Source of the DNA: Phenylobacterium sp. Root1290
Lineage (GTDB): Bacteria; Pseudomonadota; Alphaproteobacteria; Caulobacterales; Caulobacteraceae
NCBI RefSeq assembly: GCF_001425305.1
Contig: NZ_LMEE01000002.1
Span: forward strand, 506,191-570,190
Direction of reading: 5' to 3'
Length of the DNA: 64,000 bases
Within the stretch, counting starts at the first letter, position 1. Every line of letters starts with the position of its first letter. This document shows positions 1 through 64,000 of the stretch, one piece after another. The position numbers and the translations under genes were made by a program. The notes beneath the pieces were generated by a model, which had not been told where the DNA came from, did no database searches, and saw only the letters and a program-made list of their open reading frames with translations.

Positions 1-883
1 TTTCGACCGTACGCAACTCCGCTAGGCAGGAGTAGCCGACACCGCCCTCGGCGACGGTTTTTCCTGGACCGCCGTCCGGGCCGCGATTCGAGACCGTGCC
101 CGAACCGATGATCGTCCCGGCGCCCAGGGCGCGTGTCTTGGCGGCGTGAGCGATCAGCGTCCCGAAGTCGAAGGTCATGTCGACACCGGCGTCGGCGGCG
201 CCCAGCGGCGCGCCGTTCAACTCCACCTCCAAGGCCCCGCTGAGCTTGCCGTCCTTCCAGGCCTCCCCGAGCGCGTCGGGCGTCACCGCCACCGGCGAGA
301 AGGCCGAGGCCGGCTTGGACTGGAAGAAGCCGAAGCTCTTGCCGATCTCACCGGGGATCAGGTTGCGCAGCGAGACGTCGTTGCACAGCATCACCAGTCG
401 GATGGCGGCCAGGCCCTGCTCGCGGCTGGCGCCCAGCGGCACGTCGCCGGTGACGACGGCGATCTCGCCCTCCATGTCGCAGCCCCAGGCCTCGTCGGCC
501 AACGGGATCACATCGCGCGGCCCGAGGAAGCCGTCGGAACCGCCCTGGTACATCAGCGGGTCGGTCCAGAAGCTGTCGGGCATGTCGGCGGCGCGGGCTT
601 TGCGCACCAGGGCCACGTGGTTCACGTAGGCCGAGCCGTCAGCCCACTGATAGGCCCGCGGCAATGGGCTGGCCGCCTCGTGTTCATGGAACCGCTCACG
701 CGGGACGGAGCCGTGCTCCAGGCTCTCGGCCAGGCCGCGCAGCAGCGGCTCGGTCCTTTCCCAGTCGTCGAGGGCGGCCTGCAGCGTGGGGGCTATGGCG
801 CTCGCATCGGCGCACCAGGCAAGGTCCTGCGAGACGACGACCAGACGGCCGTCACGTCCCCCCTTCAGAGAGGCGAGCTTCAT
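1..883 (-). CDS. fahA: Fumarylacetoacetate hydrolase family protein (3' end outside window)
   Basis: Likely performs the last step of tyrosine/homogentisate breakdown, splitting fumarylacetoacetate into fumarate and acetoacetate in the cytoplasm. About 294 codons are visible; the C-terminus lies beyond base 1. The metal-binding segment CDMEGEIAVVTGD, the downstream FQSKPASAFSPVAV stretch and a late GSGTVSNRG are typical of bacterial FAH proteins. The ATG is at 883 with GGGAGG just upstream, and it follows directly on the TGA of the small upstream gene, so the two are co-translated. Family assignment is firm. The exact substrate is inferred, because related FAH-fold enzymes act on other acylpyruvates. 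Confidence 0.9.
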   Translation of the reverse strand, partial: MKLASLKGGRDGRLVVVSQDLAWCADASAIAPTLQAALDDWERTEPLLRGLAESLEHGSVPRERFHEHEAASPLPRAYQWADGSAYVNHVALVRKARAADMPDSFWTDPLMYQGGSDGFLGPRDVIPLADEAWGCDMEGEIAVVTGDVPLGASREQGLAAIRLVMLCNDVSLRNLIPGEIGKSFGFFQSKPASAFSPVAVTPDALGEAWKDGKLSGALEVELNGAPLGAADAGVDMTFDFGTLIAHAAKTRALGAGTIIGSGTVSNRGPDGGPGKTVAEGGVGYSCLAELRTVE

Positions 884-1159
884 TCATTCCTCCCGGCCCA
901 CCGTACGTGTCACGCGCACGCCGTTTTCGTAGGCTTCGGGGGAGTAGACCACGACCTCGACGCAGATGTCTCCGCCCGGCTGGTCCACCCACAAATAATT
1001 GCGCTCGAAGCAGACCTCCCGGCCAGCGGGGGTGTAGCCCTCATAGGTGTCGCCCCAAGGCGTGCAGGCGGCCATGTCGCGCCGGCCCAACGAGCAGGCG
1101 CGTTCCATTTCCTCGTCGGCGGCTTCGGTCAGGTCGAGTTGCGGGTCGATATGGGCCAT
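884..1159 (-). CDS. Small uncharacterised protein (91 aa)
   Basis: I do not recognise this protein. It is acidic and soluble, with no signal peptide or membrane segment. It contains three cysteines and a Tyr/Val-rich C-terminal half (ICVEVVVYSPEAYENG) that looks like beta strands. Its stop codon abuts the start of the FAH-family gene, so both are probably made from one mRNA, which would link it to tyrosine/aromatic breakdown. That link is inference from position only. Codon use looks like that of its neighbours. Confidence 0.7.
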   Translation of the reverse strand: MAHIDPQLDLTEAADEEMERACSLGRRDMAACTPWGDTYEGYTPAGREVCFERNYLWVDQPGGDICVEVVVYSPEAYENGVRVTRTVGREE

Positions 1160-1168
1160 GGCCCTAAC

Positions 1169-2218
1169 TTAGGGCTCGTCCTTGTAGATGCCCACCGTCA
1201 GCGGACGGCCATCGACCGCCGCCGCGCGATACATGCCCGAGGTGTTGTAGCTCCAGGCGATCTGACCGTCGGGTGCCACCGCGATGATCCCGCCGTCGCC
1301 GCCCAGGGCGGTGAGCTTCTTCTGGACGACCTCGTCGGCCGCGGCCTGCAGGCTCAGGCCCTTCAGCTCGACCAGGGCGCAGATGTCGCGCGCCACGGTC
1401 AGACGGATGAAGTACTCGCCCGCGCCCGTCGCCGAGACCGCGCAGGAGGTGTTGGAGGCATAGGTGCCGGCGCCGATGATGGGCGAATCCCCGACCCGGC
1501 CCCAGCGCTTGCCGGTCGTGCCGCCGGTCGAGGTCCCGGCCGCGACATTGCCCTGGGCGTCCAGCGCCACCACGCCGACCGTGCCGTGCTTGCCCTCGTC
1601 GTGCGCCAGACCGTTGGCAGGATCGGGCTGATCCGAGCTCGCCGGCTTGGCCGGGATCGGCAGGTTGTTGGCCTTCAGGAAGTTCTCCAGACTCTTCCAG
1701 CGGCGCTCGGTGAAGAAGTAGCTGGGATCGACCTGCTCCAGCCCCTGGGCCTTGGAAAACGCGTCTGCGCCGTCGCCGATCAGCATCACATGCGGCGACT
1801 TCTCCATCACCGCGCGAGCCAGCGAGATCGGGTGACGCGTGCGCGTGACGCCGGCCACCGCGCCGGCGCCCATGGTCTTGCCGTCCATGATCGAGGCGTC
1901 GAGCTCGTTGCGGCCTTCGGCGGTGAACACCGCCCCGCGGCCGGAATTGAACAGCGGGTCGTCTTCCAGCAGGTGGATGGTCGCCTCGATGGCGTCCATG
2001 GCGCTGCCGCCGTCCTTCAGCACCTTGGCGCCGGCCTCGGTGACGCGGGTCATGGCGGCGCGATAGGCCTTTTCCTGCTCCGGCGTCAGCTGGCTGCGCT
2101 CGATCACGCCGGCGCCTCCATGCACGACGATCGCCCATTTGGGCGCAGGTTGCGGGGCGGCTTGAACTTGGCTGGTCATCAGAACTGCAATCGCGGCGGC
2201 AAGAGTTAGGACGCGCAT
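1169..2218 (-). CDS. Isoaspartyl peptidase/L-asparaginase, exported Ntn-hydrolase
   Basis: Plant-type asparaginase (family T2) that hydrolyses isoaspartyl dipeptides and/or asparagine after self-cleavage into two subunits. Residues 1-20 form a signal peptide ending VQA, so a periplasmic location is likely. The autocleavage site is HGTVG, with Thr213 as the predicted nucleophile, followed by the glycine-rich GTSTGGTTGKRWGRVGDSP substrate loop. The N-terminal VVHGGAG motif is also typical. The ATG at 2218 is chosen over upstream in-frame starts because AAGGAGGG precedes it and the signal peptide then begins at residue 1. The 349-aa length suits the family. It is divergent from the YqaA-like gene, with about 157 bp between them. 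Confidence 0.93.
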   Translation of the reverse strand: MRVLTLAAAIAVLMTSQVQAAPQPAPKWAIVVHGGAGVIERSQLTPEQEKAYRAAMTRVTEAGAKVLKDGGSAMDAIEATIHLLEDDPLFNSGRGAVFTAEGRNELDASIMDGKTMGAGAVAGVTRTRHPISLARAVMEKSPHVMLIGDGADAFSKAQGLEQVDPSYFFTERRWKSLENFLKANNLPIPAKPASSDQPDPANGLAHDEGKHGTVGVVALDAQGNVAAGTSTGGTTGKRWGRVGDSPIIGAGTYASNTSCAVSATGAGEYFIRLTVARDICALVELKGLSLQAAADEVVQKKLTALGGDGGIIAVAPDGQIAWSYNTSGMYRAAAVDGRPLTVGIYKDEP

Positions 2219-2375
2219 CGTCCCTCCTTGGCAGGTTTGGGCGAGCCCGGCGCATTTTGTGGAAACATGTCCCGGCGCGGGCCATGTCGGGGGGAGAGGA
2301 ATTGCCCGAGCGCGCGGACGGAGACAAGCGCCCTTTCGCCTGCTAGCAAGGTTGGGAACGTCGGGCCGGATCAGC

Positions 2376-2954
2376 ATGTTTCGCAAATTGTACGACTGGG
2401 TCATGGGTTTGGCCGGTTCTCGCCACGCCCCGACTGGCCTTGCCGTCGTTTCCTTCGCCGAGAGCTCCTTCTTCCCGATCCCGCCGGACGTGATGCTGGC
2501 GCCCATGGTGCTGGCCAGACCCGATCGGGCCTTCGTCTATGCCGGCATCTGCACGGCCGCCTCGGTCTTGGGCGGGCTGCTCGGCTATGCGATCGGATTT
2601 TATCTCGAACCCGTCGGCATGTGGCTGCTGAGCCTCATGGGCCATCCGGACGGCAAGGCGGCGTTCGAGAAGTGGTTCGCCGACTGGGGCCTCTGGGTGA
2701 TCCTGATCAAGGGCGCAACCCCGATCCCCTACAAGCTGGTGACCATCACCGCCGGCCTGGCCCAGTTCTCGCTGGTCACCTTCATCTGGGCCTCGGTCCT
2801 GACGCGCGGCCTGCGCTTTTTCGCGGTCGCCGCGATCCTGAAGTATTTCGGCCCGGCCATGCTGGCCGAGTTCGAGAAGCGCATCGCCCTCTACGGCACG
2901 CTCGGCCTGATCGCGCTGGTCGGCTTGATCGTCGTCCTGAAGGTGCTCATCTGA
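2376..2954 (+). CDS. YqaA/DedA-type inner-membrane protein
   Basis: Small VTT/DedA-superfamily membrane protein, 192 aa. The start MFRKLYDW and the early AESSFFPIPPDVMLAP segment are hallmarks of the YqaA group. Further hydrophobic stretches include a glycine-rich re-entrant-like loop around KGATPIPYKL and a C-terminal helix. DedA-family proteins have been linked to membrane lipid scrambling and envelope homeostasis; the role of this subgroup is not established. I start at 2376 because family members begin at this motif; an in-frame ATG at 2259 would add 39 atypical residues. It heads a tightly packed plus-strand chain with dsbB and coq7. Confidence 0.88.
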   Translation: MFRKLYDWVMGLAGSRHAPTGLAVVSFAESSFFPIPPDVMLAPMVLARPDRAFVYAGICTAASVLGGLLGYAIGFYLEPVGMWLLSLMGHPDGKAAFEKWFADWGLWVILIKGATPIPYKLVTITAGLAQFSLVTFIWASVLTRGLRFFAVAAILKYFGPAMLAEFEKRIALYGTLGLIALVGLIVVLKVLI

Positions 2955-2994
2955 TCGCTTGGGATGGCGCAGCTTTTGAGGTCTTATCCCGGCG

Positions 2995-3513
2995 ATGAGC
3001 GCGTTTCTTAGACCCTTCCTCGAGCGCTGGCGCCTGTGCGCGCTGATCGCCTCGCTGCTGATGCTGGCGATCGCGCACGGCTTCGAGACCTTCGGCGGCA
3101 TGGCCCCCTGCGCGCTCTGCCTGCGCGCGCGCGAGGTCTATTGGGTCGCCGCCGCGCTCGCCCTGGCCGGCATGCTGGTCGTGCGCATGCGCGCTGGCGC
3201 CCGCTGGCGCTGGGTGTTCGACGCGGGCCTGGCCGCGGTCTTCACCTTCGGAGTTGGGCTCGCGGTCTATCACTCGGGCGTCGAATGGAAGTGGTGGCCC
3301 GGCCCCACCGCCTGCTCCGGCGGCGCGGGCGCGGTCAGCGCCGGCCAGATCGCCGATCTGCTGCAGGGCGCCAAGATCGCGGCGCCGGCCTGCGACAAGG
3401 CCGCCTGGGTGTTCCTGGGGCTTTCGATGGCCGGCTGGAACGCCCTGGCGTCGCTGGGCCTCGCCGTGCTCAGCCTGCTGGCCGTCCGTCACGAAAGAAG
3501 GAAGGCGTCATGA
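2995..3513 (+). CDS. dsbB: DsbB-like disulfide bond formation protein
   Basis: Inner-membrane quinone-linked oxidase that would reoxidise a periplasmic DsbA partner. At 172 aa it has four predicted membrane helices. The first redox pair is CALC, preceded by GMAP, at the periplasmic end of helix 1-2. A second pair of separated cysteines, in TACSGG and PACDK, lies in the second periplasmic loop. This arrangement defines DsbB. Its stop overlaps the ATG of coq7 (ATGA), so they are co-translated; both proteins use ubiquinone. No DsbA is present in the window. Confidence 0.92.
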   Translation: MSAFLRPFLERWRLCALIASLLMLAIAHGFETFGGMAPCALCLRAREVYWVAAALALAGMLVVRMRAGARWRWVFDAGLAAVFTFGVGLAVYHSGVEWKWWPGPTACSGGAGAVSAGQIADLLQGAKIAAPACDKAAWVFLGLSMAGWNALASLGLAVLSLLAVRHERRKAS

Positions 3514-4073
3514 GCGACAAGCCGATCCCCCCGCGCCCCGGCATCGGCGCGACGAGCGACCGTCTCGCCGAGATCCTGCGCGTCGACCACGCCGGCGAAC
3601 TGGGCGCCGTGCACATCTATCGCGGCCAGCTCGCCGTGCTGCGCGCCGGCAAGGGCCGCGAGCGCATATCCGCTCAGCTCGCGGATATGGAGCAGGACGA
3701 GATCGACCACCTCTCGCGCTTCGACAAGCTGCTGAACGAACACAAGGTTCGCCCGACCGCCATGGCCCCGCTCTGGCGAGTGGCCGGCTTCGCGCTGGGC
3801 GCCGGCACCGCCCTGTTGGGCGAGAAGGCGGCCCACGCCTGCACCGAGGCGGTCGAGGACGTGATCGAGCAGCACTACGCCGCCCAGATCGCCGAGCTGG
3901 AGCACCGCGAGCCCGAGCTCGCCGCCGAGCTGACCAAGTTCCGCGACGAAGAGATCGCCCACCGCGACCATGCGCTGGAGGAAGGCGCCCGCGAGGCGCC
4001 CGGCTATCCGCTGCTGGCCGCGGTCATCCGCGCCGGCTGCCGCACCGCCATCAAGATCAGCGAAAAGCTATGA
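3510..4073 (+). CDS. coq7: Demethoxyubiquinone hydroxylase, Coq7 family
   Basis: Di-iron hydroxylase that adds the C6 hydroxyl to demethoxyubiquinone, the penultimate step of ubiquinone synthesis, at the inner membrane face. At 187 aa it shows the carboxylate-bridged di-iron ligands: the first Glu in DHAGELGAVHIYRGQ, an ExxH in MEQDEIDHL, a Glu in TEAVEDVIEQHY and a last ExxH in DEEIAHRDHA. This C6 hydroxylase replaces UbiF in many alphaproteobacteria. It overlaps dsbB upstream and a GNAT gene downstream by 4 bp each, so the chain is an operon. Confidence 0.95.
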   Translation: MSDKPIPPRPGIGATSDRLAEILRVDHAGELGAVHIYRGQLAVLRAGKGRERISAQLADMEQDEIDHLSRFDKLLNEHKVRPTAMAPLWRVAGFALGAGTALLGEKAAHACTEAVEDVIEQHYAAQIAELEHREPELAAELTKFRDEEIAHRDHALEEGAREAPGYPLLAAVIRAGCRTAIKISEKL

Positions 4074-4714
4074 CCGACGAGGAGATCCTGGCTCTTCGCA
4101 GGGGCGCCGAGACCCCGGTCGCCGCCAGCATGGCCGACATCGGCGCAGTGGCGCAGGATCTCTCGGCCGCGTTCGCCACCGACCCGGTCTTCAACTGGTT
4201 CCTGCGCGCCGACGCCCAGCACGACTCCGCGCGGCTGAAGCTGTTCCAGATGCTGCTGGCCATGGGCCTGGCCGACGGCGAGGTGTTCCGCCCCGCCGGC
4301 GGCGGCGCGGCCTCCATCTGGCTGCCGTCCGAGAGCCTTGGCCCGACGCCGTTCCTGCAGGAGCTGCGCGCCCTGCCCCGGATCATCGGCGCCACCGGCC
4401 TCTCGCGCCTGGCGCGGATGTCGGCCATGCGCAAAATGATGGACGCCCATCATCCGAAGACCCCGCCCCACGCCTATCTCTGGTTCCTGGGCGTGCGCCC
4501 GGACGCCCAGGGCCTGGGCGTCGGCTCGCGCATGCTGGCCCACGGCCTGGCCCGCGTCGACGCCAAGGGCCTGCCCGCCTACCTGGAGTCCTCCAGCCCC
4601 GCGAACGTGCCGCTCTACCGCCGTCACGGCTTCGAGGTGGTCGAGGTGCTGAAGGCCAAGCCCGACGCGCCGGAGATGTGGGCCATGTGGCGCGAGGCCC
4701 GCACCCCCGAGTGA
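4070..4714 (+). CDS. GNAT-family N-acetyltransferase
   Basis: A 214-aa acetyl-CoA-dependent acetyltransferase of unknown substrate. The acetyl-CoA-binding motif A is visible as LGVRPDAQGLGVGSRML, in the form R-x-x-G-x-G around residues 140-155. Motif B follows (AYLESSSPANVPLYRRHGFE), a layout common in GNATs that act on small molecules. The start ATG overlaps the coq7 stop, and the stop overlaps the GTG of the next gene, so it is translationally coupled on both sides. Nothing in the sequence shows the substrate. Confidence 0.88.
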   Translation: MTDEEILALRRGAETPVAASMADIGAVAQDLSAAFATDPVFNWFLRADAQHDSARLKLFQMLLAMGLADGEVFRPAGGGAASIWLPSESLGPTPFLQELRALPRIIGATGLSRLARMSAMRKMMDAHHPKTPPHAYLWFLGVRPDAQGLGVGSRMLAHGLARVDAKGLPAYLESSSPANVPLYRRHGFEVVEVLKAKPDAPEMWAMWREARTPE

Positions 4715-4989
4715 CCCTCGTCCTCGGCTATCTGGCGCTCGCCAATCTTGTTTCGTTCGCCGTCATGGGCTGGGACAAGGCGCGCGCCGAGCGTGGCGAG
4801 CGGCGAATCCCCGAGCGGACCCTGCTGACCTTCGCCGCCGCCGGCGGCGGGCCGGGCGCGATCATCGCCCAGCAGGTTTTCCGCCACAAGACCCGCAAGC
4901 AGCCCTTCGCCAGCGTCCTATACGCGATCCTCATAGCCCAGCTCGCCCTGGCCGTGCTGCTGCTGCGACAGGGCGGCCCGGTTTCGTAA
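4711..4989 (+). CDS. DUF1294-type small membrane protein (GTG start)
   Basis: A 92-aa membrane protein starting at GTG 4711, which overlaps the preceding TGA as GTGA. It has an N-terminal helix (LGYLALANLVSFAVMGWDK), the DUF1294 signature MGWDKARAERGERRIPE, a central GGGPGAIIAQQ turn and the basic stretch HKTRKQPF, then a C-terminal helix. DUF1294 proteins are short two-to-three-helix membrane proteins of unknown function. It closes the YqaA-dsbB-coq7-GNAT operon. The GTG is preferred because it restores coupling and begins the first membrane helix. Confidence 0.82.
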   Translation: MTLVLGYLALANLVSFAVMGWDKARAERGERRIPERTLLTFAAAGGGPGAIIAQQVFRHKTRKQPFASVLYAILIAQLALAVLLLRQGGPVS

Positions 4990-5068
4990 TCCGTTCACCG
5001 GCCTGTCACCGCACCGTCGTGCGGCCTCCCTACTGCTCCGCCCGTTTTCAGTTCTTGGGGGGGTGCAG

Positions 5069-7660
5069 ATGCCTTTCGTTCCGCGTGCTTACGGTTGCCT
5101 TGCTCTACTTCTCGCCGGCACGGCGATCTCGACGCCGGCCTTCGCCAATGACGAGGCGGCTGTCGAGGAAATCGTCGTCACCGGCCAGCGCGAGGCCCAG
5201 CGCGCCGCCATCGAGGTGAAGCGCGAGTCCTTCGTCGTCGCCGACGTCGTTTCGGCCGACGACATCGGCAAGCTGCCCGACCACAACACCGCCGCCGCCC
5301 TGCGCCGCATTCCCGGCATCTCGGTGATGGAAGACCAGGGCGAACCGCGCTTCCCGGTCATCCGCGGTCTGCGCTCGACCTACAACCGCACCACCATCGA
5401 CGGCGCCCTGGTCGCCTCGGTCGACGAGAGCGGCCGCACCGTGCCGATGGACATCGTTCCCTCGGTGATGGCCGGCCGGCTGGAAGTCATCAAGACGGTC
5501 ACGCCCGAGCATGACGGCAACGCCATCGGCGGCGTGATCAACGTCACCACCCGCAGCGCCTTCGACGTCGGCCGGCCGTTCTTCAATGGGATGGCGTCCT
5601 ACGGCATGTACGAGCGCAGCGGCGACGTGCGCAACGACAAGCCCTCCTACCGCTTGGCCTTCGCCACCGGCACGACCTTCGGCGACAGCGAGCAATGGGG
5701 CGTGGTGATCGGCGCCTCGCACGAGCAGCTCGACTACGACATCCCGCAGGTCGAGGCCCAGGACCCGTCGGTGCGCGAGTACACCGCCGCCGGCGCGCCG
5801 GTCGCCTCTGGCTCGCCGCTCGGCAACGGCATCCAGGTCCCGACCTTCCAGCGCCTGTTCTGGTATAACAACACCAAGCAGCGCAGCGGCGTGAACGCCA
5901 AGATCGAGTACCGCCCGACAGACACCTTCCGCTGGGAAGCCGCCGGCCTGTTCTCGCGCATGGAGGACGACGAGGAGCGGATCGAGTACCGGATCGAGCC
6001 TCTCGGCAACGTCGCCAACCAGACCCCGACCAGCGGCTACTTCGCCCGCGGCCGCGAGGTGATCCAGCTGAACCAGCCGATCACCAAGCGCGAGATCGGG
6101 CTGCTGCGCACGGGCTTTGAGTGGAACTTCGCCCCGCAGTGGACCGCCACCGGCGATCTCGTCTACTCGCAGGCCGGCCTCGAGGTGCCGAACCACTCGG
6201 TCGAGTTCCGCACCGTCGACGCCCAAGGCGCCAACTACGCCTTCAACTACGACACCACCAATCCGCTGTTCCCGGTCTTCACCTCGGTCAATGACGCGGC
6301 GGCCCGCAACCCGGCCAACTTCGTCCTCCAGCAGCACCGCGACGCGCTGACCAAGACCGACGAGACTACCGGCCAGGTGCGCTTCGACCTCGCCTTCGAC
6401 GACGGGAACGCCGACGGCAATCTCAAGGCCAAGTTCGGCGGCCTGCTGCGCACCACCGAGCGCGACTTCAATTCGACCCAGGTCAACTACCGCGCCGGAT
6501 CGGGCTTCGTGTACACCCTGGCCGAGGTCGACAAGCCCGGCCCCAGCGAGCTGATCGCCGGCCGCTACCTGCTCTCGCCGCGCATCGACGCCGGCGCGGC
6601 GATGGACTTCTTCAACGCCAACCGCAGCCGCTTCACCACCACCACGACCGCGCCGACCGGCGACTACAAGGTCCAGGAAGACATCTACGCCGCCTACGCC
6701 CAGGCCAGCTACAGCTGGGGCGACCTCACCGTCCTCGGCGGCCTGCGCTACGAGCAGACCGAGGTCGAGTCCGACGCCGTGCGCAGCACTGGCAGGGTGC
6801 TCACCCCGGTCAGCAACTCGGGCTCCTACGGCAACTGGATGCCCAGCCTGCACCTGGAGTGGAAGCCGCGCGAGGACGTCATCGTCCGCGCCGCCTGGAC
6901 CAACACCATCGGCCGTCCCGACTACGGTTCGCTGGCCGCGACCGAGGGCCTGAACTTCGACGGCAGCCAACCGACCCTGTCGCGCGGCAATCCCGGCCTG
7001 AAGGCCCGCGAGAGCCGCGGCTTCGACGTGTCGTTCGAGTACTATCCGGCCGACGGCATGATCTCGCTCGCGCTGTTCACCAAGGACATCGAGAACGAGA
7101 TCTTCACCCTGTCCTCGACCGAGACCCTGGACGTCGGCCGCGGCCCGGAAAGCGTGCTGGTCTCGACTCCGCGCAACGCCGAAAGCGCCAAGATCCGCGG
7201 CGTCGAGTTCGCGGTGCAGCAGGCCTTCACCTTCCTGCCCGCGCCGTTCGACGGCTTCGGCTTCAACGGCAACATCACCTGGCTGGACACCGAGTTCACG
7301 TTCCTGACCTCGACCGGCCCGCGGGTCACGGGCCTGTTCCAGCAACCGGAGATCACCACCAACGAGTCGATCTTCTACCAGCGCGGTCCGTTCGAGGCCC
7401 GGGTCTCGCACAACTACATCGGCGGCCAGCTGGAGACGATCAACGACGCCAACCCAAACTCCGACCAGTACTGGAAGGGCCGGCACGTGTTCGACGCCAG
7501 CCTGTCGTGGCGCTTCAACGATCACATGACCGTCTTCGTCGAGGGGCAGAACCTCTCGAACACCGGGCGCCAGGAAGTCACTGGCCCCGGCCGCCGCTAC
7601 CTGCAGGAGTGGGCGAACTACGGCCGCACCTACTGGGTCGGCGCGGCGGTGAACTTCTAG
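5069..7660 (+). CDS. TonB-dependent outer-membrane receptor
   Basis: An 863-aa receptor for energy-dependent uptake of an unidentified ligand across the outer membrane. The signal peptide is cut near residue 26 (AFA); the TonB box EEIVVTG is at residues 33-39. The plug domain holds IPGISVMEDQG and PVIRGL, followed by EVIKTVTPEHDGNAIGG, features of the large Xanthomonas/Caulobacter receptor group (TIGR01782-like). A beta-barrel follows and ends in the usual terminal Phe. ATG 5069 is chosen because seven G residues lie 5 bp upstream; a GTG at 5063 is in frame. The 79-bp gap before it holds a small hairpin (5009-5024). Eleven bases downstream starts a secreted protein that probably shares its substrate. 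Confidence 0.95.
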   Translation: MPFVPRAYGCLALLLAGTAISTPAFANDEAAVEEIVVTGQREAQRAAIEVKRESFVVADVVSADDIGKLPDHNTAAALRRIPGISVMEDQGEPRFPVIRGLRSTYNRTTIDGALVASVDESGRTVPMDIVPSVMAGRLEVIKTVTPEHDGNAIGGVINVTTRSAFDVGRPFFNGMASYGMYERSGDVRNDKPSYRLAFATGTTFGDSEQWGVVIGASHEQLDYDIPQVEAQDPSVREYTAAGAPVASGSPLGNGIQVPTFQRLFWYNNTKQRSGVNAKIEYRPTDTFRWEAAGLFSRMEDDEERIEYRIEPLGNVANQTPTSGYFARGREVIQLNQPITKREIGLLRTGFEWNFAPQWTATGDLVYSQAGLEVPNHSVEFRTVDAQGANYAFNYDTTNPLFPVFTSVNDAAARNPANFVLQQHRDALTKTDETTGQVRFDLAFDDGNADGNLKAKFGGLLRTTERDFNSTQVNYRAGSGFVYTLAEVDKPGPSELIAGRYLLSPRIDAGAAMDFFNANRSRFTTTTTAPTGDYKVQEDIYAAYAQASYSWGDLTVLGGLRYEQTEVESDAVRSTGRVLTPVSNSGSYGNWMPSLHLEWKPREDVIVRAAWTNTIGRPDYGSLAATEGLNFDGSQPTLSRGNPGLKARESRGFDVSFEYYPADGMISLALFTKDIENEIFTLSSTETLDVGRGPESVLVSTPRNAESAKIRGVEFAVQQAFTFLPAPFDGFGFNGNITWLDTEFTFLTSTGPRVTGLFQQPEITTNESIFYQRGPFEARVSHNYIGGQLETINDANPNSDQYWKGRHVFDASLSWRFNDHMTVFVEGQNLSNTGRQEVTGPGRRYLQEWANYGRTYWVGAAVNF

Positions 7661-7671
7661 GAGCCGGCGGA

Positions 7672-8487
7672 ATGATCCGTTCCCTGATCCTGGCCGGGGC
7701 GCTCGCCGCCTCGGCCCCCGCCATCGCCCAGGAAGGACCCGCGCCCTCGCGCAACGCCGACGTGCTGCGCCGCTACCCGGCGCCGGAGGCCCGGCAGGGC
7801 GTGGCGGTCGACGCCGCCCACGTCTACGCCGTCGCCAACTCCACCATCGCCAAGTACGACAAGAAGACCGGCGCCAAGGTCGCCGAGTGGAAGGGCGACC
7901 CCGTCCGCTATCCGCACATCAACTCCTGCGCCGTGATCGCCAGGGAGTTGGTCTGCGCCAGCTCGAACTTCCCGGCCGTGCCGCACTGGAGCGCGGTGGA
8001 GTTCTTCGACCCGGCGACCATGAAGCACCTGCGTACGGTCGCCCTCGGCCCTGGCCGCGGTTCGATCACCTGGGTCGACCGCAAGGACGGCGCCTGGTGG
8101 GCGGCGTTCGCCAATTATGACGGCAAGGGCGGCGAGGCGCCGCGCGACCACCGCCACTCGGTCCTGGTGCGCTTCGACGACGACTGGCGCCAAACCCAGA
8201 GCTGGAGCTTCCCGCAGTCGGTGCTCGACCGCTTCAAGCCGATGAGCTCGTCGGGCGGCGGCTGGGGGCCTGACGGCAAGCTCTACATCACCGGCCACGA
8301 CCATCCGGAACTGTACGTTCTGGCCCTGCCGACGCAAGGCGGCGCGGTGCTCGATCACCTCGACACCATCGGCGTGGCCACAGAAGGCCAGGCCATCGAC
8401 TGGGACGAAAGCGAACGTGGCGTCCTTTACGGCATCAGCCGCAAGGGCCGCGAGATGGTCGCCCAGCGGGTCCTGCCCGCGAAGTAG
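7672..8487 (+). CDS. Secreted protein partnered with the TonB receptor
   Basis: A 271-aa exported protein with a signal peptide ending AIA (about residue 20). The body has repeated short segments (YAVANSTIAKYDKKTG, VEFFDPATMKHLRTVALGPG, GGGWGPDGKLYITGHD) that resemble blades of a beta-propeller, like WD40/NHL or cycloisomerase-type folds. No catalytic motif is evident. It lies 11 bp after the TonB-dependent receptor, so it is probably co-transcribed and may bind or process the ligand in the periplasm. The function is inferred from position only; the fold suggestion is moderate. Confidence 0.8.
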   Translation: MIRSLILAGALAASAPAIAQEGPAPSRNADVLRRYPAPEARQGVAVDAAHVYAVANSTIAKYDKKTGAKVAEWKGDPVRYPHINSCAVIARELVCASSNFPAVPHWSAVEFFDPATMKHLRTVALGPGRGSITWVDRKDGAWWAAFANYDGKGGEAPRDHRHSVLVRFDDDWRQTQSWSFPQSVLDRFKPMSSSGGGWGPDGKLYITGHDHPELYVLALPTQGGAVLDHLDTIGVATEGQAIDWDESERGVLYGISRKGREMVAQRVLPAK

Positions 8488-8490
8488 ACT

Positions 8491-8691
8491 TCAGGGCTGC
8501 GCTGCCGGGACCTCGCCCGGCGGCGCGCCCGTCTTGGGATCGGCGCTCTCCTTGGGGCTGGTCATGAACACCACCACGAACACCGCGAACGCCAGGGCGA
8601 GGATCCACAGGATCGCCCGATGACCGTCCAGCCGCGAGCGCGGCCGCGTCTCGGTTTCGTTCTCTGCGCGCGTATGCCTGGCCTGGGCCAT
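8491..8691 (-). CDS. Small single-span membrane protein (66 aa)
   Basis: A short protein with a charged, Arg/Glu-rich N-terminus, one hydrophobic helix at about residues 27-44 (ILWILALAFAVFVVVFM) and a Pro/Ala-rich tail (SPKESADPKTGAPPGEVP). The charge pattern suggests the N-terminus stays in the cytoplasm. It converges with the secreted protein at 7672-8487, with three bases between stops. No function is known to me. The uniform helix and sensible topology argue for a real gene, but coding support is limited by its size. Confidence 0.6.
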   Translation of the reverse strand: MAQARHTRAENETETRPRSRLDGHRAILWILALAFAVFVVVFMTSPKESADPKTGAPPGEVPAAQP

Positions 8692-8745
8692 GGTCCTCGC
8701 GTCCTCCGCAGAGGCAACCGCCCGCCGCGCGGCGAAGTTCCCGCC

Positions 8746-10983
8746 TCAGAACGGCTTGCCGACGAAGAAGTAGAGCGCCGTGCGGCCGTCGTCGGTCGCC
8801 CCGGCGGTGATGAACACCGGGCCGATCACGGTGTCGGCCGCCAGGAAGACGTTGGCGCCGACCCGCACGTCATTGGCCTCTGCATCGCCGTGCCGCGCCC
8901 AGACGTTGCCGGCCACGAGAGTCGCGCCGACATAGAGCGGCACACTCAGCAAGCTCCTGGAGCTGTCGGTGAGCTTGTAGCGGTACATCCCGCGCGCGAC
9001 GGCGTAGGTCTCGCCCGTCAGTTCGTCGACCGAATAGCCGGGGAAGCTGAACGGCCCGCCCAGAGTGAACAAAGAGGCCAGCGGCAGGTCGCCCTGGATC
9101 GTGTCGCCGCCTGAGACATTGAAGTTGAAGGCCTGCCGACCGCGGCTGACGGCGTAGAGGCCGTCCAGTCGCAGGGTCTGGAAGTCGGTTTCGCTGCCCA
9201 GCGCCTCCAGGCCGACATTCCACTGTAGCCGCCCGCTCATGCCGCGGCTCGGAAAGTACGGATTGTCCAGCGTGTCGGCCCCGGCTGTCAGGAACAGCTG
9301 TCCCACGTCGAGATCGAAATCGCGTGGCGTCAGATCGCCCTCCTGGAGCGAGGCCGACCCCTTGCCGACCTCGACGCCGACCCGCACCTCGCCGACGCTT
9401 CCGAACTGCCGCCCCAAGGCCAACGAGGCCAGACCGTAGGCGGCGTCGTACTCGCCCAGGCGGAAGCCGGTGTCGTCGTAGACCTTGATCGGCCGCTTCT
9501 GCACCGACCCCATCACATCGACGAACCAGCGCTGGTAGCTGTCGAGCACCTTGAAGTACTCGGCCGAGAACAGGGTGCGTTCGCCCACCGCGCCGACAAA
9601 CCGCGCCTCTGAGCCATAGCTGTCCAATTGCACCAGCCGCAGTTCGGCGGAGAAGTCGAACTCCGTCCCGCCCTCGCTGGAGGCCGCGATGGTCATGGCG
9701 GGACGCAGGCGGTTGGCGTCGCCCGGCCGCTGGATGGCGTTGACCACCAGGCCCGTGCGCCCGTCCGCGCCTTCCTCGATCTGGTAGTCGACGCGCGAGA
9801 ACATGCCCATGGCGTAGATGTCGCGCATCGCCGTCCCGACCTCGTCGGGCGCCATCGGCTTGCCGACGAACGGCTCGATCCGCCGCAGCAGTATCTTGTC
9901 GGACAGGCGCGAGTCGTTCTCGACCCTGACGTAGTCGATGGTCGGCGGGGGCTTGTCGATGCTGGTCGCCGGGTGCGCCGGCCGCAGCGAGGCGATGCGC
10001 TGCAGGGCGCCAAGCTGCTTCTCCGACGCCGCCTTGCCGATCGCGATGAACTCCGCGCCACGCTTGAAATCGGCTGACGACAGCGAGCCGGTGTCGACGG
10101 TGATCAGGACGTCGCTGGGCTTGAGCGTCGCCAGCTGCTGGCGCTCGTTGGCCAGGATCAGCAGGGTTACGGTCTGGCCGAGAATGCCGCCGAGGCTGCG
10201 AAGCTGGTCGGCCGCCAGCAACGGCGTCTGAGTGGACACGACGATGACGACGTCGGCGCCCATCTCCCGCGCCACGTCGATCGGTACATTGGCGGACATG
10301 CCGCCGTCGACCAGCAGCCGGCCGTCCAGGCTGTAGGGCGCGAACACGCCCGGCACCGACATCGAGGCCCGCATCGCCCCGGCCAGTTCGCCACGGTCCA
10401 GCACCACCTTCTTCCCCGTCTCGATATCGGTCGCGACAGCACGGAACGGGATCGGCAGGTCGTCGAAGGTCGGGACGGCCGCGCGCACCCGCACCAGACG
10501 GCGAAGCTCCAGCAACAGGTTGGCGTCCGAGATCAACGCGTCGGGCCTGCGCAGCCGCGTGCCGGCGACCCCGACGCTGGCCTTCACCGGAAACGCGGCC
10601 TGTAACTGCTTCTCGCGATAGGTCAGCCCCTCGCGCGGCGGCGAGGTGTCGAAGATCAGGTCCCAGTCCATGGTCTCGATGGCGTGCTCGAGCTCGGCGC
10701 CGCTCATGCCCGACGCGTAGAGGCCGCCGACGATCGACCCCATCGAGGTCCCGACCACCAGGTCCGGACGAATGCCCAATTCCTCCAGCGTCTGGATCGC
10801 GCCCACATGGGCCATGCCCATCGCCCCGCCGCCCGACAGCACCAGGCCGATCTTGGGCGTTGCGGGAGGCGGCCGCTCCTGGCCGAAGGCCGGAGCGATC
10901 CAGACCCCGAGCCACATCACGCCGAGCATGCAGCTCAGGATGAGGAGGCGTTTGACGAGCGCAAGTGCATCCGCGACGGACAT
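8746..10983 (-). CDS. Patatin-like phospholipase with POTRA and outer-membrane barrel (PlpD-like, type Vd)
   Basis: A 745-aa three-part protein. After a signal peptide (hydrophobic to about residue 34) comes a patatin phospholipase domain: oxyanion motif GGGAMG (51-56), nucleophile Ser80 in GTSMG, and catalytic Asp226 in DGG. A single POTRA-like domain follows (about 350-430), then a C-terminal barrel of the BamA/Omp85 type ending in Phe. This layout matches PlpD of Pseudomonas aeruginosa, the prototype of type Vd autotransporters, which export a lipase through their own barrel. The likely role is lipolysis at or beyond the outer membrane. Both catalytic residues are intact. It has its own 166-bp upstream gap. 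Confidence 0.93.
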   Translation of the reverse strand: MSVADALALVKRLLILSCMLGVMWLGVWIAPAFGQERPPPATPKIGLVLSGGGAMGMAHVGAIQTLEELGIRPDLVVGTSMGSIVGGLYASGMSGAELEHAIETMDWDLIFDTSPPREGLTYREKQLQAAFPVKASVGVAGTRLRRPDALISDANLLLELRRLVRVRAAVPTFDDLPIPFRAVATDIETGKKVVLDRGELAGAMRASMSVPGVFAPYSLDGRLLVDGGMSANVPIDVAREMGADVVIVVSTQTPLLAADQLRSLGGILGQTVTLLILANERQQLATLKPSDVLITVDTGSLSSADFKRGAEFIAIGKAASEKQLGALQRIASLRPAHPATSIDKPPPTIDYVRVENDSRLSDKILLRRIEPFVGKPMAPDEVGTAMRDIYAMGMFSRVDYQIEEGADGRTGLVVNAIQRPGDANRLRPAMTIAASSEGGTEFDFSAELRLVQLDSYGSEARFVGAVGERTLFSAEYFKVLDSYQRWFVDVMGSVQKRPIKVYDDTGFRLGEYDAAYGLASLALGRQFGSVGEVRVGVEVGKGSASLQEGDLTPRDFDLDVGQLFLTAGADTLDNPYFPSRGMSGRLQWNVGLEALGSETDFQTLRLDGLYAVSRGRQAFNFNVSGGDTIQGDLPLASLFTLGGPFSFPGYSVDELTGETYAVARGMYRYKLTDSSRSLLSVPLYVGATLVAGNVWARHGDAEANDVRVGANVFLAADTVIGPVFITAGATDDGRTALYFFVGKPF

Positions 10984-11149
10984 CGGGGTTCACCCTGTCG
11001 GCACAGCGATGGCGCCCATCGCAAACTGAGGGCGCCCGCGGCAGGCCGCGCGCGCCCCTGGATGCTCAGGCTACAGGCCGAAACGCCGCCGACGGCATCG
11101 GGTGAAACCCCTAAGTGACGCCGCAGCGTTCCCAGGGGCGGCCGAACGC

Positions 11150-12301
11150 CTAGAAGCCGCGCGCGTCCAGCCACTCGCCGATCGCCGCCGTCGCCCGCGG
11201 CAGCAGGTCGGGCCTTTCGGCGTAGTAATGGTCGGCTCCCTCGATGTGCACGAGGGTCTTGTCGGCCGAGGCGACGGCGTCGAAAAGGCGCTGGGCATGG
11301 CTGGGCGTGCAGGCCAGGTCGGCGGTGTTGTTGATCACCAGCACCGGGCAAGAAATCCGCCCGGCGTTGACCACGCCGTTCGCACGGCTTTCGTCATAAC
11401 TCCATTGCGACAGCCACGAGCGCAGGGTCGTGAAGCGGCCAAGCCCGACTGGACCATCATTCACGATCTTCGGATCGCCCAGATAGCAGGTGTGCGGCCG
11501 GCGGTCGGACGGGTCCTGGGTCGGGTCGGTCCAGCGCACGTCGCTCATCGTACCCTGGACGACGAAACAGCGCTCGGCGTCGGGATCGCCGGCGGCCTTC
11601 AGTTCGGCGAGCTGCGCCTTGGCCCACGCGGTGATGCGGCGGTTACGGGCGATCTGCGCCTCGCGGAACCGCTGCACGAAGGCCTCCGAATAGGGCGGCG
11701 TCTCGGGGCATTTCGGGTCGTAGATGTTGAGCCCGGGATCGCGCTCGAAGGGACGTGATTCATCTAGGATCGACGGATCGAGCCACTCGGTCATGGTCAC
11801 CGACCGGCTGATGTGCGCGGCCAGCAGCATCACGCCGTCCGCCGCCTGCAGCCCGGCCCCGGCGATGTCGACCTCGTCGCCCGCCGGCGTGTGGGTGATG
11901 GTCGGGGTCTGCGCCTGGTCCTGGTAGAACAGCGACAGCGAACCGCCGCCGGACCAGCCGCCCAGCACCACCTTCTCGTAGCCGAAGCGCGTCTTCAGGT
12001 CGGCGATGCAGGCCCCCAGGTCGAGGACGCACTTCTCCATGATCAGCGCCGTGTCGTTCCCGCGGTAGCGCGGGTTGCAATAGACGACATGCCGTCCGGC
12101 CCGGGCCAGGGCCGAAACCAGCGGCAGGAAGGATCCGCCCCCGACGGGATGGCTGAACAGGATGACGGTCTTGGAGTCCCCCACGTCCGGCCGCACGCGC
12201 ATGCATTCGACGAACACCTGGCCGGTCGGCCCGCCATAGACCTCCTTCAGCCGGCTCTTATCCGCGTGGACGAAGCCGTAGGCCTCCCGAACGACCGCCA
12301 T
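11150..12301 (-). CDS. Alpha/beta hydrolase next to a TetR-controlled catabolic cluster
   Basis: A 383-aa alpha/beta hydrolase. Ser117 sits in the nucleophile elbow GWSGGG, a candidate acid residue in NNTADLACTP and a candidate His in EGADHYYAE near the C-terminus. No signal peptide is seen. The ATG at 12301 has GGGGAGGG 6-7 bases upstream. It is divergent from the TetR gene at 12385, and the 83-bp gap carries a perfect inverted repeat, so it is probably under that repressor. Together with the VOC dioxygenase-like and flavin hydroxylase genes it suggests ring-cleavage-product or ester hydrolysis in a catabolic pathway of unknown substrate. Confidence 0.87.
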   Translation of the reverse strand: MAVVREAYGFVHADKSRLKEVYGGPTGQVFVECMRVRPDVGDSKTVILFSHPVGGGSFLPLVSALARAGRHVVYCNPRYRGNDTALIMEKCVLDLGACIADLKTRFGYEKVVLGGWSGGGSLSLFYQDQAQTPTITHTPAGDEVDIAGAGLQAADGVMLLAAHISRSVTMTEWLDPSILDESRPFERDPGLNIYDPKCPETPPYSEAFVQRFREAQIARNRRITAWAKAQLAELKAAGDPDAERCFVVQGTMSDVRWTDPTQDPSDRRPHTCYLGDPKIVNDGPVGLGRFTTLRSWLSQWSYDESRANGVVNAGRISCPVLVINNTADLACTPSHAQRLFDAVASADKTLVHIEGADHYYAERPDLLPRATAAIGEWLDARGF

Positions 12302-12340
12302 CAGTCCCTCCCCTGGGGCGCGGCTTGTGGCGCCTCCAAT

Positions 12341-12360
12341 TTCTGATTACAAAATCAGAA
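12341..12360. promoter_or_regulatory. Perfect inverted repeat, probable TetR operator
   Basis: TTCTGATT-ACAA-AATCAGAA: eight-base arms with a four-base spacer, lying in the short gap between the divergent alpha/beta hydrolase and the TetR gene. A related half site (CTGATCA) follows at 12363-12369. Position and symmetry fit the operator of the adjacent TetR repressor, controlling both directions. The local sequence is AT-rich compared with its surroundings, as expected for overlapping promoters. Confidence 0.7.
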
Positions 12361-12384
12361 AAGCTGATCACAGAGTCAATCGTC

Positions 12385-13044
12385 ATGCCGCACGACGGTG
12401 AATGGGCCGCGACGACCAAGGGCGAAGCCACCGCCGCCCGCATCCGCGCGGTCGCACTGGACCAGTTCTCGCAGCTCGGCTTTGAGCGGGTGACAATGGC
12501 CGGCATCGCAAAGGCCGCACGGGTGTCGCAGCCGGCGCTGCACTACCATTTCGAGGACAAGGCCCACCTCTGGCGCAGCGCCATGCTGGGCCTGCGCGCC
12601 GTGATCCAGGAGGAGGAGCGGCTGATCGAGGCCGCCGCCGACGCGCCGCCGCTCACCCAGCTGCGGGTCGCCATGCGGCTGTTCCTGCAGATCAGCTGGA
12701 AGCACCCGGCCCTCGGCCGGATCGTGGCGCTGGAGGGCATGGCCGGGGGCGAGCGGCTGGAGTGGCTGGACCGTCACCTGCTCGGCGCGCGCAATCGCCG
12801 GCTGGCCGCCATCGCCGGCGAGGCCATCGCCGCCGGCGACCTCCTGCCCTACCCGCCCGAGCAGATCGTGGTGACGCTGCAGACCGCGGCGGTCGGGGTC
12901 ATCAACCTGGCGCCGCTGATGCGCACGACCTTCGACTGCGACGTGGCCGCCGACCGCGCCATCCACGACGAGATGATCCTGGAGGCCGTCCTCGGCGGCT
13001 TCCTGACTGAAAAGGGCCGAAGAGCCCGGGAGGAAACGCAATGA
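12385..13044 (+). CDS. TetR/AcrR-family transcriptional regulator
   Basis: A 219-aa repressor. The N-terminal helix-turn-helix (about residues 35-60) is seen as VTMAGIAKAARVSQPALHYHF, with the typical YHF ending and following K/E-rich helix. The C-terminal ligand domain is less conserved. The ATG at 12385 is chosen because an upstream in-frame ATG (12325) would run through the operator. The stop overlaps the ATG of the VOC gene (ATGA), so regulator and pathway genes form one operon. It probably represses itself, the downstream genes and the divergent hydrolase until a pathway intermediate binds. Confidence 0.92.
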   Translation: MPHDGEWAATTKGEATAARIRAVALDQFSQLGFERVTMAGIAKAARVSQPALHYHFEDKAHLWRSAMLGLRAVIQEEERLIEAAADAPPLTQLRVAMRLFLQISWKHPALGRIVALEGMAGGERLEWLDRHLLGARNRRLAAIAGEAIAAGDLLPYPPEQIVVTLQTAAVGVINLAPLMRTTFDCDVAADRAIHDEMILEAVLGGFLTEKGRRAREETQ

Positions 13045-13721
13045 GCCAGCAGCCCAACGGTATTCACCACCTCGCCTTCATGGCCGCGGACATCAAGAAG
13101 CACATCGCCTTCTTTTCCGACGTCATGGGGTGCCCGCTCGTGGCGCTCTTCGACATGCACGGCGTACCGGGCGGACTGCACGCCTTCCTGCGCCTGAACG
13201 ACCACTGCTACTTCTCGATCGTGCAACTGCCGGCCGTGGCCGACATCCCGATAGAGCTGGGCCGCACCCACGCCGGCTCCGGCGCGTTGCCAAGCGCGGC
13301 CGGCACGCTTCAGCATTTGGCCTTCGGAGTGGAGACGGAAGCCGATCTCATCGCCATGCGTGATCGCATGCGCAGCAAGGGCGTCAATGTCATCGGCCCG
13401 ATCGACCACGGCATGTGCAAGTCGATCTACTTCGCCGGCCCCGACCAGATGACCCTGGAGGTGGCCACGTCCAGCGAGACCCTCGACCCGGCCGCCTGGA
13501 TCGATCCGGCGGTGCTGGCCAAGGCCGGCATCTCCGAGGATGAGGCCGCACGTTTCAAGGCGCCCGTCGCCTATGACGGCCCAAGCCCTGTCGCGCAGCC
13601 GCCCTATGACCCGGCCATGCCGCACATGGTCTATCCGAAGGCGGTCTATGAGCAGTTGCTGGCGACGCCGGACGAAGTGCTGACTAAGATGGCCTCCTAC
13701 ACCGCCCCGCCGGTCGCCTGA
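13041..13721 (+). CDS. VOC-family protein, extradiol-dioxygenase-like
   Basis: A 226-aa vicinal-oxygen-chelate protein. The three metal ligands expected of type I extradiol dioxygenases are visible: His10 (HHLAF), His92 (QHLAFG) and Glu140 (LEVAT). There is one VOC module of about 150 residues with a C-terminal tail of about 75 residues rich in Pro/Tyr, shorter than classic two-module ring-cleavage enzymes. It may be a one-domain dioxygenase or a related lyase. It is coupled to tetR by a 4-bp overlap and followed 3 bp later by a flavin hydroxylase, which would supply a hydroxylated substrate. Confidence 0.85.
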   Translation: MSQQPNGIHHLAFMAADIKKHIAFFSDVMGCPLVALFDMHGVPGGLHAFLRLNDHCYFSIVQLPAVADIPIELGRTHAGSGALPSAAGTLQHLAFGVETEADLIAMRDRMRSKGVNVIGPIDHGMCKSIYFAGPDQMTLEVATSSETLDPAAWIDPAVLAKAGISEDEAARFKAPVAYDGPSPVAQPPYDPAMPHMVYPKAVYEQLLATPDEVLTKMASYTAPPVA

Positions 13722-13724
13722 CCG

Positions 13725-14978
13725 ATGAGCTTCGACAGCATCGACCCGCCGCTGGCCGATCGCCGGATCCCCACGGGCGGCGACTTCCTCTCGGCCAAGG
13801 CCCTGGCCGAGCTGACGCCGGACCTGCTCGTGCAGCGGATGAAGGACCTGGCGCCGCGCATCGCGGCGGCCGCGCAGGAGGCCGAGCGCCTGCGCCGCCC
13901 GGTGGACGAGATCTGGAACGCCCTGCGGGCCGCCGGCTACTTCTACCAGTTCGTCCCCAAGGCGTTCGGCGGTCTGGAGGTCACCACCGACCAGTTCATC
14001 GACATCAGCCTGCCGATCGCCGAGGCGTGTCCCTCCACCGGCTGGGCGGCGTCGTTCTGCGCCGAGCACAACTGGTTCCTGGCCCACTTCCCGGAAGAGA
14101 CCCAGCAGGCGCTGTTCGGCGGAGACTACCCCTATGTCGTCGCCCCGGTGGTCAGCGCGCCTCCGGGCAAGGCCGTGCGCGTCCCCGGCGGCTACCAGAT
14201 CTCGGCGCACTGGAAGTGGGGCACCGGCGTCATGTACGCCGACTGGATCGTCGGCAGCACGCTGCTCGTAGACGACGAGGGCCCGCCGCGGCTGCTGAGT
14301 TGCCTGCTGCCGGCGCAGGACGCCCAGGTGCTCGACACCTGGCGTGTTGCCGGCATGGTCGGCACCGGCAGCAACGACATCGTCGTCCAGGACCTGTTCG
14401 TGCCGCAGGCGCGGACCGCACGCTTCGACTTGATCGCCGCTGGCCGCGGGCCCGGCTCTCGCGGCTATGCGAACCCGATCTACAGCATGCCGATGCTGCC
14501 GTTCCTGGCGATGACCGCGGCGATCTCCGCGGTCGGGGCGGCGCGCTGCGCGTTGGGCGCCTATCGCGAGCGGCTGGCCGGCCACGTGCGGATGGGCGGC
14601 CTTTCCAGCCAATCGGACAAGCCCGCCGCCCAGATGCGGCTTGGCCGGGCCAGCACCATGATCGACACGGCCGAGGACATCATCCGCAAGGTCGGGCGCG
14701 ACAACGTCGCCGCCGGCGCGCTGGAGGGCGCCGGCCAGGTGGCCGAGCGGCTGCGCACCCGCGCCCAGGTCGCCTACGCCGTCTCGATCTGCCGTGAGGC
14801 GGTGGCGCTGCTGGCCGAGTCCGCCGGCTCCAGCGCCCAGATGCTCGACCAACCGTTCCAGCGCTCGGTGCGCGACCTCAACGTGCTGTCGAGCCACGTC
14901 GTCTTCGACGTCGACACCGCCAACGAACTGCACGGCCGCAGCCTGGTCGGCCTGCCGCCGAACTCGATGCTGATCTAG
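13725..14978 (+). CDS. Acyl-CoA-dehydrogenase-like flavin monooxygenase (HsaA/HpaB-group)
   Basis: A 417-aa protein of the acyl-CoA dehydrogenase fold. Segments such as FGGLEVTTDQFIDI, ACPSTGWAASFCAEHNW and SAHWKWGTG match two-component flavin hydroxylases (group D; HsaA and related), which use reduced flavin to hydroxylate phenolic rings. The central GSNDIVV segment and the C-terminal helices are also typical. A flavin reductase partner is not visible in the window. It is the last gene of the tetR-VOC-hydroxylase operon. An acyl-CoA dehydrogenase acting on an unusual CoA ester is the alternative. Confidence 0.88.
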   Translation: MSFDSIDPPLADRRIPTGGDFLSAKALAELTPDLLVQRMKDLAPRIAAAAQEAERLRRPVDEIWNALRAAGYFYQFVPKAFGGLEVTTDQFIDISLPIAEACPSTGWAASFCAEHNWFLAHFPEETQQALFGGDYPYVVAPVVSAPPGKAVRVPGGYQISAHWKWGTGVMYADWIVGSTLLVDDEGPPRLLSCLLPAQDAQVLDTWRVAGMVGTGSNDIVVQDLFVPQARTARFDLIAAGRGPGSRGYANPIYSMPMLPFLAMTAAISAVGAARCALGAYRERLAGHVRMGGLSSQSDKPAAQMRLGRASTMIDTAEDIIRKVGRDNVAAGALEGAGQVAERLRTRAQVAYAVSICREAVALLAESAGSSAQMLDQPFQRSVRDLNVLSSHVVFDVDTANELHGRSLVGLPPNSMLI

Positions 14979-14988
14979 GCCGCCGTCG

Positions 14989-15549
14989 CTAAGCCTCCAG
15001 CTCGATGTCCCAATAGAGATAGTCGAGCCAGCTGCGGTGCAGGTGGTGGGGCGGGAACCTGCGGCCGCGCTCCTGCAGCTCGTGGGCGCTCGGACGGCGC
15101 GGCGAGTGGAACGGGTGCATGTGCGCCTCGTGCGGCGTGCGCCCGCCCTTCATCAGATTGCAGCGCGCGCAGGCGGTGACGATGTTCTCCCAGGTCGTGC
15201 GCCCGCCGCGAGATCGAGGCACCACATGGTCGAAGGTCAGGTCCTCGCCGGCCGTGCAGTACTGGCAGGTGAAGGCGTCGCGCAGGAACAGGTTGAAGCG
15301 GGTGAAGGCCGGCGGACGGTCCTGCGGCACATAGTGCTTCAGCGAAACGACGCTGGGCAGCTTCATCGCAAAGGACGGCGAGTGGACTTCCTGGTCGTAG
15401 GTCGAGACGACATCGACGCGATCGAGGAACACCGCCTTGATCACCTCCTGCCACGGCCAGAGGGACAGCGGATAGTAGCTGAGGGGACGGAAGTCCGCGT
15501 TCAGCACAAGGCAGGGCCAGCCGGACGGCGGGTGATTAAGCACCTGCAT
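14989..15549 (-). CDS. HNH endonuclease
   Basis: A 186-aa protein with a complete zinc-ribbon HNH motif: Cys95/Cys98 in CQYC, Asp107-His108 in FDHVVPRSRGG, Asn122, then Cys127/Cys130 and Asn131 in CARCNLMKGG. The N-terminal half (LNADFRPLSYYPLSLWPW) is the widespread bacterial domain that precedes HNH in this family. The role is unknown; no restriction or phage genes are near. GGAGGG lies upstream of the ATG. A TATAAT-like -10 on the minus strand is at 15673-15678, without a clear -35. It converges with the hydroxylase, leaving 10 bp. Confidence 0.92.
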   Translation of the reverse strand: MQVLNHPPSGWPCLVLNADFRPLSYYPLSLWPWQEVIKAVFLDRVDVVSTYDQEVHSPSFAMKLPSVVSLKHYVPQDRPPAFTRFNLFLRDAFTCQYCTAGEDLTFDHVVPRSRGGRTTWENIVTACARCNLMKGGRTPHEAHMHPFHSPRRPSAHELQERGRRFPPHHLHRSWLDYLYWDIELEA

Positions 15550-15768
15550 GGTCGGCCCTCCGGGCGGGGGCGCAACCCCCTATGTCGTACGCGTAGAGAC
15601 TGAAGACAGGCCCCCTTTCGCGATCCGAGCGCTCGGCGAATCGCCCGTTTGGGGAATTCCCGTAGCCAGGGAATTATAGGCCGGTTTTTGAGACAGCTCC
15701 ATGAAATGAAGCTCGGCGGCCCCGTCCGGAGGCGCAGGCCCAGGCGGACGGGGCGCTCAGCTCAAGCA

Positions 15769-15876
15769 TTAGGCGCCGACGGCGGCGGTGGCGCCGGCCA
15801 GGCTCAGGCTGATGAAGACAAACGCAACGGCGACGCTGGCGTCGAAGAAGCGGCCGAGTTGGGTCAGAGCAGACAT
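15769..15876 (-). CDS. 35-residue hydrophobic peptide, paralogue 1
   Basis: A small gene encoding 35 residues: a short amphipathic start (LTQLGRFFD) and one hydrophobic helix ending SLAGATAAVGA. AAAGGAAAG lies 6 bases before the ATG. It aligns without gaps (offset 2) with the 37-residue peptide encoded at 16125-16238, with 15 of 35 positions identical, including FD at 11-12, SLA at 25-27, AT at 29-30 and the terminal VGA. Paralogy, ribosome-binding site and promoter together support a real gene. It is probably membrane-inserted. The function is unknown and I recognise no family. Confidence 0.72.
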   Translation of the reverse strand: MSALTQLGRFFDASVAVAFVFISLSLAGATAAVGA

Positions 15877-15935
15877 GGGGTCTTTCCTTTGTTGATCCGG
15901 AGCGGCGGGAGCCGCCTCGCGTCCATCTGGACGAT

Positions 15936-15974
15936 GTTTAGATAGGTCCGGATCTAAACAATGTACAGATACAT
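15936..15974 (-). promoter_or_regulatory. Promoter and inverted repeats upstream of peptide 1
   Basis: On the minus strand a -35-like TGTACA (15962-15967) and a -10 TATCTA (15939-15944) are 17 bases apart. A perfect repeat GTTTAGAT-N8-ATCTAAAC (15936-15959) covers the -10 and most of the spacer, placing it where a repressor would block polymerase. A second repeat, ATGTA-CAGA-TACAT (15961-15974), covers the -35. The block is strikingly AT-rich for this genome. The binding proteins are unknown. Confidence 0.55.
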
Positions 15975-16072
15975 TTTACATCGTAAGGTATTCAAAAATG
16001 CATGGAACACTGTGGGCGCTCAGCCCCTGCGGCTTTGGCCTGCCGAGCGCGGGCGCCGACCGACCGCGCAAC

Positions 16073-16100
16073 AAAAAAGGGGGCCGAAACCGGCCCCCTT
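16073..16100 (-). terminator. Rho-independent terminator of peptide 2
   Basis: On the minus strand a GGGGGCCG stem, GTTT loop and CGGCCCCC arm are followed by six T residues. It starts 25 bases after the stop of the 37-residue peptide, so that peptide is a monocistronic transcript and is not co-transcribed with peptide 1. Confidence 0.85.
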
Positions 16101-16124
16101 CGACACTGACTGAATTGTCGGCTG

Positions 16125-16238
16125 CTACGCGCCGACCGAAACCGTGGCAGCCGCCAGACTGACGCTGAGCGCAATCAGCACGAGCGGGACGACACGGTCG
16201 AAGAGACGTTCAAAACGGGTCAAACGAGCGAGAGACAT
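16125..16238 (-). CDS. 37-residue hydrophobic peptide, paralogue 2, divergent from TetR
   Basis: A small gene encoding 37 residues: basic/amphipathic start (ARLTRFERLFDR), then one hydrophobic helix ending SLAAATVSVGA. It shares 15 aligned identities with the peptide at 15769-15876. GGGAAGG precedes the ATG by about 8 bases. It has its own strong promoter (TTGACG-N16-TATCTT at 16302-16329) and its own terminator (16073-16100), so it is a compact, independently controlled unit. The probable TetR operator overlaps its -35, so it is probably repressed by the divergent TetR gene. Likely inserted in the inner membrane; function unknown. Confidence 0.77.
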   Translation of the reverse strand: MSLARLTRFERLFDRVVPLVLIALSVSLAAATVSVGA

Positions 16239-16301
16239 GACACACACCTTCCCAGTTGGAACCCTCGGGGGAGCGAGGGCTTTTGTAATTTGAACACCGC
16301 T

Positions 16302-16346
16302 AAGATAACGCCGATCTGAACGCCGTCAAGATGATCTTTACGGCGT
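16302..16346 (-). promoter_or_regulatory. Peptide 2 promoter with overlapping 27-bp palindromic operator
   Basis: Minus-strand promoter: -35 TTGACG (16324-16329), 16-base spacer, -10 TATCTT (16302-16307). The palindrome at 16320-16346 has arms ACGCCGTCAAGAT and ATCTTTACGGCGT around a central G; 12 of 13 arm positions pair. It covers the -35 and lies 26 bp upstream of the tetR ATG, so it can control both genes. The left arm also recurs as a direct repeat: TGAACACCGCTAAGAT at 16291-16306 resembles TGAACGCCGTCAAGAT at 16317-16332, suggesting a second, weaker site over the -10. Confidence 0.75.
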
Positions 16347-16372
16347 CCAGATTCAGTTTTAGAGTGATCGCC

Positions 16373-17002
16373 ATGAGAGAAGCTGCAGCCACCGACAATC
16401 GCCCCTATCACCATGGCGATCTGCGCCGCGCGTTGATCGACGCGGCCCGGCGACTGCTGGAAACCGAAGGCCCGACGGCCCTGTCGCTGCGCGCCGTGGC
16501 CCGTGAGGCGGGGGTCAGCCCGGCCGCGCCCTACCACCACTTCAAGGACAAGGGCGAACTGCTCGACGCGGTGGCGCACGAAGGCTGGGATCTGCTCAAT
16601 GAGCTGATGACCGCCGCCCGCGCCAGCCACGCCTCGGTGCGTGACAAGCTGACCGCGCTGGGCGTCGCCTATGTCCGGTTCGCACGCGACAACCCGGCGC
16701 TCTACCGGGTCATGTACGACTGCTCCCGCGACAAGGACAGCCTGCCCGACCACGTCCACGCCCAGAACGACAGCGCCTACTGCCAGGTCCGCGACACCCT
16801 GGTCGAGGCGGGCGCCGACCCGATGGACGAACAGGAACTGGAACTGGCCACCACCGCGGCCTGGTGCGCCGCCCACGGCCTGGCCGAGATGTTCTCCTTC
16901 AAGCAGTTCGACCACCTGAAGGACGCTCTTGGCGGGGACGAAGCCTTCCTGCGCGGCGTCTTCGAGCACATGGGCATTTTCGGCGCCGCCCACCACGGCT
17001 AA
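16373..17002 (+). CDS. TetR-family regulator with WHG-type C-terminal domain
   Basis: A 209-aa repressor. The N-terminus YHHGDLRRALIDAARRLL and the helix-turn-helix ending VSPAAPYHHFKDKGEL (about 34-55) mark the TetR subgroup that carries a C-terminal WHG domain; WCAAHGLAEM is the matching C-terminal signature. The ATG at 16373 is chosen because upstream in-frame starts lie inside the palindromic operator. It is divergent from the 37-residue peptide gene and probably represses both. The inducer is unknown. The stop lies 10 bases before the GluQ-RS start, so some read-through into that gene is possible. Confidence 0.92.
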   Translation: MREAAATDNRPYHHGDLRRALIDAARRLLETEGPTALSLRAVAREAGVSPAAPYHHFKDKGELLDAVAHEGWDLLNELMTAARASHASVRDKLTALGVAYVRFARDNPALYRVMYDCSRDKDSLPDHVHAQNDSAYCQVRDTLVEAGADPMDEQELELATTAAWCAAHGLAEMFSFKQFDHLKDALGGDEAFLRGVFEHMGIFGAAHHG

Positions 17003-17012
17003 AGCTGATCGG

Positions 17013-17858
17013 GTGTTCGTCACCCGTTTCGCCCCCTCGCCGACCGGCTACCTGCACCGCGGCCATGCCTTCTCGGCCCTCACCGCCTACGAGGCCGCGC
17101 GCGCGGCCGGCGGGCGCTTCATCCTGCGCATCGAGGACATCGACGTCACCCGCAGCCGGCCGCAGTTCGAGGCCGCGATCTACGAAGACCTCGCCTGGCT
17201 TGGGATCGAGTGGGAGACCCCGGTCCGCCGCCAGTCCGAACACCTCGACGACTACCAGGCCGCCCTCGCCGCCCTGACCGCCGACCACCTGACCTATCGC
17301 TGCTTCCGCACCCGCAAGGAGTTGGCCCAGGCCGCCGCCAGCGCGCCGCACGGCCGGCCCGACAGCTTCCGCGGCGGCCCGTTGCCCGCGCACGAAGAAG
17401 CCGCGCGCCTGGCCGCCGACCAGGCCTTCGCCTGGCGCCTGTCGCTGGACGCCGCCGAACAGGCGCTGGCCGGGCGTCCCCTGACGCTCACCGAGGAGGG
17501 CGAGGGCCCGGCCGGCGAGCATGGCCTCATCGCCGTCGACCCGACCCTCTCGGGCGGCGACGTCGTCCTCGCCCGTAAGGACGTCGGGGTGGCCTATCAC
17601 CTGGCCGTCGTCGTCGACGACGCGCTGCAGGGCGTGACCCATGTCATCCGCGGCCAGGACCTCTACGAGGCCGCCCATGTCCAGCGGTTGCTGCAGACCC
17701 TGCTCGACCTGCCCGCGCCGGTCTATCGCCATCACCGCCTGCTGACCGGCCCCGACGGCAAGCGCTACGCCAAGCGCGACCAGGCCGAGACCCTGCGCGA
17801 CCTGCGAGCCCGCGGCGTGACACCCGATGAGCTGCGCGCGGAGATGGGCCTTGGCTGA
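17013..17858 (+). CDS. gluQ: Glutamyl-Q tRNA(Asp) synthetase
   Basis: A truncated GluRS paralogue that attaches glutamate to queuosine at position 34 of tRNA-Asp. 281 aa from GTG 17013. The class I motifs are HRGH (15-18, in FAPSPTGYLHRGH) and KRYAKRD (about 250-256); the anticodon-binding domain of true GluRS is absent. The zinc site looks reduced: the usual Cys-x-Cys is replaced by RCFRT, and the later Cys partners are missing. The GTG gives the standard start directly before FVTRFAPSPTG. The end overlaps the next gene, so they are coupled. Confidence 0.9.
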   Translation: MFVTRFAPSPTGYLHRGHAFSALTAYEAARAAGGRFILRIEDIDVTRSRPQFEAAIYEDLAWLGIEWETPVRRQSEHLDDYQAALAALTADHLTYRCFRTRKELAQAAASAPHGRPDSFRGGPLPAHEEAARLAADQAFAWRLSLDAAEQALAGRPLTLTEEGEGPAGEHGLIAVDPTLSGGDVVLARKDVGVAYHLAVVVDDALQGVTHVIRGQDLYEAAHVQRLLQTLLDLPAPVYRHHRLLTGPDGKRYAKRDQAETLRDLRARGVTPDELRAEMGLG

Positions 17859-18726
17859 ACCGTCCCGCGGCGCAGGCCAGGCGTTGGCGGTGCTCGTCCT
17901 CGGCGCGGCCGTCATCGGCCTGGCCCCGATCCTGGTGCGGCTGGCCGACGCCGGACCCGCGGCGGTCGGCTTCTGGCGCGTCGCCATCGCCCTGCCGCTG
18001 TTGGGGATGATGGCGCTGCGCACCGATGGCGGCGTCGGCGCCCCCAACCGGTTCGCGCTGATGGCCGGCCTCGCCTTCGCCTGCGACCTGGCCTTCTGGC
18101 ACTACAGCATCCACTTCACCTCGGTCGCCAACGCCACGGTGCTGACCAACCTGACCCCCGTCGTCGTCACCGCGGCGGCCTGGATCTTCTTGAAGCAGCG
18201 TCCAGCCAAGCTGTTCGTGGCCGCCGTCGCCCTGGCGGTCGCGGGCGCCTGGATGATGGCCGCCGGACGCGGAGCCGACGCCCCGGGCGCCAACCCGCCG
18301 CTGGGCGACGCCTTGGCCCTCACCACCGCCGTCTGGTACGCGCTCTATTTCCTGGCCATCAGCGCCGCCCGCCGCAGCGTCGGCGCGACCCGGGTGATGT
18401 TCTGGTCCAGCGCCGCCAGCGCCCCGCTGCTGCTGATCGCCGCCCTCGCCCTCGGAGAACAGATCCTCCCCGCCACCACGGCCGGCTGGGCGGCGGTGAT
18501 CGGCCTGGGGATCATGCACGTCGCCGGCCAGGGCTCCATCGCCTGGGCGCTTGGACGGCTGCCGGCGGCCACGGCCTCGGTCGTGGTGCTGATCCAGCCC
18601 GTCGTCGCCGCCCTGCTTGGCTGGCTGCTGTTCGCCGAGGCGCTCGGCCCGCTGCAGTCGCTGGGCGGGGCCATCGCGCTCTTTGGCGTCGTGCTCTCGC
18701 AAGTTGCCTCGCGGCGAGCCAGATAG
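17851..18726 (+). CDS. EamA-family drug/metabolite transporter
   Basis: A 291-aa inner-membrane protein with about ten hydrophobic helices in two repeated EamA halves. Typical segments are GFWRVAIALPLL, NATVLTNLTPVVV in the first half and ATASVVVLIQPVVAALLGWL in the second. It probably exports a small metabolite; the substrate cannot be read from the sequence. I place the start at TTG 17851, which has GGAG seven bases upstream and overlaps the gluQ end by eight bases. An ATG at 17827 in the same frame lacks a ribosome-binding site. It converges with selO. Confidence 0.88.
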   Translation: MAEPSRGAGQALAVLVLGAAVIGLAPILVRLADAGPAAVGFWRVAIALPLLGMMALRTDGGVGAPNRFALMAGLAFACDLAFWHYSIHFTSVANATVLTNLTPVVVTAAAWIFLKQRPAKLFVAAVALAVAGAWMMAAGRGADAPGANPPLGDALALTTAVWYALYFLAISAARRSVGATRVMFWSSAASAPLLLIAALALGEQILPATTAGWAAVIGLGIMHVAGQGSIAWALGRLPAATASVVVLIQPVVAALLGWLLFAEALGPLQSLGGAIALFGVVLSQVASRRAR

Positions 18727-18735
18727 GCCCGGCGC

Positions 18736-20154
18736 CTAGAGCGCCCAGGCGGTCCGCGCCGCCTCGATCGCCGCCAGCTTGGCGTGGAACGCGCTCCAGT
18801 CGTCGCGTTCGGCGATGCCGGCCCAGATGGCCTCGATCTCGTCGATCAGCAGCTCCTGCGGCTCAGCCTCGGCGAAGTACCCGTCGGCCAGCCGTTCCGG
18901 CCGCTCGGGCTCGAAGCCCTTGATATGCGCCCGGAAGTCGGCGAACGCCTCGCCGGCATAGATGTCGCCGCGCAGGCTCGCCAGCGCCCGCCCCTCGTCG
19001 CCGCAGAACCAGTCGAAGAAGAACGGCTCCCAGCGCAGACGCTCGCCGCCCTCGGCGATGGCCCGGAACGTGGCGTTGGCGAAGGCGACCTCCGCCGCCT
19101 CCTCGCCGCGCTTGAGCCCCAGCCGGTTCAGAAGCGCGCCGGCCAGTTCCTGGCGATAGGCGGGACCGAAGCTGTTCAACGCCGTGATCAGCGCCTCCTG
19201 CTCGGCGACCTGCGCCAGGCATCCGGCGAGCTGCTGCAGGTTCCAGAACACCGCCTCGGGCTGGCGGCCGAAGCTGTAGAGCCCGGCGGTGTCGAAATAG
19301 GCGGCCGTGAAGTTCGGATCGTTGTGCGGCAGGAACCGGTAGGGCCCGTAGTCGAAGCTCTCGCCGGTGATGTTCATGTTGTCGGTGTTCAGCACCCCGT
19401 GCACGAACCCGGCCGCCATCCACCGCGCCGTCAGCCGCGCAGCCCTGCTCGCCACCGCGCCCAGCAGCGCCGCGCCCTTGTCCGGCGCGTTCCCAAGCTC
19501 TGGGTAGTAGAGCTCGACCACATGTTCGACCAGCCGCGTGATGGCGGCCGCGTCCTGCAGATAGGCCTGGCGCTGGAAAGTCCCGAACCGGATGTGGCTG
19601 TGCGACAGCCGCACCAGCACCGACGAGCGTGTCGGACTGGGTTCGTCGCCGCGCACCAGTTGCTCGCCGGTCTCAATCAGCGACAACGAGCGCGACGTCG
19701 GCACGGCCAGCGCTTCCAGCATCGCCGTCGCCAGCACCTCGCGCACGCCGCCCTTCAGGGTCAGCCGCCCGTCGCCCGCCCGCGACCACGGCGTGGTCCC
19801 TGAGCCCTTGGTCCCCAGCTCCAGCAGCCGCCCGCTCCCCGCCTCTCGCATCTGCGCGAAGGTGAAGCCGCGGCCGTCGCCGAGGTCGGGGTTGTAAACC
19901 CGGAACTGGTGGCCGTGATAGCGCATCGCCAGCGGCTGCGCCGGCTGGCCCGGCAGCGGTTCGAACCGCCCGAAATGCGCCACCCACTCGTCATCGGTCA
20001 GGCCTTCGAGGCCGATGGTCGCCGCCGCCCGCTCGTTGCGGAACCGCAGGAAGGTCATCGGAAAGTCGGCCGCCGCGGACGGATCGAAGAACGCCGGACC
20101 CAGGTCCTGGACATGCGGCTCGGGGCGGTAGGCTGATGAAACGGGCATGCCCAT
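18736..20154 (-). CDS. selO: Protein adenylyltransferase SelO (YdiU family)
   Basis: Pseudokinase-fold enzyme that transfers AMP from ATP to Ser/Thr/Tyr residues of proteins; in bacteria it has been linked to redox stress. Conserved pieces are YHGHQFRVYNPDLGDGRG, GTKGSGTTPWSRAGDGRLTL (nucleotide loop) and FVHGVLNTDNMNITG with FDYGPY (catalytic and metal residues). Length is about 472 aa, near the family norm. The start is uncertain: ATG 20154 or 20148 are the most plausible, while the open frame continues to 20325, which would run into divergent nhaA. The C-terminal selenocysteine of some homologues is absent. Confidence 0.9.
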   Translation of the reverse strand: MGMPVSSAYRPEPHVQDLGPAFFDPSAAADFPMTFLRFRNERAAATIGLEGLTDDEWVAHFGRFEPLPGQPAQPLAMRYHGHQFRVYNPDLGDGRGFTFAQMREAGSGRLLELGTKGSGTTPWSRAGDGRLTLKGGVREVLATAMLEALAVPTSRSLSLIETGEQLVRGDEPSPTRSSVLVRLSHSHIRFGTFQRQAYLQDAAAITRLVEHVVELYYPELGNAPDKGAALLGAVASRAARLTARWMAAGFVHGVLNTDNMNITGESFDYGPYRFLPHNDPNFTAAYFDTAGLYSFGRQPEAVFWNLQQLAGCLAQVAEQEALITALNSFGPAYRQELAGALLNRLGLKRGEEAAEVAFANATFRAIAEGGERLRWEPFFFDWFCGDEGRALASLRGDIYAGEAFADFRAHIKGFEPERPERLADGYFAEAEPQELLIDEIEAIWAGIAERDDWSAFHAKLAAIEAARTAWAL

Positions 20155-20230
20155 CAGATGCGCGATCACATCGGCGCCAGCAACGCCCGATTGACGTATT
20201 TGAGCGGCGCCGCCCATGGTAACCGGAGCC

Positions 20231-21418
20231 ATGGCGCGCAGACTGACCCTCGACTTCCTGAAGACCGAGACCGCTTCAGGGGTGATCCTGACGACTGCCG
20301 CGCTGCTGGCCATCGCCCTCGCCAACTCACCCTGGGCCGATCACTACTTCGCCTTCATCAAGCACGAGATCACCATCCAGATCGGGGCCTTCCACGAGGT
20401 CAAGCCGGTCTACCGGTGGATCAAGGAAGGCTTGATGGCGATCTTCTTCTTCGTCGTCGGGCTGGAGATCAAACACGAGATCCTGCGCGGGGAACTGTCC
20501 AATCCCCGGCGCCTCGCCCTCCCGGTCCTCGCAGCGCTAGGCGGCATGGTCGCGCCAGCGGGGGTCTATCTGGCGCTGAACGCCGGCGCCGGCGGGTCCC
20601 CCCAGGGTTGGCCGACCCCGACCGCCACCGACATCGCCTTCGCCCTGGCCGCCCTGGCCGTGGCGGGGCCGCGACTGCCCTCGTCGCTGCGTATCTTCCT
20701 GCTGACGCTCGCCATAGCCGACGACCTCGGCGCCGTGGCCCTGATCGCCATCCTCTTCACCTCCGAGGTGAACGTCTACGCGCTGGGCGGAGCGGCCGCC
20801 TCGATCGGCCTGATGGCGCTGATGTCGAAATGGAAATCGGCCCCCTACCTGTTCTACGCGGCCTGCTTCGCCCTGGCCTGGGCATTCTGCCTGAAGAGCG
20901 GGGTCAACACCTCGCTGGCCGGGGTCGCCGCCGCCATGACCGTGCCGATTGACCCGCGCAAACCCGGCCACGAAGGACCGCTGAAGCACTTCATGGAGAG
21001 CCTGCACCCCTACGTCGCCTACCTGATCCTGCCGCTGTTCGCCTTTGCGGCCGCCGGCTTCTCGTTCCAGGGGCTGTCGCTCTCGACCCTCGCCAATCCG
21101 GCGCCGCTGGGCATCGCGCTCGGCCTCTTCGTCGGCAAGCAGATCGGCATCTTCGGCTTCTCGGCCGTGGTCATCGGGCTGAAGCTGGCGCGCCGCCCGA
21201 CCGGCGCGAAGTGGCTCGAGCTCTACGGCGTCTCGCTGCTCTGCGGGGTTGGCTTCACAATGAGCCTGTTCATCGGCGGCCTGGCCTTCGATCCCAACGA
21301 CATCCTGGCCCAGACCGAGGTCCGCATGGGCGTCATCGCCGGCTCGATCCTCTCGGCCCTGGTCGGCATGGGCGTCATCGCCTACGCCCAGCGCCAGCGC
21401 GACGAGGCGGAAGTCTAG
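20231..21418 (+). CDS. nhaA: Na+/H+ antiporter NhaA
   Basis: Inner-membrane antiporter that expels Na+ in exchange for protons, controlling pH and sodium. The 395-aa protein keeps the paired aspartates in LAIADDLGAVALIA (equivalent to Asp163/164 of E. coli), the TATDIAFALA helix and the late GVGFTMSLFIGGLAF segment. The start at 20231 (MARRLTLDFLK) matches the E. coli N-terminus; an ATG at 20216 is in frame. It is divergent from selO with about 76 bp between. I see no nhaR-type regulator nearby. Confidence 0.95.
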   Translation: MARRLTLDFLKTETASGVILTTAALLAIALANSPWADHYFAFIKHEITIQIGAFHEVKPVYRWIKEGLMAIFFFVVGLEIKHEILRGELSNPRRLALPVLAALGGMVAPAGVYLALNAGAGGSPQGWPTPTATDIAFALAALAVAGPRLPSSLRIFLLTLAIADDLGAVALIAILFTSEVNVYALGGAAASIGLMALMSKWKSAPYLFYAACFALAWAFCLKSGVNTSLAGVAAAMTVPIDPRKPGHEGPLKHFMESLHPYVAYLILPLFAFAAAGFSFQGLSLSTLANPAPLGIALGLFVGKQIGIFGFSAVVIGLKLARRPTGAKWLELYGVSLLCGVGFTMSLFIGGLAFDPNDILAQTEVRMGVIAGSILSALVGMGVIAYAQRQRDEAEV

Positions 21419-21434
21419 CGCCGCTTCGCCGCCC

Positions 21435-22094
21435 TCAAACCAGTCCGCTCGCCCAATCATCGGCCCCGCGCGCGGCGGCGATGATCTTCACGCCGCCGGC
21501 GAAGGCCGCCACGCTCTCCACCGTCTGCGCGAAGTCGGGGGCGTCCGGCTCGCCGCTCTGGCTCACCACCACCGCCTCGATCGCCAGCCCGCGCGAGCGC
21601 AGGGTCTCGATCGCCGTCAGCGTATGGCTGATCGCGCCCAGATAGGAGCCGCCGACCAGCACGCTGGGCAGGCCCAGCGCCATCATCAGGTCCAGGCCCG
21701 TGCCGTCCTCGGCCATCGGCGACATCACCCCGCCCGCGCCCTCGACCAGCGTCAGGTCCGCGGCGCTGGCCGCCAATCCCGCCCGGCAAAAGTCCGTCAG
21801 TTGCGAGAGCCGCAGATCCACGCCCTCCAGCCGCGCGGCCATCGGCGGCGACAGCGGGGCGACGAAGCGCAGCGGCGCGATGGCGTCCAGTTCGGCCAGG
21901 TTCAGCGGCCGGTCCATCGCCGCCAGCAACTGTCCAGGATCGCTGTCGGCCCAGTCGGCGGGATCGATGCCGCTGACCGCCGGCTTCAGCGCCGCAACGC
22001 TCAATCCCTTGGCCCGCGCCGCCCGCAGCATCGCGCAGGCGACATAGGTCTTGCCCACGTCCGTATGGGCGCCGGCGACGAACAAATGGCGCAT
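21435..22094 (-). CDS. bioD: Dethiobiotin synthetase
   Basis: ATP-dependent carboxylase that closes the ureido ring of dethiobiotin from 7,8-diaminopelargonate, the third step of biotin ring assembly. The 219-aa protein has the P-loop GAHTDVGKTY near the N-terminus, LKPAVSG with the conserved Lys, and VEGAGGVMSP for metal/substrate binding. The ATG overlaps the bioF stop as TGATG, so translation is coupled. Distal gene of the minus-strand bioF-bioD pair. Confidence 0.95.
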   Translation of the reverse strand: MRHLFVAGAHTDVGKTYVACAMLRAARAKGLSVAALKPAVSGIDPADWADSDPGQLLAAMDRPLNLAELDAIAPLRFVAPLSPPMAARLEGVDLRLSQLTDFCRAGLAASAADLTLVEGAGGVMSPMAEDGTGLDLMMALGLPSVLVGGSYLGAISHTLTAIETLRSRGLAIEAVVVSQSGEPDAPDFAQTVESVAAFAGGVKIIAAARGADDWASGLV

Positions 22095-23245
22095 CAGGCC
22101 TCCATCAGCGGGCGAACCGTCGCCGCCAGCCGGTCGATCTCTTCGTCGGGATGGCCCGCGGTAAACGCCACCCGCAGCCGCGCCGTGCCGGCCGGCACCG
22201 TCGGCGGCCGGATCGCCACCACGAGGAAGCCCTCCGCCTCGAGCGCCTTGGCCGCCGCCAGCGTACGGTCGGCCTCGCCCAGCACGATCGGCACGACGGC
22301 GCTCGTCGCCTCCGGCAGGTTCAGCGCCCGCGTGAAGCGCCGCGCCTTGGCCAGCACCGCGGCGACGCGCTCAGGCTCGGCCGCGATCACGTCCAGCGCC
22401 GCCAGCGCCGCCGCCGCGTTCGCTGGCGGCAGGCCGGTCGTGTAGACCACCGTGCGCGTGCGGGTCTTGATGAAGTCGATCACCGGCGCGCTGGCGCAGA
22501 CATAGGCGCCATAGCCGCCCAGCGCCTTGGAGAAGGTGCCCATCGCCAGGTCGACCTTGGCGCTTGGGAACATCGCCGCCGTGCCGCGCCCCTCGCCGAC
22601 CACGCCCAGGCCGTGGGCGTCGTCGACCAGCAGCCAGGCGTCATGCGCCTGGGCCAGGGCCGAAATCTCGTCCAGCGGCGCGACGTCGCCATCCATCGAG
22701 AACACCCCATCGGTGGCGATCAGCGCCCGCCCGGCCTCGCCGCGATGGGCCTGCAACTTAGCGGCGAGGTCGGCGACGTCGTTGTGGCGGAACGGCACGA
22801 TCCGCGCGTTGGAGAGCTGCGAGCCCGACCAGATGCAGGCGTGGGCCAGGTCGTCGATCAGGACCAGGTCGCCCTCGCCGACGAAGGTCGGGATGATCCC
22901 CGAGTTGGCCAGATAGCCCGAGCCGAACACGCAGGCCGCCTCCGCGCCCTTCAGCGCCGCCAGCCGGGCCTCCAACTCCCCGAAGATCGGGTTGTCGCCC
23001 GTCACCAGCCGCGAGGCCCCCGAACCGACGCCATGCGCATCGACCGCCGCCCGCGCAGCCGCCTTCACCGCGGGATGATGCGAGAGGTTGAGATAGTCGT
23101 TGCACGAGAAGGACAGCAGCCGCCGCCCGTTCCGCTCGACCCACAGCCCATCCAGGCGCTGGGTCGGGACCAAGGTTCGTTTCAGGCTGCGCGCTTCGAG
23201 CGCGTCGAGCTTGGACTGGGCGAAGGCGGTCAGGCTGTCGGTCAC
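22094..23245 (-). CDS. bioF: 8-amino-7-oxononanoate synthase
   Basis: PLP enzyme joining pimeloyl thioester and alanine to give KAPA. Motifs: CNDYLNLSHHP, GSGASRLVTG, DDAHGLGVVG and the PLP lysine in FSKALGGYG. The start is uncertain. I choose GTG 23245, giving 383 aa and the family N-terminus TDSLTAFAQSKLDALEA; an ATG at 23335 would run into divergent bioA. With that start the bioA/bioF gap is only 46 bp, so the two promoters must overlap, and a biotin-responsive regulator could control both. No obvious palindrome is seen there. Confidence 0.93.
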   Translation of the reverse strand: MTDSLTAFAQSKLDALEARSLKRTLVPTQRLDGLWVERNGRRLLSFSCNDYLNLSHHPAVKAAARAAVDAHGVGSGASRLVTGDNPIFGELEARLAALKGAEAACVFGSGYLANSGIIPTFVGEGDLVLIDDLAHACIWSGSQLSNARIVPFRHNDVADLAAKLQAHRGEAGRALIATDGVFSMDGDVAPLDEISALAQAHDAWLLVDDAHGLGVVGEGRGTAAMFPSAKVDLAMGTFSKALGGYGAYVCASAPVIDFIKTRTRTVVYTTGLPPANAAAALAALDVIAAEPERVAAVLAKARRFTRALNLPEATSAVVPIVLGEADRTLAAAKALEAEGFLVVAIRPPTVPAGTARLRVAFTAGHPDEEIDRLAATVRPLMEA

Positions 23246-23291
23246 GGCCCGCGGTATGCACGAGGCGGAGCTTCGGTTAAAGCCAGCGACC

Positions 23292-24557
23292 ATGACTTTC
23301 CCGACACCGGACTGGCTTTCCCAAGGCGCCCGCAACGTCTGGCGCCCCTATTGTCAGATGAAGACCGCCCCTGCGCCGCTGCCGGTCGCCCGCACCGAGG
23401 GCGCGCGGATCATCCTCGAGGACGGTCGCGAGCTGGTCGACGGCATCGCGTCTTGGTGGACCGCCTGCCACGGCTACAATCATCCGCACATTCGCGCCGC
23501 GGTCACCGCGCAGCTGGAGCGAGCGCCGCACGTCATGTTCGGCGGCCTGGCGCACGAGCCGGCCTATCGCCTGGCCCGGCGGTTGGCCGATCTGCTGCCC
23601 GGCGACCTCGACCACGTGTTCTTCGCCGAAAGCGGCTCGGTCTCGGTCGAGATCGCCATGAAGATGGCGCTGCAATACTGGATCAACCGCGGAGTGGCGG
23701 GCCGTACCCGCTTCCTCAGCTTCCAGGGCGGCTATCACGGCGACACCCTGGCCACCATGACCATCTGCGACCCGGAAGAGGGCATGCACAGCCTCTTCGC
23801 CGGGGTCATGCCGTCCCAGGTCGTCACCGCGCTGCCCGTCGACGCCGCCTCCGAGGCCGCCCTCGACGCCCTGATGGGCGAGAAGGCCGGTGAGATCGCC
23901 GCCATCATCGTCGAGCCGCGCATCCAGGGCGCCGGCGGCATGCTGTTCCACTCCGACGAGGTGCTGCGCACCTTGCGGCGGCTAGCCGACAAGCACGACC
24001 TGCTGCTGATCTTCGACGAGATATTCGTCGGCTTCGGCCGCACCGGCGACCTCTTCGCCTGCTCGGGCTCGGGCGTCACGCCCGACATCGTCACCCTGTC
24101 CAAGGCGCTGACCGGCGGCACCCTGCCGCTTTCGGCCGCCATCGCCCGCACCAAGGTCTTCGAAGCCTTCTGGTCCGACGACGGCGGCGCGGCGCTGATG
24201 CATGGCCCGACCTACATGGCCAACCCGCTGGCCTGCGCCGCCGCCAACGCCAGCCTCGACCTCTTCGAGACTGGCCAGTGGAAGGCCGACGTGGCGCGCA
24301 TCAACGCCGCCCTCGCCGAGGGGCTGGAGCCCTGCCGCGCCGCGCCAGGCGTCGTCGACGTGCGCACCTACGGCGCCATCGGCGTCGTGGAGTTCGACCA
24401 TCCGGTCGAGACCGGCCCGCTCTGCATGGCCTTCGCCGAGCACGGCTGCTGGATCCGGCCGATGGGCAAGGTCGTCTACCTGACCCCGCCCTACGTCACC
24501 ACCGACGCCGAACTCGCCCAGCTGACCGGCGCGATCCAGGCGGTGTTGCTGGGCTAA
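23292..24557 (+). CDS. bioA: Adenosylmethionine-8-amino-7-oxononanoate aminotransferase
   Basis: PLP transaminase converting KAPA to DAPA with S-adenosylmethionine as amino donor. 421 aa. Motifs: WRPYCQMKTAPAPLPV at the start, GIASWWTACHGYNHP in the substrate site, GGYHGDTLATM, the Asp in LLLIFDEIFVGFGRTG and the PLP lysine in TLSKALTGGTLPLS; HGPTYMANPLAC follows. These separate it from generic class III aminotransferases. It is divergent from bioF-bioD. Together they give three of the four ring-assembly enzymes; bioB is not in the window. Confidence 0.95.
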   Translation: MTFPTPDWLSQGARNVWRPYCQMKTAPAPLPVARTEGARIILEDGRELVDGIASWWTACHGYNHPHIRAAVTAQLERAPHVMFGGLAHEPAYRLARRLADLLPGDLDHVFFAESGSVSVEIAMKMALQYWINRGVAGRTRFLSFQGGYHGDTLATMTICDPEEGMHSLFAGVMPSQVVTALPVDAASEAALDALMGEKAGEIAAIIVEPRIQGAGGMLFHSDEVLRTLRRLADKHDLLLIFDEIFVGFGRTGDLFACSGSGVTPDIVTLSKALTGGTLPLSAAIARTKVFEAFWSDDGGAALMHGPTYMANPLACAAANASLDLFETGQWKADVARINAALAEGLEPCRAAPGVVDVRTYGAIGVVEFDHPVETGPLCMAFAEHGCWIRPMGKVVYLTPPYVTTDAELAQLTGAIQAVLLG

Positions 24558-24612
24558 GACCGCCAACACCCTCCCGCTCCTCGCCCCCTTTTGCGCCGCT
24601 TCACGCCGCCTC

Positions 24613-24648
24613 CCCTCACCCTCCCCTCTCCCCTCAAGTGGGGAGAGG
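24613..24648 (-). repeat. Dispersed GC-rich hairpin repeat, copy a
   Basis: Palindrome CCTCTCCCC-TCAAGT-GGGGAGAGG (24625-24648) preceded by CCCCTCACCC, which is the complement of the GGGTGAGGGG tail that follows the other copies. It therefore lies in the opposite orientation. It is in the gap between the convergent bioA and esterase genes and may act as a bidirectional 3'-end structure; it has no T-run. Confidence 0.75.
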
Positions 24649-24692
24649 AAAAGGGCCGGCTGTCGCTGAGGCCGGCCCATCATGAAGCCGCT

Positions 24693-24730
24693 CCCTCGCC
24701 CCCTTGGGGGGAGAGGGTTGGGGTGAGGGG
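24693..24730 (+). repeat. Dispersed GC-rich hairpin repeat, copy b
   Basis: Stem CCCTCGCCCCC / GGGGGGAGAGGG (imperfect) followed by TTGGGGTGAGGGG. Same family as the copies at 24613, 51010 and 58861. It lies between convergent genes. Confidence 0.7.
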
Positions 24731-24803
24731 GGACACGGCCCATCCGCAGCAAAGCGCCGCTTCACGCCGCCTCCCCTCAAGCGGGAAGGGAATAAAGGCC
24801 CAG

Positions 24804-25736
24804 CTACCCCACCGCCGCCTTCAGGGCCGCGGCGGTTTCCTTGGCCGCCTCGTGCACGGCGGGCGAGATGTCCGCCATCAGGTAGAAGTCGTGCACCAGG
24901 CCCGGATACTCCACGTGCGCCGCCGACACCCCAGCCTCGTTCAGGCGCTTGGCGTAGTCGCACCCCTCGTCCTTCAGCGGATCGAAGCCGGCCGTGACCA
25001 CCAGCGCCGGCGGCAGGTCGCCGGTCAGCTTGGCCTTGCCCAGGAACGCCCGGCCGGACTGCGCATGACCGATCGCGGCCAGCGACTTGTCGAACCAGGC
25101 CAGCGCCGCCTTGGTCAGGATCGGACCGTCCAGCTCCTTGCGAGACGCGGTCTCCTCCTCCGGCCAGATGCCCGGATAGAGCAGCAGCTGGAAGGCGATC
25201 TTCCGCGCCGGGTCATCCTTGAGATCGATCGAGATCGACGCGGCCAGATTGCCGCCGGCGGAGTCGCCGCCGACTGCGATGCGCTTGGGGTCGATCCCCA
25301 GCTCGGCCGCATGGTCGAAGGCCCACTTGGTCGCGGCCAGGGCGTCGTCGTGGCCGGCCGGGAACGGATGCTCCGGCGCCAAGCGGTAGTCGATGGCCAG
25401 CACCCGCACGCCGGCCAGCGAGGCCAGGCGCCGGCAGTGCCCGTCATGGGTCTCAAGGTCGCCGATCGTGAAGCCGCCGCCGTGGAAATAGACCAGGCCG
25501 CCGCTTGGGCTCTTGGCGCCGGCCGGGGTGTAGAGCCGCGCTGCGATCGGGCCCGCCGCGCCATCGACGCTCAGGTCCTTGGCCGCCACGTCCTGCGGTG
25601 GGTTCTGGTCGCTCGCCTTGCGCTGCATCTGGTAGCCCATGCGGATCATCGCGGGCGGCACGGCGTCCAGCGGCGGAGCGTTCGCCGCCTGCTCGGCGCT
25701 GGCGTCGATCATCGCCTTGAAGTGCGGGTCCAGCAT
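24804..25736 (-). CDS. Alpha/beta hydrolase, hormone-sensitive-lipase family
   Basis: A 310-aa esterase of family IV. The oxyanion motif HGGGF (in YFHGGGFTIGD) and the nucleophile elbow GDSAGG are present, with the acid residue in TAGFDPLKDEG and His in PGLVHDF. No signal peptide is seen, so a cytoplasmic ester or lactone substrate is likely. The start at 25736 is preferred, with GAGGA seven bases upstream; an in-frame ATG at 25769 would overlap the stop of the acyl-CoA synthetase. The upstream synthetase gene ends 22 bases before, so they form an operon. Confidence 0.92.
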   Translation of the reverse strand: MLDPHFKAMIDASAEQAANAPPLDAVPPAMIRMGYQMQRKASDQNPPQDVAAKDLSVDGAAGPIAARLYTPAGAKSPSGGLVYFHGGGFTIGDLETHDGHCRRLASLAGVRVLAIDYRLAPEHPFPAGHDDALAATKWAFDHAAELGIDPKRIAVGGDSAGGNLAASISIDLKDDPARKIAFQLLLYPGIWPEEETASRKELDGPILTKAALAWFDKSLAAIGHAQSGRAFLGKAKLTGDLPPALVVTAGFDPLKDEGCDYAKRLNEAGVSAAHVEYPGLVHDFYLMADISPAVHEAAKETAAALKAAVG

Positions 25737-25758
25737 CGGTTCTTCCTCTTCTTGAAAC

Positions 25759-27318
25759 TCAGCCGACATTGCGGCCGCGGCCTTCCCAGAACGGGGCGCG
25801 CAGTTCCCGCCGCAGCACCTTGCCGGACGGGTTGCGCGGCAGGACCGCGATGAAATCCACGGACTTCGGGACCTTGTAGCCGGCGATCAGGCCGCGGCAG
25901 TGGTCCATGACCGCGCCCGCGTCAGCCTCGGCGCCCGGCCGCAGCACGACGAAGGCCTTCACCGCCTCGCCCCACTTGTCGTCCGGCACGCCGACCACCG
26001 CAGCGTCGGCCACGGCCGGATGCGAGAACAGCGCGTTCTCCACCTCGGCCGGATAGATGTTCTCGCCGCCCGAGACGATCATGTCCTTCACCCGGTCGTG
26101 GATGAACAGATAGCCGTCGTCGTCGAAATAGCCGGCGTCGCCGCTGCGGAACCAGCCTTCCGGGCAGATCGCCTGGGCGGTCGCCTCGGCGCGGTTCCAG
26201 TAGCCCTTCATCACGCCGGATGAGCGGATCTCGATCTCGCCCACCTCGAACGGCGCGGCGTTGCGGTCCTCGATGCGGACCCGCACCTCGAAGCCGGCCG
26301 ATGGGATCCCGCAGGAGCGCAGCTTGCCGCGCGCCGGATCGTGCGCCTCAGGCGGCAGGTTGGTGCCGCCGCCGATCGTCTCGGTCAGGCCGTAGAGCTG
26401 GGTGAACTGGGCCGGGAATGTCGCCTGCGCCCGCTTCAGCACCTCCTCCGAGATCGGCGAGGCCCCGTAGTAGATGTTGCGCACGCTCGACAGGTCCGTG
26501 TCGCCGACCTCGGGCCGTTGAAGGATCATGTTGATCAGCGCCGGCACCAGGAAGGCGTGCTCGATGCGATGCTGCTCGATCACCTTGAGGATCACCCCAG
26601 GGTCGGGCTCGCGCAGCACGATCGCCTTGGCGCCCTGCAGCAGCGCCAGGATGCCGAGATTGGCCCCAGCCACATGGAACAGCGGCATCGCCACCAGCAC
26701 CGCCATGCCCGGCGAGAACTGCGCCCATTGCTGAAGGGCCGACTCGAACACCGTGGCGTAGTTCCGCTCGGTCAGTTGCACGCCCTTGGGCAGGCCCGTC
26801 GTGCCCGAGGTGTAGAGCTGGATGACGTCATCGTCGTCAGCGGCAGGTAGCTGCGGGTCCTGCGCCGGAAACCTGCCGGTCCAGTCGGCGAATCCGGGCC
26901 ACTGCGCATGTCCCGGCTCGATCTGCACGAGCGTCTGCAGGTCCGGGATGTCGCCCCGCACCTTCTCCAGCAGCGGCGCGAAATCGGAGGCGGTGACCAC
27001 CAGCCGGCAACCGGCGTCCTTCAGCACGAAGGCGATCTCGGGCGGCGCCAGCCGCCAGTTCACCGGCGTCAGACAGGCCCGGGCCTTCAGGCAGCCAAGC
27101 CACAGGATAAAGAAGGCGTCGCAGCCCTTGGCCAGCACCCCGACCCGCTCGCCCGGCGTCACGCCCGCGGCGATCAGCGCCTGGGCGCACTGCGAGGACA
27201 GCCGGTCCAGCTCGCCGTAGGTGGTGGCCGCGCCCTCGAACCAGATCGCAGTCTCATCAGGGCGCACGTCGGCATGATGGCGCGCGATGTCGGCGACGCA
27301 TCGGATGTCCGTGGACAT
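25759..27318 (-). CDS. Acyl-CoA synthetase (AMP-forming)
   Basis: A 519-aa member of the ANL superfamily that would activate a carboxylic acid to its CoA thioester via an acyl-adenylate. ATP-binding motif LYTSGTTGLPKGV is at about 165-178, then YGLTETIGGG, the GWFRSGDAGYFDDDGY hinge region, and the C-terminal catalytic lysine in NPSGKVLRREL. The sequence is closest to medium/long-chain fatty-acyl or aromatic-acid CoA ligases; the substrate is not readable. It lies just upstream of the esterase and downstream of an aldehyde dehydrogenase on the same strand. Confidence 0.93.
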   Translation of the reverse strand: MSTDIRCVADIARHHADVRPDETAIWFEGAATTYGELDRLSSQCAQALIAAGVTPGERVGVLAKGCDAFFILWLGCLKARACLTPVNWRLAPPEIAFVLKDAGCRLVVTASDFAPLLEKVRGDIPDLQTLVQIEPGHAQWPGFADWTGRFPAQDPQLPAADDDDVIQLYTSGTTGLPKGVQLTERNYATVFESALQQWAQFSPGMAVLVAMPLFHVAGANLGILALLQGAKAIVLREPDPGVILKVIEQHRIEHAFLVPALINMILQRPEVGDTDLSSVRNIYYGASPISEEVLKRAQATFPAQFTQLYGLTETIGGGTNLPPEAHDPARGKLRSCGIPSAGFEVRVRIEDRNAAPFEVGEIEIRSSGVMKGYWNRAEATAQAICPEGWFRSGDAGYFDDDGYLFIHDRVKDMIVSGGENIYPAEVENALFSHPAVADAAVVGVPDDKWGEAVKAFVVLRPGAEADAGAVMDHCRGLIAGYKVPKSVDFIAVLPRNPSGKVLRRELRAPFWEGRGRNVG

Positions 27319-27365
27319 CGTTTCCTCCCACCTCTCTTCTTTCGGAGAGGATGATCCCTCAGCAA

Positions 27366-27399
27366 GCGGGCCGGCAAGACCTTCGTCCTGCCGGCCCGC
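27366..27399 (-). terminator. Strong stem-loop after aldehyde dehydrogenase
   Basis: Perfect 11-bp stem GCGGGCCGGCA / TGCCGGCCCGC with a 12-base loop, 25 bases after the dehydrogenase stop. There is no U-run on either strand, so it may stabilise the 3' end or pause polymerase rather than act as a classic terminator. Confidence 0.5.
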
Positions 27400-27423
27400 A
27401 AAAGCCTTCGCGTTTTGAAAGCC

Positions 27424-28863
27424 TTACTCGGCGGCTTCCTTCGGCGCGTAGCCCAGAACGGCCTTCACTTCGAGGAACTCGTTGAAGGCGAAATCGCCCC
27501 ACTCGCGCCCGTTGCCGCTCATCTTGTAGCCGCCGAACGGCGCCATCAGGTCGCCGCCGCCGCCGTTGATCGACACCTGGCCGGCGCGCAGCTTGGAAGC
27601 CACTTCGCGAGCCTTGGCGAGATCGGCGGCCTGGACGTAGGCGGCCAGGCCGTACTCGGTGTCGTTGCCGATCTGGATGGCCTGATCGACGTTCTCGTAG
27701 CCGAGGATCGACAGCACCGGGCCAAAGATCTCTTCCTTGGCGATGGTCATGTCCGGGGTGACGTTGGCGAAGACGGTCGGCTTCACATAGTAGCCGACGT
27801 CCAGGCCGTCCGGACGGCCGACGCCGCCGGCGACCAGGGTCGCGCCCTCATCGATGCCGGCCTGGATCAGCTTCTGGATCTTGTTGAACTGGACCTCGGA
27901 GACCACCGGGCCGAGCAGGCTGTTGCCGTTCGGGTCGCCGACGGTGACCTGGGCGGCCGCTTCCTTGGCGACGGCGATGGCTTCATCCATGCGCTTGGTC
28001 GGGACCAGCATGCGGGTTGGGGCGTTGCAGGACTGACCCGAGTTGGTCATCACAGTCGCCACACCACGGCCCACGCCCTTGGCGAAGGCATCGTCGTCGA
28101 GGACGATGTTCGGGCTCTTGCCGCCCAGTTCCTGCGCCACGCGCTTGACGGTCGGGGCGGCGTTCTTGGCCACCTCGATGCCGGCGCGGGTCGAACCGGT
28201 GAACGAGATCAGGTCCACGTCCGGGTGGCTCGACAGCGGCACGCCGACGCCGAGGCCGTCGCCCTGCACCATGTTGAACACGCCGGCCGGCACGCCGGCC
28301 GCATGCATGATCTCAGCGAAGATGTGACCGGTGAACGGCGCCACTTCCGACGGCTTCAGCACCATGGTGCAGCCGGTCGCGATGGCCGGAGCCACCTTGC
28401 AGACGATCTGGTTCAGCGGCCAGTTCCAGGGGGTGATGAAGCCGCAGACGCCGATCGGTTCCTTGACGATCATCGTCGGGCCGCGGTCTTCGCTGAACTT
28501 GAAGTCCTTCAGAACGGCGGCGGCGGTGCCCAGGTGGCCCATGCCGATCGGAACCTGCGCGCGCTGAGCCAGCGAGGCCGGGGCGCCCATTTCCTCGGTG
28601 ACGGCGGTGGCCAGGTCGCCAAAGCGCTTCTGGTACTCGGCCAGGATGCGGTTCAGCACATCCATGCGCTCTTCGCGGCTGGTCTGCGACCAGGTGACAA
28701 AGGCCTTCTTGGCGGCCTGGACGGCCTTGTCCACGTCGGCGGCGCCGCCGAGCGAGATCTTGCCCGCGACCTTCTCGGTCGCCGGATTGATGACGTCGAG
28801 CGTCTTGGGTTCGACCGGATCGACCCACTTACCGTCGATGTAGAACTGCAGGTACTCGCGCAT
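27424..28863 (-). CDS. NAD(P)+-dependent aldehyde dehydrogenase
   Basis: A 479-aa enzyme that oxidises an aldehyde to the acid. Conserved parts: TPWNWPLNQ and KPSEVAP (cofactor), FTGSTRAG, catalytic Glu in ELGGKSPNIV and catalytic Cys in NSGQSCNAPTRM, with EEIFGPVL near the C-terminus. The ATG at 28863 follows GGGAGGA. It precedes an acyl-CoA synthetase and an esterase on the same strand, suggesting ester to alcohol/aldehyde to acid to acyl-CoA; this pathway is inference. A perfect palindrome lies 77 bp upstream. The 3' stem-loop suggests it may be transcribed alone. Confidence 0.94.
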   Translation of the reverse strand: MREYLQFYIDGKWVDPVEPKTLDVINPATEKVAGKISLGGAADVDKAVQAAKKAFVTWSQTSREERMDVLNRILAEYQKRFGDLATAVTEEMGAPASLAQRAQVPIGMGHLGTAAAVLKDFKFSEDRGPTMIVKEPIGVCGFITPWNWPLNQIVCKVAPAIATGCTMVLKPSEVAPFTGHIFAEIMHAAGVPAGVFNMVQGDGLGVGVPLSSHPDVDLISFTGSTRAGIEVAKNAAPTVKRVAQELGGKSPNIVLDDDAFAKGVGRGVATVMTNSGQSCNAPTRMLVPTKRMDEAIAVAKEAAAQVTVGDPNGNSLLGPVVSEVQFNKIQKLIQAGIDEGATLVAGGVGRPDGLDVGYYVKPTVFANVTPDMTIAKEEIFGPVLSILGYENVDQAIQIGNDTEYGLAAYVQAADLAKAREVASKLRAGQVSINGGGGDLMAPFGGYKMSGNGREWGDFAFNEFLEVKAVLGYAPKEAAE

Positions 28864-28939
28864 GACGTCCTCCCGGAGGCGTTCGTTGGAATTTTTGGCG
28901 CGCCGACGAGATCCCCCGACGGCTTCAAACAAGCATTTT

Positions 28940-28956
28940 AGTGATCATTGATCACT
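28940..28956. promoter_or_regulatory. Perfect 17-bp palindrome, probable operator
   Basis: AGTGATCA-T-TGATCACT, eight-base arms around one base, 77 bp upstream of the aldehyde dehydrogenase ATG and 33 bp downstream of the SMP-30 gene's stop. The symmetry and AT content fit a TetR/GntR-type operator, but no regulator gene is adjacent, so the repressor must be encoded elsewhere. Confidence 0.6.
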
Positions 28957-28988
28957 GTGGAAGAGGCAACCTTCAGAACCCACCCAGG

Positions 28989-29936
28989 TCAGGTCGAAAG
29001 CTGTCCTTCCAATTGGTGCACATGCGGCTGTCCCGCAACCGGGCTACGGCCCTTCAGCACATATCCGGCCCGGATCGAGCCGATGTAAAGGTCCTTCAGG
29101 TCGGCGCCGCCCCAGGTGATGTTGGTCGGATGGTTGACCACCTCGCCGGAGGGGTCGTGGATCACCGTCACCACCTCAAGTTCGGGCGTGATCGCCACGA
29201 CCTTGTTGGCGGCAGGCAGGCAGACCCAGAGGTTGCCCTCGGCGTCCAGCCCGACCCCGTCGGTATAGCCAAGATCGTTGTGATCGACCCCAGGGCCTGG
29301 CGGCTGCAGCTTGCCGAGGACCGGGCCATAGCGTCCCCCCGCGCCCAGCTTGCCGCCCTCGTGCACCGGAAAGCGCATCACGTCGCCGCCGCTGGTCTGG
29401 GCGCAGAACAGGTAGCGCTCGTCCGCCGACAGGGCGATGCCATTGGGAAACTTCAGGCCCTCGGCCACCACGTCGCTGGAGCCGTCGGGCCGCAGCACGA
29501 AGATGAAGCCGTCGGTGCGTCCGTCCAGCGCCTGCGGCCAGGTCTCGGCGTGGGTGGAGTTGGCGCACCAGATGTTCCCGGCCCGGTCGATCACCGGATA
29601 GTTGGCGCTGGTCAGCCGCCGCCCATCGATCTCGGTCGCCAGGGTCTCGTGCTCGCCGCTGGCCGGGTCGAACCGCTGCAGCGGCCCGTCCTCACGGTCA
29701 TAGATGCCGAAGTTCGCAATCAGCACCCGGCCCTGCCGGTCCATGTTGATCCCGTTCGGCGCCCCGCCCTTGGGACCCATGCGCTTGAACGACCCGTCCG
29801 GGAAGATCTCGGCGACCGCGCACTGGTGATCGGAGGCGAACACCCGGCCGTCCGGCCCGACCACGACGTCCTCTGGACGATCGATCCCAACGGCGACCTT
29901 GGTCAGGTCGCCGGGCGAGACAGGCGAAAGCGGCAT
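28989..29936 (-). CDS. SMP-30/gluconolactonase-like protein
   Basis: A 315-aa six-bladed beta-propeller lactonase. The metal-binding residues are suggested by Glu in RPEDVVV, Asn in the KFPNGIALS segment and Asp in YTDGVGLD. Other propeller blades show PNGINMDRQGRVLIANFG and WCANSTHAETW. It would hydrolyse a sugar or other lactone; the exact substrate is open. No signal peptide is seen, so it is probably cytoplasmic. It is upstream of the aldehyde dehydrogenase on the same strand, separated by the palindrome. Confidence 0.88.
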   Translation of the reverse strand: MPLSPVSPGDLTKVAVGIDRPEDVVVGPDGRVFASDHQCAVAEIFPDGSFKRMGPKGGAPNGINMDRQGRVLIANFGIYDREDGPLQRFDPASGEHETLATEIDGRRLTSANYPVIDRAGNIWCANSTHAETWPQALDGRTDGFIFVLRPDGSSDVVAEGLKFPNGIALSADERYLFCAQTSGGDVMRFPVHEGGKLGAGGRYGPVLGKLQPPGPGVDHNDLGYTDGVGLDAEGNLWVCLPAANKVVAITPELEVVTVIHDPSGEVVNHPTNITWGGADLKDLYIGSIRAGYVLKGRSPVAGQPHVHQLEGQLST

Positions 29937-30006
29937 GGCGTTTCCTCGGGCGTCTTGTCGTTGGCCGCGACCTTGGCCTGCCCGAACGGCGTTTTACAAG
30001 AGGCGC

Positions 30007-30315
30007 CTAGACGCCGGTCGTTGGACCGATGCCCTGGCCGTCCTCGGGGAAGCTTGTCCACTTCTCCTGCTTCTCGCGCGCCTCGCGCTTGGCCTGGAAG
30101 TCGTTGGCCCGCGCCATCAGCGCCTCGGCGTCGCGGCCGAGCTGCGCGAAGTTGGTGTCCGGCGGCGCGCTGAGGGCCGTAGGATGGAAGATCTCGATGT
30201 CGTGCAGCAGCTGAAAGAACTCTTGGTCTTCCTGCGTGCCGTGCGCCGGGGGATGCTCCAGAAGGTCCGCCACCCGCTGAAGGGCCGCCTCGAAGGACTC
30301 CTGGTCTTTGATCAT
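30007..30315 (-). CDS. Small protein resembling the N-terminus of HigA antitoxins
   Basis: A 102-aa soluble protein. The N-terminal half (EAALQRVADLLEHPP then GTQEDQEFFQLLHDIEIF) matches the dimerisation helices found before the helix-turn-helix in HigA-type antitoxins, but no DNA-binding domain follows. The C-terminal half is charged and probably helical (ARANDFQAKREAREKQEKW). No toxin gene is next to it. It may be a stand-alone protein of that fold or a remnant. The function is not known to me. Confidence 0.7.
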   Translation of the reverse strand: MIKDQESFEAALQRVADLLEHPPAHGTQEDQEFFQLLHDIEIFHPTALSAPPDTNFAQLGRDAEALMARANDFQAKREAREKQEKWTSFPEDGQGIGPTTGV

Positions 30316-30418
30316 CTAGGTGCTCCTGCCGTCGGGCGAAGCCACAGGGCGACGCCCCGCTAAAGCAAAGGCTTCAAGCGCCTTCCGGTTCCCTGCCGAG
30401 GCCCGGGAACGACAACCC

Positions 30419-31807
30419 TCACACCCCGTAGGTCTTGGGGTCGAGCGCGAAGGCGAGGCCCTGCCAGTCCCCCTCGCCGGCATCGAGAGCCTGGCGGTTG
30501 GCGCGGGCGATCCGCGCATAAAGACGTAGCGCCTCGACATCGCTCAGGTGCGATGTATCGCGGTCCAGATGCTCGGCGAGCAGGTCACGGCGTAAGTCCC
30601 CGACCACGGCGGCATCCTCGAAACTGAGGTTCAGCTCGGTATCCCCGAAGAACGACCGCCCGCCGATGTTGCACGATCCGATCGTCGCCCAGGCGTCGTC
30701 GATCAGCATCGCCTTGGCGTGGACGTAGACATTCCGCCGCACGCCGTCGTCGCCCTGCGCGGCTATGCCGGCGAGCAGGAAGTTGGGGTGATCGCCCAAC
30801 GCGCCCAGGCGCTCAAAGAACGGTTGCGACTGCGGACTTTGGCGCGCCACGCGCATGAATCCGTTGGCGTCGGCGGGCAGGAGGCAGACCACCTCGACGC
30901 CGCGCGCCAGTGCGTCGTGCAGATCCTCCACGATTTCCGGCGTCCCCAGCGCCTGGTTCTCGATATAGATCGACCGCCGGGCGCCGGCGATCGCCTGCCG
31001 GTACTGCCGGAAGACCGCCAGATCGCCGCCAGCGACGGCGAAGGCCTCTCCACCCGGGCTCGCCTGCCCGTCCGCGTACTGGCCCGCTCTAACGGTCCGC
31101 TGAACCTGCGCCAGGGTTGCGCCCCGCGCCGGCGACGCAGCGCTCGGGAAGGCGAGATCGCGCCCGTCGTCCAGCCACGCGCCGTCGGCCAGCTCCCGCT
31201 CGCTCGCCTCGTTCCAGCGTTGGACAAAGTTGTGGCGAACGTCCACCGCGCAGGGTCCCCGCACCTCGACGTAGAGATCGTGGGCCTGGTGAGTATGCCC
31301 ACCGTGGCCCGGTACGCTCATGCCATGAGTGTTAAGGTTGATGCCGCCCACGAAGGCGGTTTCGCCCGCCCCTCCCGCGTCAATGACCCAGCTCTTCTGA
31401 TGATGGCAGTACGCCTTCTGCGCCCGGTCCCAGCGCGCGGTGAACGCCGCGCCTCGCGCCGTCAGGAACGCCCGGTGCTCGGCGAAGCCGGAGAACACCT
31501 CATCTTTCCGAAAGCCGCTGCCTTCGTTGTCGCGCCAGAACAGCGCCCGCACCTCCAGCCCTCGCGCCGCGGCCCGGTCCAGCACGTCGAACAACGAACC
31601 GTGGCCATCCGGCATCTGGAAGTCCGCGGTCAGGAAAGCGACCGTCACCCAGACGCTGCGTTCGGCCGCCTCGACGGCCTCGCAGATCCGCCGAAAGGCC
31701 GGCTCGCCATCGATCAGGGGGCGAACAAGGTTCCCGCCACGCATGGGGTACGAACTCGCGTCGACGAATGCGATCGCGCCCGCATCACGGATATCGGCCT
31801 CGCGCAT
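30419..31807 (-). CDS. Phospholipase D-family protein, cardiolipin-synthase-like
   Basis: A 462-aa protein with two HKD motifs: the first HHQKSWVIDAGG (about 155-170), the second VHAKAMLIDDAWATIGSCN (about 375-395). Two such motifs define PLD enzymes that hydrolyse or transfer phosphatidyl groups. No N-terminal membrane helix is seen, so it differs from membrane-anchored cardiolipin synthases and may be a cytosolic or peripheral PLD. The ATG at 31807 has GGGAGGGC upstream; the longer in-frame ATG at 31843 lacks this. It is divergent from a LysR regulator 94 bp away, which may control it. Confidence 0.9.
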   Translation of the reverse strand: MREADIRDAGAIAFVDASSYPMRGGNLVRPLIDGEPAFRRICEAVEAAERSVWVTVAFLTADFQMPDGHGSLFDVLDRAAARGLEVRALFWRDNEGSGFRKDEVFSGFAEHRAFLTARGAAFTARWDRAQKAYCHHQKSWVIDAGGAGETAFVGGINLNTHGMSVPGHGGHTHQAHDLYVEVRGPCAVDVRHNFVQRWNEASERELADGAWLDDGRDLAFPSAASPARGATLAQVQRTVRAGQYADGQASPGGEAFAVAGGDLAVFRQYRQAIAGARRSIYIENQALGTPEIVEDLHDALARGVEVVCLLPADANGFMRVARQSPQSQPFFERLGALGDHPNFLLAGIAAQGDDGVRRNVYVHAKAMLIDDAWATIGSCNIGGRSFFGDTELNLSFEDAAVVGDLRRDLLAEHLDRDTSHLSDVEALRLYARIARANRQALDAGEGDWQGLAFALDPKTYGV

Positions 31808-31901
31808 CCCGCCCTCCCAAGCTGTGCGAGCGCGGTTCTGCACCCGTTGCTGCGGCGGCCAAATCGATTATAGCTGCGCTTGTCTGTGAGGTTTCATCAC
31901 A

Positions 31902-32789
31902 ATGGCCCGCTCGCAACTGCCGCTTAACGGCCTCCGCGCCTTCGAGGTCTTCGCGCGCCATGGCCGCATGACGCTTGCAGCCGATGAGCTCTGCGTCACG
32001 CACGGCGCCGTCAGCCGGCAGATCAAATCCCTGGAGGCGGCGCTCGGCGTGGATCTGACCGAGGGTCCGCGCAACGCCCTTCGTCTGACCAACGCCGGAC
32101 GCCAGTTGGCCGTCACGCTTACGCCGCTCTTCGACGATCTTGAGGCGGCCCTGCCCAAACCCAAGGTCGAGGGCGAGGTGCTGCACTTGGCCTGCGTCGG
32201 CACCCTGGCGTCGAAGTGGCTCATTCCAAGGCTGTCGTCGTTTCTGGCGCAGAGGCCGGGCGCCTCTATCCGGATCATCGACACCAACGGCCCCACCGCC
32301 GAGATCAATTGCGCGCTGCAACTCGGCCATGACGCACCGGTCGACGCGGCCGAAGTCACACCCTTCCTGACCCGGCATCATGCGCCGGTCATCGCCAGAT
32401 CGGCAGGGGCGGGGCGCTCCCTGCAAGAGGTGCTGCGCCTGCCGCGCCTGATCTCGCACACCTATCCCGGGGAGTGGGAACACTGGGCGCAGGCGGCGGA
32501 CGTCGACCTGCCCGCGCCCACCGGAGTCATCGAGTTCCCCCGCTACCTTCAGGCCATTGGGGGCGCGGCCGCCGGGCTTGGCGCCGCCATCGGCTCCTGG
32601 TTCGCCGTGAAGGCGGAGATCGAGAGCGGGGCGCTGCTGGCGCCGCTGGGCTTCGTCGAGGCGCTGACACCCTGTGTCTTCGTGCGCGCCCGGGCCGCCC
32701 CAGACCCTCTCGCCGAAGCCTTTCGCGACTGGTTGATGGCGGAAGGCGCAGGCGGTCCGCTGCCGCCCGACCTTCGGCGCAGGACCTGA
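31902..32789 (+). CDS. LysR-family transcriptional regulator (GcvA-like)
   Basis: A 295-aa regulator. The N-terminal winged helix reads LPLNGLRAFEVFARHGRMTL then VTHGAVSRQIKSLEAALGV, the GcvA/AmpR-like subgroup. The substrate domain covers about residues 95-290. It is divergent from the phospholipase D gene, the usual position for a LysR controlling its neighbour. The inducer is unknown. No clear T-N11-A box could be assigned with confidence in the 94-bp gap. Confidence 0.92.
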   Translation: MARSQLPLNGLRAFEVFARHGRMTLAADELCVTHGAVSRQIKSLEAALGVDLTEGPRNALRLTNAGRQLAVTLTPLFDDLEAALPKPKVEGEVLHLACVGTLASKWLIPRLSSFLAQRPGASIRIIDTNGPTAEINCALQLGHDAPVDAAEVTPFLTRHHAPVIARSAGAGRSLQEVLRLPRLISHTYPGEWEHWAQAADVDLPAPTGVIEFPRYLQAIGGAAAGLGAAIGSWFAVKAEIESGALLAPLGFVEALTPCVFVRARAAPDPLAEAFRDWLMAEGAGGPLPPDLRRRT

Positions 32790-32851
32790 CCTGCCCCTTG
32801 CGAACGCCCCGCGCCCATTCTAAAGCCGGTCACCTAACGTCGGAGCTTTTC

Positions 32852-32932
32852 ATGACCGCGATCCTGACCATCCTCGTCTTCCTCGTCGTCATCGGCGGCC
32901 TGAACTATTTCGAGTTCGGCCGGCTCGACTAA
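32852..32932 (+). CDS. 26-residue single-helix membrane peptide
   Basis: A tiny gene with GGAG seven bases before the ATG. The peptide starts MTAILTILVFLVVIGG, a complete membrane helix, and ends with a defined polar tail NYFEFGRLD. It lies 9 bases before the start of a pteridine-reductase-like SDR gene. The clean hydrophobic helix, good ribosome-binding site and non-random tail support a real small membrane protein; I cannot place it in a named family. Confidence 0.62.
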   Translation: MTAILTILVFLVVIGGLNYFEFGRLD

Positions 32933-32941
32933 GGCTGCTCG

Positions 32942-33676
32942 TTGGCTGACACCACCCGCGGCGCGGCCCTCATCACCGGGGGCTCGCGCAGGATCGGCCG
33001 GGCGTTGACCCAGGCCGCCGCCGACGCGGGTTTCGACGTGGCCATCCACGTCCGGGCCATCGACGACGACGCCGAAGCCGCCGCGGCCGATGTCCGGGCC
33101 CGCGGCCGCAAGGCCTCCATCCATGCCTGCGATCTGCGCGACGAAGGCGCGACCGCTCCCTTGGTCGGCGCCGCCGAGAGCGAGCTCGGCCCCGTGACCC
33201 TGCTGATCAACTGCGCCTCGGTGTTCGAGAACGACGCCTTCGCCAGCATGAACCGCGCGTCCTGGGACGCCCACCTCGAAACCAACCTGCGTGCGCCGCT
33301 CGTCCTGGCCCAGGCCTTCGCCCGCCGGCTCCCGGCCGGGCGCACCGGTCAGATCGTCAACATCCTCGACCAGCGGGTGCTCGCGCCCGGCCCCGATTTC
33401 TTCAGCTACGCGTTGTCCAAAAGCGCCCTCTGGGCAGCCACCCTGATGCTGGCCCAGGAACTGGCGCCGCGCATCCGAGTCAACGGCATCGGGCCCGGCC
33501 CCACCCTGCCCTCGATCCACCAGCAGGGAGCCGACTTCGAGGACGAGGTCGCCACGACCCTGCTCAGACACCCGGTCGATCCCGCCGAGATCGGCCATGC
33601 GCTCAGGTATCTCATTGACGCAAGGTCAGTGACGGGCCAGATGATCGCCGTCGACGCTGGCCAGCATCTGGCCTGA
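32942..33676 (+). CDS. Short-chain dehydrogenase, FolM/pteridine-reductase-like
   Basis: A 244-aa SDR starting at TTG 32942. The cofactor loop is GGSRRIGRAL (13-22), and RR after the glycine-rich turn suggests NADPH. The catalytic Tyr156 and Lys160 lie in YALSK, but the usual catalytic Ser is replaced by Asp143 (NILDQR). This Asp-13-Tyr-4-Lys spacing is known from pteridine reductase PTR1 and FolM. With folB starting 90 bp downstream, a role in dihydropterin or dihydrofolate reduction is likely. AAGG lies seven bases before the TTG. Confidence 0.85.
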   Translation: MADTTRGAALITGGSRRIGRALTQAAADAGFDVAIHVRAIDDDAEAAAADVRARGRKASIHACDLRDEGATAPLVGAAESELGPVTLLINCASVFENDAFASMNRASWDAHLETNLRAPLVLAQAFARRLPAGRTGQIVNILDQRVLAPGPDFFSYALSKSALWAATLMLAQELAPRIRVNGIGPGPTLPSIHQQGADFEDEVATTLLRHPVDPAEIGHALRYLIDARSVTGQMIAVDAGQHLA

Positions 33677-33766
33677 GCCGCTTCTCCTTGGAACGGAGCG
33701 CACTTGGTTCTTCCATCGCTGCAGGACAATTCGCCCCCTTCGCCTGAGTCGCAGGGGCGCGTGGTC

Positions 33767-34114
33767 ATGACCAAGATTTTCGTCACCGGCCTGAAGGTCG
33801 CCGCCGAGATCGGCGTCTACACCCACGAGAAGGGCAAGGCCCAGCCGTTGGTCGTCGACGTCGAACTGGACGTCCCCACCGCCGGGGCGACCCGGCTGGC
33901 CGACACCGTCAACTACGAGTCGATCGGTGAATCCGCCCGCGCCATCGCCGCCGCGGGACACATCCAGCTGGTCGAGGACTTCGCCGAGCGCCTGGCCCGC
34001 GCCTGCCTCGCCGATCCGCGGGTGATGCGCGCCCGGGTTCGGGTCGAAAAGCCCCAGGCGCTTGCGCCGCACGCCGCCGCCGCCGGGGTCGAGATCACCG
34101 TCGTCCGAGGCTGA
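33767..34114 (+). CDS. folB: Dihydroneopterin aldolase
   Basis: A 115-aa enzyme splitting dihydroneopterin to hydroxymethyl-dihydropterin and glycolaldehyde in folate synthesis. Typical features are the start KIFVTGLKVAAEIGVYTHE, the substrate Glu in the same region, the NYESIG turn, and VRVEKPQALAPHAAAAGV at the end. ATG 33767 is taken as start; an in-frame start at 33704 would add 21 unrelated residues. A preceding pteridine-reductase-like SDR fits a small pterin unit. Confidence 0.92.
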   Translation: MTKIFVTGLKVAAEIGVYTHEKGKAQPLVVDVELDVPTAGATRLADTVNYESIGESARAIAAAGHIQLVEDFAERLARACLADPRVMRARVRVEKPQALAPHAAAAGVEITVVRG

Positions 34115-34590
34115 TGGTCACCTACGCCGCGCGTCTCTCGCCGCTGCAGGGCGAAACCGTCTGGACGCTTGAGAAGTCCGCCATCGTCGAACGCCGCACC
34201 GGCCGCGAACGCCGTTTCCCGCTGGCCGAGCTGCGCGGCGTCACCCGCGCCGGGCGCGGCGCAGTCCTGCAGTTCCAGCGCCGCCGCGTGACCATCCCGG
34301 CCCTCACCTATGGCGGCGCCATGCGCCCGCTCGACCAGACCGACACGTTCGAGGCCTTCCTCGCCGCCCTCTCGGACGCCGTTCCCGATCGTCCGATCCG
34401 CCGTCCTTCGCCGAACGTAGAGGCGGTGCTCTGGATCATGGGCCTGATGGCGGTCGGCGCCGCCGCCGTGCTGTTCGCGGCCGGCGTCGCCGGCGCCTGG
34501 TTGCTGGGCGTGGCGCTGGCGGCCCGGCTGGTCTTTGTTGTGATCCTCGGGGCGGCGGTGCTGCCCTGGCTCAGGCCCCGGGCCCGCTAG
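34114..34590 (+). CDS. Membrane protein of unknown function (158 aa)
   Basis: The ATG overlaps the folB stop as TGATG. The first 105 residues are soluble, Arg-rich and beta-like (TLEKSAIVERRTGRERRFPLAEL), resembling a PH-like domain in layout; two hydrophobic helices follow (about 108-152). I do not recognise a family. Translational coupling to folB suggests co-expression, not necessarily a role in folate synthesis. Confidence 0.75.
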   Translation: MVTYAARLSPLQGETVWTLEKSAIVERRTGRERRFPLAELRGVTRAGRGAVLQFQRRRVTIPALTYGGAMRPLDQTDTFEAFLAALSDAVPDRPIRRPSPNVEAVLWIMGLMAVGAAAVLFAAGVAGAWLLGVALAARLVFVVILGAAVLPWLRPRAR

Positions 34591-34684
34591 CCCCAGTCGC
34601 CCCGGCGACATGAACGCGATTTAAGCTAGCATTCGCGTCGAACGGGGCCACATCTCGTTCAGATACTTCGCTTGGGAGACTGAA

Positions 34685-35083
34685 TTGAGCCAAACCGAAA
34701 CCACTGTTGTGACGACCGAAGACCGCATCATGCCGGCAGTGGTCTACGGCCTCTACCTGCTCGGCCTGGTCAACGGCCTGACCATCCTGGTTGGATTGGT
34801 GGTCGCCTACATGAACCTCGACAAGGCCGGCCCGCGGATGAAGACGCACTACGCCTTCCTGATCCGGACGTTCTGGATCGGTCTGGCGATCTTCGTCGCG
34901 CTCGCCGTCCTCATCGGCATCAGCGCCGTCCTCTCGGTCGTGCTGATCGGCCTTCCGTTCTTCTTCCTGTTCCTCTTCCTGTGGGGCGCGGTCGGGGTCT
35001 GGTTCGCCGTCCGCTGCATCATCGGCCTGGTCTACATCTCGCAAGGGGAAGCCTATCCCCGACCGAATACCTGGCTGATTTGA
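34685..35083 (+). CDS. DUF4870-like small integral membrane protein
   Basis: A 132-aa protein from TTG 34685, with GGGAG six bases upstream. It has three hydrophobic segments: VVYGLYLLGLVNGLTILVGL, then a segment in WIGLAIFVALAVLIGIS, then FFFLFLFLWGAVGVWFAVR. The central HYAFLIRTFW and the GLVYISQGEAYPRPNTW tail are conserved features I associate with DUF4870-type proteins. Function unknown. A promoter may lie in the 94-bp AT-richer gap upstream. Confidence 0.82.
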   Translation: MSQTETTVVTTEDRIMPAVVYGLYLLGLVNGLTILVGLVVAYMNLDKAGPRMKTHYAFLIRTFWIGLAIFVALAVLIGISAVLSVVLIGLPFFFLFLFLWGAVGVWFAVRCIIGLVYISQGEAYPRPNTWLI

Positions 35084-35329
35084 CGGCAATGGCTGCGCCG
35101 TCCGCTCGAAAGGGCGGCGCAGTTATCGTCTTGCGCGCCCTGTGGCGCAGCCGCACTAGACCCCCTCCCCCCGCTTTGGCAGCATCTGTCCTCGTCGACG
35201 CCAAGGGGGGCGACGGCGCGGGGGGGTTCGTAGCTGACCTGAGTTTGGCGCTGCTGCGGGGGAGCGCGAGCGACGAGGCAGGCGCGGCTGGAGGGCGAAT
35301 CCCCCCATCCCCATTCTTCGAAAACGAAA
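35084..35329. other. Non-coding stretch between DUF4870-like gene and ilvE terminator
   Basis: About 250 bases with no credible gene. It contains runs of C and G (for example around 35160-35235) and low-complexity GC-rich sequence. An open frame crosses it but has no ribosome-binding site and a biased, low-complexity translation. I see no repeat matching the hairpin family found elsewhere in the window. Confidence 0.6.
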
Positions 35330-35357
35330 ACGCCGCCCGGATCGGTCCGGGCGGCGT
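35330..35357 (-). terminator. Rho-independent terminator of ilvE
   Basis: Perfect 12-bp stem ACGCCGCCCGGA / TCCGGGCGGCGT with loop TCGG, located 26 bases after the ilvE stop. On the minus strand it is followed by TTTCGTTTTCG. On the plus strand CTTTAATT follows, so it could serve both directions. Confidence 0.88.
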
Positions 35358-35383
35358 CTTTAATTCAGGCTGCGGCTTCGGCC

Positions 35384-36271
35384 CTAGGCCGCGACCAGCT
35401 CGCGCCGGACCATCTTGGCGTAGTCGTCCGCCAGGCCCAGCGACAGCGCGCCCGGCGTGAACCGGTACTCGCCGATCTCGCCCACCGGGGTCACTTCGGC
35501 GGCCGTGCCGACCACGAAGCACTCGGTGAAGTCAGCCAGTTCTTCCGGCTTGATGTGACGCTCGATCACCTCGATGCCCTTGCCCTTGGCGAGCGCGATC
35601 ACCGACTGACGGGTGATGCCGTTCAGGAAGCAATCGGGGGTCGGGGTGTGCAGCGCGCCGTCCTTCACGAAGAACACGTTCGAACCGGTGCTCTCGGCGA
35701 TGTAGCCGCGATAGTCGAGCATCATCGCGTCGGTGTAGCCGGCCTTCTCCGCGGCGTGCTTGGAGATGGTGCAGATCATGTAGAGGCCGGTGGCCTTGGC
35801 GTGGACCGGCTCGGTCTCCGGCGACGGGCGCTTGTATTTGGCCCAGGTCAGGCGGATGCCCTTGGCGCGCTCTTCGGGGCTGAAGTAGCTCGGCCAGTCC
35901 CACACCGCGATGGCGACGTGGATCTTGGTGTTCTGCGCCGACACCCCGATCATTTCCGAACCGCGCCAGGCGATCGGACGGAGATAGGCGTCGGTCAGGC
36001 CGTTCTTGGCGCAGGTGTCCTTGCAGGCCTGGTCGATCTCCGCCACCGTGAACGGGATTTCGAAGTCCAGCATCTCGGCTGACTTGAACAGACGCTCGGT
36101 ATGCTCGGTCAGCTTGTAGATCTCTCCCCCGTACATCCGCTCGCCTTCGAACACCGCCGAGGCGTAATGGAGGCCATGCGTCAGTACGTGCACCTTCGCC
36201 TCGCGCCAGGGCACGAACTGGCCGTCCAGCCAGATCCATCCGTCGCGATCGTCAAAGGGCACTAGAGACAT
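35384..36271 (-). CDS. ilvE: Branched-chain amino acid aminotransferase
   Basis: PLP enzyme of fold type IV interconverting Leu, Ile and Val with their 2-oxo acids. 295 aa. Motifs: VHVLTHGLHYASAVFEGERMY, PLP lysine in VHAKATGLYM, the Glu-containing segment YIAESTGSNVFF, and the phosphate-binding TAAEVTPVGEIG. The start at 36271 is set by AAGGAGG nine bases upstream; a frame-extended ATG at 36346 has none. It is divergent from petP-petR with 81 bp between and ends at a strong terminator. Confidence 0.96.
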   Translation of the reverse strand: MSLVPFDDRDGWIWLDGQFVPWREAKVHVLTHGLHYASAVFEGERMYGGEIYKLTEHTERLFKSAEMLDFEIPFTVAEIDQACKDTCAKNGLTDAYLRPIAWRGSEMIGVSAQNTKIHVAIAVWDWPSYFSPEERAKGIRLTWAKYKRPSPETEPVHAKATGLYMICTISKHAAEKAGYTDAMMLDYRGYIAESTGSNVFFVKDGALHTPTPDCFLNGITRQSVIALAKGKGIEVIERHIKPEELADFTECFVVGTAAEVTPVGEIGEYRFTPGALSLGLADDYAKMVRRELVAA

Positions 36272-36352
36272 GAGGGAAAGTCCTCCTTTCAATACGGCCC
36301 CCTTACAGACTCCCTTGCCCCTCGCGTCAAACAAAATGGGTTTCAAAGTGTA

Positions 36353-36829
36353 ATGGTCGCAGCCGATCCAAGGCTCATTCTGCGCGACGAAGAGTTGGAC
36401 GGCGGCCTGGAAATGCTGCTGCTGGCGGAGGCTGCGCTATGGGCCGGCGTCGATGCCGGACTCGAGGCCGAGGATGGCCTCTCGCTCGGCCGCTCGCACT
36501 GGCGCGCGGCCTTTCTGCTCAAGCGCCGGCCGGGGGTCGGCGTGCAGGAACTGGCCCATCTCACCAGCCTCTCCAAACAGGCCGCCAGCCGCATCGTCGC
36601 CGACCTCGAAGCCCGGGGCCTTGCCGAGAAGATCGCCGGCGATCTGGACGGCCGCCGCCGCGCCGTCAGCCTCACCCCGGCCGGCCTTGCGTTCGAGGAG
36701 CGCGTCTCTGAACGCTTGCGCGCCCAGCTCGCCCGGTCCTATCGGGTGGGGGGCCTGGACGGCGTGGCCGGCGCCAGGCGCATCCTGTCGGCCCTGGCCG
36801 GCGGGCGGATGAAAAGCGGAGGCGCCTGA
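36353..36829 (+). CDS. petP: MarR-family regulator, PetP-like
   Basis: A 158-aa winged-helix protein. The recognition region reads GVGVQELAHLTSLSKQAASR then LEARGLAEKIAGDLDGRRRA, with the DxRRR wing. It overlaps the ATG of the following OmpR-type regulator by one base and is followed by a histidine kinase. In Rhodobacter capsulatus petP (MarR) and petR (response regulator) are adjacent and needed for cytochrome bc1 and c2 production; the same order here suggests orthology. The bc1 operon lies 18 kb downstream in this window. Name by synteny, moderate. Confidence 0.85.
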   Translation: MVAADPRLILRDEELDGGLEMLLLAEAALWAGVDAGLEAEDGLSLGRSHWRAAFLLKRRPGVGVQELAHLTSLSKQAASRIVADLEARGLAEKIAGDLDGRRRAVSLTPAGLAFEERVSERLRAQLARSYRVGGLDGVAGARRILSALAGGRMKSGGA

Positions 36830-37536
36830 TGGCCGCGGTCGAGACTGCCGAACGTCACCTGCTGGTGGTCGATGACGACGACCGCATCCGCGATCTGCTC
36901 AAGCAGTACCTGACGCGGCACGGCTTCCGCGTGACTTCGGCGCCCGGCGGCGCGGCGGCGCGCAGCCTGATCGAGACCATCAACTTCGACCTCGCCGTCT
37001 TCGACGTGATGATGCCGGGCGAGGACGGCTTCTCGCTGACCCGCTGGCTGCGCGAGCGCAAGGGCGCCGCGGGCCGCACGCCGGTGCTGATGCTCACCGC
37101 CCGCGGCCTCGCCGAGGACCGCATCGAAGGCCTCAAGCTCGGCGCCGACGACTATCTGGCCAAGCCCTTCGAGCCCGAGGAGCTGCTGCTGCGCATCGAG
37201 GCGATCCTGCGCCGCTCCGACCAGCGCCCGGCCGGCGGCGCCAACGGCAGCCTCTCGCTCGGCGCCTGCAGCTTCGACCTCGAGCGCGGCGAGCTCAGCC
37301 GCGGCGGCGTGCCGGTGCGCCTCACCGAGGCCGAGGTCGCGCTGCTCAAGCGCCTGGCCCGCAGCCCGCACGAACCGGTCGACCGCCTGGAACTGGCGCG
37401 CGAGACCGTCGACCCCTCCGGCCGCGCCGTCGACGTCCAGGTCACCCGCCTGCGCCGCAAGATCGAGAACGATCCGAAGACCCCGCGCTACCTGCAGACC
37501 GTCCGCGGCGTCGGCTACCTGCTGGCGCCGGACTGA
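36829..37536 (+). CDS. petR: OmpR-family response regulator, PetR-like
   Basis: A 235-aa two-domain regulator. The receiver has the acidic pocket VVDDDDRIR, phospho-acceptor Asp in FDVMMPGEDG and Lys in LAKPFEPEEL; the C-terminal winged helix shows LTEAEVALLKRLARSP and VDVQVTRLRRKIENDP. It is coupled to the MarR gene and followed 10 bp later by a kinase. By comparison with R. capsulatus PetR it may control cytochrome genes. In some Rhodobacter studies PetR worked without an obvious kinase partner, so the linked kinase here is informative. Confidence 0.93.
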   Translation: MAAVETAERHLLVVDDDDRIRDLLKQYLTRHGFRVTSAPGGAAARSLIETINFDLAVFDVMMPGEDGFSLTRWLRERKGAAGRTPVLMLTARGLAEDRIEGLKLGADDYLAKPFEPEELLLRIEAILRRSDQRPAGGANGSLSLGACSFDLERGELSRGGVPVRLTEAEVALLKRLARSPHEPVDRLELARETVDPSGRAVDVQVTRLRRKIENDPKTPRYLQTVRGVGYLLAPD

Positions 37537-37546
37537 TGGGAAGGCC

Positions 37547-38899
37547 GTGAAGCTCCCTCGCCGCCTCGAACCGCGCCTGGTGCAGCGGCTGATCAAGCGC
37601 AGTCTGCCGACCTCGCTGTTCGGCCGTTCGCTGCTGATCATCGTGCTGCCGGTGGCGCTGATGCAGATCGCGGTGACCTGGATTTTCTTCGACGCCCACT
37701 GGCAGACGGTCACCAGCCGCCTGTCCGACGGCCTGGCCGGCGAGGTCGCCTGGGCGGTCGAAAGCTATCAGGACGATCCCAGCCCCGCGACCATGGGCAC
37801 CATCGCCGATCGCGCGGAAAAATCGCTGAACCTCTCCATCGCCTTGCAGCCCGGCCGCGAGCTGCCGCAAGGCCGGCGCACGAATACCTTCGCCGTGGTC
37901 GACCGCGCCATCGACCGCGCCCTCAGCCAGCGGCTGGACGCGCCCTACTGGTTCGACACCACCCGCTACCCCGCCTATGTCGACATCCGGGTGAAGGTGG
38001 ACCAGGGCGTCATCCGCATCCTGGCGCCCCGCGACCGCGCCTTCGCCACCCAGGGCCACATCTTCGTGCTGTGGCTGGCCATGGCGACGATCCTGCTGAC
38101 CGCCATCGCCATCCTGTTCATCCGCAACCAGACCCGCACCATCGAGCGCCTGGCCAGCGCCGCCGACGCCTTCGGCAAGGGTGTCGACGCCCCGGCCTTC
38201 AAGCCCAGCGGCGCGCGCGAGGTACGTCAGGCCGCCCAGGCCTTCCTGGCCATGAAGCAGCGCATCCAGCGTCACATCGACCAGCGCACCGCCCTGCTCG
38301 CCAGCGTCAGCCACGACCTGCGCACGCCTCTGACCCGCCTGAAGCTGGAGCTCGCCCTCGCCGAGCCCGGCCCCCGCACTGTCGAGATGAAGCGCGACCT
38401 GGCCGAGATGGAGCACATGATCGACGAGTATCTCGCCTTCGCCCGCGGCGAGGGAGGAGAGGCCGTCGAGAGCGTCCGCCTCAAGAGCCTGATCGAGGAG
38501 GTCAGCGAGGGCGCCATCCGCGCCGGCGCCCAGGTGCGCGTCGCCGCAGATCCCGAGCTGATGGCCTCCGTGCGGCCCAACGCGCTGAAGAGAGCCCTGT
38601 CGAACCTGATCATGAACGCCGCGGCCCACGGCGAGACCGTCGAGGTGGCCGCCGCGCCGCGCGCGACCGGCGGCGTCGAGATCGTCGTCGACGACGACGG
38701 TCCGGGCATCCCCCAGGACCGCTACGAAGACGCCTTCAAGGCGTTCAACCGGCTCGACGAGTCTCGGAACCAGAACGAAAAGGGCGTCGGCCTCGGCCTG
38801 GCGATCGCCCGCGACGTCGCCCGCAGCCACGGCGGCGACATCGTGCTCGATCGCTCGCCGCTGGGCGGCCTCAGGGCGATTGTCAGGTTGCCTGGATAA
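37547..38899 (+). CDS. EnvZ-like sensor histidine kinase
   Basis: A 450-aa membrane kinase from GTG 37547. Two membrane helices (about 26-47 and 168-190) enclose a periplasmic sensor of about 120 residues. HAMP follows, then the phospho-His in SVSHDLRTPLTRLK, N box NLIMNAAAHGE, G1 DDDGPGIP and G2 GVGLGLAIA. The GTG has AAGG five bases upstream. It is the third gene of the petP-petR operon and the natural partner of that regulator. The signal sensed is unknown; periplasmic or envelope cues are expected from topology. Confidence 0.94.
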   Translation: MKLPRRLEPRLVQRLIKRSLPTSLFGRSLLIIVLPVALMQIAVTWIFFDAHWQTVTSRLSDGLAGEVAWAVESYQDDPSPATMGTIADRAEKSLNLSIALQPGRELPQGRRTNTFAVVDRAIDRALSQRLDAPYWFDTTRYPAYVDIRVKVDQGVIRILAPRDRAFATQGHIFVLWLAMATILLTAIAILFIRNQTRTIERLASAADAFGKGVDAPAFKPSGAREVRQAAQAFLAMKQRIQRHIDQRTALLASVSHDLRTPLTRLKLELALAEPGPRTVEMKRDLAEMEHMIDEYLAFARGEGGEAVESVRLKSLIEEVSEGAIRAGAQVRVAADPELMASVRPNALKRALSNLIMNAAAHGETVEVAAAPRATGGVEIVVDDDGPGIPQDRYEDAFKAFNRLDESRNQNEKGVGLGLAIARDVARSHGGDIVLDRSPLGGLRAIVRLPG

Positions 38900-38943
38900 C
38901 CGGGTTCGGTCAGTCTCCGCGGCACGCCGCCGAGGAACTTCCG

Positions 38944-39366
38944 ATGACCCTAGCCCGCCTAGCCGCCGCGACCGCCCTGGCCGCCGCGATCGCCTCACCC
39001 GCCCTGGCCGCAGATCCGGTCGAAGGCCTCTGGCTGGTCGAAGCCGGCTCGGCCAAGATCAAGGTCGCTCCCTGCGCGAGCGACAAGACAAAAATGTGCG
39101 GTCAGGTCGCCTGGCTGAAGATGGCCGGAGCCAAGGACGCCAACAACCCCGACGCCTCGCTGCGCAGCCGCCCGATCCTGGGCATGCTGATGATCCGCGA
39201 CTTCAAGTCGGCAGGCCCCGGCAAATGGACCGGCGGCAAGATCTATGACCCCAACTCGGGCAAGACCTACGGCTCGAAGATGAGCGCCAACCCCAATGGG
39301 ACGCTGAAGGTCGAAGGCTGCGTGGCGGTCGTCTGCCAGGCCCAGACCTGGAAGCGGGCGAGCTAG
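38944..39366 (+). CDS. DUF2147 secreted protein
   Basis: A 140-aa exported protein with a signal peptide cut after ALA (about residue 22). The mature part has the DUF2147 pattern: DPVEGLWLVE at the start, PCASDKTKMCGQVAWLK with paired Cys, GKIYDPNSGKTYGSKM and LKVEGCVAVVCQAQTW with another Cys pair. It is a lipocalin-like beta-barrel domain of unknown role, probably periplasmic. GAGGAA precedes the ATG by seven bases. It lies 44 bp after the kinase gene and converges with proC. Confidence 0.9.
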   Translation: MTLARLAAATALAAAIASPALAADPVEGLWLVEAGSAKIKVAPCASDKTKMCGQVAWLKMAGAKDANNPDASLRSRPILGMLMIRDFKSAGPGKWTGGKIYDPNSGKTYGSKMSANPNGTLKVEGCVAVVCQAQTWKRAS

Positions 39367-39369
39367 GCC

Positions 39370-40164
39370 CTACCCGCCCAGTTCCTTCGACCGCCGTGTA
39401 GCCGCCGCCACCGCGTCGCGCAGCAGTGCGGGAAAGCCGTCGGCGGCGAGCAGGACGTCCAGCGCAGCCTGGGTCGTGCCGCCGGGAGAGGTGACCTGCT
39501 TGCGCAGCTCGGCTGGCTCTTCGCCGCTGCGCGCCATCAGCGCCGCAGCGCCGGCGATGGTCGAACGGGCCAGCCGCGCGGAATCGGCCGCCGGCAAGCC
39601 GGCCGCGGCGCCCGCGGCTTCCAGGGCTTCGACGAAGGCGTAGAGATAGGCCGGGGCCGAACCGGACACGCCGGTCGCCGCGTGCATCAGTTCCTCGTCG
39701 GCCACATCGACCACTGTCCCGACCGGCGCGAACAGCGCATGCGCGCGCGCCTTCGCCTCGTCGTCGGCGGCGTAGATGCTGGCCGTGCCCTGGCAGACCG
39801 CGACCGCCGTCGTCGGCATGATGCGGGCCACGGCGCGTCCGCCGAATGCTTGCGAGATGTCCGACGCGCGCACGCCGGCGGCGATCGAGACGATGATCGC
39901 GTCGGGCGCCAGGTACGCGACGACCTGCGCCGCCGCCTCGCGCCACAGCTGCGGCTTCACGGCCAGCAGCACGGTCTTGGCCCGCGCCAGGTCGGCGTCG
40001 GCCGGATTGACGCTCGCCCCCGCCGCCTTCGCCGCCTCCAGAGTCGGATTGGCGTGCGGCTCGCGGATCAGCAGGTCGGACGCCTGGAAGGCTCCTGCCA
40101 TGCGCCAACCCTCGATCAGCGCCCCGCCCATGCGGCCGGCGCCCAGCATCAAGATCGGCGTCAT
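39370..40164 (-). CDS. proC: Pyrroline-5-carboxylate reductase
   Basis: Last enzyme of proline synthesis, reducing P5C with NAD(P)H. 264 aa. The N-terminal Rossmann loop LGAGRMGGAL, the AVKPQLW segment, IMPTTAVAVCQGTA, and the C-terminal GVSGSAPAY and VTSPGGTTQAAL signatures are all present. It lies 9 bases after the YbjN-like gene on the same strand and converges with DUF2147 three bases away, so transcripts must end inside or past each other. Confidence 0.95.
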   Translation of the reverse strand: MTPILMLGAGRMGGALIEGWRMAGAFQASDLLIREPHANPTLEAAKAAGASVNPADADLARAKTVLLAVKPQLWREAAAQVVAYLAPDAIIVSIAAGVRASDISQAFGGRAVARIMPTTAVAVCQGTASIYAADDEAKARAHALFAPVGTVVDVADEELMHAATGVSGSAPAYLYAFVEALEAAGAAAGLPAADSARLARSTIAGAAALMARSGEEPAELRKQVTSPGGTTQAALDVLLAADGFPALLRDAVAAATRRSKELGG

Positions 40165-40173
40165 GTGTAGTCC

Positions 40174-40677
40174 TTAAGCTTCGCCGACGGTCTCGAACAT
40201 GCAGGCCGCCACGGCGTCGGCCGCCGACTTCGAGCCCCGCACCAGGAAGTCGAACGCCGGGTAGAAGCGGTCGGCCGCCTCCATCGCCACGTCGATCATC
40301 GCCGCCGCCTGGGCCAGGCTCGGACGTTCGCCGGTCATCAGCGCCATCGAGTGGCGGAAGATGATCTCGCCGTCGTCCCAGACCTCGAAGTGGCCCAGCC
40401 AGACGCGCTGGTTGAGGGTGGAGATCAGCTCGTAGGCCGCGACCTTCTGTTCCGGCGTCGCCTTCAGGTCCACCGACAGGCAAAGCTGCAGGCAGTCAGC
40501 CTCGGGGCGCCAAGCGAACCAGAGCTCATAGTCCTTCCAGTCACCGGTCAGCGCAAAGGCCAGGTCGCCGTCTTCGGTACGGTCGAACTGCAGGTTCTCG
40601 GCGGTCAGCACATGTTCGACCACGTCGAGCGGGTCGAGCGTGACCAGGACGTCTTCGTCAGGCTGGGAGGTATCCAT
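40174..40677 (-). CDS. YbjN-domain protein
   Basis: A 167-aa soluble protein of the YbjN/type III secretion chaperone-like fold, common in alphaproteobacteria. Typical parts are DPLDVVEHVLTAENLQFDR, the beta hairpin GDLAFALTGDWKDYELWFAW, and RVWLGHFEVWDDGEIIFRH. The start at 40677 has AAAGGAC upstream; an in-frame ATG at 40746 is less likely. The function is unknown; YbjN proteins affect stress responses and motility in enterobacteria. It is probably transcribed with proC. Confidence 0.87.
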   Translation of the reverse strand: MDTSQPDEDVLVTLDPLDVVEHVLTAENLQFDRTEDGDLAFALTGDWKDYELWFAWRPEADCLQLCLSVDLKATPEQKVAAYELISTLNQRVWLGHFEVWDDGEIIFRHSMALMTGERPSLAQAAAMIDVAMEAADRFYPAFDFLVRGSKSAADAVAACMFETVGEA

Positions 40678-40819
40678 TAGACCAGCGGTCCTTTCGCAGA
40701 GGGCGTCCGCGGCCGGGCCGGCCATCGAATCGCCTGCGATGTTCAAAGTAAGCTGCTTCGCGGCTCCTGCGTCACCGGCTTTCTTTCACCGGGCGAGCCA
40801 CATTCGCGTGTATCGAGAC

Positions 40820-41065
40820 CTAGTCTTTCTTGGCCGCCTTTTTGGGCGCGGCCGCCTTCAACTCAGCCACTTCGGCGCGCAGCGCGGCGATCTCCGCCTT
40901 GAGCGCGTCGAGGTCGTCACGACGAACGAGATCGAAGTCGGCCACGAAGCGGTCGGCCTGGGCGCGGAAGGCGGCCTTGGCCTCGTCGCCGGCCGTCTGG
41001 GCCAGGCCCATCGCGGCGTTGGTCAGCTTGGCGAACTCGTCCAGGAAAGGGTTCTGGGTCTGCAT
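40820..41065 (-). CDS. UbiK-like accessory factor (BMFP/YqiC family)
   Basis: An 81-aa protein with an amphipathic N-terminal helix (NPFLDEFAKLTNAAMGLAQT) and a C-terminal coiled coil with heptad repeats (LDALKAEIAALRAEVAELK), ending in a Lys/Ala tail. This is the layout of UbiK/YqiC, a membrane-fusogenic coiled-coil protein that assists ubiquinone synthesis enzymes. It is divergent from lgt. The presence of Coq7 in the window agrees with a role in ubiquinone supply, but the link is by family, not position. Confidence 0.83.
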   Translation of the reverse strand: MQTQNPFLDEFAKLTNAAMGLAQTAGDEAKAAFRAQADRFVADFDLVRRDDLDALKAEIAALRAEVAELKAAAPKKAAKKD

Positions 41066-41147
41066 AGGCCCTATATGGCCCGCCAGGGGATGAAAGCGAA
41101 GACCTTCTCGTCTAAACCCTGGGGGCGAAGCATTCGGAGAACCAACC

Positions 41148-42002
41148 TTGCCCTTCCCCGATTTTGATCCAGTCCTCGTTCAGATCGGGCCTTTCGCAAT
41201 ACGCTGGTACGCCCTGGCCTATGTGGCCGGCATCCTTCTGGGGTGGCGCTATGTCGCGGGGCTGATGAAGAATCAGACGCTGTGGGGTCCGCGCGGCGCG
41301 CCCGCTACCATCCCGCAGGTCGACGACATGATCCTCTGGATCACGCTCGGCATCATCCTCGGCGGCCGGCTGGGCCACGTTCTATTCTATACGCCCTCGA
41401 TCATCTTCCAGGACCCGCTGCAGGTCGTGAAGGTCTGGGAAGGCGGGATGAGCTTCCACGGCGGGGTGCTCGGGGTGATGATCGCCCTGTTCGGCTTCGC
41501 CTGGCGCAACAAGATCGACATCTTCCGGCTGGGCGACGCGGTCGCCGCCTGCGTGCCGATCGGGCTGTTCTTCGGGCGCATCGCCAATTTCATCAACGGC
41601 GAGCTCTGGGGCCGTCCCAGCAACGTTCCCTGGGCGGTGATCTTCCCCCACGCCGACGGGATCACGCCCCGCCACCCCAGCCAGCTCTACGAGGCGGCGC
41701 TGGAAGGTATCGTGCTGTTCCTGGTCCTGCGCTGGGCGACCCATCACGCCAAGCTGCTGCAGCGCCGCGGCGTCGTCGCCGGCATGTTCTTCCTCGGCTA
41801 TGCGATCTTCCGCACCTTCGTGGAGAACTTCCGCGAGCCGGACCGCTACCTGGAGGCGTTCCCGTTCGGGCTCACCATGGGGATGATGCTGTCGGCGCCG
41901 ATGGTGCTGCTGGGCCTGTTCCTCATCTGGCGCGGCCTGCGTGAACCCCTCGCCGTCGAGGCCGCGCCCCCTCCGGCGCAGGCCAAGACCCACACCCCAT
42001 GA
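41148..42002 (+). CDS. lgt: Prolipoprotein diacylglyceryl transferase
   Basis: Inner-membrane enzyme that moves diacylglycerol from phosphatidylglycerol onto the lipobox cysteine. 284 aa from TTG 41148 with GGAGA upstream. Motifs: IRWYALAYVAG, GGMSFHGGVLG with the key His, the Lgt signature GRIANFINGELWGRPS, and HPSQLYEA. Seven hydrophobic helices are predicted. It heads the lgt-midA-pgeF operon; the stop overlaps the next ATG (ATGA). Confidence 0.95.
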   Translation: MPFPDFDPVLVQIGPFAIRWYALAYVAGILLGWRYVAGLMKNQTLWGPRGAPATIPQVDDMILWITLGIILGGRLGHVLFYTPSIIFQDPLQVVKVWEGGMSFHGGVLGVMIALFGFAWRNKIDIFRLGDAVAACVPIGLFFGRIANFINGELWGRPSNVPWAVIFPHADGITPRHPSQLYEAALEGIVLFLVLRWATHHAKLLQRRGVVAGMFFLGYAIFRTFVENFREPDRYLEAFPFGLTMGMMLSAPMVLLGLFLIWRGLREPLAVEAAPPPAQAKTHTP

Positions 42003-43054
42003 GCCTGCGCGACCGCCTGACGGCCCAGATCCGGGCCAGCGGGCCGATGAGCGTCGCCCAGTACATGCACGCCTGCCTGCACGATCCGGACTTCGGCTAC
42101 TACGCCACCCGTCCGGCGCTCGGCCAGAACGGCGACTTCATCACCGCGCCGCTGGTCAGCCAGATGTTCGGCGAGCTCATCGGTCTCTGGGCCGTCGAGA
42201 CCTGGGCGCGCCTGGGCAGCCCGGCCGAGTTCCGGCTGGTCGAGATGGGTCCCGGCGACGGCACGCTGATGAGCGACCTGCTGCGCGCCGCCCGCCTCTC
42301 GCGCGAGTTCACCGAGGCCGCCGACGTCTGGCTGGTCGAGGTCTCCCAACCGCTGCGCGACCGCCAGCGCCAGACGCTTGGCGATCACGTGTCATGGGCG
42401 GCGTCGCTGGCCGAGGTGCCCGGCGGAACGCCGCTGATCCTGATCGCCAACGAACTGCTCGACTGCCTCCCGGCTCGCCAGTTCGTCCGCACGGACAAGG
42501 GCTGGGCCGAGCGCATGGTCGGGCTCGACGAAGCCGGCGCCCTGGCCTTCGGCCTGGCCGGCGCTCCGGCCGTGGAGCGGCTCGCCCCGGTGGGCGCCAT
42601 CCTCGAACATTCCCCCGCCCAGGCCGCGCTGGGCGACGAACTGGCGGCTCGCATCGTCGCCGATGGCGGCGCGGCTCTGCTGATCGACTACGGCCGCGCC
42701 GTGCCCGGCCTCGGCGACACCCTGCAGGCGCTGCGCCGTCACAAGAAGGAAAGCCCCCTGGCCGGGCCGGGCGAGGCCGATCTCACCGTTCATGCGGACT
42801 TTCCCGCCGTGCTCGCCGCCGCCGCCGCCCAGGGCGCTCAGACTCCGCAGATCCTGACCCAGGGCGAATTGCTGGTCCGGCTCGGCATCGGGGCCCGCGC
42901 CGAGGCCCTGGCCAACGCCCGTCCCGACCTTGGCGATACGATCGAGCGCCAGCTCGAGCGCCTCGTCTCCCCCGACGAAATGGGCGAGTTGTTCAAGGCC
43001 GCCTGCATCCACTCCGCGGGCTTCGAGCCGCCAGCTTTCGAGACTCTCACTTGA
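41999..43054 (+). CDS. Class I SAM-dependent methyltransferase, MidA/NDUFAF7 family
   Basis: A 351-aa protein. Signature segments are GPMSVAQYMHACLHDPDFGYY, GDFITAPLVSQMFGE, the SAM loop LVEMGPGDGTLMSDLL and IANELLDCLPARQF. The mitochondrial homologue NDUFAF7 methylates an arginine of a complex I subunit during assembly; bacterial members are assumed to act similarly. It overlaps lgt upstream and pgeF downstream by four bases, a gene order common in alphaproteobacteria. Confidence 0.92.
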   Translation: MSLRDRLTAQIRASGPMSVAQYMHACLHDPDFGYYATRPALGQNGDFITAPLVSQMFGELIGLWAVETWARLGSPAEFRLVEMGPGDGTLMSDLLRAARLSREFTEAADVWLVEVSQPLRDRQRQTLGDHVSWAASLAEVPGGTPLILIANELLDCLPARQFVRTDKGWAERMVGLDEAGALAFGLAGAPAVERLAPVGAILEHSPAQAALGDELAARIVADGGAALLIDYGRAVPGLGDTLQALRRHKKESPLAGPGEADLTVHADFPAVLAAAAAQGAQTPQILTQGELLVRLGIGARAEALANARPDLGDTIERQLERLVSPDEMGELFKAACIHSAGFEPPAFETLT

Positions 43055-43824
43055 CCGACCTGCCCGTCCTGACTTCGCCCCTGCTCGATCTGGCGGGGAT
43101 CCGCCATGCCTTCTTCACGCGTCGGGGCGGGGTCTCGACCGACCTATATGACAGCCTGAATGTCGGCCGCGGCTCCAAGGATGCGCCCGCCGACGTGATC
43201 GAGAACCGCCGCCGCGCCGCCGCCCATTTCGGTTTGGCCGAGGGCGCGCTCAACACCTGCTACCAGATCCACTCGGCCACGGCCCTGGTCGCCGACGCGC
43301 CCTGGAACGGCGAGCGCCCGCAGGCCGACGGCGTTGTCGCCAACAAGCCGGGGCTCGCCTGCAGCGCCCTGGCCGCCGATTGCGCGCCGATCCTGTTCGC
43401 CGATCCCAAGACCCGTGTGATCGCCGCCGCCCACGCCGGCTGGAAGGGCGCGCTCGGGGGGATCGTCGGCGCGACCGTCGAGACAATGCAGCAGCTCGGT
43501 GCGCGGCCCGGCGACATCGTCGCCGTGGTCGGCCCCTGCATCGCCCAATCCTCCTACGAAGTGGGCATGGAATTCCTCGAGGCCTTCACCGCGCAGAACG
43601 CAGAGAACGTCGAGTTCTTCATTCCCGGCGAAGCGCCGGACAAGGCGATGTTCGACCTGCCGGGCTATGTGCTGCACCGGCTACGCTTGGCCGGCGTCGG
43701 GGCCTGCGAATGGCTGGGCCGCGACACCTGCGCCGAGGAAGAGCTGTTCTTCTCCAACCGCCGCGCCTTCAAGCGTGGCGAGCCGGACTTCGGCCGCCTG
43801 CTCTCGGCGATCGCCCTGGATTAA
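43051..43824 (+). CDS. pgeF: Peptidoglycan editing factor PgeF (laccase-domain)
   Basis: A 257-aa purine-nucleoside/multicopper-oxidase-like enzyme reported to remove L-serine misincorporated in peptidoglycan precursors. Starts at TTG 43051, overlapping the midA stop as TTGA. Family motifs: HAFFTRRGGVSTDLYDSLNVG, CYQIHSA with a zinc His, ADCAPILFAD with a Cys, and AAHAGWKGALGG with a His. Its TAA shares bases with the stop of convergent mscS. Confidence 0.92.
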   Translation: MTDLPVLTSPLLDLAGIRHAFFTRRGGVSTDLYDSLNVGRGSKDAPADVIENRRRAAAHFGLAEGALNTCYQIHSATALVADAPWNGERPQADGVVANKPGLACSALAADCAPILFADPKTRVIAAAHAGWKGALGGIVGATVETMQQLGARPGDIVAVVGPCIAQSSYEVGMEFLEAFTAQNAENVEFFIPGEAPDKAMFDLPGYVLHRLRLAGVGACEWLGRDTCAEEELFFSNRRAFKRGEPDFGRLLSAIALD

Positions 43825-44888
43825 TCCGCGGGGCGAAGGTCGAAGCGCTCGCGCGGCAAGGCGTGGGGCAGTTCGGTCTGCAGGAACGCCACCATCTTTT
43901 CGCGGACCTCACAGCGCAGGTCGAAGGCTTCGCCCGCATTGCGCGCGCTGGTCAGGCAGCGGACCTGCATGGTTCTTTCCGATAGCTCGGTCACCGCCAG
44001 ATTGACCACGTTGCGATCCCACAGCGGCGAGGCTTCGGCGATCTCTACCAGCTTGCGGCGCAGCACCTCGATGGGGGCCGAATAGTCGACATAGACCATC
44101 GCCGTGCCGATCAGCGAGGCGCTCTCGCGCGTCCAGTTCTGGAACGGCTGCTGGATGAAGTAGGTCAGCGGCAGCACCATTCTGCGCCAATCCCACAGTT
44201 TCACGACCACATAGGTCGAGCCGATCTCCTCGATGCGGCCCCACTCGCCCTCGACGATGACCGCGTCGTCGATGCGGATCGGCTGGGTGGTGGCGATCTG
44301 GATGCCCGCGATGAGGTTGGTCAGGAACGGCTGCAGCGCCAGACCCGCGATGATCCCCGCCGCGCCCGCCGAGGCCAGCAGGCTGACCCCGTATTGCCGC
44401 ACGCCTGCGAAGGTCATGAGCGCGAAGGCGATGGTGAGCACCACGATCATCGCCGCTGCGGTGCGCCGCAGGATGCGCGTCTGCGTCACATGCTTGCGGG
44501 CCAGCAGATTGTCTTCGACGTCGATCCGGAAGCGGCGCGTGTAGAGCAGCGTTGCGACGTCGAGCGCGGTCATCGCCGCCCACCCGCACAGCACGATGAA
44601 GCCGATCAGCAGCACCCGCGCCAGCACGTCCAACTGGATCGTCTGCAGCCGCGCCAGCGGCGCCGCAGCGGCCAGTCCAAGGATCAGCGCCGCCAGCCGG
44701 CTGGGCCTGCGGGTGCGTTTGACCAGCTCACGCCAGAACTCGTCGCGCGAGGCGATGAGCCGTCTGACGGTCAGCACCAGCATTTGATGCGCCGCGAGGG
44801 CCAGCAAGGCCCCCGCCGCCAGCACCGTCAGGCTCAGCAGCCAAGCAGGCAGCCACGAGGGCGCTGCGCCCTCCATCCACTCCATCAT
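43821..44888 (-). CDS. MscS-family mechanosensitive ion channel
   Basis: A 355-aa small-conductance channel protein. Four hydrophobic helices are followed by the pore helix region GVSLLASAGAAGIIAGLAL and the beta domain QPIRIDDAVIVEGEWGRIEEIG, which with VVVKLWDWRRMVLP forms the conserved MscS middle domain. It opens under membrane tension to release solutes. The start may be Met at 44888 or 44885. It overlaps pgeF by four bases at the 3' end (convergent TTAA). Confidence 0.92.
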   Translation of the reverse strand: MMEWMEGAAPSWLPAWLLSLTVLAAGALLALAAHQMLVLTVRRLIASRDEFWRELVKRTRRPSRLAALILGLAAAAPLARLQTIQLDVLARVLLIGFIVLCGWAAMTALDVATLLYTRRFRIDVEDNLLARKHVTQTRILRRTAAAMIVVLTIAFALMTFAGVRQYGVSLLASAGAAGIIAGLALQPFLTNLIAGIQIATTQPIRIDDAVIVEGEWGRIEEIGSTYVVVKLWDWRRMVLPLTYFIQQPFQNWTRESASLIGTAMVYVDYSAPIEVLRRKLVEIAEASPLWDRNVVNLAVTELSERTMQVRCLTSARNAGEAFDLRCEVREKMVAFLQTELPHALPRERFDLRPAD

Positions 44889-44962
44889 GTCGCGATTGTC
44901 TCGAACTTGCGCCGGCGCGGCCGGCTTGGGTCCAGCAACGAACGCTGCAGATCAGGAAACGA

Positions 44963-46039
44963 TCAAGGCACGATGGTCGTGAACAGATAGACCGCGAACA
45001 GCACCAGGTGCACGACGCCCTGCAGCACCGTGGTCCGCCCGGTGGCCAGCGACAGGGTCGTCACCAGCAGGGTCAGCATCAGCAGCACCATCGCCTTGGC
45101 GTCGAGGCCAAGCGACAGCGGCCAGCCCATGGTCAGCGAGACCACCGCCACGACGGGGATGGTCAGGCCGATCGAGGCCAGGGCCGAGCCGAGCGCCAGG
45201 TTGAGGCTGGTCTGCAGGCGGTCGGCTCGCGCCGCCCGCACCGCCGCCAGGCTTTCCGGCAGCAGCACCAGGCCGGCGATGATCACCCCGACCACGGCCT
45301 TGGGGGCGCCGGCGCCGGCGACCGCCGCTTCGATGGTCGGCGCCAGTGACTTGGCCAGCAGCACGACGGTGACCAGGGCGACGACCAGCAGCGAGAGGCT
45401 GACCCAGGCCGCCAGCGCCGTCGGCGGCGCGGCGTGCGCGTCTTCGTCATGCGCGGCCGAGCCGCTGGGCAGGAAATAGTCGCGATGGCGCATCGTCTGC
45501 ACCAGCACGAAGGTCCCGTAGAGCACCAGCGAGACAAGGCCGACGAAGGCCAGCTGGCTATTGGAATAGACCGGGCCGGCCATGGAGGTCGTGTAGTTAG
45601 GCAGCACCAGGGTCAGCACGGCCAGGGCCGCGAGGGTCGCCAGCGCCGCGCTGACACCCGCCTGGCCATAGCGTTGCTCCAGGTGGCGCGCGCCGCCGAG
45701 CAGCAGGCAAAGGCCGACCAGGCCGTTGAGAATGATCATGATGGCGGCGAACACCGTGTCGCGCGCAAGGCCCGCGCCGGCAGGGCCGCTGGACAGCATC
45801 AGGGAGACGATCAGCGAAACCTCAATCACGGTGACCGCGATGGCCAGCACCAGTGTCCCGTAAGGTTCGCCGATCTTGTGGGCCACCACTTCGGCGTGGT
45901 GCACCGCAGCCAGTACGCAAGCGACCAATCCGACCGCCAGGACTATGTCGTAAGGCCCGCCGAGCTTGGATCCGAAGAGCAGCAGCGAGCCGATGATGGG
46001 TGAGAGCCAGGTCCAGGCTGGGAGTCCGATTTTGGGCAT
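44963..46039 (-). CDS. chaA: ChaA-type cation/proton antiporter
   Basis: A 358-aa Ca2+/cation antiporter with about ten helices in two inverted repeats. The two alpha-repeats contain the acidic residues in [20 protein letters not shown] and [24 protein letters not shown]. An acidic/His-rich loop ([10 protein letters not shown]) separates the halves. ChaA exchanges Ca2+, Na+ or K+ for protons and helps survival in alkaline or salty conditions. Not coupled to its neighbours; 74 bp lie between it and mscS. Confidence 0.9.
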
Positions 46040-46094
46040 GGCGCGCAGCGTAAACCAAGCGCCGCCATGCCGCGACCCGAACCCGTTCCGCCCG

Positions 46095-46115
46095 CGATAT
46101 TGTTATGCGATATCG
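46095..46115. promoter_or_regulatory. Inverted repeat upstream of prs
   Basis: CGATAT-N9-ATATCG in the 159-bp gap between chaA and prs, about 85 bp before the prs ATG; GCGATAT is also directly repeated inside. The AT-rich symmetric block suits a regulator site or a promoter element, but I cannot name the protein. Confidence 0.35.
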
Positions 46116-46198
46116 TGCTGCGATGTTCTGAGGCCTTGCTCCCGGGCCCTCGCCTGCTAAAAGCCCGGCAATTACCGATACCTGCCCCTGGGGGACCG

Positions 46199-47134
46199 AT
46201 GAAGCTGCTGGCCGGCAACTCCAACCGCGCGCTGGCGGAGGCTGTCGCCTCGCGCCTCGATCTCCCCCTCACCCGCGCGCAGGTAAAGCGCTTCGCCGAC
46301 AACGAGGTCTGGGTGACCATCGACGAGAACGTCCGCGGCGAGGACGTCTTCATTCTTCAGTCGACCAACTACCCCGCCAACGACAACCTGATGGAGCTGC
46401 TGGTCTGCATCGACGCGCTGAAACGCGCTTCGGCCAAGCGGATCACCGCGGTGATGCCCTACTTCGGCTACGCCCGTCAGGACCGCAAGACCGGCGGCCG
46501 CACGCCGATCTCGGCCAAGCTGGTCGCCAACCTGATCGAGCGCGCCGGCGCCGATCGCGTCCTGACCATGGATCTGCACTCGGGCCAGATCCAGGGCTTC
46601 TTCGACATTCCGACCGACAACCTGATCTCCGCGCCGCTGCTGGCGACCGACATCAAGGAAAACTACGAAAAGCCGGCGGACATCATGATCGTCTCGCCCG
46701 ACGTCGGCGGCGTGGTCCGCGCCCTGGCGGTGGCCTCGCGCCTCAACGCCGAGCTGGCCATCGTCGACAAGCGCCGCTCGGGCCCAGGCAAGAGTGAGGT
46801 CGCCAACGTCATCGGCGACGTCGAAGGCCGCCGCTGCATTCTCTTCGACGACATGATCGATGGCGGCGGCACGCTCTGCAACGCCGCCCAGGCCCTGATC
46901 GACGCCGGCGCCACCGAGGTCTCGGCCTATGTGACCCACGGCGTGATGTCGGGCGCGGCCGTCGAGCGCGTCAACGGCTCGGTGCTCAAGGAACTGGTCA
47001 TGACCGACTCGATCCCGGCTCCCGAACGCGCCACCGACGCCGGCAAGATCCGCTACGTCAGCTGCGACCAGCTGCTCGGCGAAGCCATCCGCCGCATCGC
47101 CAACGAAGAATCGGTCTCCAAGCTCTTCGACTGA
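46199..47134 (+). CDS. prs: Ribose-phosphate pyrophosphokinase
   Basis: Makes PRPP from ribose 5-phosphate and ATP for nucleotide, His and Trp synthesis. 311 aa. ATP site FGYARQDRK, the catalytic loop [13 protein letters not shown], and PRPP-binding [16 protein letters not shown] are all present; the start [13 protein letters not shown] is canonical. GGGGGA precedes the ATG. A 12-bp stem-loop follows 9 bases after the stop. Confidence 0.97.
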
Positions 47135-47143
47135 TCCGAACGC

Positions 47144-47171
47144 GCCGCGGCGGCCTGCGGGCCGCCGCGGC
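47144..47171 (+). terminator. Stem-loop after prs
   Basis: Perfect 12-bp stem GCCGCGGCGGCC / GGCCGCCGCGGC with loop TGCG immediately after prs. It lacks a U-run, so it is either a weak terminator or a 3'-end stabiliser. Confidence 0.55.
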
Positions 47172-47293
47172 CGTCGCCTTCCCCGCCGGCCGCCTCAGCG
47201 ACTCGGTCGCCATGCGCCTGCCCGTCCAACGCCCAAATCCAAGCTTCACCATGGGTCACAAATCCGTCAGCCCCCGGCTGAACACGGGTTTGG

Positions 47294-47307
47294 TTAAGCC
47301 TCGTTAA
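47294..47307. promoter_or_regulatory. Paired TTAA motif upstream of a lipoprotein gene
   Basis: TTAA-GCCTCG-TTAA, inside a GGTTAA/TTAACC inverted repeat, 74 bp before the lipoprotein ATG. The Caulobacter CtrA site is TTAA-N7-TTAA; spacing here is six, so it is only CtrA-like. Other evidence for cell-cycle control is lacking. Confidence 0.3.
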
Positions 47308-47380
47308 CCCCTGGCGGTCACATTCTCGCCCGCTGACGGGGCTATGTTCCGATGCCTGTATTTTTTGGGGAAAGCTCTGG

Positions 47381-48424
47381 ATGAACTCGGCTTCTCGCGC
47401 TGGCCTGACGGCCGCAGCTGTCGCGCTCGCCACATTTTTGGCCTCTTGCGCAGAACCCCCGCCGCCCAAGCCGGTTGAACCGCCGGCCCCGGCTGCGAGC
47501 TTGGCGCCAAGGCTCATCGAGCAGGCCGCCGCCTACCGCTACTACATGGACAGGGCCGCCGCGATCTCGCCCGCCTTCGTCGACGGCCAGATGGTCGCCG
47601 AGGGGCTGAAGGTCGCCGCGTCCTACGAGCCCAAGCAGTTCCTGCAGGGCGCCATCGCCTACGGCGCCATCGTCGCGCTGCAGGACCCGACCTTCGTAGC
47701 CGGCGTGAAGCAGTACTCCGGCACCGCCGCCCAGCGTCAGCAGATCGCCTACGAGATCATGAAGGACCCGGCCTATGTGGTCGGCCTGCCCGGCGCGGCC
47801 AGCGGCGCGGGCGTCGTCATCGCCGCGCTCGGCGCGGACGGGAACAAGTTCTACCTGGCCGGCAAGACCGTGAAGCAGGCCGCCTACGACGTTCAGAAGC
47901 AGTCGTGGTCCAAGGCCGACGTCGCCGCCCACGCGGCGCGCCTGTCCCAGGCCAAGCTGCTGAGCGCGACACCCGTCGTCGGCGACGTCGCCCAGACGAC
48001 TCGCCTCCAGCAGGCGATCAGCGGCGGAGCCCCGCTCGGCGTCACGGGCACGGCGGCCAATCCGCCCTTCACCCCGGTGGTGATTCGAAGCCTGGCGATC
48101 GCCGCCCTCGGCGTCCTCGGCCACGCCAGCGAGCCGAACATCGCCACGATCAACGCGATGATGGTCGAGCCGAACATCACCTCGTGCATCAACATGTCGA
48201 AGCTGAACCTCTATCAGTGCCTGGCCGTCTCCAAGCCGCACTACGAGGATGTCTTCTGCCTTGGCCAGCACGGCATGATGGACAGCGCCCGTTGCGTAAT
48301 CAAAGCCTCGGGTCAGCCTGAGCCCTTCGAACCGCGCTTCGTGCCGACCGTTCGCGAGAACGCCAGCTACAAGGTGACCCCGGTCAAGAAGCCTGCGGCG
48401 AAGAAGCCCGCGAAGAAGGGTTAG
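47381..48424 (+). CDS. Lipoprotein of unknown function (347 aa)
   Basis: A signal peptide with lipobox LASC (lipid-attached Cys near residue 23) is followed by a Pro-rich linker (PPPPKPVEPPAPA). The body is mainly helical, with several cysteines in ITSCINMSKLNLYQCLAVS and VFCLGQH that may form disulfides, and a Lys/Ala/Pro tail (KKPAAKKPAKKG) that could bind the cell wall or nucleic acid. I do not recognise a family. It is transcribed alone: prs ends with a hairpin upstream, and rplY has its own promoter downstream. Confidence 0.85.
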   Translation: MNSASRAGLTAAAVALATFLASCAEPPPPKPVEPPAPAASLAPRLIEQAAAYRYYMDRAAAISPAFVDGQMVAEGLKVAASYEPKQFLQGAIAYGAIVALQDPTFVAGVKQYSGTAAQRQQIAYEIMKDPAYVVGLPGAASGAGVVIAALGADGNKFYLAGKTVKQAAYDVQKQSWSKADVAAHAARLSQAKLLSATPVVGDVAQTTRLQQAISGGAPLGVTGTAANPPFTPVVIRSLAIAALGVLGHASEPNIATINAMMVEPNITSCINMSKLNLYQCLAVSKPHYEDVFCLGQHGMMDSARCVIKASGQPEPFEPRFVPTVRENASYKVTPVKKPAAKKPAKKG

Positions 48425-48443
48425 AAATCCTTCCGACTGCCCG

Positions 48444-48472
48444 TTGCCACAGGCAGGGGTTTTGTGTATCTA
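48444..48472 (+). promoter_or_regulatory. Promoter of rplY
   Basis: TTGCCA (48444-48449), 17-base spacer, TATCTA (48467-48472). It is close to the sigma-70 consensus and follows the lipoprotein stop by 20 bases. It implies a leader of about 70 bases before rplY. Confidence 0.65.
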
Positions 48473-48505
48473 CGCGCACCTTTCGGCCCTAACGGGTCGT
48501 TCCGT

Positions 48506-48529
48506 CGCCGCGCGGGTCTTCGCGCGGCG
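48506..48529 (+). promoter_or_regulatory. Leader hairpin before rplY
   Basis: Perfect 9-bp stem CGCCGCGCG / CGCGCGGCG with loop GGTCTT, followed by GCTTCGTTTTG and then the AGGCGAGG ribosome-binding site. It lies between the predicted promoter and the start codon, so it may be an attenuator or a leader for autoregulation by L25. The short T-rich tail makes termination possible. Confidence 0.5.
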
Positions 48530-48550
48530 GCTTCGTTTTGAGGCGAGGCC

Positions 48551-49159
48551 ATGGCCGATATCATCCTGAACGTTGAACTGCGTGAGCGCATTGGAACCGG
48601 TGGCGCGCGCGCCGCCCGTCGCGAGGGCCTGGTCCCCGGCGTGCTGTACGGCGGTGACAAGGATCCGGTGGCCATCACGGTCAAGTCGAACGAGTTCCGC
48701 AAGGCGCTCTACACCGGCAAGCTCCTGGGCCACCTGGTGACCCTGAAGCACGGCAAGGAAACCCAGCCGGTGATCGCCAAGGTCGTCGACATGCATCCGG
48801 TGACCGACGAGCCGATCCACTTCGACCTGTACCGCGTCGATGCGCACCAGACGATCAAGATCGCCGTGCCGGTGCACTTCAAGAATCACGAAGCCTCGCC
48901 GGGCCTGAAGAAGGGCGGCACGCTGAACGTGGTGCGTCACGACGTCGAACTGCAGTGCCATGCCGACGCCATCCCGGAAGAGCTGGTCTTCGACCTGACC
49001 GGTCTGGACATCGGCGACACCATCCGCATCTCGGCCTTCACCCTGCCCAAGGGCGTCGAAGCCGCCATGGACCGCGACTTCGTCGTCGCCACCGTGGCCG
49101 GTTCGTCGGCCTCGGCGTCGGAAGCCGCTGAAGAAGCCGCGAACGAAGCCGAAGCCTAA
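48551..49159 (+). CDS. rplY: 50S ribosomal protein L25 / general stress protein Ctc
   Basis: Binds 5S rRNA in the large subunit. The 202-aa long (Ctc) form has an N-terminal L25 domain (GGARAARREGLVPGVLYGG, DLYRVDAHQTIKI) and a C-terminal beta domain (GGTLNVVRHDVELQC), with an Ala/Glu tail (ASEAAEEAANEAEA). The downstream gene pth starts 31 bases later, the usual rplY-pth order, so both are in one operon. Confidence 0.96.
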   Translation: MADIILNVELRERIGTGGARAARREGLVPGVLYGGDKDPVAITVKSNEFRKALYTGKLLGHLVTLKHGKETQPVIAKVVDMHPVTDEPIHFDLYRVDAHQTIKIAVPVHFKNHEASPGLKKGGTLNVVRHDVELQCHADAIPEELVFDLTGLDIGDTIRISAFTLPKGVEAAMDRDFVVATVAGSSASASEAAEEAANEAEA

Positions 49160-49189
49160 GCCCCTATCGGCCGGCTTGGGGAGCAACGC

Positions 49190-49801
49190 ATGCTCGTCCT
49201 GGCCGGCCAGGGCAATCCGGGAGCCCGCTATGCGGGCAACCGGCACAATATCGGCTTCATGGCCGTCGACGAGATCGCGCGCCGCTGGCGCTTCGGTCCC
49301 GAACGTTCTCGTTTCTCCTCCCTCGTCCGCGAGGGGGAGATCGAGACGCCCAGCGGCCCGGTCCGCACCCTGATCCTCAAGCCTCAGACCTTCTACAACG
49401 AGAGCGGTCGCTCCGTGTCCGAGGCGCTGAAATTCTACAAGCTGAAGCCTGCCGACCTCGTCCTCTTCTATGACGAGATCGACATGGCGCCTGGACGCTT
49501 CCGGATGAAGACCGGCGGCGGCGCGGCCGGCAACAACGGGGTGCGCTCGGTCACCGCCCACATCGGCCCCGACTTCCGCCGCGGCCGCCTCGGCGTCGGC
49601 CATCCCGGCCACAAGGATCGCGTCCAGGGCCACGTGCTCTCGGACTTCCACAAGGTCGACCACGCCTGGGTCGAAGCCCTGCTCCGCGCGGTCGCGGACG
49701 CCGCCCCGCTGCTCGCCGAGGGCGAGGACGAGAAGTACCAGACCGAGGTCATGCGCCTGGCCCCCGCCGACAAGAGCGACGTCCCGCGCGGCCGGGCCTG
49801 A
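49190..49801 (+). CDS. pth: Peptidyl-tRNA hydrolase
   Basis: Recycles peptidyl-tRNA that drops off ribosomes. 203 aa. Start LVLAGQGNPGARYAGNRHNIGF contains the catalytic His and the Asn that contacts substrate; YDEIDMAPG holds the conserved Asp; GGGAAGNNGVRS and GHPGHKDRVQGHVL follow. ATG 49190 follows GGGGAG. In an operon with rplY; ychF begins 98 bp downstream. Confidence 0.96.
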   Translation: MLVLAGQGNPGARYAGNRHNIGFMAVDEIARRWRFGPERSRFSSLVREGEIETPSGPVRTLILKPQTFYNESGRSVSEALKFYKLKPADLVLFYDEIDMAPGRFRMKTGGGAAGNNGVRSVTAHIGPDFRRGRLGVGHPGHKDRVQGHVLSDFHKVDHAWVEALLRAVADAAPLLAEGEDEKYQTEVMRLAPADKSDVPRGRA

Positions 49802-49899
49802 TCTTCGCCCCACAAGGGCGTGGGACACGTCCCGGCCCCTTGGGCGCCGCCCCCTAACGTGCTAGTTCGCGCGCTCGAATTTCAGGAACAGCTCTTCCC

Positions 49900-50997
49900 A
49901 TGGCTCTCAAAGTCGCGATCGTCGGCCTGCCCAACGTCGGCAAGTCGACCCTCTTCAACGCGCTCACCCAGACGGCTGCGGCCCAGGCCGCCAACTATCC
50001 GTTCTGCACCATCGAGCCGAACACCGGCGACGTGGCCGTGCCCGAGCCGCGCCTGAACGCCCTGGCCGCGATCATCCCGTCCAAGGAGATCATTCCCGCG
50101 CGGATGAACTTCGTCGACATCGCCGGCCTAGTGCGCGGCGCGTCGAAGGGCGAGGGCCTGGGCAACCAGTTCCTGGCCAACATCCGCGACTGCGACGCCG
50201 TGGCCTTCGTCGCTCGCTGCTTCATCGACGACGACATCACCCACGTCGAAGGCAAGATCGATCCCCTCGCCGACCTCGAGACAATCGAGACCGAGCTGAT
50301 GCTGGCCGACCTCGAGAGCCTGGAAAAGCGCGTCGCCAACCTCGAAAAGCGGGCCAAGACCGGCGACAAGGAAAGCGCCCAGACCCTGCGCCTGGTCCAG
50401 GTCGCCCTGACCGAGCTCAACGCCGGCCGCCCGGCGCGCAAGGCCGAGGTCTCCGCCGAGGACGACAAGGCCTGGCGCATGCTGCAGCTGCTGACCTCCA
50501 AGCCCGCCCTCTACGTCTCCAACGTCGATGAAGCCTCGGCCGCCACCGGCAACGACCTGTCGAACCTGGTCGCCGAGCGCGCCAAGCGCGACGGCGCCGA
50601 CCACGTGGTGATCTCGGCTCAGATCGAGAGCGAGATCGCCATGCTCGACGAAGCCGAGCGCACCGAGTTCCTGGAGACGCTCGGCCTGTCTGAGCCCGGC
50701 CTCAACAAGCTGATCCGCGAGGCCTATCACCTGCTCGGCCTGCAGACCTACTTCACGGTCGGCCCCAAGGAAGCCCGCGCCTGGACCATCCACAAGGGCG
50801 ACACCGCCCCGCAGGCGGCTGGCGTGATCCACACGGACTTCGAGAAGGGCTTCATCCGCGCCGAAACCATCGCCTATGAGGACTATGTGAGCCTCAAGGG
50901 CGAAGCCGGCGCGCGCGAAGCCGGCAAGTTCCGCCAGGAAGGCAAGGAGTACGTCGTCAAGGACGGCGACGTCCTGAACTTCCGCTTCAACGTCTAA
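49900..50997 (+). CDS. ychF: Redox-responsive P-loop ATPase YchF (OLA1 family)
   Basis: A 365-aa Obg-related ATPase that binds ribosomes and is linked to oxidative stress and translation control. G1 GLPNVGKSTLFN, G3 DIAGLVRGASKGEGLGN, a central coiled coil and C-terminal TGS-like domain (FTVGPKEARAWTIHKG) are present; the NKxD motif is altered as in all YchF proteins. The pth-ychF order is common in bacteria. The hairpin repeat copy c follows the stop. Confidence 0.96.
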   Translation: MALKVAIVGLPNVGKSTLFNALTQTAAAQAANYPFCTIEPNTGDVAVPEPRLNALAAIIPSKEIIPARMNFVDIAGLVRGASKGEGLGNQFLANIRDCDAVAFVARCFIDDDITHVEGKIDPLADLETIETELMLADLESLEKRVANLEKRAKTGDKESAQTLRLVQVALTELNAGRPARKAEVSAEDDKAWRMLQLLTSKPALYVSNVDEASAATGNDLSNLVAERAKRDGADHVVISAQIESEIAMLDEAERTEFLETLGLSEPGLNKLIREAYHLLGLQTYFTVGPKEARAWTIHKGDTAPQAAGVIHTDFEKGFIRAETIAYEDYVSLKGEAGAREAGKFRQEGKEYVVKDGDVLNFRFNV

Positions 50998-51009
50998 GGC
51001 GCGCAAATT

Positions 51010-51045
51010 CCCTCTCCCCGCCGGGGAGAGGGCTAGGGTGAGGGG
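51010..51045 (+). repeat. Dispersed GC-rich hairpin repeat, copy c
   Basis: Perfect 10-bp stem CCCTCTCCCC / GGGGAGAGGG with loop GCC, then CTA and GGGTGAGGGG. It starts 13 bases after the ychF stop. Same family as the copies at 24.6, 24.7 and 58.9 kb. Confidence 0.85.
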
Positions 51046-51147
51046 TAGCGCCGCGCAGCGGCGCACGCTTCCCAAAATGCGCGAACCTCCCTCCCCCCTG
51101 CTGAGGTTCTCTGCTTAGCTCGCGTCTAACAAGACGGGAGAAAACGC

Positions 51148-51816
51148 ATGGGCGAGACGATCACCCTTCGGGGCGCGGACGGCTTCGACTTTTCGGCGTA
51201 CCACGAGCAGGCCTTCACCCCGCGCAAGGGCGGCGTGATCGTGCTGCAGGAGATTTTCGGCATCGACCGGCACATCCGCGCCGACGTCGAGCGCTGGGCC
51301 AAGGCCGGCTACGAGGCGATCGCCCCGTCGCTCTACGATCGCCGCGAACGCAACTTCACCGCCGAGCACGACTCCGAGGGCCTGACCGCCGGCGTCACCC
51401 ATGCCCGCGCCACGCCCCTGGACCAGGCGCTGGGCGACATCGCCGCCTGCCGCGACTACCTCGCCGCTCGCGGCAAGGTGCTCGTCGTCGGCTACTGCTA
51501 CGGCGGCTCGCTGACCTGGCTCGCCGCCGCCAAGCTCGAGGGCATCGCCGCCGCCGCCAGCTACTACGGCAGCCTGGTGCAGGCCAACGCCGCACTGCGG
51601 CCCCTTTGCCCGACCATCATCCACCTTGGCCACACCGATCCCGGCATCCCGGCCGACGAGGTTGAAAAGGCCGTGCACGAGCACAATCCCGACGTTCCAG
51701 TCTACATCTACGAAGGCGCCGGCCACGGCTTCAACAACGAGAGCCCGGAACGCTACAACGAGGAAGCCGCCGACCTCGCCCGCGCCCGCACTCGCGAACT
51801 GTTCGAGACCGCGTGA
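51148..51816 (+). CDS. Dienelactone hydrolase family protein, copy 1
   Basis: A 222-aa alpha/beta hydrolase. The nucleophile is Cys in VGYCYGGS, as in true dienelactone hydrolases; candidate Asp in LGHTDPGIP and His in GAGHGFNNE complete the triad. The N-terminus MGETITLRG and IVLQEIFGID match the family. GGGAG lies upstream. A tandem paralogue follows immediately; both could open muconolactone-type or other ester rings. Confidence 0.92.
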   Translation: MGETITLRGADGFDFSAYHEQAFTPRKGGVIVLQEIFGIDRHIRADVERWAKAGYEAIAPSLYDRRERNFTAEHDSEGLTAGVTHARATPLDQALGDIAACRDYLAARGKVLVVGYCYGGSLTWLAAAKLEGIAAAASYYGSLVQANAALRPLCPTIIHLGHTDPGIPADEVEKAVHEHNPDVPVYIYEGAGHGFNNESPERYNEEAADLARARTRELFETA

Positions 51817-51818
51817 GC

Positions 51819-52499
51819 ATGGGCGAGCAGATCACCCTGAAGAGCGCCTTCGACGGCTTCGAACTCGGCGCCTATCACGCCCGGCCCGCCGACGCCCGTC
51901 GCGGCGGCCTGCTGCTGATCCAGGAGATCTTCGGGGTCACCGACCACATCCGCGAACTGGCCGACGCCTTCGCCGCCGACGGCTACGAGACCATCGCCCC
52001 CTCGTTCTATGACCGTCTCGAACGGGGCTTCCAGGCCGACTACAGCCAGGACGCCATCGCCAAGGGCGTGGAGTACTCGCAGGCCACGCCCTGGGACCAG
52101 GTGGCCGGCGACGCCCAGGCGGCGATCGACGCGCTCAAGGCGCCGGTCTTCGTCACCGGCTTCTGCTGGGGCGGCGCGGCGACGTGGCTGGCCGCATGCC
52201 GCTGCACGGGCCTGTCGGCCGCGGCCAGCTTCTACGGCCGCAGGATCAGCGAGCTGAAGGACGAGACGCCCCAGGTCCCGATCATCCTGCACTTCGGCAA
52301 GACCGACGCCTCCATCCCCCCGGAAAAGGTGGACGAGATCGGCGAGCGGCATCCCGACATCCCCATTCACCTCTATCCGGCCGGCCACGGGTTCGTTTCG
52401 GACCGCCGCGCCGACTATGACGCCGACAGCGCCCGGCTCGCCCGACTGCGGACCCTGGCCCTGTTCGCCAACAACGGCGGAGGCCGCAGCTCCGCGTGA
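51819..52499 (+). CDS. Dienelactone hydrolase family protein, copy 2
   Basis: A 226-aa tandem paralogue starting MGEQITLKS, two bases after the previous stop; an in-frame GTG at 51813 overlaps the stop as GTGA. It keeps Cys in TGFCWGGA, Asp in FGKTDASIP and His in PAGHGFVSD. The substrate pocket differs (YGCWG to GFCWGG context, longer C-terminus), so the two may divide related substrates. The stop overlaps the GTG of the next gene. Confidence 0.91.
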   Translation: MGEQITLKSAFDGFELGAYHARPADARRGGLLLIQEIFGVTDHIRELADAFAADGYETIAPSFYDRLERGFQADYSQDAIAKGVEYSQATPWDQVAGDAQAAIDALKAPVFVTGFCWGGAATWLAACRCTGLSAAASFYGRRISELKDETPQVPIILHFGKTDASIPPEKVDEIGERHPDIPIHLYPAGHGFVSDRRADYDADSARLARLRTLALFANNGGGRSSA

Positions 52500-53011
52500 T
52501 CCTCGAAACTTCCAGGCTGCTTCTCCGCCCCTTGGCGGAGACCGATCTCGACGCGCTCGGCGCCATCGCCGCCGATCCGAAGGTGATGGCTCACGTCGGC
52601 GACGGCGTGCCGCTCAGCCGGGCCGCGACGGCGCTCTGGATCAGCAACGCCGCCGCCAGTCTGGTGATGAGCGAGGTCGGCAGCCGCGCCGTGGTGCTGC
52701 GCAGCAGCGGCGCGCTGATCGGATGGGTCGGCCTCATCCCGACGCCCCATCGCAACCGCTTGGAACTGATCTACGGCTTCGCCCGCGCCTACTGGGGCCA
52801 GGGCTACGCCACCGAGGCCGCCCAGGCCCTGATGGCGAACTGCTCGGCCGGCACGGTGGACGCCACCATCGACCCGCGGAACCGCGCCTCGTGGCGCATT
52901 CTCGAAAAGCTCGGCTTTACGACCATCGGCGAGGAGGAGGACGAGTTCGGCCTGCCGACCCTTCGCCTGCGGCTTGAGGTCCGTAGCGAGGAAGTCACCG
53001 GCCCCTGCTAG
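52496..53011 (+). CDS. RimJ/RimL-type GNAT acetyltransferase
   Basis: A 171-aa protein from GTG 52496 (GTGA overlap). LETSRLLLRPLAETDLDAL is the standard start of RimJ-like acetyltransferases; motif A reads ARAYWGQGYATEAAQAL and motif B DPRNRASWRILEKLGF. It would acetylate a protein N-terminus or small amine; substrate unknown. Its stop overlaps the convergent membrane protein by CTAG. Confidence 0.9.
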   Translation: MILETSRLLLRPLAETDLDALGAIAADPKVMAHVGDGVPLSRAATALWISNAAASLVMSEVGSRAVVLRSSGALIGWVGLIPTPHRNRLELIYGFARAYWGQGYATEAAQALMANCSAGTVDATIDPRNRASWRILEKLGFTTIGEEEDEFGLPTLRLRLEVRSEEVTGPC

Positions 53012-53481
53012 GGCTGTTCCTCGATCTGCCGCCGCACGTCCGGAACGGTCTCCAGGGCCCGCACCAGGACCGCCTGGGCCGCCAGGATGCCGATCCCCGC
53101 GCCGTACCCTGAGAACACCCCGGCCGGGTACCTGCCGCCGTGCGCGACCGCCCAGACCTGCCAGTAGATGAACAGCGCCGCCCCAGCCAGCAGCCCGACG
53201 CCGGTCAGCACCGAGATCGCCGTCTGGCCAAAGCCCGCCTGGAAGCTCAGCCAGACGTACCTCGCCAGTCCCCGCTTCAACGGCGGGACGACCAGCGGTG
53301 CGGCCAGCGACAGAAGCAGGAACACACCGGGCCAGAGCAGGGTGCGCTGCGCGATCAGCGCCGGGCCGCCGGGCAGCACCTGGAACGCGTTGACGACCGC
53401 GCCGGCATAGATCAGCACGGCCGCGCCGACCGCCATGTCCTGCATCCGCCGGAAGTCTCGCCAGGGCTTGATGAAGCTCAT
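53008..53481 (-). CDS. Four-helix membrane protein of unknown function
   Basis: A 157-aa integral membrane protein with four hydrophobic helices (about 16-38, 44-66, 85-110 and 122-142). The N-terminus FIKPWRDFRRMQDM is basic and would face the cytoplasm. The gene ends inside the stop of the preceding acetyltransferase (convergent, four shared bases). I do not recognise a family. Confidence 0.75.
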   Translation of the reverse strand: MSFIKPWRDFRRMQDMAVGAAVLIYAGAVVNAFQVLPGGPALIAQRTLLWPGVFLLLSLAAPLVVPPLKRGLARYVWLSFQAGFGQTAISVLTGVGLLAGAALFIYWQVWAVAHGGRYPAGVFSGYGAGIGILAAQAVLVRALETVPDVRRQIEEQP

Positions 53482-53672
53482 GGGTCCGACTTAGGCGATC
53501 GACGCCGTGTCGATAAGACCCTATCGCCGCTTTCTCGCGGCATGCCGCTGATCCGCTGATTGTCCATGCATCGACCCAGGCGCCGAGGGCCATCGCCCCT
53601 GGCCCGATCCATGGCTATGCTGCAGGCGAAGGGGCCGCAAAGCGCCCCGGCGCTCTCGCCCCTCGGGACCCC

Positions 53673-54455
53673 ATGAAGCCAGCCGCCCTGGTGCTCGCCC
53701 TCGTTGTCGCGTCCCCGGCCGCCGCCCGCGCGGGTGAAACGGCCTGTTGGTACGAACAAGGCGTCATCGTCGCCCCCGCCTCGATCGACGGGCTAGCGGG
53801 CGACTACATCGTCGACACCGGCTCGCCGGTCACCCAGTTGCACGAGACCAAGGCCCAGGCGGCCGGCCTGGTGGAACCGGCCCAGCGCGGGCCGGTCCGG
53901 ATCGCAGGCCTCACCCTGCCCGATCGTCCGTTCGCGATCGCCGATCTCGACGCGCGGACCTACGCCTTTCCGACGCCCATCGCCGGCGTCATCGGCGCCG
54001 ACCTGCTGTCGGGCTATGTGGTCGATGTCAGCTTCGCGCCCTGCAAGGTCGCCATCTATCCGCGCGGCAAGGCCCCCCGCTTCGCCACGGGAGCCGCGCT
54101 GCGCCTCAGAACCGAGGGCGGGGTCGCCACCGCCCGCGCAGCCGTCTCCGACGGTCCGATGGCGTTCTCCGGCCAGTTCGTGGTCGCCACCGGCTCCGAT
54201 ACGCCGGTGCGCCTGGCCCAGAACCTCGCCTCGGTCCCCGGCGCGGCCAAGCCTGAGGACCTCTTGCCCTATGGCGAGCGCCGGGCCCGCCTGCGCGCCG
54301 CGTCCTTCGCCGGGACCCTGCTTGAGAACCTCGACGGAGGGCTCGTCTCCGATCCCCCGGGCGCGGGCGTCCTGGGTGCGCCGCTGCTGGCCCGCTGGCG
54401 ACTGCGGTTCGATTTCCCCGGCCATCGGCTTGTCCTGGCGCCCGCCGGCGACTGA
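53673..54455 (+). CDS. Two-lobed retropepsin-like aspartic protease homologue, exported
   Basis: A 260-aa exported protein (signal peptide ending ARA, near 20). Lobe 1 has the catalytic motif YIVDTGSPV (Asp48) and closes with GVIGADLL (106-113). Lobe 2 mirrors it: FVVATGSDTP (169-178) in place of the active site and GVLGAPLL (232-239) at the end. The second Asp is replaced by Ala172, so only one lobe carries a catalytic Asp. Retropepsins are normally homodimers with two Asp; the protein may be inactive, or active by dimerising. Substrate unknown. A bidirectional terminator follows. Confidence 0.85.
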   Translation: MKPAALVLALVVASPAAARAGETACWYEQGVIVAPASIDGLAGDYIVDTGSPVTQLHETKAQAAGLVEPAQRGPVRIAGLTLPDRPFAIADLDARTYAFPTPIAGVIGADLLSGYVVDVSFAPCKVAIYPRGKAPRFATGAALRLRTEGGVATARAAVSDGPMAFSGQFVVATGSDTPVRLAQNLASVPGAAKPEDLLPYGERRARLRAASFAGTLLENLDGGLVSDPPGAGVLGAPLLARWRLRFDFPGHRLVLAPAGD

Positions 54456-54475
54456 ACGCGCAGGGCCCGACAGCA

Positions 54476-54505
54476 AGAAGGCCCCGGATCGCTCCGGGGC
54501 CTTCT
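54476..54505. terminator. Bidirectional terminator between protease homologue and petC
   Basis: Perfect stem AGAAGGCCCCGGA / TCCGGGGCCTTCT with loop TCGC. It lies 20 bases after the plus-strand gene and 25 bases after the minus-strand petC stop. Only short T-rich tails follow on either side. Confidence 0.75.
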
Positions 54506-54530
54506 GTCGTCTCTGCGGAAGCGACGCGCC

Positions 54531-55379
54531 CTAGTGGGCGACGTTCTTCCAGATCTTGCGGTAGCTGGCGTACAGCAGGCCCGCGAAGATGAAGAGGTAG
54601 ATCATGGCGGCCAGACCGAAGGCCTTGCGCTCTTCCATCTTGGGCTCGGAGGCCCAGGCGATGAAGGCCGCAACGTCCTTGGACTGCTGCTCGATCGTCG
54701 ACTTGGTGCCGTCGTCGAAGCTCACCTGACCGGCCGCCAGCGGCGGGGCCATGGCGATGAAGCCGCCGGGCGGGACCTTGTCGTGCGGACCCGTCCACGC
54801 CGCGGTGACGTCACCGGCCATGTAGGGGTTGTAGTGCTGACCCGTGCCGACCTTCAGACCCGCGGGCGGGTTCTTGTAGCCGGTCAGCAGCGAGTAGATG
54901 TACTGCGGCCCGTGGTGACGAGCCTTGGCCATCACCGACAGGTCGGGCGGATAGGCGCCGCCGTTCGAGGCCCGCGCCGCCGCTTCGTTCGGGAAGGGCG
55001 ACGGGAACTTGTCGGCCGAGGTGCCCGGACGATCGATGACATCACCCGTTTCGGAGTCGATGTCCTTGATCTGATAGTCCTTGGCGATCGACTTCACATA
55101 GGGGTTGTCGTTCGGGTTCTTGTACTTCGGGTCGTAGAACGGCCCACCCTTCTGACCGAGGTTGCGGAAGTACATCAGGTTCATCGAGTGGCAGGCCGAG
55201 CAGACCTCCCGATAGACCTTGTACCCACGTTGCAGCTCAGCCTGGTCGAACTTGCCGAACGGGCCTTCGAAGCTGAACGCGACATCCTTCGGCGGCAGGG
55301 CGCCGCCGGCGGCCTGGGCCGCCGGAGCCGCGAGAATGGCCAAGCCAAGCGCCGCGAGCGCGATACCTTTACGCAGCAT
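54531..55379 (-). CDS. petC: Cytochrome c1 of the bc1 complex
   Basis: Third subunit of ubiquinol-cytochrome c reductase. 282 aa with a signal peptide (ending AQA, about 23), heme-c site CSACH, and axial Met probably in the FIAMAPPLAAGQVS segment. A C-terminal membrane anchor (AAMIYLFIFAGLLYASYRK) fixes it in the inner membrane with the heme domain in the periplasm. Last gene of petA-petB-petC, 6 bases after petB. Confidence 0.96.
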   Translation of the reverse strand: MLRKGIALAALGLAILAAPAAQAAGGALPPKDVAFSFEGPFGKFDQAELQRGYKVYREVCSACHSMNLMYFRNLGQKGGPFYDPKYKNPNDNPYVKSIAKDYQIKDIDSETGDVIDRPGTSADKFPSPFPNEAAARASNGGAYPPDLSVMAKARHHGPQYIYSLLTGYKNPPAGLKVGTGQHYNPYMAGDVTAAWTGPHDKVPPGGFIAMAPPLAAGQVSFDDGTKSTIEQQSKDVAAFIAWASEPKMEERKAFGLAAMIYLFIFAGLLYASYRKIWKNVAH

Positions 55380-55385
55380 CTGGGC

Positions 55386-56705
55386 TTAACCCCTCTTCTC
55401 AGGCGAAGCCGCGGCGCCGGCCGGCGCGTTGGCAGGATGCGAAAGCACAGGTTCGCTGATCGATTCCGGCAGCGGCAGCGGGGTCTCGGTGAGGCCCAGG
55501 ACCGGCAGGATGACCAGGAAGTATGCGAAGTAATACAGCGTGGCGATACGCGACAGCCACACGAACGAGTTCAGGTCGGCGTCCAGCAGCTTGAAGGTCG
55601 ACAGGTGCGGGATGACGTGGTCGTCCGGCAGCTGACCGCCGCAATAGCCGAGCACCAGGCAGGCCAGCAGGAAGATGAAGAAGTACAGCTTCGCCGTCGG
55701 CCGGTAGCGCATCGAGCGCACCTTGGAAGTGTCGAGCCAGGGCAGGACGAACAGGACCGCGATGGCGCCGAACATCAGCAGCACGCCGCCGAGCTTGTCC
55801 GGAACCGCGCGCAGGATCGCGTAGAACGGCAGGAAGTACCATTCGGGCACGATGTGCGCCGGGGTCACCAGCGGGTTGCCGGGGATGTAGTTGTCGGCGT
55901 GGCCCAAGGCGTTCGGGTTATAGAACACGAAGGTCGCGAACATGATCAGGAACACCACGATCGCGAAGCCGTCCTTCACCGTGTAGTACGGATGGAAGGG
56001 AACGGTGTCTTCCTTCGACTTCACGTTCACGCCGGTCGGGTTGTTGTTGCCCGGGACGTGCAGCGCCCAGATATGCAGGCCGACGACGCCAGCGATCATG
56101 AACGGCAGCAGGAAGTGCAGCGAGAAGAAGCGGTTCAGCGTCGGGTTGTCGACCGCGAAGCCGCCCCACAGCCAGGTGGTGATCGCTTCGCCCACGACCG
56201 GCAGAGCGCCGAACAGGTTGGTGATCACGACGGCGCCGTGGAAGGACATCTGACCCCAGGGCAGCACGTAGCCCATGAAGGCGGTGGCCATCATCAGCAG
56301 GTAGATCACGCAGCCCAGGATCCACAGCACTTCGCGCGGAGCCTTGTACGAGCCGTAGTACAGCCCGCGGAACATGTGGATGTAGACCGCGATGAAGAAC
56401 ATCGAGGCGCCGTTGGCGTGCATGTAGCGGATCAGCCAACCGTAGTTGACGTCACGCATGATGCGCTCGACCGAGGCGAAGGCGTGGTCCACGTGCGGCA
56501 CGTAGTGCATGGCCAGCACGATGCCGGTGACCAGCTGGATGCCGAGGCAGACCGCCAGGATGCCGCCGAAGGTCCACCAGTAGTTCAGGTTCTTCGGGGT
56601 CGGGAAGTCGATCATCGAGTCGTACGCAAGGCGCACGACAGGCAGACGGGTGTCGAGCCAACGCTCGATGCCGGTCTTCGGTTCGTAATTGGAATGTCCG
56701 CTCAT
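55386..56705 (-). CDS. petB: Cytochrome b of the bc1 complex
   Basis: Core membrane subunit binding two hemes b and both quinone sites. 439 aa, eight helices. The heme histidines are in [12 protein letters not shown] / [10 protein letters not shown] (first pair side) and SLHFLLPF / [12 protein letters not shown]. The Qo-site PEWY motif is present. It lies 5 bases downstream of petA and 6 upstream of petC. Confidence 0.97.
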
Positions 56706-56710
56706 CTGGG

Positions 56711-57265
56711 TCAGCCCACCTTGACCTTGGTGTCGGAAAGGAAGGTGTAGTCAGGCACCAGCAGGTTCTTCGGCGCCGGACCCTTACGGATGCGGCCCGA
56801 CACGTCGTAGTGCGAACCGTGGCACGGGCAGAACCAGCCGCCGTAGTCGCCGCCGCCGAACGTCGGCACGCAGCCGAGGTGCGTGCAGGTGCCGACCAGC
56901 ACGAGCCACTGGGCCTTGCCCGGCTTGTGACGGTCTTCGTCCTTCTGCGGGTCGGGCATGCTCGCGCTGTCGTCCCCAATGGCCTTGGCGATCTCCGCGC
57001 CAGTCCGATTGCGGATGAACAGCGGCTTGCCGCGCCACTTGATCGTGACCTGCTGGCCTTCCTCGACCTTGGTCAGGTCGAATTCGACCGACGCCAGGGC
57101 CAGAGTATCGCCCGACGGGTTCATCTGGTCGATGAACGGCCAGGCGAGGCCCGCGACAGCGCCGCCGGCCGCGACCGCGGCCGCAATATGAATAAAATCA
57201 CGCCGGTTCGGGTCGTCGCCCGCGGCATGGGTATCGGGATTTGCGCCCGCGACGGTGTCGGCCAC
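56711..57265 (-). CDS. petA: Ubiquinol-cytochrome c reductase Rieske iron-sulfur subunit
   Basis: Carries electrons from ubiquinol to cytochrome c1 via a 2Fe-2S cluster. 184 aa from GTG 57265. Ligands are in CTHLGC (Cys127, His129) and CPCHGSHYD (Cys146, His149), with Cys132 and the middle Cys forming the usual disulfide. The N-terminal [19 protein letters not shown] is a twin-arginine-type anchor. The GTG gives a normal short N-terminus; the open frame extends to 57403 but through atypical Arg/Gly-rich sequence. Confidence 0.95.
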
Positions 57266-57493
57266 CTTAAAGCTACCCTTCGTTTGGGGCCGCGGACTGC
57301 GACCCGTCGGACCCCTACGGATAATTCCGGAGTGATCCCGCCTTCGACCCCTGCCAGCGGTTCTGGTAAGGGCCACCGGAACTAGAATGCTGGCGCCGGG
57401 CAAACCCGCGGAAGGCTAGTGGATTGCTACTCGCAGCCCACCTTCCGTGATTCGCCCCTGGCCCCGGCTAATCCCGTGGCTGGACCGCTTAGA

Positions 57494-57961
57494 ATGCTGC
57501 TCGCGCTTTTTCAACCGGACATTCCGCAAAACCTTGGCGCGGCTCTTCGTCTCGGGGCCTGTATGGGGGTCCCCGTACACGTCATCGAGCCCTGTGGATT
57601 TCCGCTCTCGGACAAGGCAATCCGCCGTGCAGCCATGGATTACGGGCAGCCGGCCGATGTCGTCCGCCATGCCGGATGGGGCGATTTTCAGGCGGCGAAG
57701 GGCGAAAGTCGAATAGTGCTGTTTTCCACTAAGGCCGCGCTGCCATTGCACGATTTCGCGTTCCGGCCCGACGACATCCTGCTGTTCGGCCGCGAGAGCC
57801 TGGGCGTTCCGGACGACGTTCACGACGCCGCCGACGCTCGTGTCTTCATTCCGCTCACCCCGGGCCGACGCTCGCTCAACGTCACGGTCTCGGCCGCGAT
57901 CGGCCTTTCCGAGGCGTTGCGCCAGACCGGTCAATTTCCTACTCCCAGCCAAATTTCATAA
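57494..57961 (+). CDS. trmL: tRNA (cytidine(34)-2'-O)-methyltransferase
   Basis: SPOUT enzyme that methylates the ribose of the wobble base of tRNA-Leu isoacceptors. 155 aa. Typical features: LFQPDIPQNLGAALRLGACMG at the start, LFGRESLGVPDDV in the knot and the SAM-binding end IPLTPGRRSLNVTVSAAI. ATG 57494 begins directly at the motif. It is divergent from petA with 228 bp between and followed 12 bp later by hemF. Confidence 0.94.
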   Translation: MLLALFQPDIPQNLGAALRLGACMGVPVHVIEPCGFPLSDKAIRRAAMDYGQPADVVRHAGWGDFQAAKGESRIVLFSTKAALPLHDFAFRPDDILLFGRESLGVPDDVHDAADARVFIPLTPGRRSLNVTVSAAIGLSEALRQTGQFPTPSQIS

Positions 57962-57973
57962 CTGCGGTACGCG

Positions 57974-58852
57974 ATGACCAACATTTCTCCCGAGATCGAC
58001 GCCCGGCGCGCCCGCGCCAAGGAATGGTTCGAGAATCTGCAGATCCGCATCTGCGCCGAGCTTGAGCGGCTGGAGGACGAGGCGCCGGCGGATCTCTATC
58101 CCGGCGAGCCCGGCCAGTTCGACATGCGCCCCTGGACCCGCGAGACCGGGGTCGGCGGCGGCATCGGCGGCCACCTGAAGGGCCGGCTGTTCGAGAAGGC
58201 CGGCGTCCACACCTCCGCGGCCCTGGCCCGCTTCTCGCCCGAGATGGCCGCCCAGATGCCGGGCGCCGACAAGGACCCGACCTACGTGTCGGCCAGCATC
58301 AGCCTGATCGTGCACCCGCGCTCGCCGCGCGTGCCCACCGTGCACATGAACACCCGCTTCCTGTCGACCGCCGAGAGCTGGTTCGGCGGCGGCGCCGACC
58401 TGACGCCCATGCTCGACGCCCAGCGCAGCCAGGAGGCCGACGACGCCAAGCTGTTCCATGCGGCGATGCAGCAGGCCTGCGACGCCTTCGATCCCGAGTG
58501 GCACCCCAAGTACAAGGCCTGGTGCGACGAGTACTTCTTCCTGCCGCACCGCAAGGAGCACCGCGGCGTCGGCGGGATCTTCTACGACCGTCACAACAGC
58601 GGCGACTTCGAGAAGGACTTCGCCTTCACCCGCGCCGTCGGCGACGCGTTCCTCGACGTCTATCCCAAGATCGTCCGCCATCGCATGGACGAGCCCTGGA
58701 CCGAGGCCGACCGCCAGGAACAGCTGGTCCGCCGCGGCCGCTACGTCGAATTCAACCTGCTCTACGACCGCGGGACCATGTTCGGCCTCAAGGCCGGCGG
58801 CAACATCGACACCATCCTGTCCTCGATGCCGCCGATGGTGAGCTGGATCTAA
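57974..58852 (+). CDS. hemF: Oxygen-dependent coproporphyrinogen III oxidase
   Basis: Converts coproporphyrinogen III to protoporphyrinogen IX using oxygen, an aerobic heme-synthesis step. 292 aa. Motifs: GVGGGIGGHLKG, VHMNTRFL, SWFGGGADLTPM, EYFFLPHRKEHRGVGGIFYD and the C-terminal GRYVEFNLLYDRGTMFGLK. Its place beside the bc1 operon and trmL is fitting, as cytochromes need heme, but it runs in the opposite direction from pet. Confidence 0.97.
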   Translation: MTNISPEIDARRARAKEWFENLQIRICAELERLEDEAPADLYPGEPGQFDMRPWTRETGVGGGIGGHLKGRLFEKAGVHTSAALARFSPEMAAQMPGADKDPTYVSASISLIVHPRSPRVPTVHMNTRFLSTAESWFGGGADLTPMLDAQRSQEADDAKLFHAAMQQACDAFDPEWHPKYKAWCDEYFFLPHRKEHRGVGGIFYDRHNSGDFEKDFAFTRAVGDAFLDVYPKIVRHRMDEPWTEADRQEQLVRRGRYVEFNLLYDRGTMFGLKAGGNIDTILSSMPPMVSWI

Positions 58853-58860
58853 CCCCGGTC

Positions 58861-58897
58861 CCCTCTCCCCTTCCAAGGGGAGAGGCCGGGTGAGGGG
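58861..58897 (+). repeat. Dispersed GC-rich hairpin repeat, copy d
   Basis: Stem CCCTCTCCCC / GGGGAGAGG with TTCCAA loop, then CC and GGGTGAGGGG. It sits between the convergent hemF and glutamine amidotransferase genes, eight bases after the hemF stop. Confidence 0.85.
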
Positions 58898-58908
58898 TCG
58901 GCGACGCG

Positions 58909-59607
58909 CTAAGCCGTCTCGATGAACCTCTGCAGCCAGGCGCCGACCCGCAGGCGGTCGTCAGGCTGCTCGTAGCTCATCACCGCGCGGTCGGCCTCCT
59001 CATGGGTCAGCCGCGTGCCGCGCCGGGTCTCGATCAGCGCCTTGGCGTAGTCCGGTTCGAATTCCGGGTGCAGTTGGATCGAGATCGCCCGCGCCGCGCC
59101 ATAGTCCAGCATCCCCACCGGGCAGAAGTCGTTGCCGCCGATGACGCGGGCGCCCGGCGGCGCATCGACCACCTGGTCCTGGTGCGATCCCGGCACAGCG
59201 ATCGGCTCGCCGCTGTCCATCCAGCCGCGCGCCTCGTCCAGCCGGTAGCGCTGCAGCCCCAGCCCCCAGCCGTTGGGCGACTTGGTCACCTTGCCGCCGA
59301 ACGCCTGGGCCATGATCTGGTGGCCGAAACAGACGCCGACCAGCGGCGCCTGGCCCTTGGCGGCGCGCAGGAAGTCCTCCAGCGGCGCGATCCAGGGCTC
59401 AGGGTCATAGGCGCCCGCCGACGAGCCGGTGACCAGATACGCCCCGCAGTCGCTCACCCCGGACGGCAGCTCTCCCGCCGCCACGTCGAACACCGCATAG
59501 TCATAGGCCCCTTCGCCGAACAGCCGCCGGAACATCGACGGATAGCTGCCATAGCGTCCGCGAATCTCCTCCGGCGGCGCACCGGTCTCCAGAATGCCGA
59601 GCTTCAT
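58909..59607 (-). CDS. Class I glutamine amidotransferase-like protein
   Basis: A 232-aa stand-alone glutaminase-domain protein (GMP-synthase-like). Nucleophile Cys in GVCFGHQIMAQAF, plus SHQDQV and IQLHPEFEPDY for the catalytic His and Glu. No synthetase partner is next to it, so it may hydrolyse gamma-glutamyl compounds (PuuD-like roles exist). It overlaps the CCA transferase stop as TGATG and is thus coupled. Confidence 0.91.
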   Translation of the reverse strand: MKLGILETGAPPEEIRGRYGSYPSMFRRLFGEGAYDYAVFDVAAGELPSGVSDCGAYLVTGSSAGAYDPEPWIAPLEDFLRAAKGQAPLVGVCFGHQIMAQAFGGKVTKSPNGWGLGLQRYRLDEARGWMDSGEPIAVPGSHQDQVVDAPPGARVIGGNDFCPVGMLDYGAARAISIQLHPEFEPDYAKALIETRRGTRLTHEEADRAVMSYEQPDDRLRVGAWLQRFIETA

Positions 59608-60851
59608 CAGTAGGCCATACCCTGCGCCACGGCCTTCAGCTTCTCGATGGCCGAGAACTTGTCGTCGATGAAGTCGTGGTCGATCCACCAGTCCTCGACC
59701 TCGCGAAGGACCTGGCCGACCATCGGCCCCTTCGGCACGCCCGACTTGATCACATCCTCGCCGCTCAGCGGGAACGGCGGCGGGGTCCAGCTCTCGGCCA
59801 GGGCCAGCAGGCCGCGCCACTGGTGCGTGGCCGCCGATCGATCCGAGCGCGCCCAGGCCAGCTTGATACGGTCGCTGAAGGTCTGGACGCCGATCTTGTA
59901 GACGGCCCTGCGGCTCTCGCGCGGGCTCATCCAGGAGGTGATGCGCGGGGTCTTGCCCATCGCCGCCGACAGCCGGTCACGCTGCTCGTTCGACAGCCGC
60001 AGCGCCTCGGCCGCCTTGCCAGCGCCGATCTCGTTGTCGGGCAACAGGGTCGCCAGCCGCAGCACCGGATCGCAGTTGAACAGCTGCTCGGTCTCGACCT
60101 CGACCAGTTGATTGAAGGCGGTCAGATCCGTGGCCGAAGGCAGCAGCTGCGCCAGCACGCCGGTCTTGGCCATCAGCGCCACCGCCGGGCGCGGGTCATA
60201 GGCCGCCAGCAGCTTCAGCAGTTCCTTGGCCACGCGCTCGGCCGCCAGGTTGCCCATCAGCTCGCGGCCCGCCTCGCAGGCGGCCAGGGCGGTCGCGTCG
60301 GGCTCGCCCTTGCCGTACCAGGCCAGGAACCGGAAGAAGCGCAGGATGCGCAGGCTGTCCTCGGCGATCCGAGTCGCAGCGTCCCCCACGAACACCAGCC
60401 GCCCCGCCTTGGCGTCGGCCACGCCCGTTCCGGTCGGGTCGGTCAGATTGCCCAGCCGGTCCGCATAGACGGCGTTCATCGTGAAATCGCGGCGCTGGGC
60501 GTCCTCGGCCCAATCCTGGGTGAAGGCCACCACCGCGCGGCGCCCATCGGTCTCCACGTCCCGGCGCAGGGTCGTCACCTCGAAGGGCTGGCCCTTCACG
60601 ATCGCCGTCACCGTGCCATGTTCGACGCCGGTGGGCGCCACCTTGATGCCGGCGCTCTGCAGCGCCTTGGTCGCCTCGTCCGGGGTCAGGGTGCAGGCGA
60701 TATCGACATCGTCCACCGGCTGGCCCAGCAGGGCGTTGCGCACCGCGCCGCCGACGAACCGCGCGCATCCCTCGCCCCCGGCGGCTTCCAGCGCCTCCAT
60801 CACCGGGGCGGCGGGCTTCATCCAGGGCTTTTCGCCGATGCTCTGCGTCAC
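59607..60851 (-). CDS. cca: CCA tRNA nucleotidyltransferase
   Basis: Class II nucleotidyltransferase adding or repairing the 3' CCA of tRNA. 414 aa from GTG 60851, overlapping the DUF6111 stop as GTGA. Motifs: FVGGAVRNALLGQPVDDVDIA (catalytic Asps), RRDFTMNAVYAD, and LRILRFFRFLAWYG. An upstream ATG frame to 61007 has no support. It lacks an HD domain in the usual C-terminal position, so it resembles the alphaproteobacterial short form. Confidence 0.94.
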   Translation of the reverse strand: MTQSIGEKPWMKPAAPVMEALEAAGGEGCARFVGGAVRNALLGQPVDDVDIACTLTPDEATKALQSAGIKVAPTGVEHGTVTAIVKGQPFEVTTLRRDVETDGRRAVVAFTQDWAEDAQRRDFTMNAVYADRLGNLTDPTGTGVADAKAGRLVFVGDAATRIAEDSLRILRFFRFLAWYGKGEPDATALAACEAGRELMGNLAAERVAKELLKLLAAYDPRPAVALMAKTGVLAQLLPSATDLTAFNQLVEVETEQLFNCDPVLRLATLLPDNEIGAGKAAEALRLSNEQRDRLSAAMGKTPRITSWMSPRESRRAVYKIGVQTFSDRIKLAWARSDRSAATHQWRGLLALAESWTPPPFPLSGEDVIKSGVPKGPMVGQVLREVEDWWIDHDFIDDKFSAIEKLKAVAQGMAY

Positions 60852-61135
60852 TTTGCGGGCGCCTTCTTCTCGAAATGTCCCGGCGACACGCGGCCGCCGG
60901 CCTCCACTTCCGCAGGAACATAGGTTTCCCCGCGGTTGTCGCCATGGAAAAGCGCGGTCGCCAGCAGCGAAACGGCCAGCAGCACGCCGGCGATGGCCAC
61001 CAGCCATGTCCAGGGCGTCGCGCCCATCGGCCGCCCCGTGCGCAGCGCGACCTCGCGCCAGATGAACCAGATGACGAAAGGCGCCGCCACCAGCAGCAGC
61101 CGAGGGGCGAGTTCCCTAAGCAACCGCCGCCCCAT
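60848..61135 (-). CDS. DUF6111-like small membrane protein
   Basis: A 95-aa protein with two hydrophobic helices (LLLVAAPFVIWFIWREVALR and WTWLVAIAGVLLAVSLLATAL) and a hydrophilic tail. It is the usual neighbour of cca and the Nudix hydrolase in alphaproteobacteria. It overlaps the Nudix gene by about 20 bases at its 5' end and cca by four. Function unknown. Confidence 0.78.
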   Translation of the reverse strand: MGRRLLRELAPRLLLVAAPFVIWFIWREVALRTGRPMGATPWTWLVAIAGVLLAVSLLATALFHGDNRGETYVPAEVEAGGRVSPGHFEKKAPAK

Positions 61136-61757
61136 AGAGCCGGTCGTAGAGCGCCCGCAGCATCCCGGCCGTCGCGCCCCAGATGAAGCGGTCCTCATGG
61201 GTCATGGCGTAGAACCGGCGCAGCTGGCCGTCCGGGCCCTGGCGCTCATGCTGTTCGTGGTTGGCCGGGTCCATCAGGAACCCGAACGGCGTCTCGAAGA
61301 TGTCGGCGACCTCGGCCGGATTGGGCGTCAGCGAGAACCCCGGCTGAATGAAGCCCACCACAGGCGTCACCAGGAACCCCGTCCCCGTCCGGTAGGGCGA
61401 AGACAGCCCCGCCAGCGTCACGTAGTCGGGCGCCAGCCCAACCTCCTCATGCGCCTCGCGCAGGGCCGTGACCGGGCTGGTCTCGCCGGGATCGCGACGG
61501 CCGCCGGGCAGCGCGATCTGGCCGGTGTGGCTGCGCAGCGTGTCGGACCGCCGGGTCAGCAGCACCGAATAGCCGTGCGGCCGCTCGATCAGCCCAACCA
61601 GCACCGCCGCCGGCTTCAGGCTAACGGGTTCGTTCGGAAAGGCGTTGGGTCCCAGATCGAAGTCCGAGGCCGCCGCGCCGGGCGGCTCGGCGTCGAGCGG
61701 GTCGAGGTGCCCCGAGATCCACTCGCGCAACTCCGCCGGTCTGGCGCTCGGGCTCAC
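61116..61757 (-). CDS. Nudix hydrolase, CoA diphosphatase type
   Basis: A 213-aa Nudix protein with box GGRRDPGETSPVTALREAHEEVGL in which the GX5EX7REUXEE pattern is complete. The family hydrolyses CoA and derivatives to phosphopantetheine and ADP; an upstream LLTRRSDTLRSHTGQIALPGG segment is the CoA-diphosphatase signature. It starts at GTG 61757, overlapping the DUF1285 stop. It belongs to the DUF1285-nudix-DUF6111-cca operon. Confidence 0.93.
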   Translation of the reverse strand: MSPSARPAELREWISGHLDPLDAEPPGAAASDFDLGPNAFPNEPVSLKPAAVLVGLIERPHGYSVLLTRRSDTLRSHTGQIALPGGRRDPGETSPVTALREAHEEVGLAPDYVTLAGLSSPYRTGTGFLVTPVVGFIQPGFSLTPNPAEVADIFETPFGFLMDPANHEQHERQGPDGQLRRFYAMTHEDRFIWGATAGMLRALYDRLYGAAVA

Positions 61758-62329
61758 AGCTGGTGCGCTCCGGCCGGGCCGACCGGGAACCAGGCGCCGT
61801 TCGATTCGACCCCCAGGCGCGGCCCCTCGGGCGTGTCCCGCTCCTGCGCCAGCTCGACCAGCTCATAGAACACCGGCCGGGCGATCAGCGCGTCCAGGCC
61901 CCGCCGCACGTGCAGGTAGGGCCGCGGCTCGCCGGTCGCGGCGTCCATCTCCACCCGGATCTCGTTTTCCGGCCCGGCGACCACCTCGTCGCCGACATTG
62001 GTCAGGAACTTCAGCCCGTCGGCCTCGTGGTCCACCCGCGTGGCGATGAACGGTGCGTCCTCGACCGTGATCTTCATCTTCTCCACCGGCGTCACCAGGT
62101 GGAAACCGTCCGGATCCTTGCGCAGCACGGTCGAGAACAGCCGCACCAGCGCCTCGCGCCCGATCGGCGATCCCTCATGGAACCAGGTCCCGTCCTTGCG
62201 GATCACGATGTCGATCTCGCCGCAGTGGGCGGGGTTCCACAGGTGCACCGGCGGCAATCCGCGCCCGGGGGCCTGCTTGGCCGCGGCGATGACGCCCTCC
62301 AGGCCGGGCTTCTTTGTCGTGTCTCCCAT
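61754..62329 (-). CDS. DUF1285 protein
   Basis: A 191-aa soluble protein with the DUF1285 pattern: WNPAHCGEIDIVIRKDGTW, FHEGSPIGREALVRLFSTVL, and EKMKITVEDAPFIATRVD. Known structures of this domain form a beta-rich fold without a clear enzyme role. It is the first gene of the minus-strand operon with the Nudix hydrolase, DUF6111 and cca. The ATG at 62329 is chosen; the open frame continues to 62629 without a ribosome-binding site. Confidence 0.88.
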   Translation of the reverse strand: MGDTTKKPGLEGVIAAAKQAPGRGLPPVHLWNPAHCGEIDIVIRKDGTWFHEGSPIGREALVRLFSTVLRKDPDGFHLVTPVEKMKITVEDAPFIATRVDHEADGLKFLTNVGDEVVAGPENEIRVEMDAATGEPRPYLHVRRGLDALIARPVFYELVELAQERDTPEGPRLGVESNGAWFPVGPAGAHQL

Positions 62330-62464
62330 GCGCTGAAGGTAAGGACGCCCGCGCGCCGCCTCAACGGCCTTCTTCACAGGTCGGCGCAGCGGCGAGGAAT
62401 CCGGGTGTCGACAGGCCCCGCCCGCTCGCCCCAAAATGGCAGGGCCCGCCGAAGGACCTGCACC

Positions 62465-62860
62465 ATGACCGACAGCTCCGAATCCCCGTCCCAGCAGATC
62501 GACGCGCGCATCAATGACCTGGGCGACTGGCGGGGCGAGACCCTCGCCCACGTCCGCAGTCTGATCCACCAGGCGCTTCCAGAGGTGATCGAGGAGGTGA
62601 AGTGGCGCGGCGTTCCGGTCTGGTCGCACGATGGGATCATCTGCACCGGCGAGACCTACAAGGCCTACGTCAAGCTCACCTTCGCCAAGGGCGCGGCCCT
62701 CGACGACCCCGCCGGCCTCTTCAACGCCAGCCTCGACGGCAATGTCCGCCGCGCCATCGACATCCCGCAGGGCGCCGCCCTGGACGAGGCGGCCTTCAAG
62801 GCCCTGGTCAGCGCCGCCGCGGCCCTGAACAGCGCCTCCAAGAAGCCCCGCAAGGGCTGA
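62465..62860 (+). CDS. DUF1801 protein
   Basis: A 131-aa protein of the YdhG/DUF1801 type. Segments LIHQALPEVIEEVKWRGVPVW, GIICTGETYKAYVKLTF, and ALNSASKKPRKG with a basic tail match the family. The fold is seen in small proteins with a phosphate- or ligand-binding pocket; no enzyme role is proven. It is divergent from DUF1285 with 135 bp between and 14 bp before the AraC gene. Confidence 0.9.
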   Translation: MTDSSESPSQQIDARINDLGDWRGETLAHVRSLIHQALPEVIEEVKWRGVPVWSHDGIICTGETYKAYVKLTFAKGAALDDPAGLFNASLDGNVRRAIDIPQGAALDEAAFKALVSAAAALNSASKKPRKG

Positions 62861-62874
62861 CGGCTGCGGCGGCG

Positions 62875-63900
62875 ATGCCCTTGACCGATCTCGACATGGC
62901 GCTGCGCGGCGCCGTCACCGTTCTCGCCTTCCTGGTCGCGGCCCTCATGCTGCGCGACCATCGGGGGCGGCACAGCGCCCGACTGGCCGCGGCCTTCGCG
63001 CTGGGCGTCGCGGCCCACGCCTGGTGCGCCGCGCCGGGCTTTGCCGCGTCGACGGGCTGGCTTCATGCCGTGCTGCTGGCGCTCAGCGCCGGCAATGCGG
63101 TCGTGGGCTGGCTGGTGGCGGCTTCGCTGTTCCGCGCCACTTTCCGCCCTCGTCCCTGGCATGGCGCGATCTGGGGTCTCGTCGCCGCACTGGGCTTCGC
63201 CGCGGCCGCGCCAGGCCTGGTGGCGACGGCCACCGACGGCCTTCGCCTCTCCGTCACCGCGATCGTTCTCCTGCTCTCCGCAGGTGCGCTCACCGAAGTG
63301 TTCGCCAGCTGGCGCGATGACCTGAGCGACGCTCGGCGGCGGCTGCGCCTGATCGTCGTCGTCAGCCTGGCCGGCGCGACCATGCTGAACGCCGCGTTGT
63401 TCGCCGCCTTCGGCCCATCGTCCCGCGCCGACCTGGTCAGTCTCGCGACGATCGCCGCCGTGCTGGCCGGTTTGGGCGCCGTATCCTGGGGGCTGCTCAA
63501 TCTGCGGGCCGGCGACCTCTTCGACCGCCCGACGCCCCCCGAGCCCGCGGCCAGTCCCGAACGCGCGATGATCGAGCGTCTCGAACGCCTGATGACCGTC
63601 GAGCGCGCCTATCGCGAGGATCTCACCATCGGCCGCCTGGCCACGCGCATGGGGCTGCCCGAGCACCAGCTTCGCCGCCTGATCAACAACGGCCTGGGAC
63701 ATCGCAACTTCTCGACCTTCATCAACGGCTATCGGATCGCCGAGGCGCGGCAGGCCTTCGCCGATTCCAGCCAGGCCGAGGTTTCGATCCTGACCATTGC
63801 GCTCGACACCGGCTTCGCCTCGATCGGCCCGTTCAATCGCGCCTTCAAGGCCCAGACGGGGCTGACCCCCAGCGCCTACCGCAGGACGGCCCTCGCCTAG
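62875..63900 (+). CDS. AraC-family regulator with membrane N-terminal domain
   Basis: A 341-aa protein. About 220 residues form some six hydrophobic helices; the C-terminus carries a double helix-turn-helix AraC domain (LTIGRLATRMGLPEHQLRRLI and ILTIALDTGFASIGPFNRAFKAQTG, ending SAYRR). Membrane-bound AraC proteins of this layout are found in alphaproteobacteria and probably sense membrane or periplasmic signals. Its target could be the gene starting at 63986. Confidence 0.92.
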   Translation: MPLTDLDMALRGAVTVLAFLVAALMLRDHRGRHSARLAAAFALGVAAHAWCAAPGFAASTGWLHAVLLALSAGNAVVGWLVAASLFRATFRPRPWHGAIWGLVAALGFAAAAPGLVATATDGLRLSVTAIVLLLSAGALTEVFASWRDDLSDARRRLRLIVVVSLAGATMLNAALFAAFGPSSRADLVSLATIAAVLAGLGAVSWGLLNLRAGDLFDRPTPPEPAASPERAMIERLERLMTVERAYREDLTIGRLATRMGLPEHQLRRLINNGLGHRNFSTFINGYRIAEARQAFADSSQAEVSILTIALDTGFASIGPFNRAFKAQTGLTPSAYRRTALA

Positions 63901-63985
63901 CAGGCTGGCCGATTTCGAAAACGGCCAGACGGGCCGGGCGGCGCGTGCGGACGTCGCCGCCGATCTGCTGTTCGAAGAGGCTCCC

Positions 63986-64000
63986 ATGACCATCAAAGCC
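63986..64000 (+). CDS. Start of a further gene (cut by window end)
   Basis: GAAGAGG is followed by ATG at 63986, with MTIKA visible before the window ends. The good ribosome-binding site and same strand as the AraC-type regulator suggest a real gene, but nothing can be said about its product. Confidence 0.4.

Follow-up and report, generated by a model that had tools for sequence, protein, structure and literature searches.

TetR/AcrR repressors that combine PF00440 with PF13305 (WHG) and lie divergent from their target usually control an enzyme or a pump. The repressor considered here, from a 64,000-nucleotide stretch of the Phenylobacterium sp. Root1290 genome (the window, by which all positions are counted), resembles them in its domains, divergent layout, promoter-covering palindromes and apparent autoregulation. 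In contrast, its predicted target is a family of 35-residue membrane peptides with dispersed copies, two of whose members, P1 and P2, are encoded beside it.

SidA and DidA are stress-induced inner-membrane inhibitors of division in Caulobacter crescentus; SidA has 29 residues and binds FtsW, and DidA has 71 residues and binds FtsN (PMC4211646). P1 and P2 share with them the small size, a single inner-membrane helix (predicted here), an apparently dedicated regulator, and the bacterial family in which they occur. However, SidA and DidA are controlled by LexA and DriD, answer to a DNA-damage signal, and have known divisome partners.

AcrZ is an accessory peptide of the transporter AcrB. Peptides of this type resemble P1 and P2 in being short single helices whose gene may answer the signal of the transporter, whereas P1 and P2 are shorter, stop where the helix ends, and have no constant transporter partner. 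Type I toxins and DinQ/TimP-like peptides are similar to P1 and P2 in length, hydrophobicity, and a structured mRNA leader. On the other hand, P1 and P2 differ from them in their putative TetR control, their place in the core genome, and the lack of any antisense RNA found by Rfam.

Small proteins of the membrane often escape notice, and the majority lack both a family and a regulator. A ribosome-profiling paper on C. crescentus adds 94 new, mostly small coding sequences, and TetR is absent from its main text. Searches of the literature on TetR and small membrane proteins in Caulobacter and its relatives, like those of the family databases, returned no description of the system, in agreement with the sequence-only reading of this DNA, which had named none.

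The peptide genes and their family

Gene order in Caulobacteraceae is largely fixed as HNH endonuclease, peptide gene or genes (P1, P2), divergent tetR, and gluQ. In the window, the locus comprises the following observed and predicted features:

15769-15876, minus strand: P1, gene of a 35-aa predicted single-helix membrane peptide (MSALTQLGRFFDASVAVAFVFISLSLAGATAAVGA); conserved family, coding signal, hydrophobic helix
15925-15943: predicted operator copy ATCTGGACGATGTTTAGAT, 0 mismatches, overlapping the P1 -10 region
15939-15944, minus strand: putative P1 -10 (TATCTA), by analogy with P2 and conserved in the P1 upstream alignment
15952-15970: predicted operator copy ATCTAAACAATGTACAGAT, 0 mismatches, containing the putative P1 -35 (TGTACA, 15962-15967)
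16076-16101, minus strand: intrinsic terminator behind P2 (11 pairs, T run), from a terminator scan
16125-16238, minus strand: P2, gene of a 37-aa predicted single-helix membrane peptide (MSLARLTRFERLFDRVVPLVLIALSVSLAAATVSVGA), divergent from tetR
16245-16250, minus strand: P2 Shine-Dalgarno region (AAGGTG), inside the conserved element AAGGTGTGTGTC that precedes the ATG, from the sequence
16262-16279, minus strand: P2 leader hairpin CCCTCG-CTCCCC-CGAGGG, with an invariant CUCCCC loop and a covarying stem
16288-16306: degenerate predicted operator copy, 2 mismatches, overlapping the P2 -10
16302-16329, minus strand: P2 promoter, TTGACG (16329-16324), 16-nt spacer, TATCTT (16307-16302), from a promoter scan
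16314-16332: predicted operator copy, 0 mismatches, containing the P2 -35
16334-16352: predicted operator copy, 0 mismatches, containing the tetR -35
16337-16365, plus strand: putative tetR promoter, TTTACG (16337-16342), 17 nt, TAGAGT (16360-16365), similarly spaced in relatives
16373-17002, plus strand: tetR repressor gene, 209 aa (TetR_N + TetR_C_33/WHG)
17013-17858, plus strand: gluQ, presumably for tRNA-Asp glutamyl-queuosine synthetase (family assignment from general knowledge; sequence and synteny)
17827-18726, plus strand: EamA (DMT-superfamily) transporter gene, overlapping gluQ

P1 and P2 align without gaps at an offset of 2, with 15 of 35 residues identical. Their local BLOSUM62 score is 72, where shuffled sequences average 22 (sd 4); none of 5000 shuffles equalled it, nor did any of another 5000 with each half shuffled on its own. 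The only other tblastn match of P2 in its own 4.26-Mb genome is P1 (E 0.004). Profile searches give a family of 182 distinct proteins (41 P1-like and 141 P2-like), whose pN/pS in frame is 0.49 for the P1-like and 0.38 for the P2-like members. In the shifted frames the ratio is above 1 throughout, at 1.06 and 1.85 (P1-like) and 1.32 and 1.86 (P2-like). Judged by this substitution pattern, the P1 and P2 frames are real genes, with purifying selection in the annotated frame only.

The sequence-only reading had placed both genes and their translations exactly, and its gapless 15/35 identity, its P2 promoter, and its clean terminator are all reproduced, the last two by the scans (TTGACG-16-TATCTT; 16101-16076). 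With a 182-member family and its pN/pS values, the observation as a whole holds far more strongly than could be shown from one stretch of DNA. Its remark that the genes are too short for normal gene callers went too far, as it is general knowledge that 35 and 37 codons do not fall under the limit of every caller. It had also proposed that the frames and a C-terminal VGA should be conserved in related genomes. The frames are; VGA is typical of Phenylobacterium members, and Caulobacter has, for example, GVVL in its place.

When 100 genomes of the same genus were sampled by tblastn, 91 had a match at E <= 1, and a single query across the bacterial family gave matches at E <= 0.1 in 6 of 22 genera. 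The named genomes with a peptide locus are Phenylobacterium, Caulobacter, and unclassified Caulobacteraceae/Caulobacterales; searches outside the bacterial family returned no more than marginal short matches in other families. No significant family match was obtained for P1 or P2 in Pfam, NCBIfam, PHROG, or PADLOC, and 24 P2 relatives compared with family profiles gave two isolated weak matches (best E 0.051). By these searches, P1 and P2 represent a previously unclassified family of ~35 residues.

Every one of the 134 members tested passes the Kyte-Doolittle membrane threshold in a 19-residue window, as do only 8% of random small ORFs; prediction thus bears out their earlier description as membrane peptides. 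None of the 134 carries a net charge C-terminal of the hydrophobic helix, and the AF2 model of the peptide is one helix (residues 3-36, pLDDT 92). In most P2-type members a FERxFDR-like segment stands ahead of the helix; in a sample of 24 sequences its E and DR never vary, and variants occur elsewhere. From the charge distribution, the peptides would have one C-terminal transmembrane helix in the N-in orientation.

The P2 leader carries a conserved hairpin. In 38 loci (among L112-L191), CTCCCC lies no more than 75 nt from the start, in the usual case ~30-40 nt upstream. Its flanks can pair in 214 of 234 cells, whereas shuffles average 155 and reach at most 184; these loci were picked by the loop only, and the stem changes may partly reflect relatedness. 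Rfam gave no family at gathering score at the P2 leader or locus, with one sub-threshold chance match. The hairpin is possibly a second, RNA-level control, or a site for a protein or sRNA. In many species AAGGTGTGTGTC (16239-16250, minus strand) abuts the P2 start codon and is longer than a Shine-Dalgarno requires. A leader-peptide function for the two genes was considered and rejected, as P2 has its own terminator and neither frame runs into a same-strand gene at a fixed, close spacing.

The repressor, its predicted operators and its inheritance

By its domains and modelled fold, the repressor belongs to the TetR_C_33/WHG subgroup of the TetR family, as had been read from the sequence alone. 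PF00440 (the TetR_N helix-turn-helix) scores 55.9 bits against a gathering cut-off of 24, and PF13305 (TetR_C_33) 54.6 bits against 26.8. The AF2 model is an all-helical TetR fold (pLDDT 85). A structure search (VIA) gives Z 17.9 for 3on2_A, its best PDB match, and for 1zk8_A; these generic TetR matches gave no clue to a ligand, the best one, 3on2, itself being without a known ligand.

The predicted operator is the 19-bp palindrome ATCTnnACRnYGTnnAGAT, derived from half-sites of the strongly conserved upstream DNA. An earlier model, CGTTYAGAT-N6-TATCTWAGC running from -35 to -10, was discarded since it matched the P2 site only and failed on spacing (7 at P1 vs 6 at P2); all sites were explained once the half-sites were re-read as 19-bp palindromes. 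The P1 promoter, whose elements are putative, repeats the geometry of P2 with a 17-nt spacer, and at P1, P2, and tetR the promoter and predicted operator appear as a single structure. The palindrome that P2 had been said to share with tetR corresponds to the copies at 16314-16332 and 16334-16352. The tetR start codon lies within 8 bases of the putative -10, and its mRNA is thus probably leaderless, as are 375 mapped mRNAs of C. crescentus (PMC4117421).

The 4.26-Mb genome contains 4 exact copies of the palindrome, all within the peptide/tetR locus. One-mismatch palindromes occur in it at about the estimated chance rate, and the two inspected among its near-matches with 1-2 mismatches (L072, L073) have no peptide. 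Across 60 genomes the reversed-pattern control has 0 matches. Among 25 loci fetched at exact matches in these 60 genomes, 16 have peptide genes; the other 9 are one truncated tetR of this type, one distant (37%-identical) tetR, and 7 isolated sites.

A peptide gene lies upstream of 79 of the 80 named tetR orthologs (about 49-94% identical), the exception (L121) being cut by a contig end, and is present in 38 of 38 further loci, mostly Caulobacter; the position beside TetR, which the sequence-only reading had suggested checking, is thus conserved. In twelve genomes with a full-score tetR the peptide seemed at first to be missing or doubtful; profile search recovered it in 11, and in the twelfth the locus is cut by the end of the contig. 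Not one peptide match came from 17 genomes lacking a full-score tetR, of which three belong to the same genus, eight to genus g3, and six to other genera. This joint presence and joint absence indicates that peptide and repressor are inherited together. The locus is best read as a compact regulatory module that is passed on vertically; in Caulobacter it belongs to the core genome.

The home locus holds one to three peptide copies, and in some species others lie scattered elsewhere in the genome. P1 occurs chiefly in Phenylobacterium. Caulobacter loci mostly have a single peptide, and three are present at some loci (L012, L128). In three close relatives (L004, L007, L008) the P1-P2 gap is ~0.9-1.3 kb, compared with the usual ~0.25-0.4 kb.

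The extra copies in other Phenylobacterium genomes lie far from tetR, and every one has the palindrome upstream with at most 2 mismatches, so the repressor seems to own the peptide family and not a single neighbour. That TetR controls the peptides, as first proposed from this DNA, is strongly suggested by its divergent position, the joint presence and absence, and the predicted operators in all three promoters, and further by those in the promoters of the unlinked paralogs.

The regulon may exceed the peptides. Since gluQ starts 10 bases past tetR and eamA overlaps gluQ, both may share the autoregulated tetR transcript; gluQ may thereby fall under the same putative operator, and in Phenylobacterium the EamA gene is a possible third member of the operon. 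A tRNA-modifying enzyme (gluQ) may thus come under the same repressor (16373-18726).

Proposed mechanism and alternatives

At a probability of roughly 0.6, we favour an autoregulated TetR that keeps a family of inner-membrane micropeptides repressed until a ligand releases it, upon which the peptides would act on integral membrane proteins. The genes, family, operators, co-inheritance, and promoter geometry are the parts that the sequence supports. We infer that TetR binds the 19-bp palindrome repeated across the intergenic DNA. One site would cover the -35 and a second the -10 of each peptide promoter to repress P1 and P2, and TetR would also cover the -35 of its own promoter to repress itself. 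A small, probably hydrophobic ligand would then release TetR. The cell would thereupon make peptides of 30-40 residues, each with a short charged N-terminal segment (FERxFDR consensus in the P2-type) and a C-terminal helix, which would insert N-in in the inner membrane. Their target is our guess; they would most likely touch one or more integral membrane proteins by helix-helix contact and tune their activity, the candidates being a transporter or an envelope or division enzyme. A fuller form, in which a dedicated module of one TetR, one operator, and paralogous micropeptides is ligand-triggered, belongs to the core genome of both Caulobacter and Phenylobacterium, and adds RNA-level control by the CUCCCC-loop leader, is put forward tentatively.

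The peptides could instead be accessory subunits of DMT/EamA-type transporters, with TetR sensing the exported compound and raising transporter and peptides jointly, which we regard as unlikely. Most Phenylobacterium loci have an EamA gene behind tetR that overlaps gluQ, and at one of the dispersed positions, in four genomes, the peptide gene adjoins a RarD-like EamA-family gene. However, a constant link to one transporter is absent: in most core Caulobacter loci no EamA gene is detected adjacent, yet the peptide is retained. Moreover, the cases beside RarD appear to be a single inherited position, and other dispersed copies adjoin a GST with an aldo/keto reductase, a zinc dehydrogenase, a Rieske oxygenase, or a beta-lactamase-like gene.

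Slightly less probable is an action like that of SidA, in which the peptides would be stress peptides made on demand, serving as single-helix inner-membrane brakes on a division or envelope enzyme. SidA and DidA are alike in size and helix type and come from the same bacterial family, but they are under LexA and DriD, with no TetR (PMC4211646), and several dispersed copies of the peptide in some species are unlike sidA. A role as toxic membrane peptides such as DinQ, TimP, or TisB, held off by TetR and the structured leader, is more doubtful again. Size, hydrophobicity, and the conserved hairpin before the Shine-Dalgarno recall tightly controlled membrane toxins (PMC3567139, PMC7667032), yet the peptide sequence is under purifying selection and is inherited at a fixed place in the core genome. 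The patchy, mobile distribution of such toxins is not seen, tetR having an ortholog in 60 of 60 good Caulobacter genomes, and no antisense gene was identified by Rfam, a search that would miss a new RNA. A closed circuit with feedback on the repressor, in which the cytoplasmic FERxFDR would bind TetR and pull it to the membrane, is very improbable despite the near-exclusive pairing of peptides and tetR and a regulon apparently limited to peptides, as the dispersed copies would be redundant.

If the favoured reading of a ligand-released TetR acting on membrane peptides is true, a repressor with a scattered micropeptide family as its regulon is an unusual regulatory design. Here ~180 homologs are known together with a likely regulator and a predicted operator. 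Because Caulobacter is a genetic model genus and carries the system in its core genome, the inducer and the peptide contacts are directly testable.

The 37%-identical TetR occurs in another family of Caulobacterales (L216/L217; G350 C1:333085). Upstream of it lies ATCTAGACATTGTCTAGAT, a palindrome close to perfect, and the place of the micropeptide is taken by divergent genes for multi-pass membrane proteins, the first of which resembles Aba4/DUF4281 by eye. With the same palindrome and no recognisable peptide adjacent, the ancestral role of the regulator may differ. Elsewhere in the window (12325-14978), a second TetR gene, a VOC-family protein, and an acyl-CoA-dehydrogenase-like flavoprotein stand in a row with the look of an unrelated catabolic cluster.
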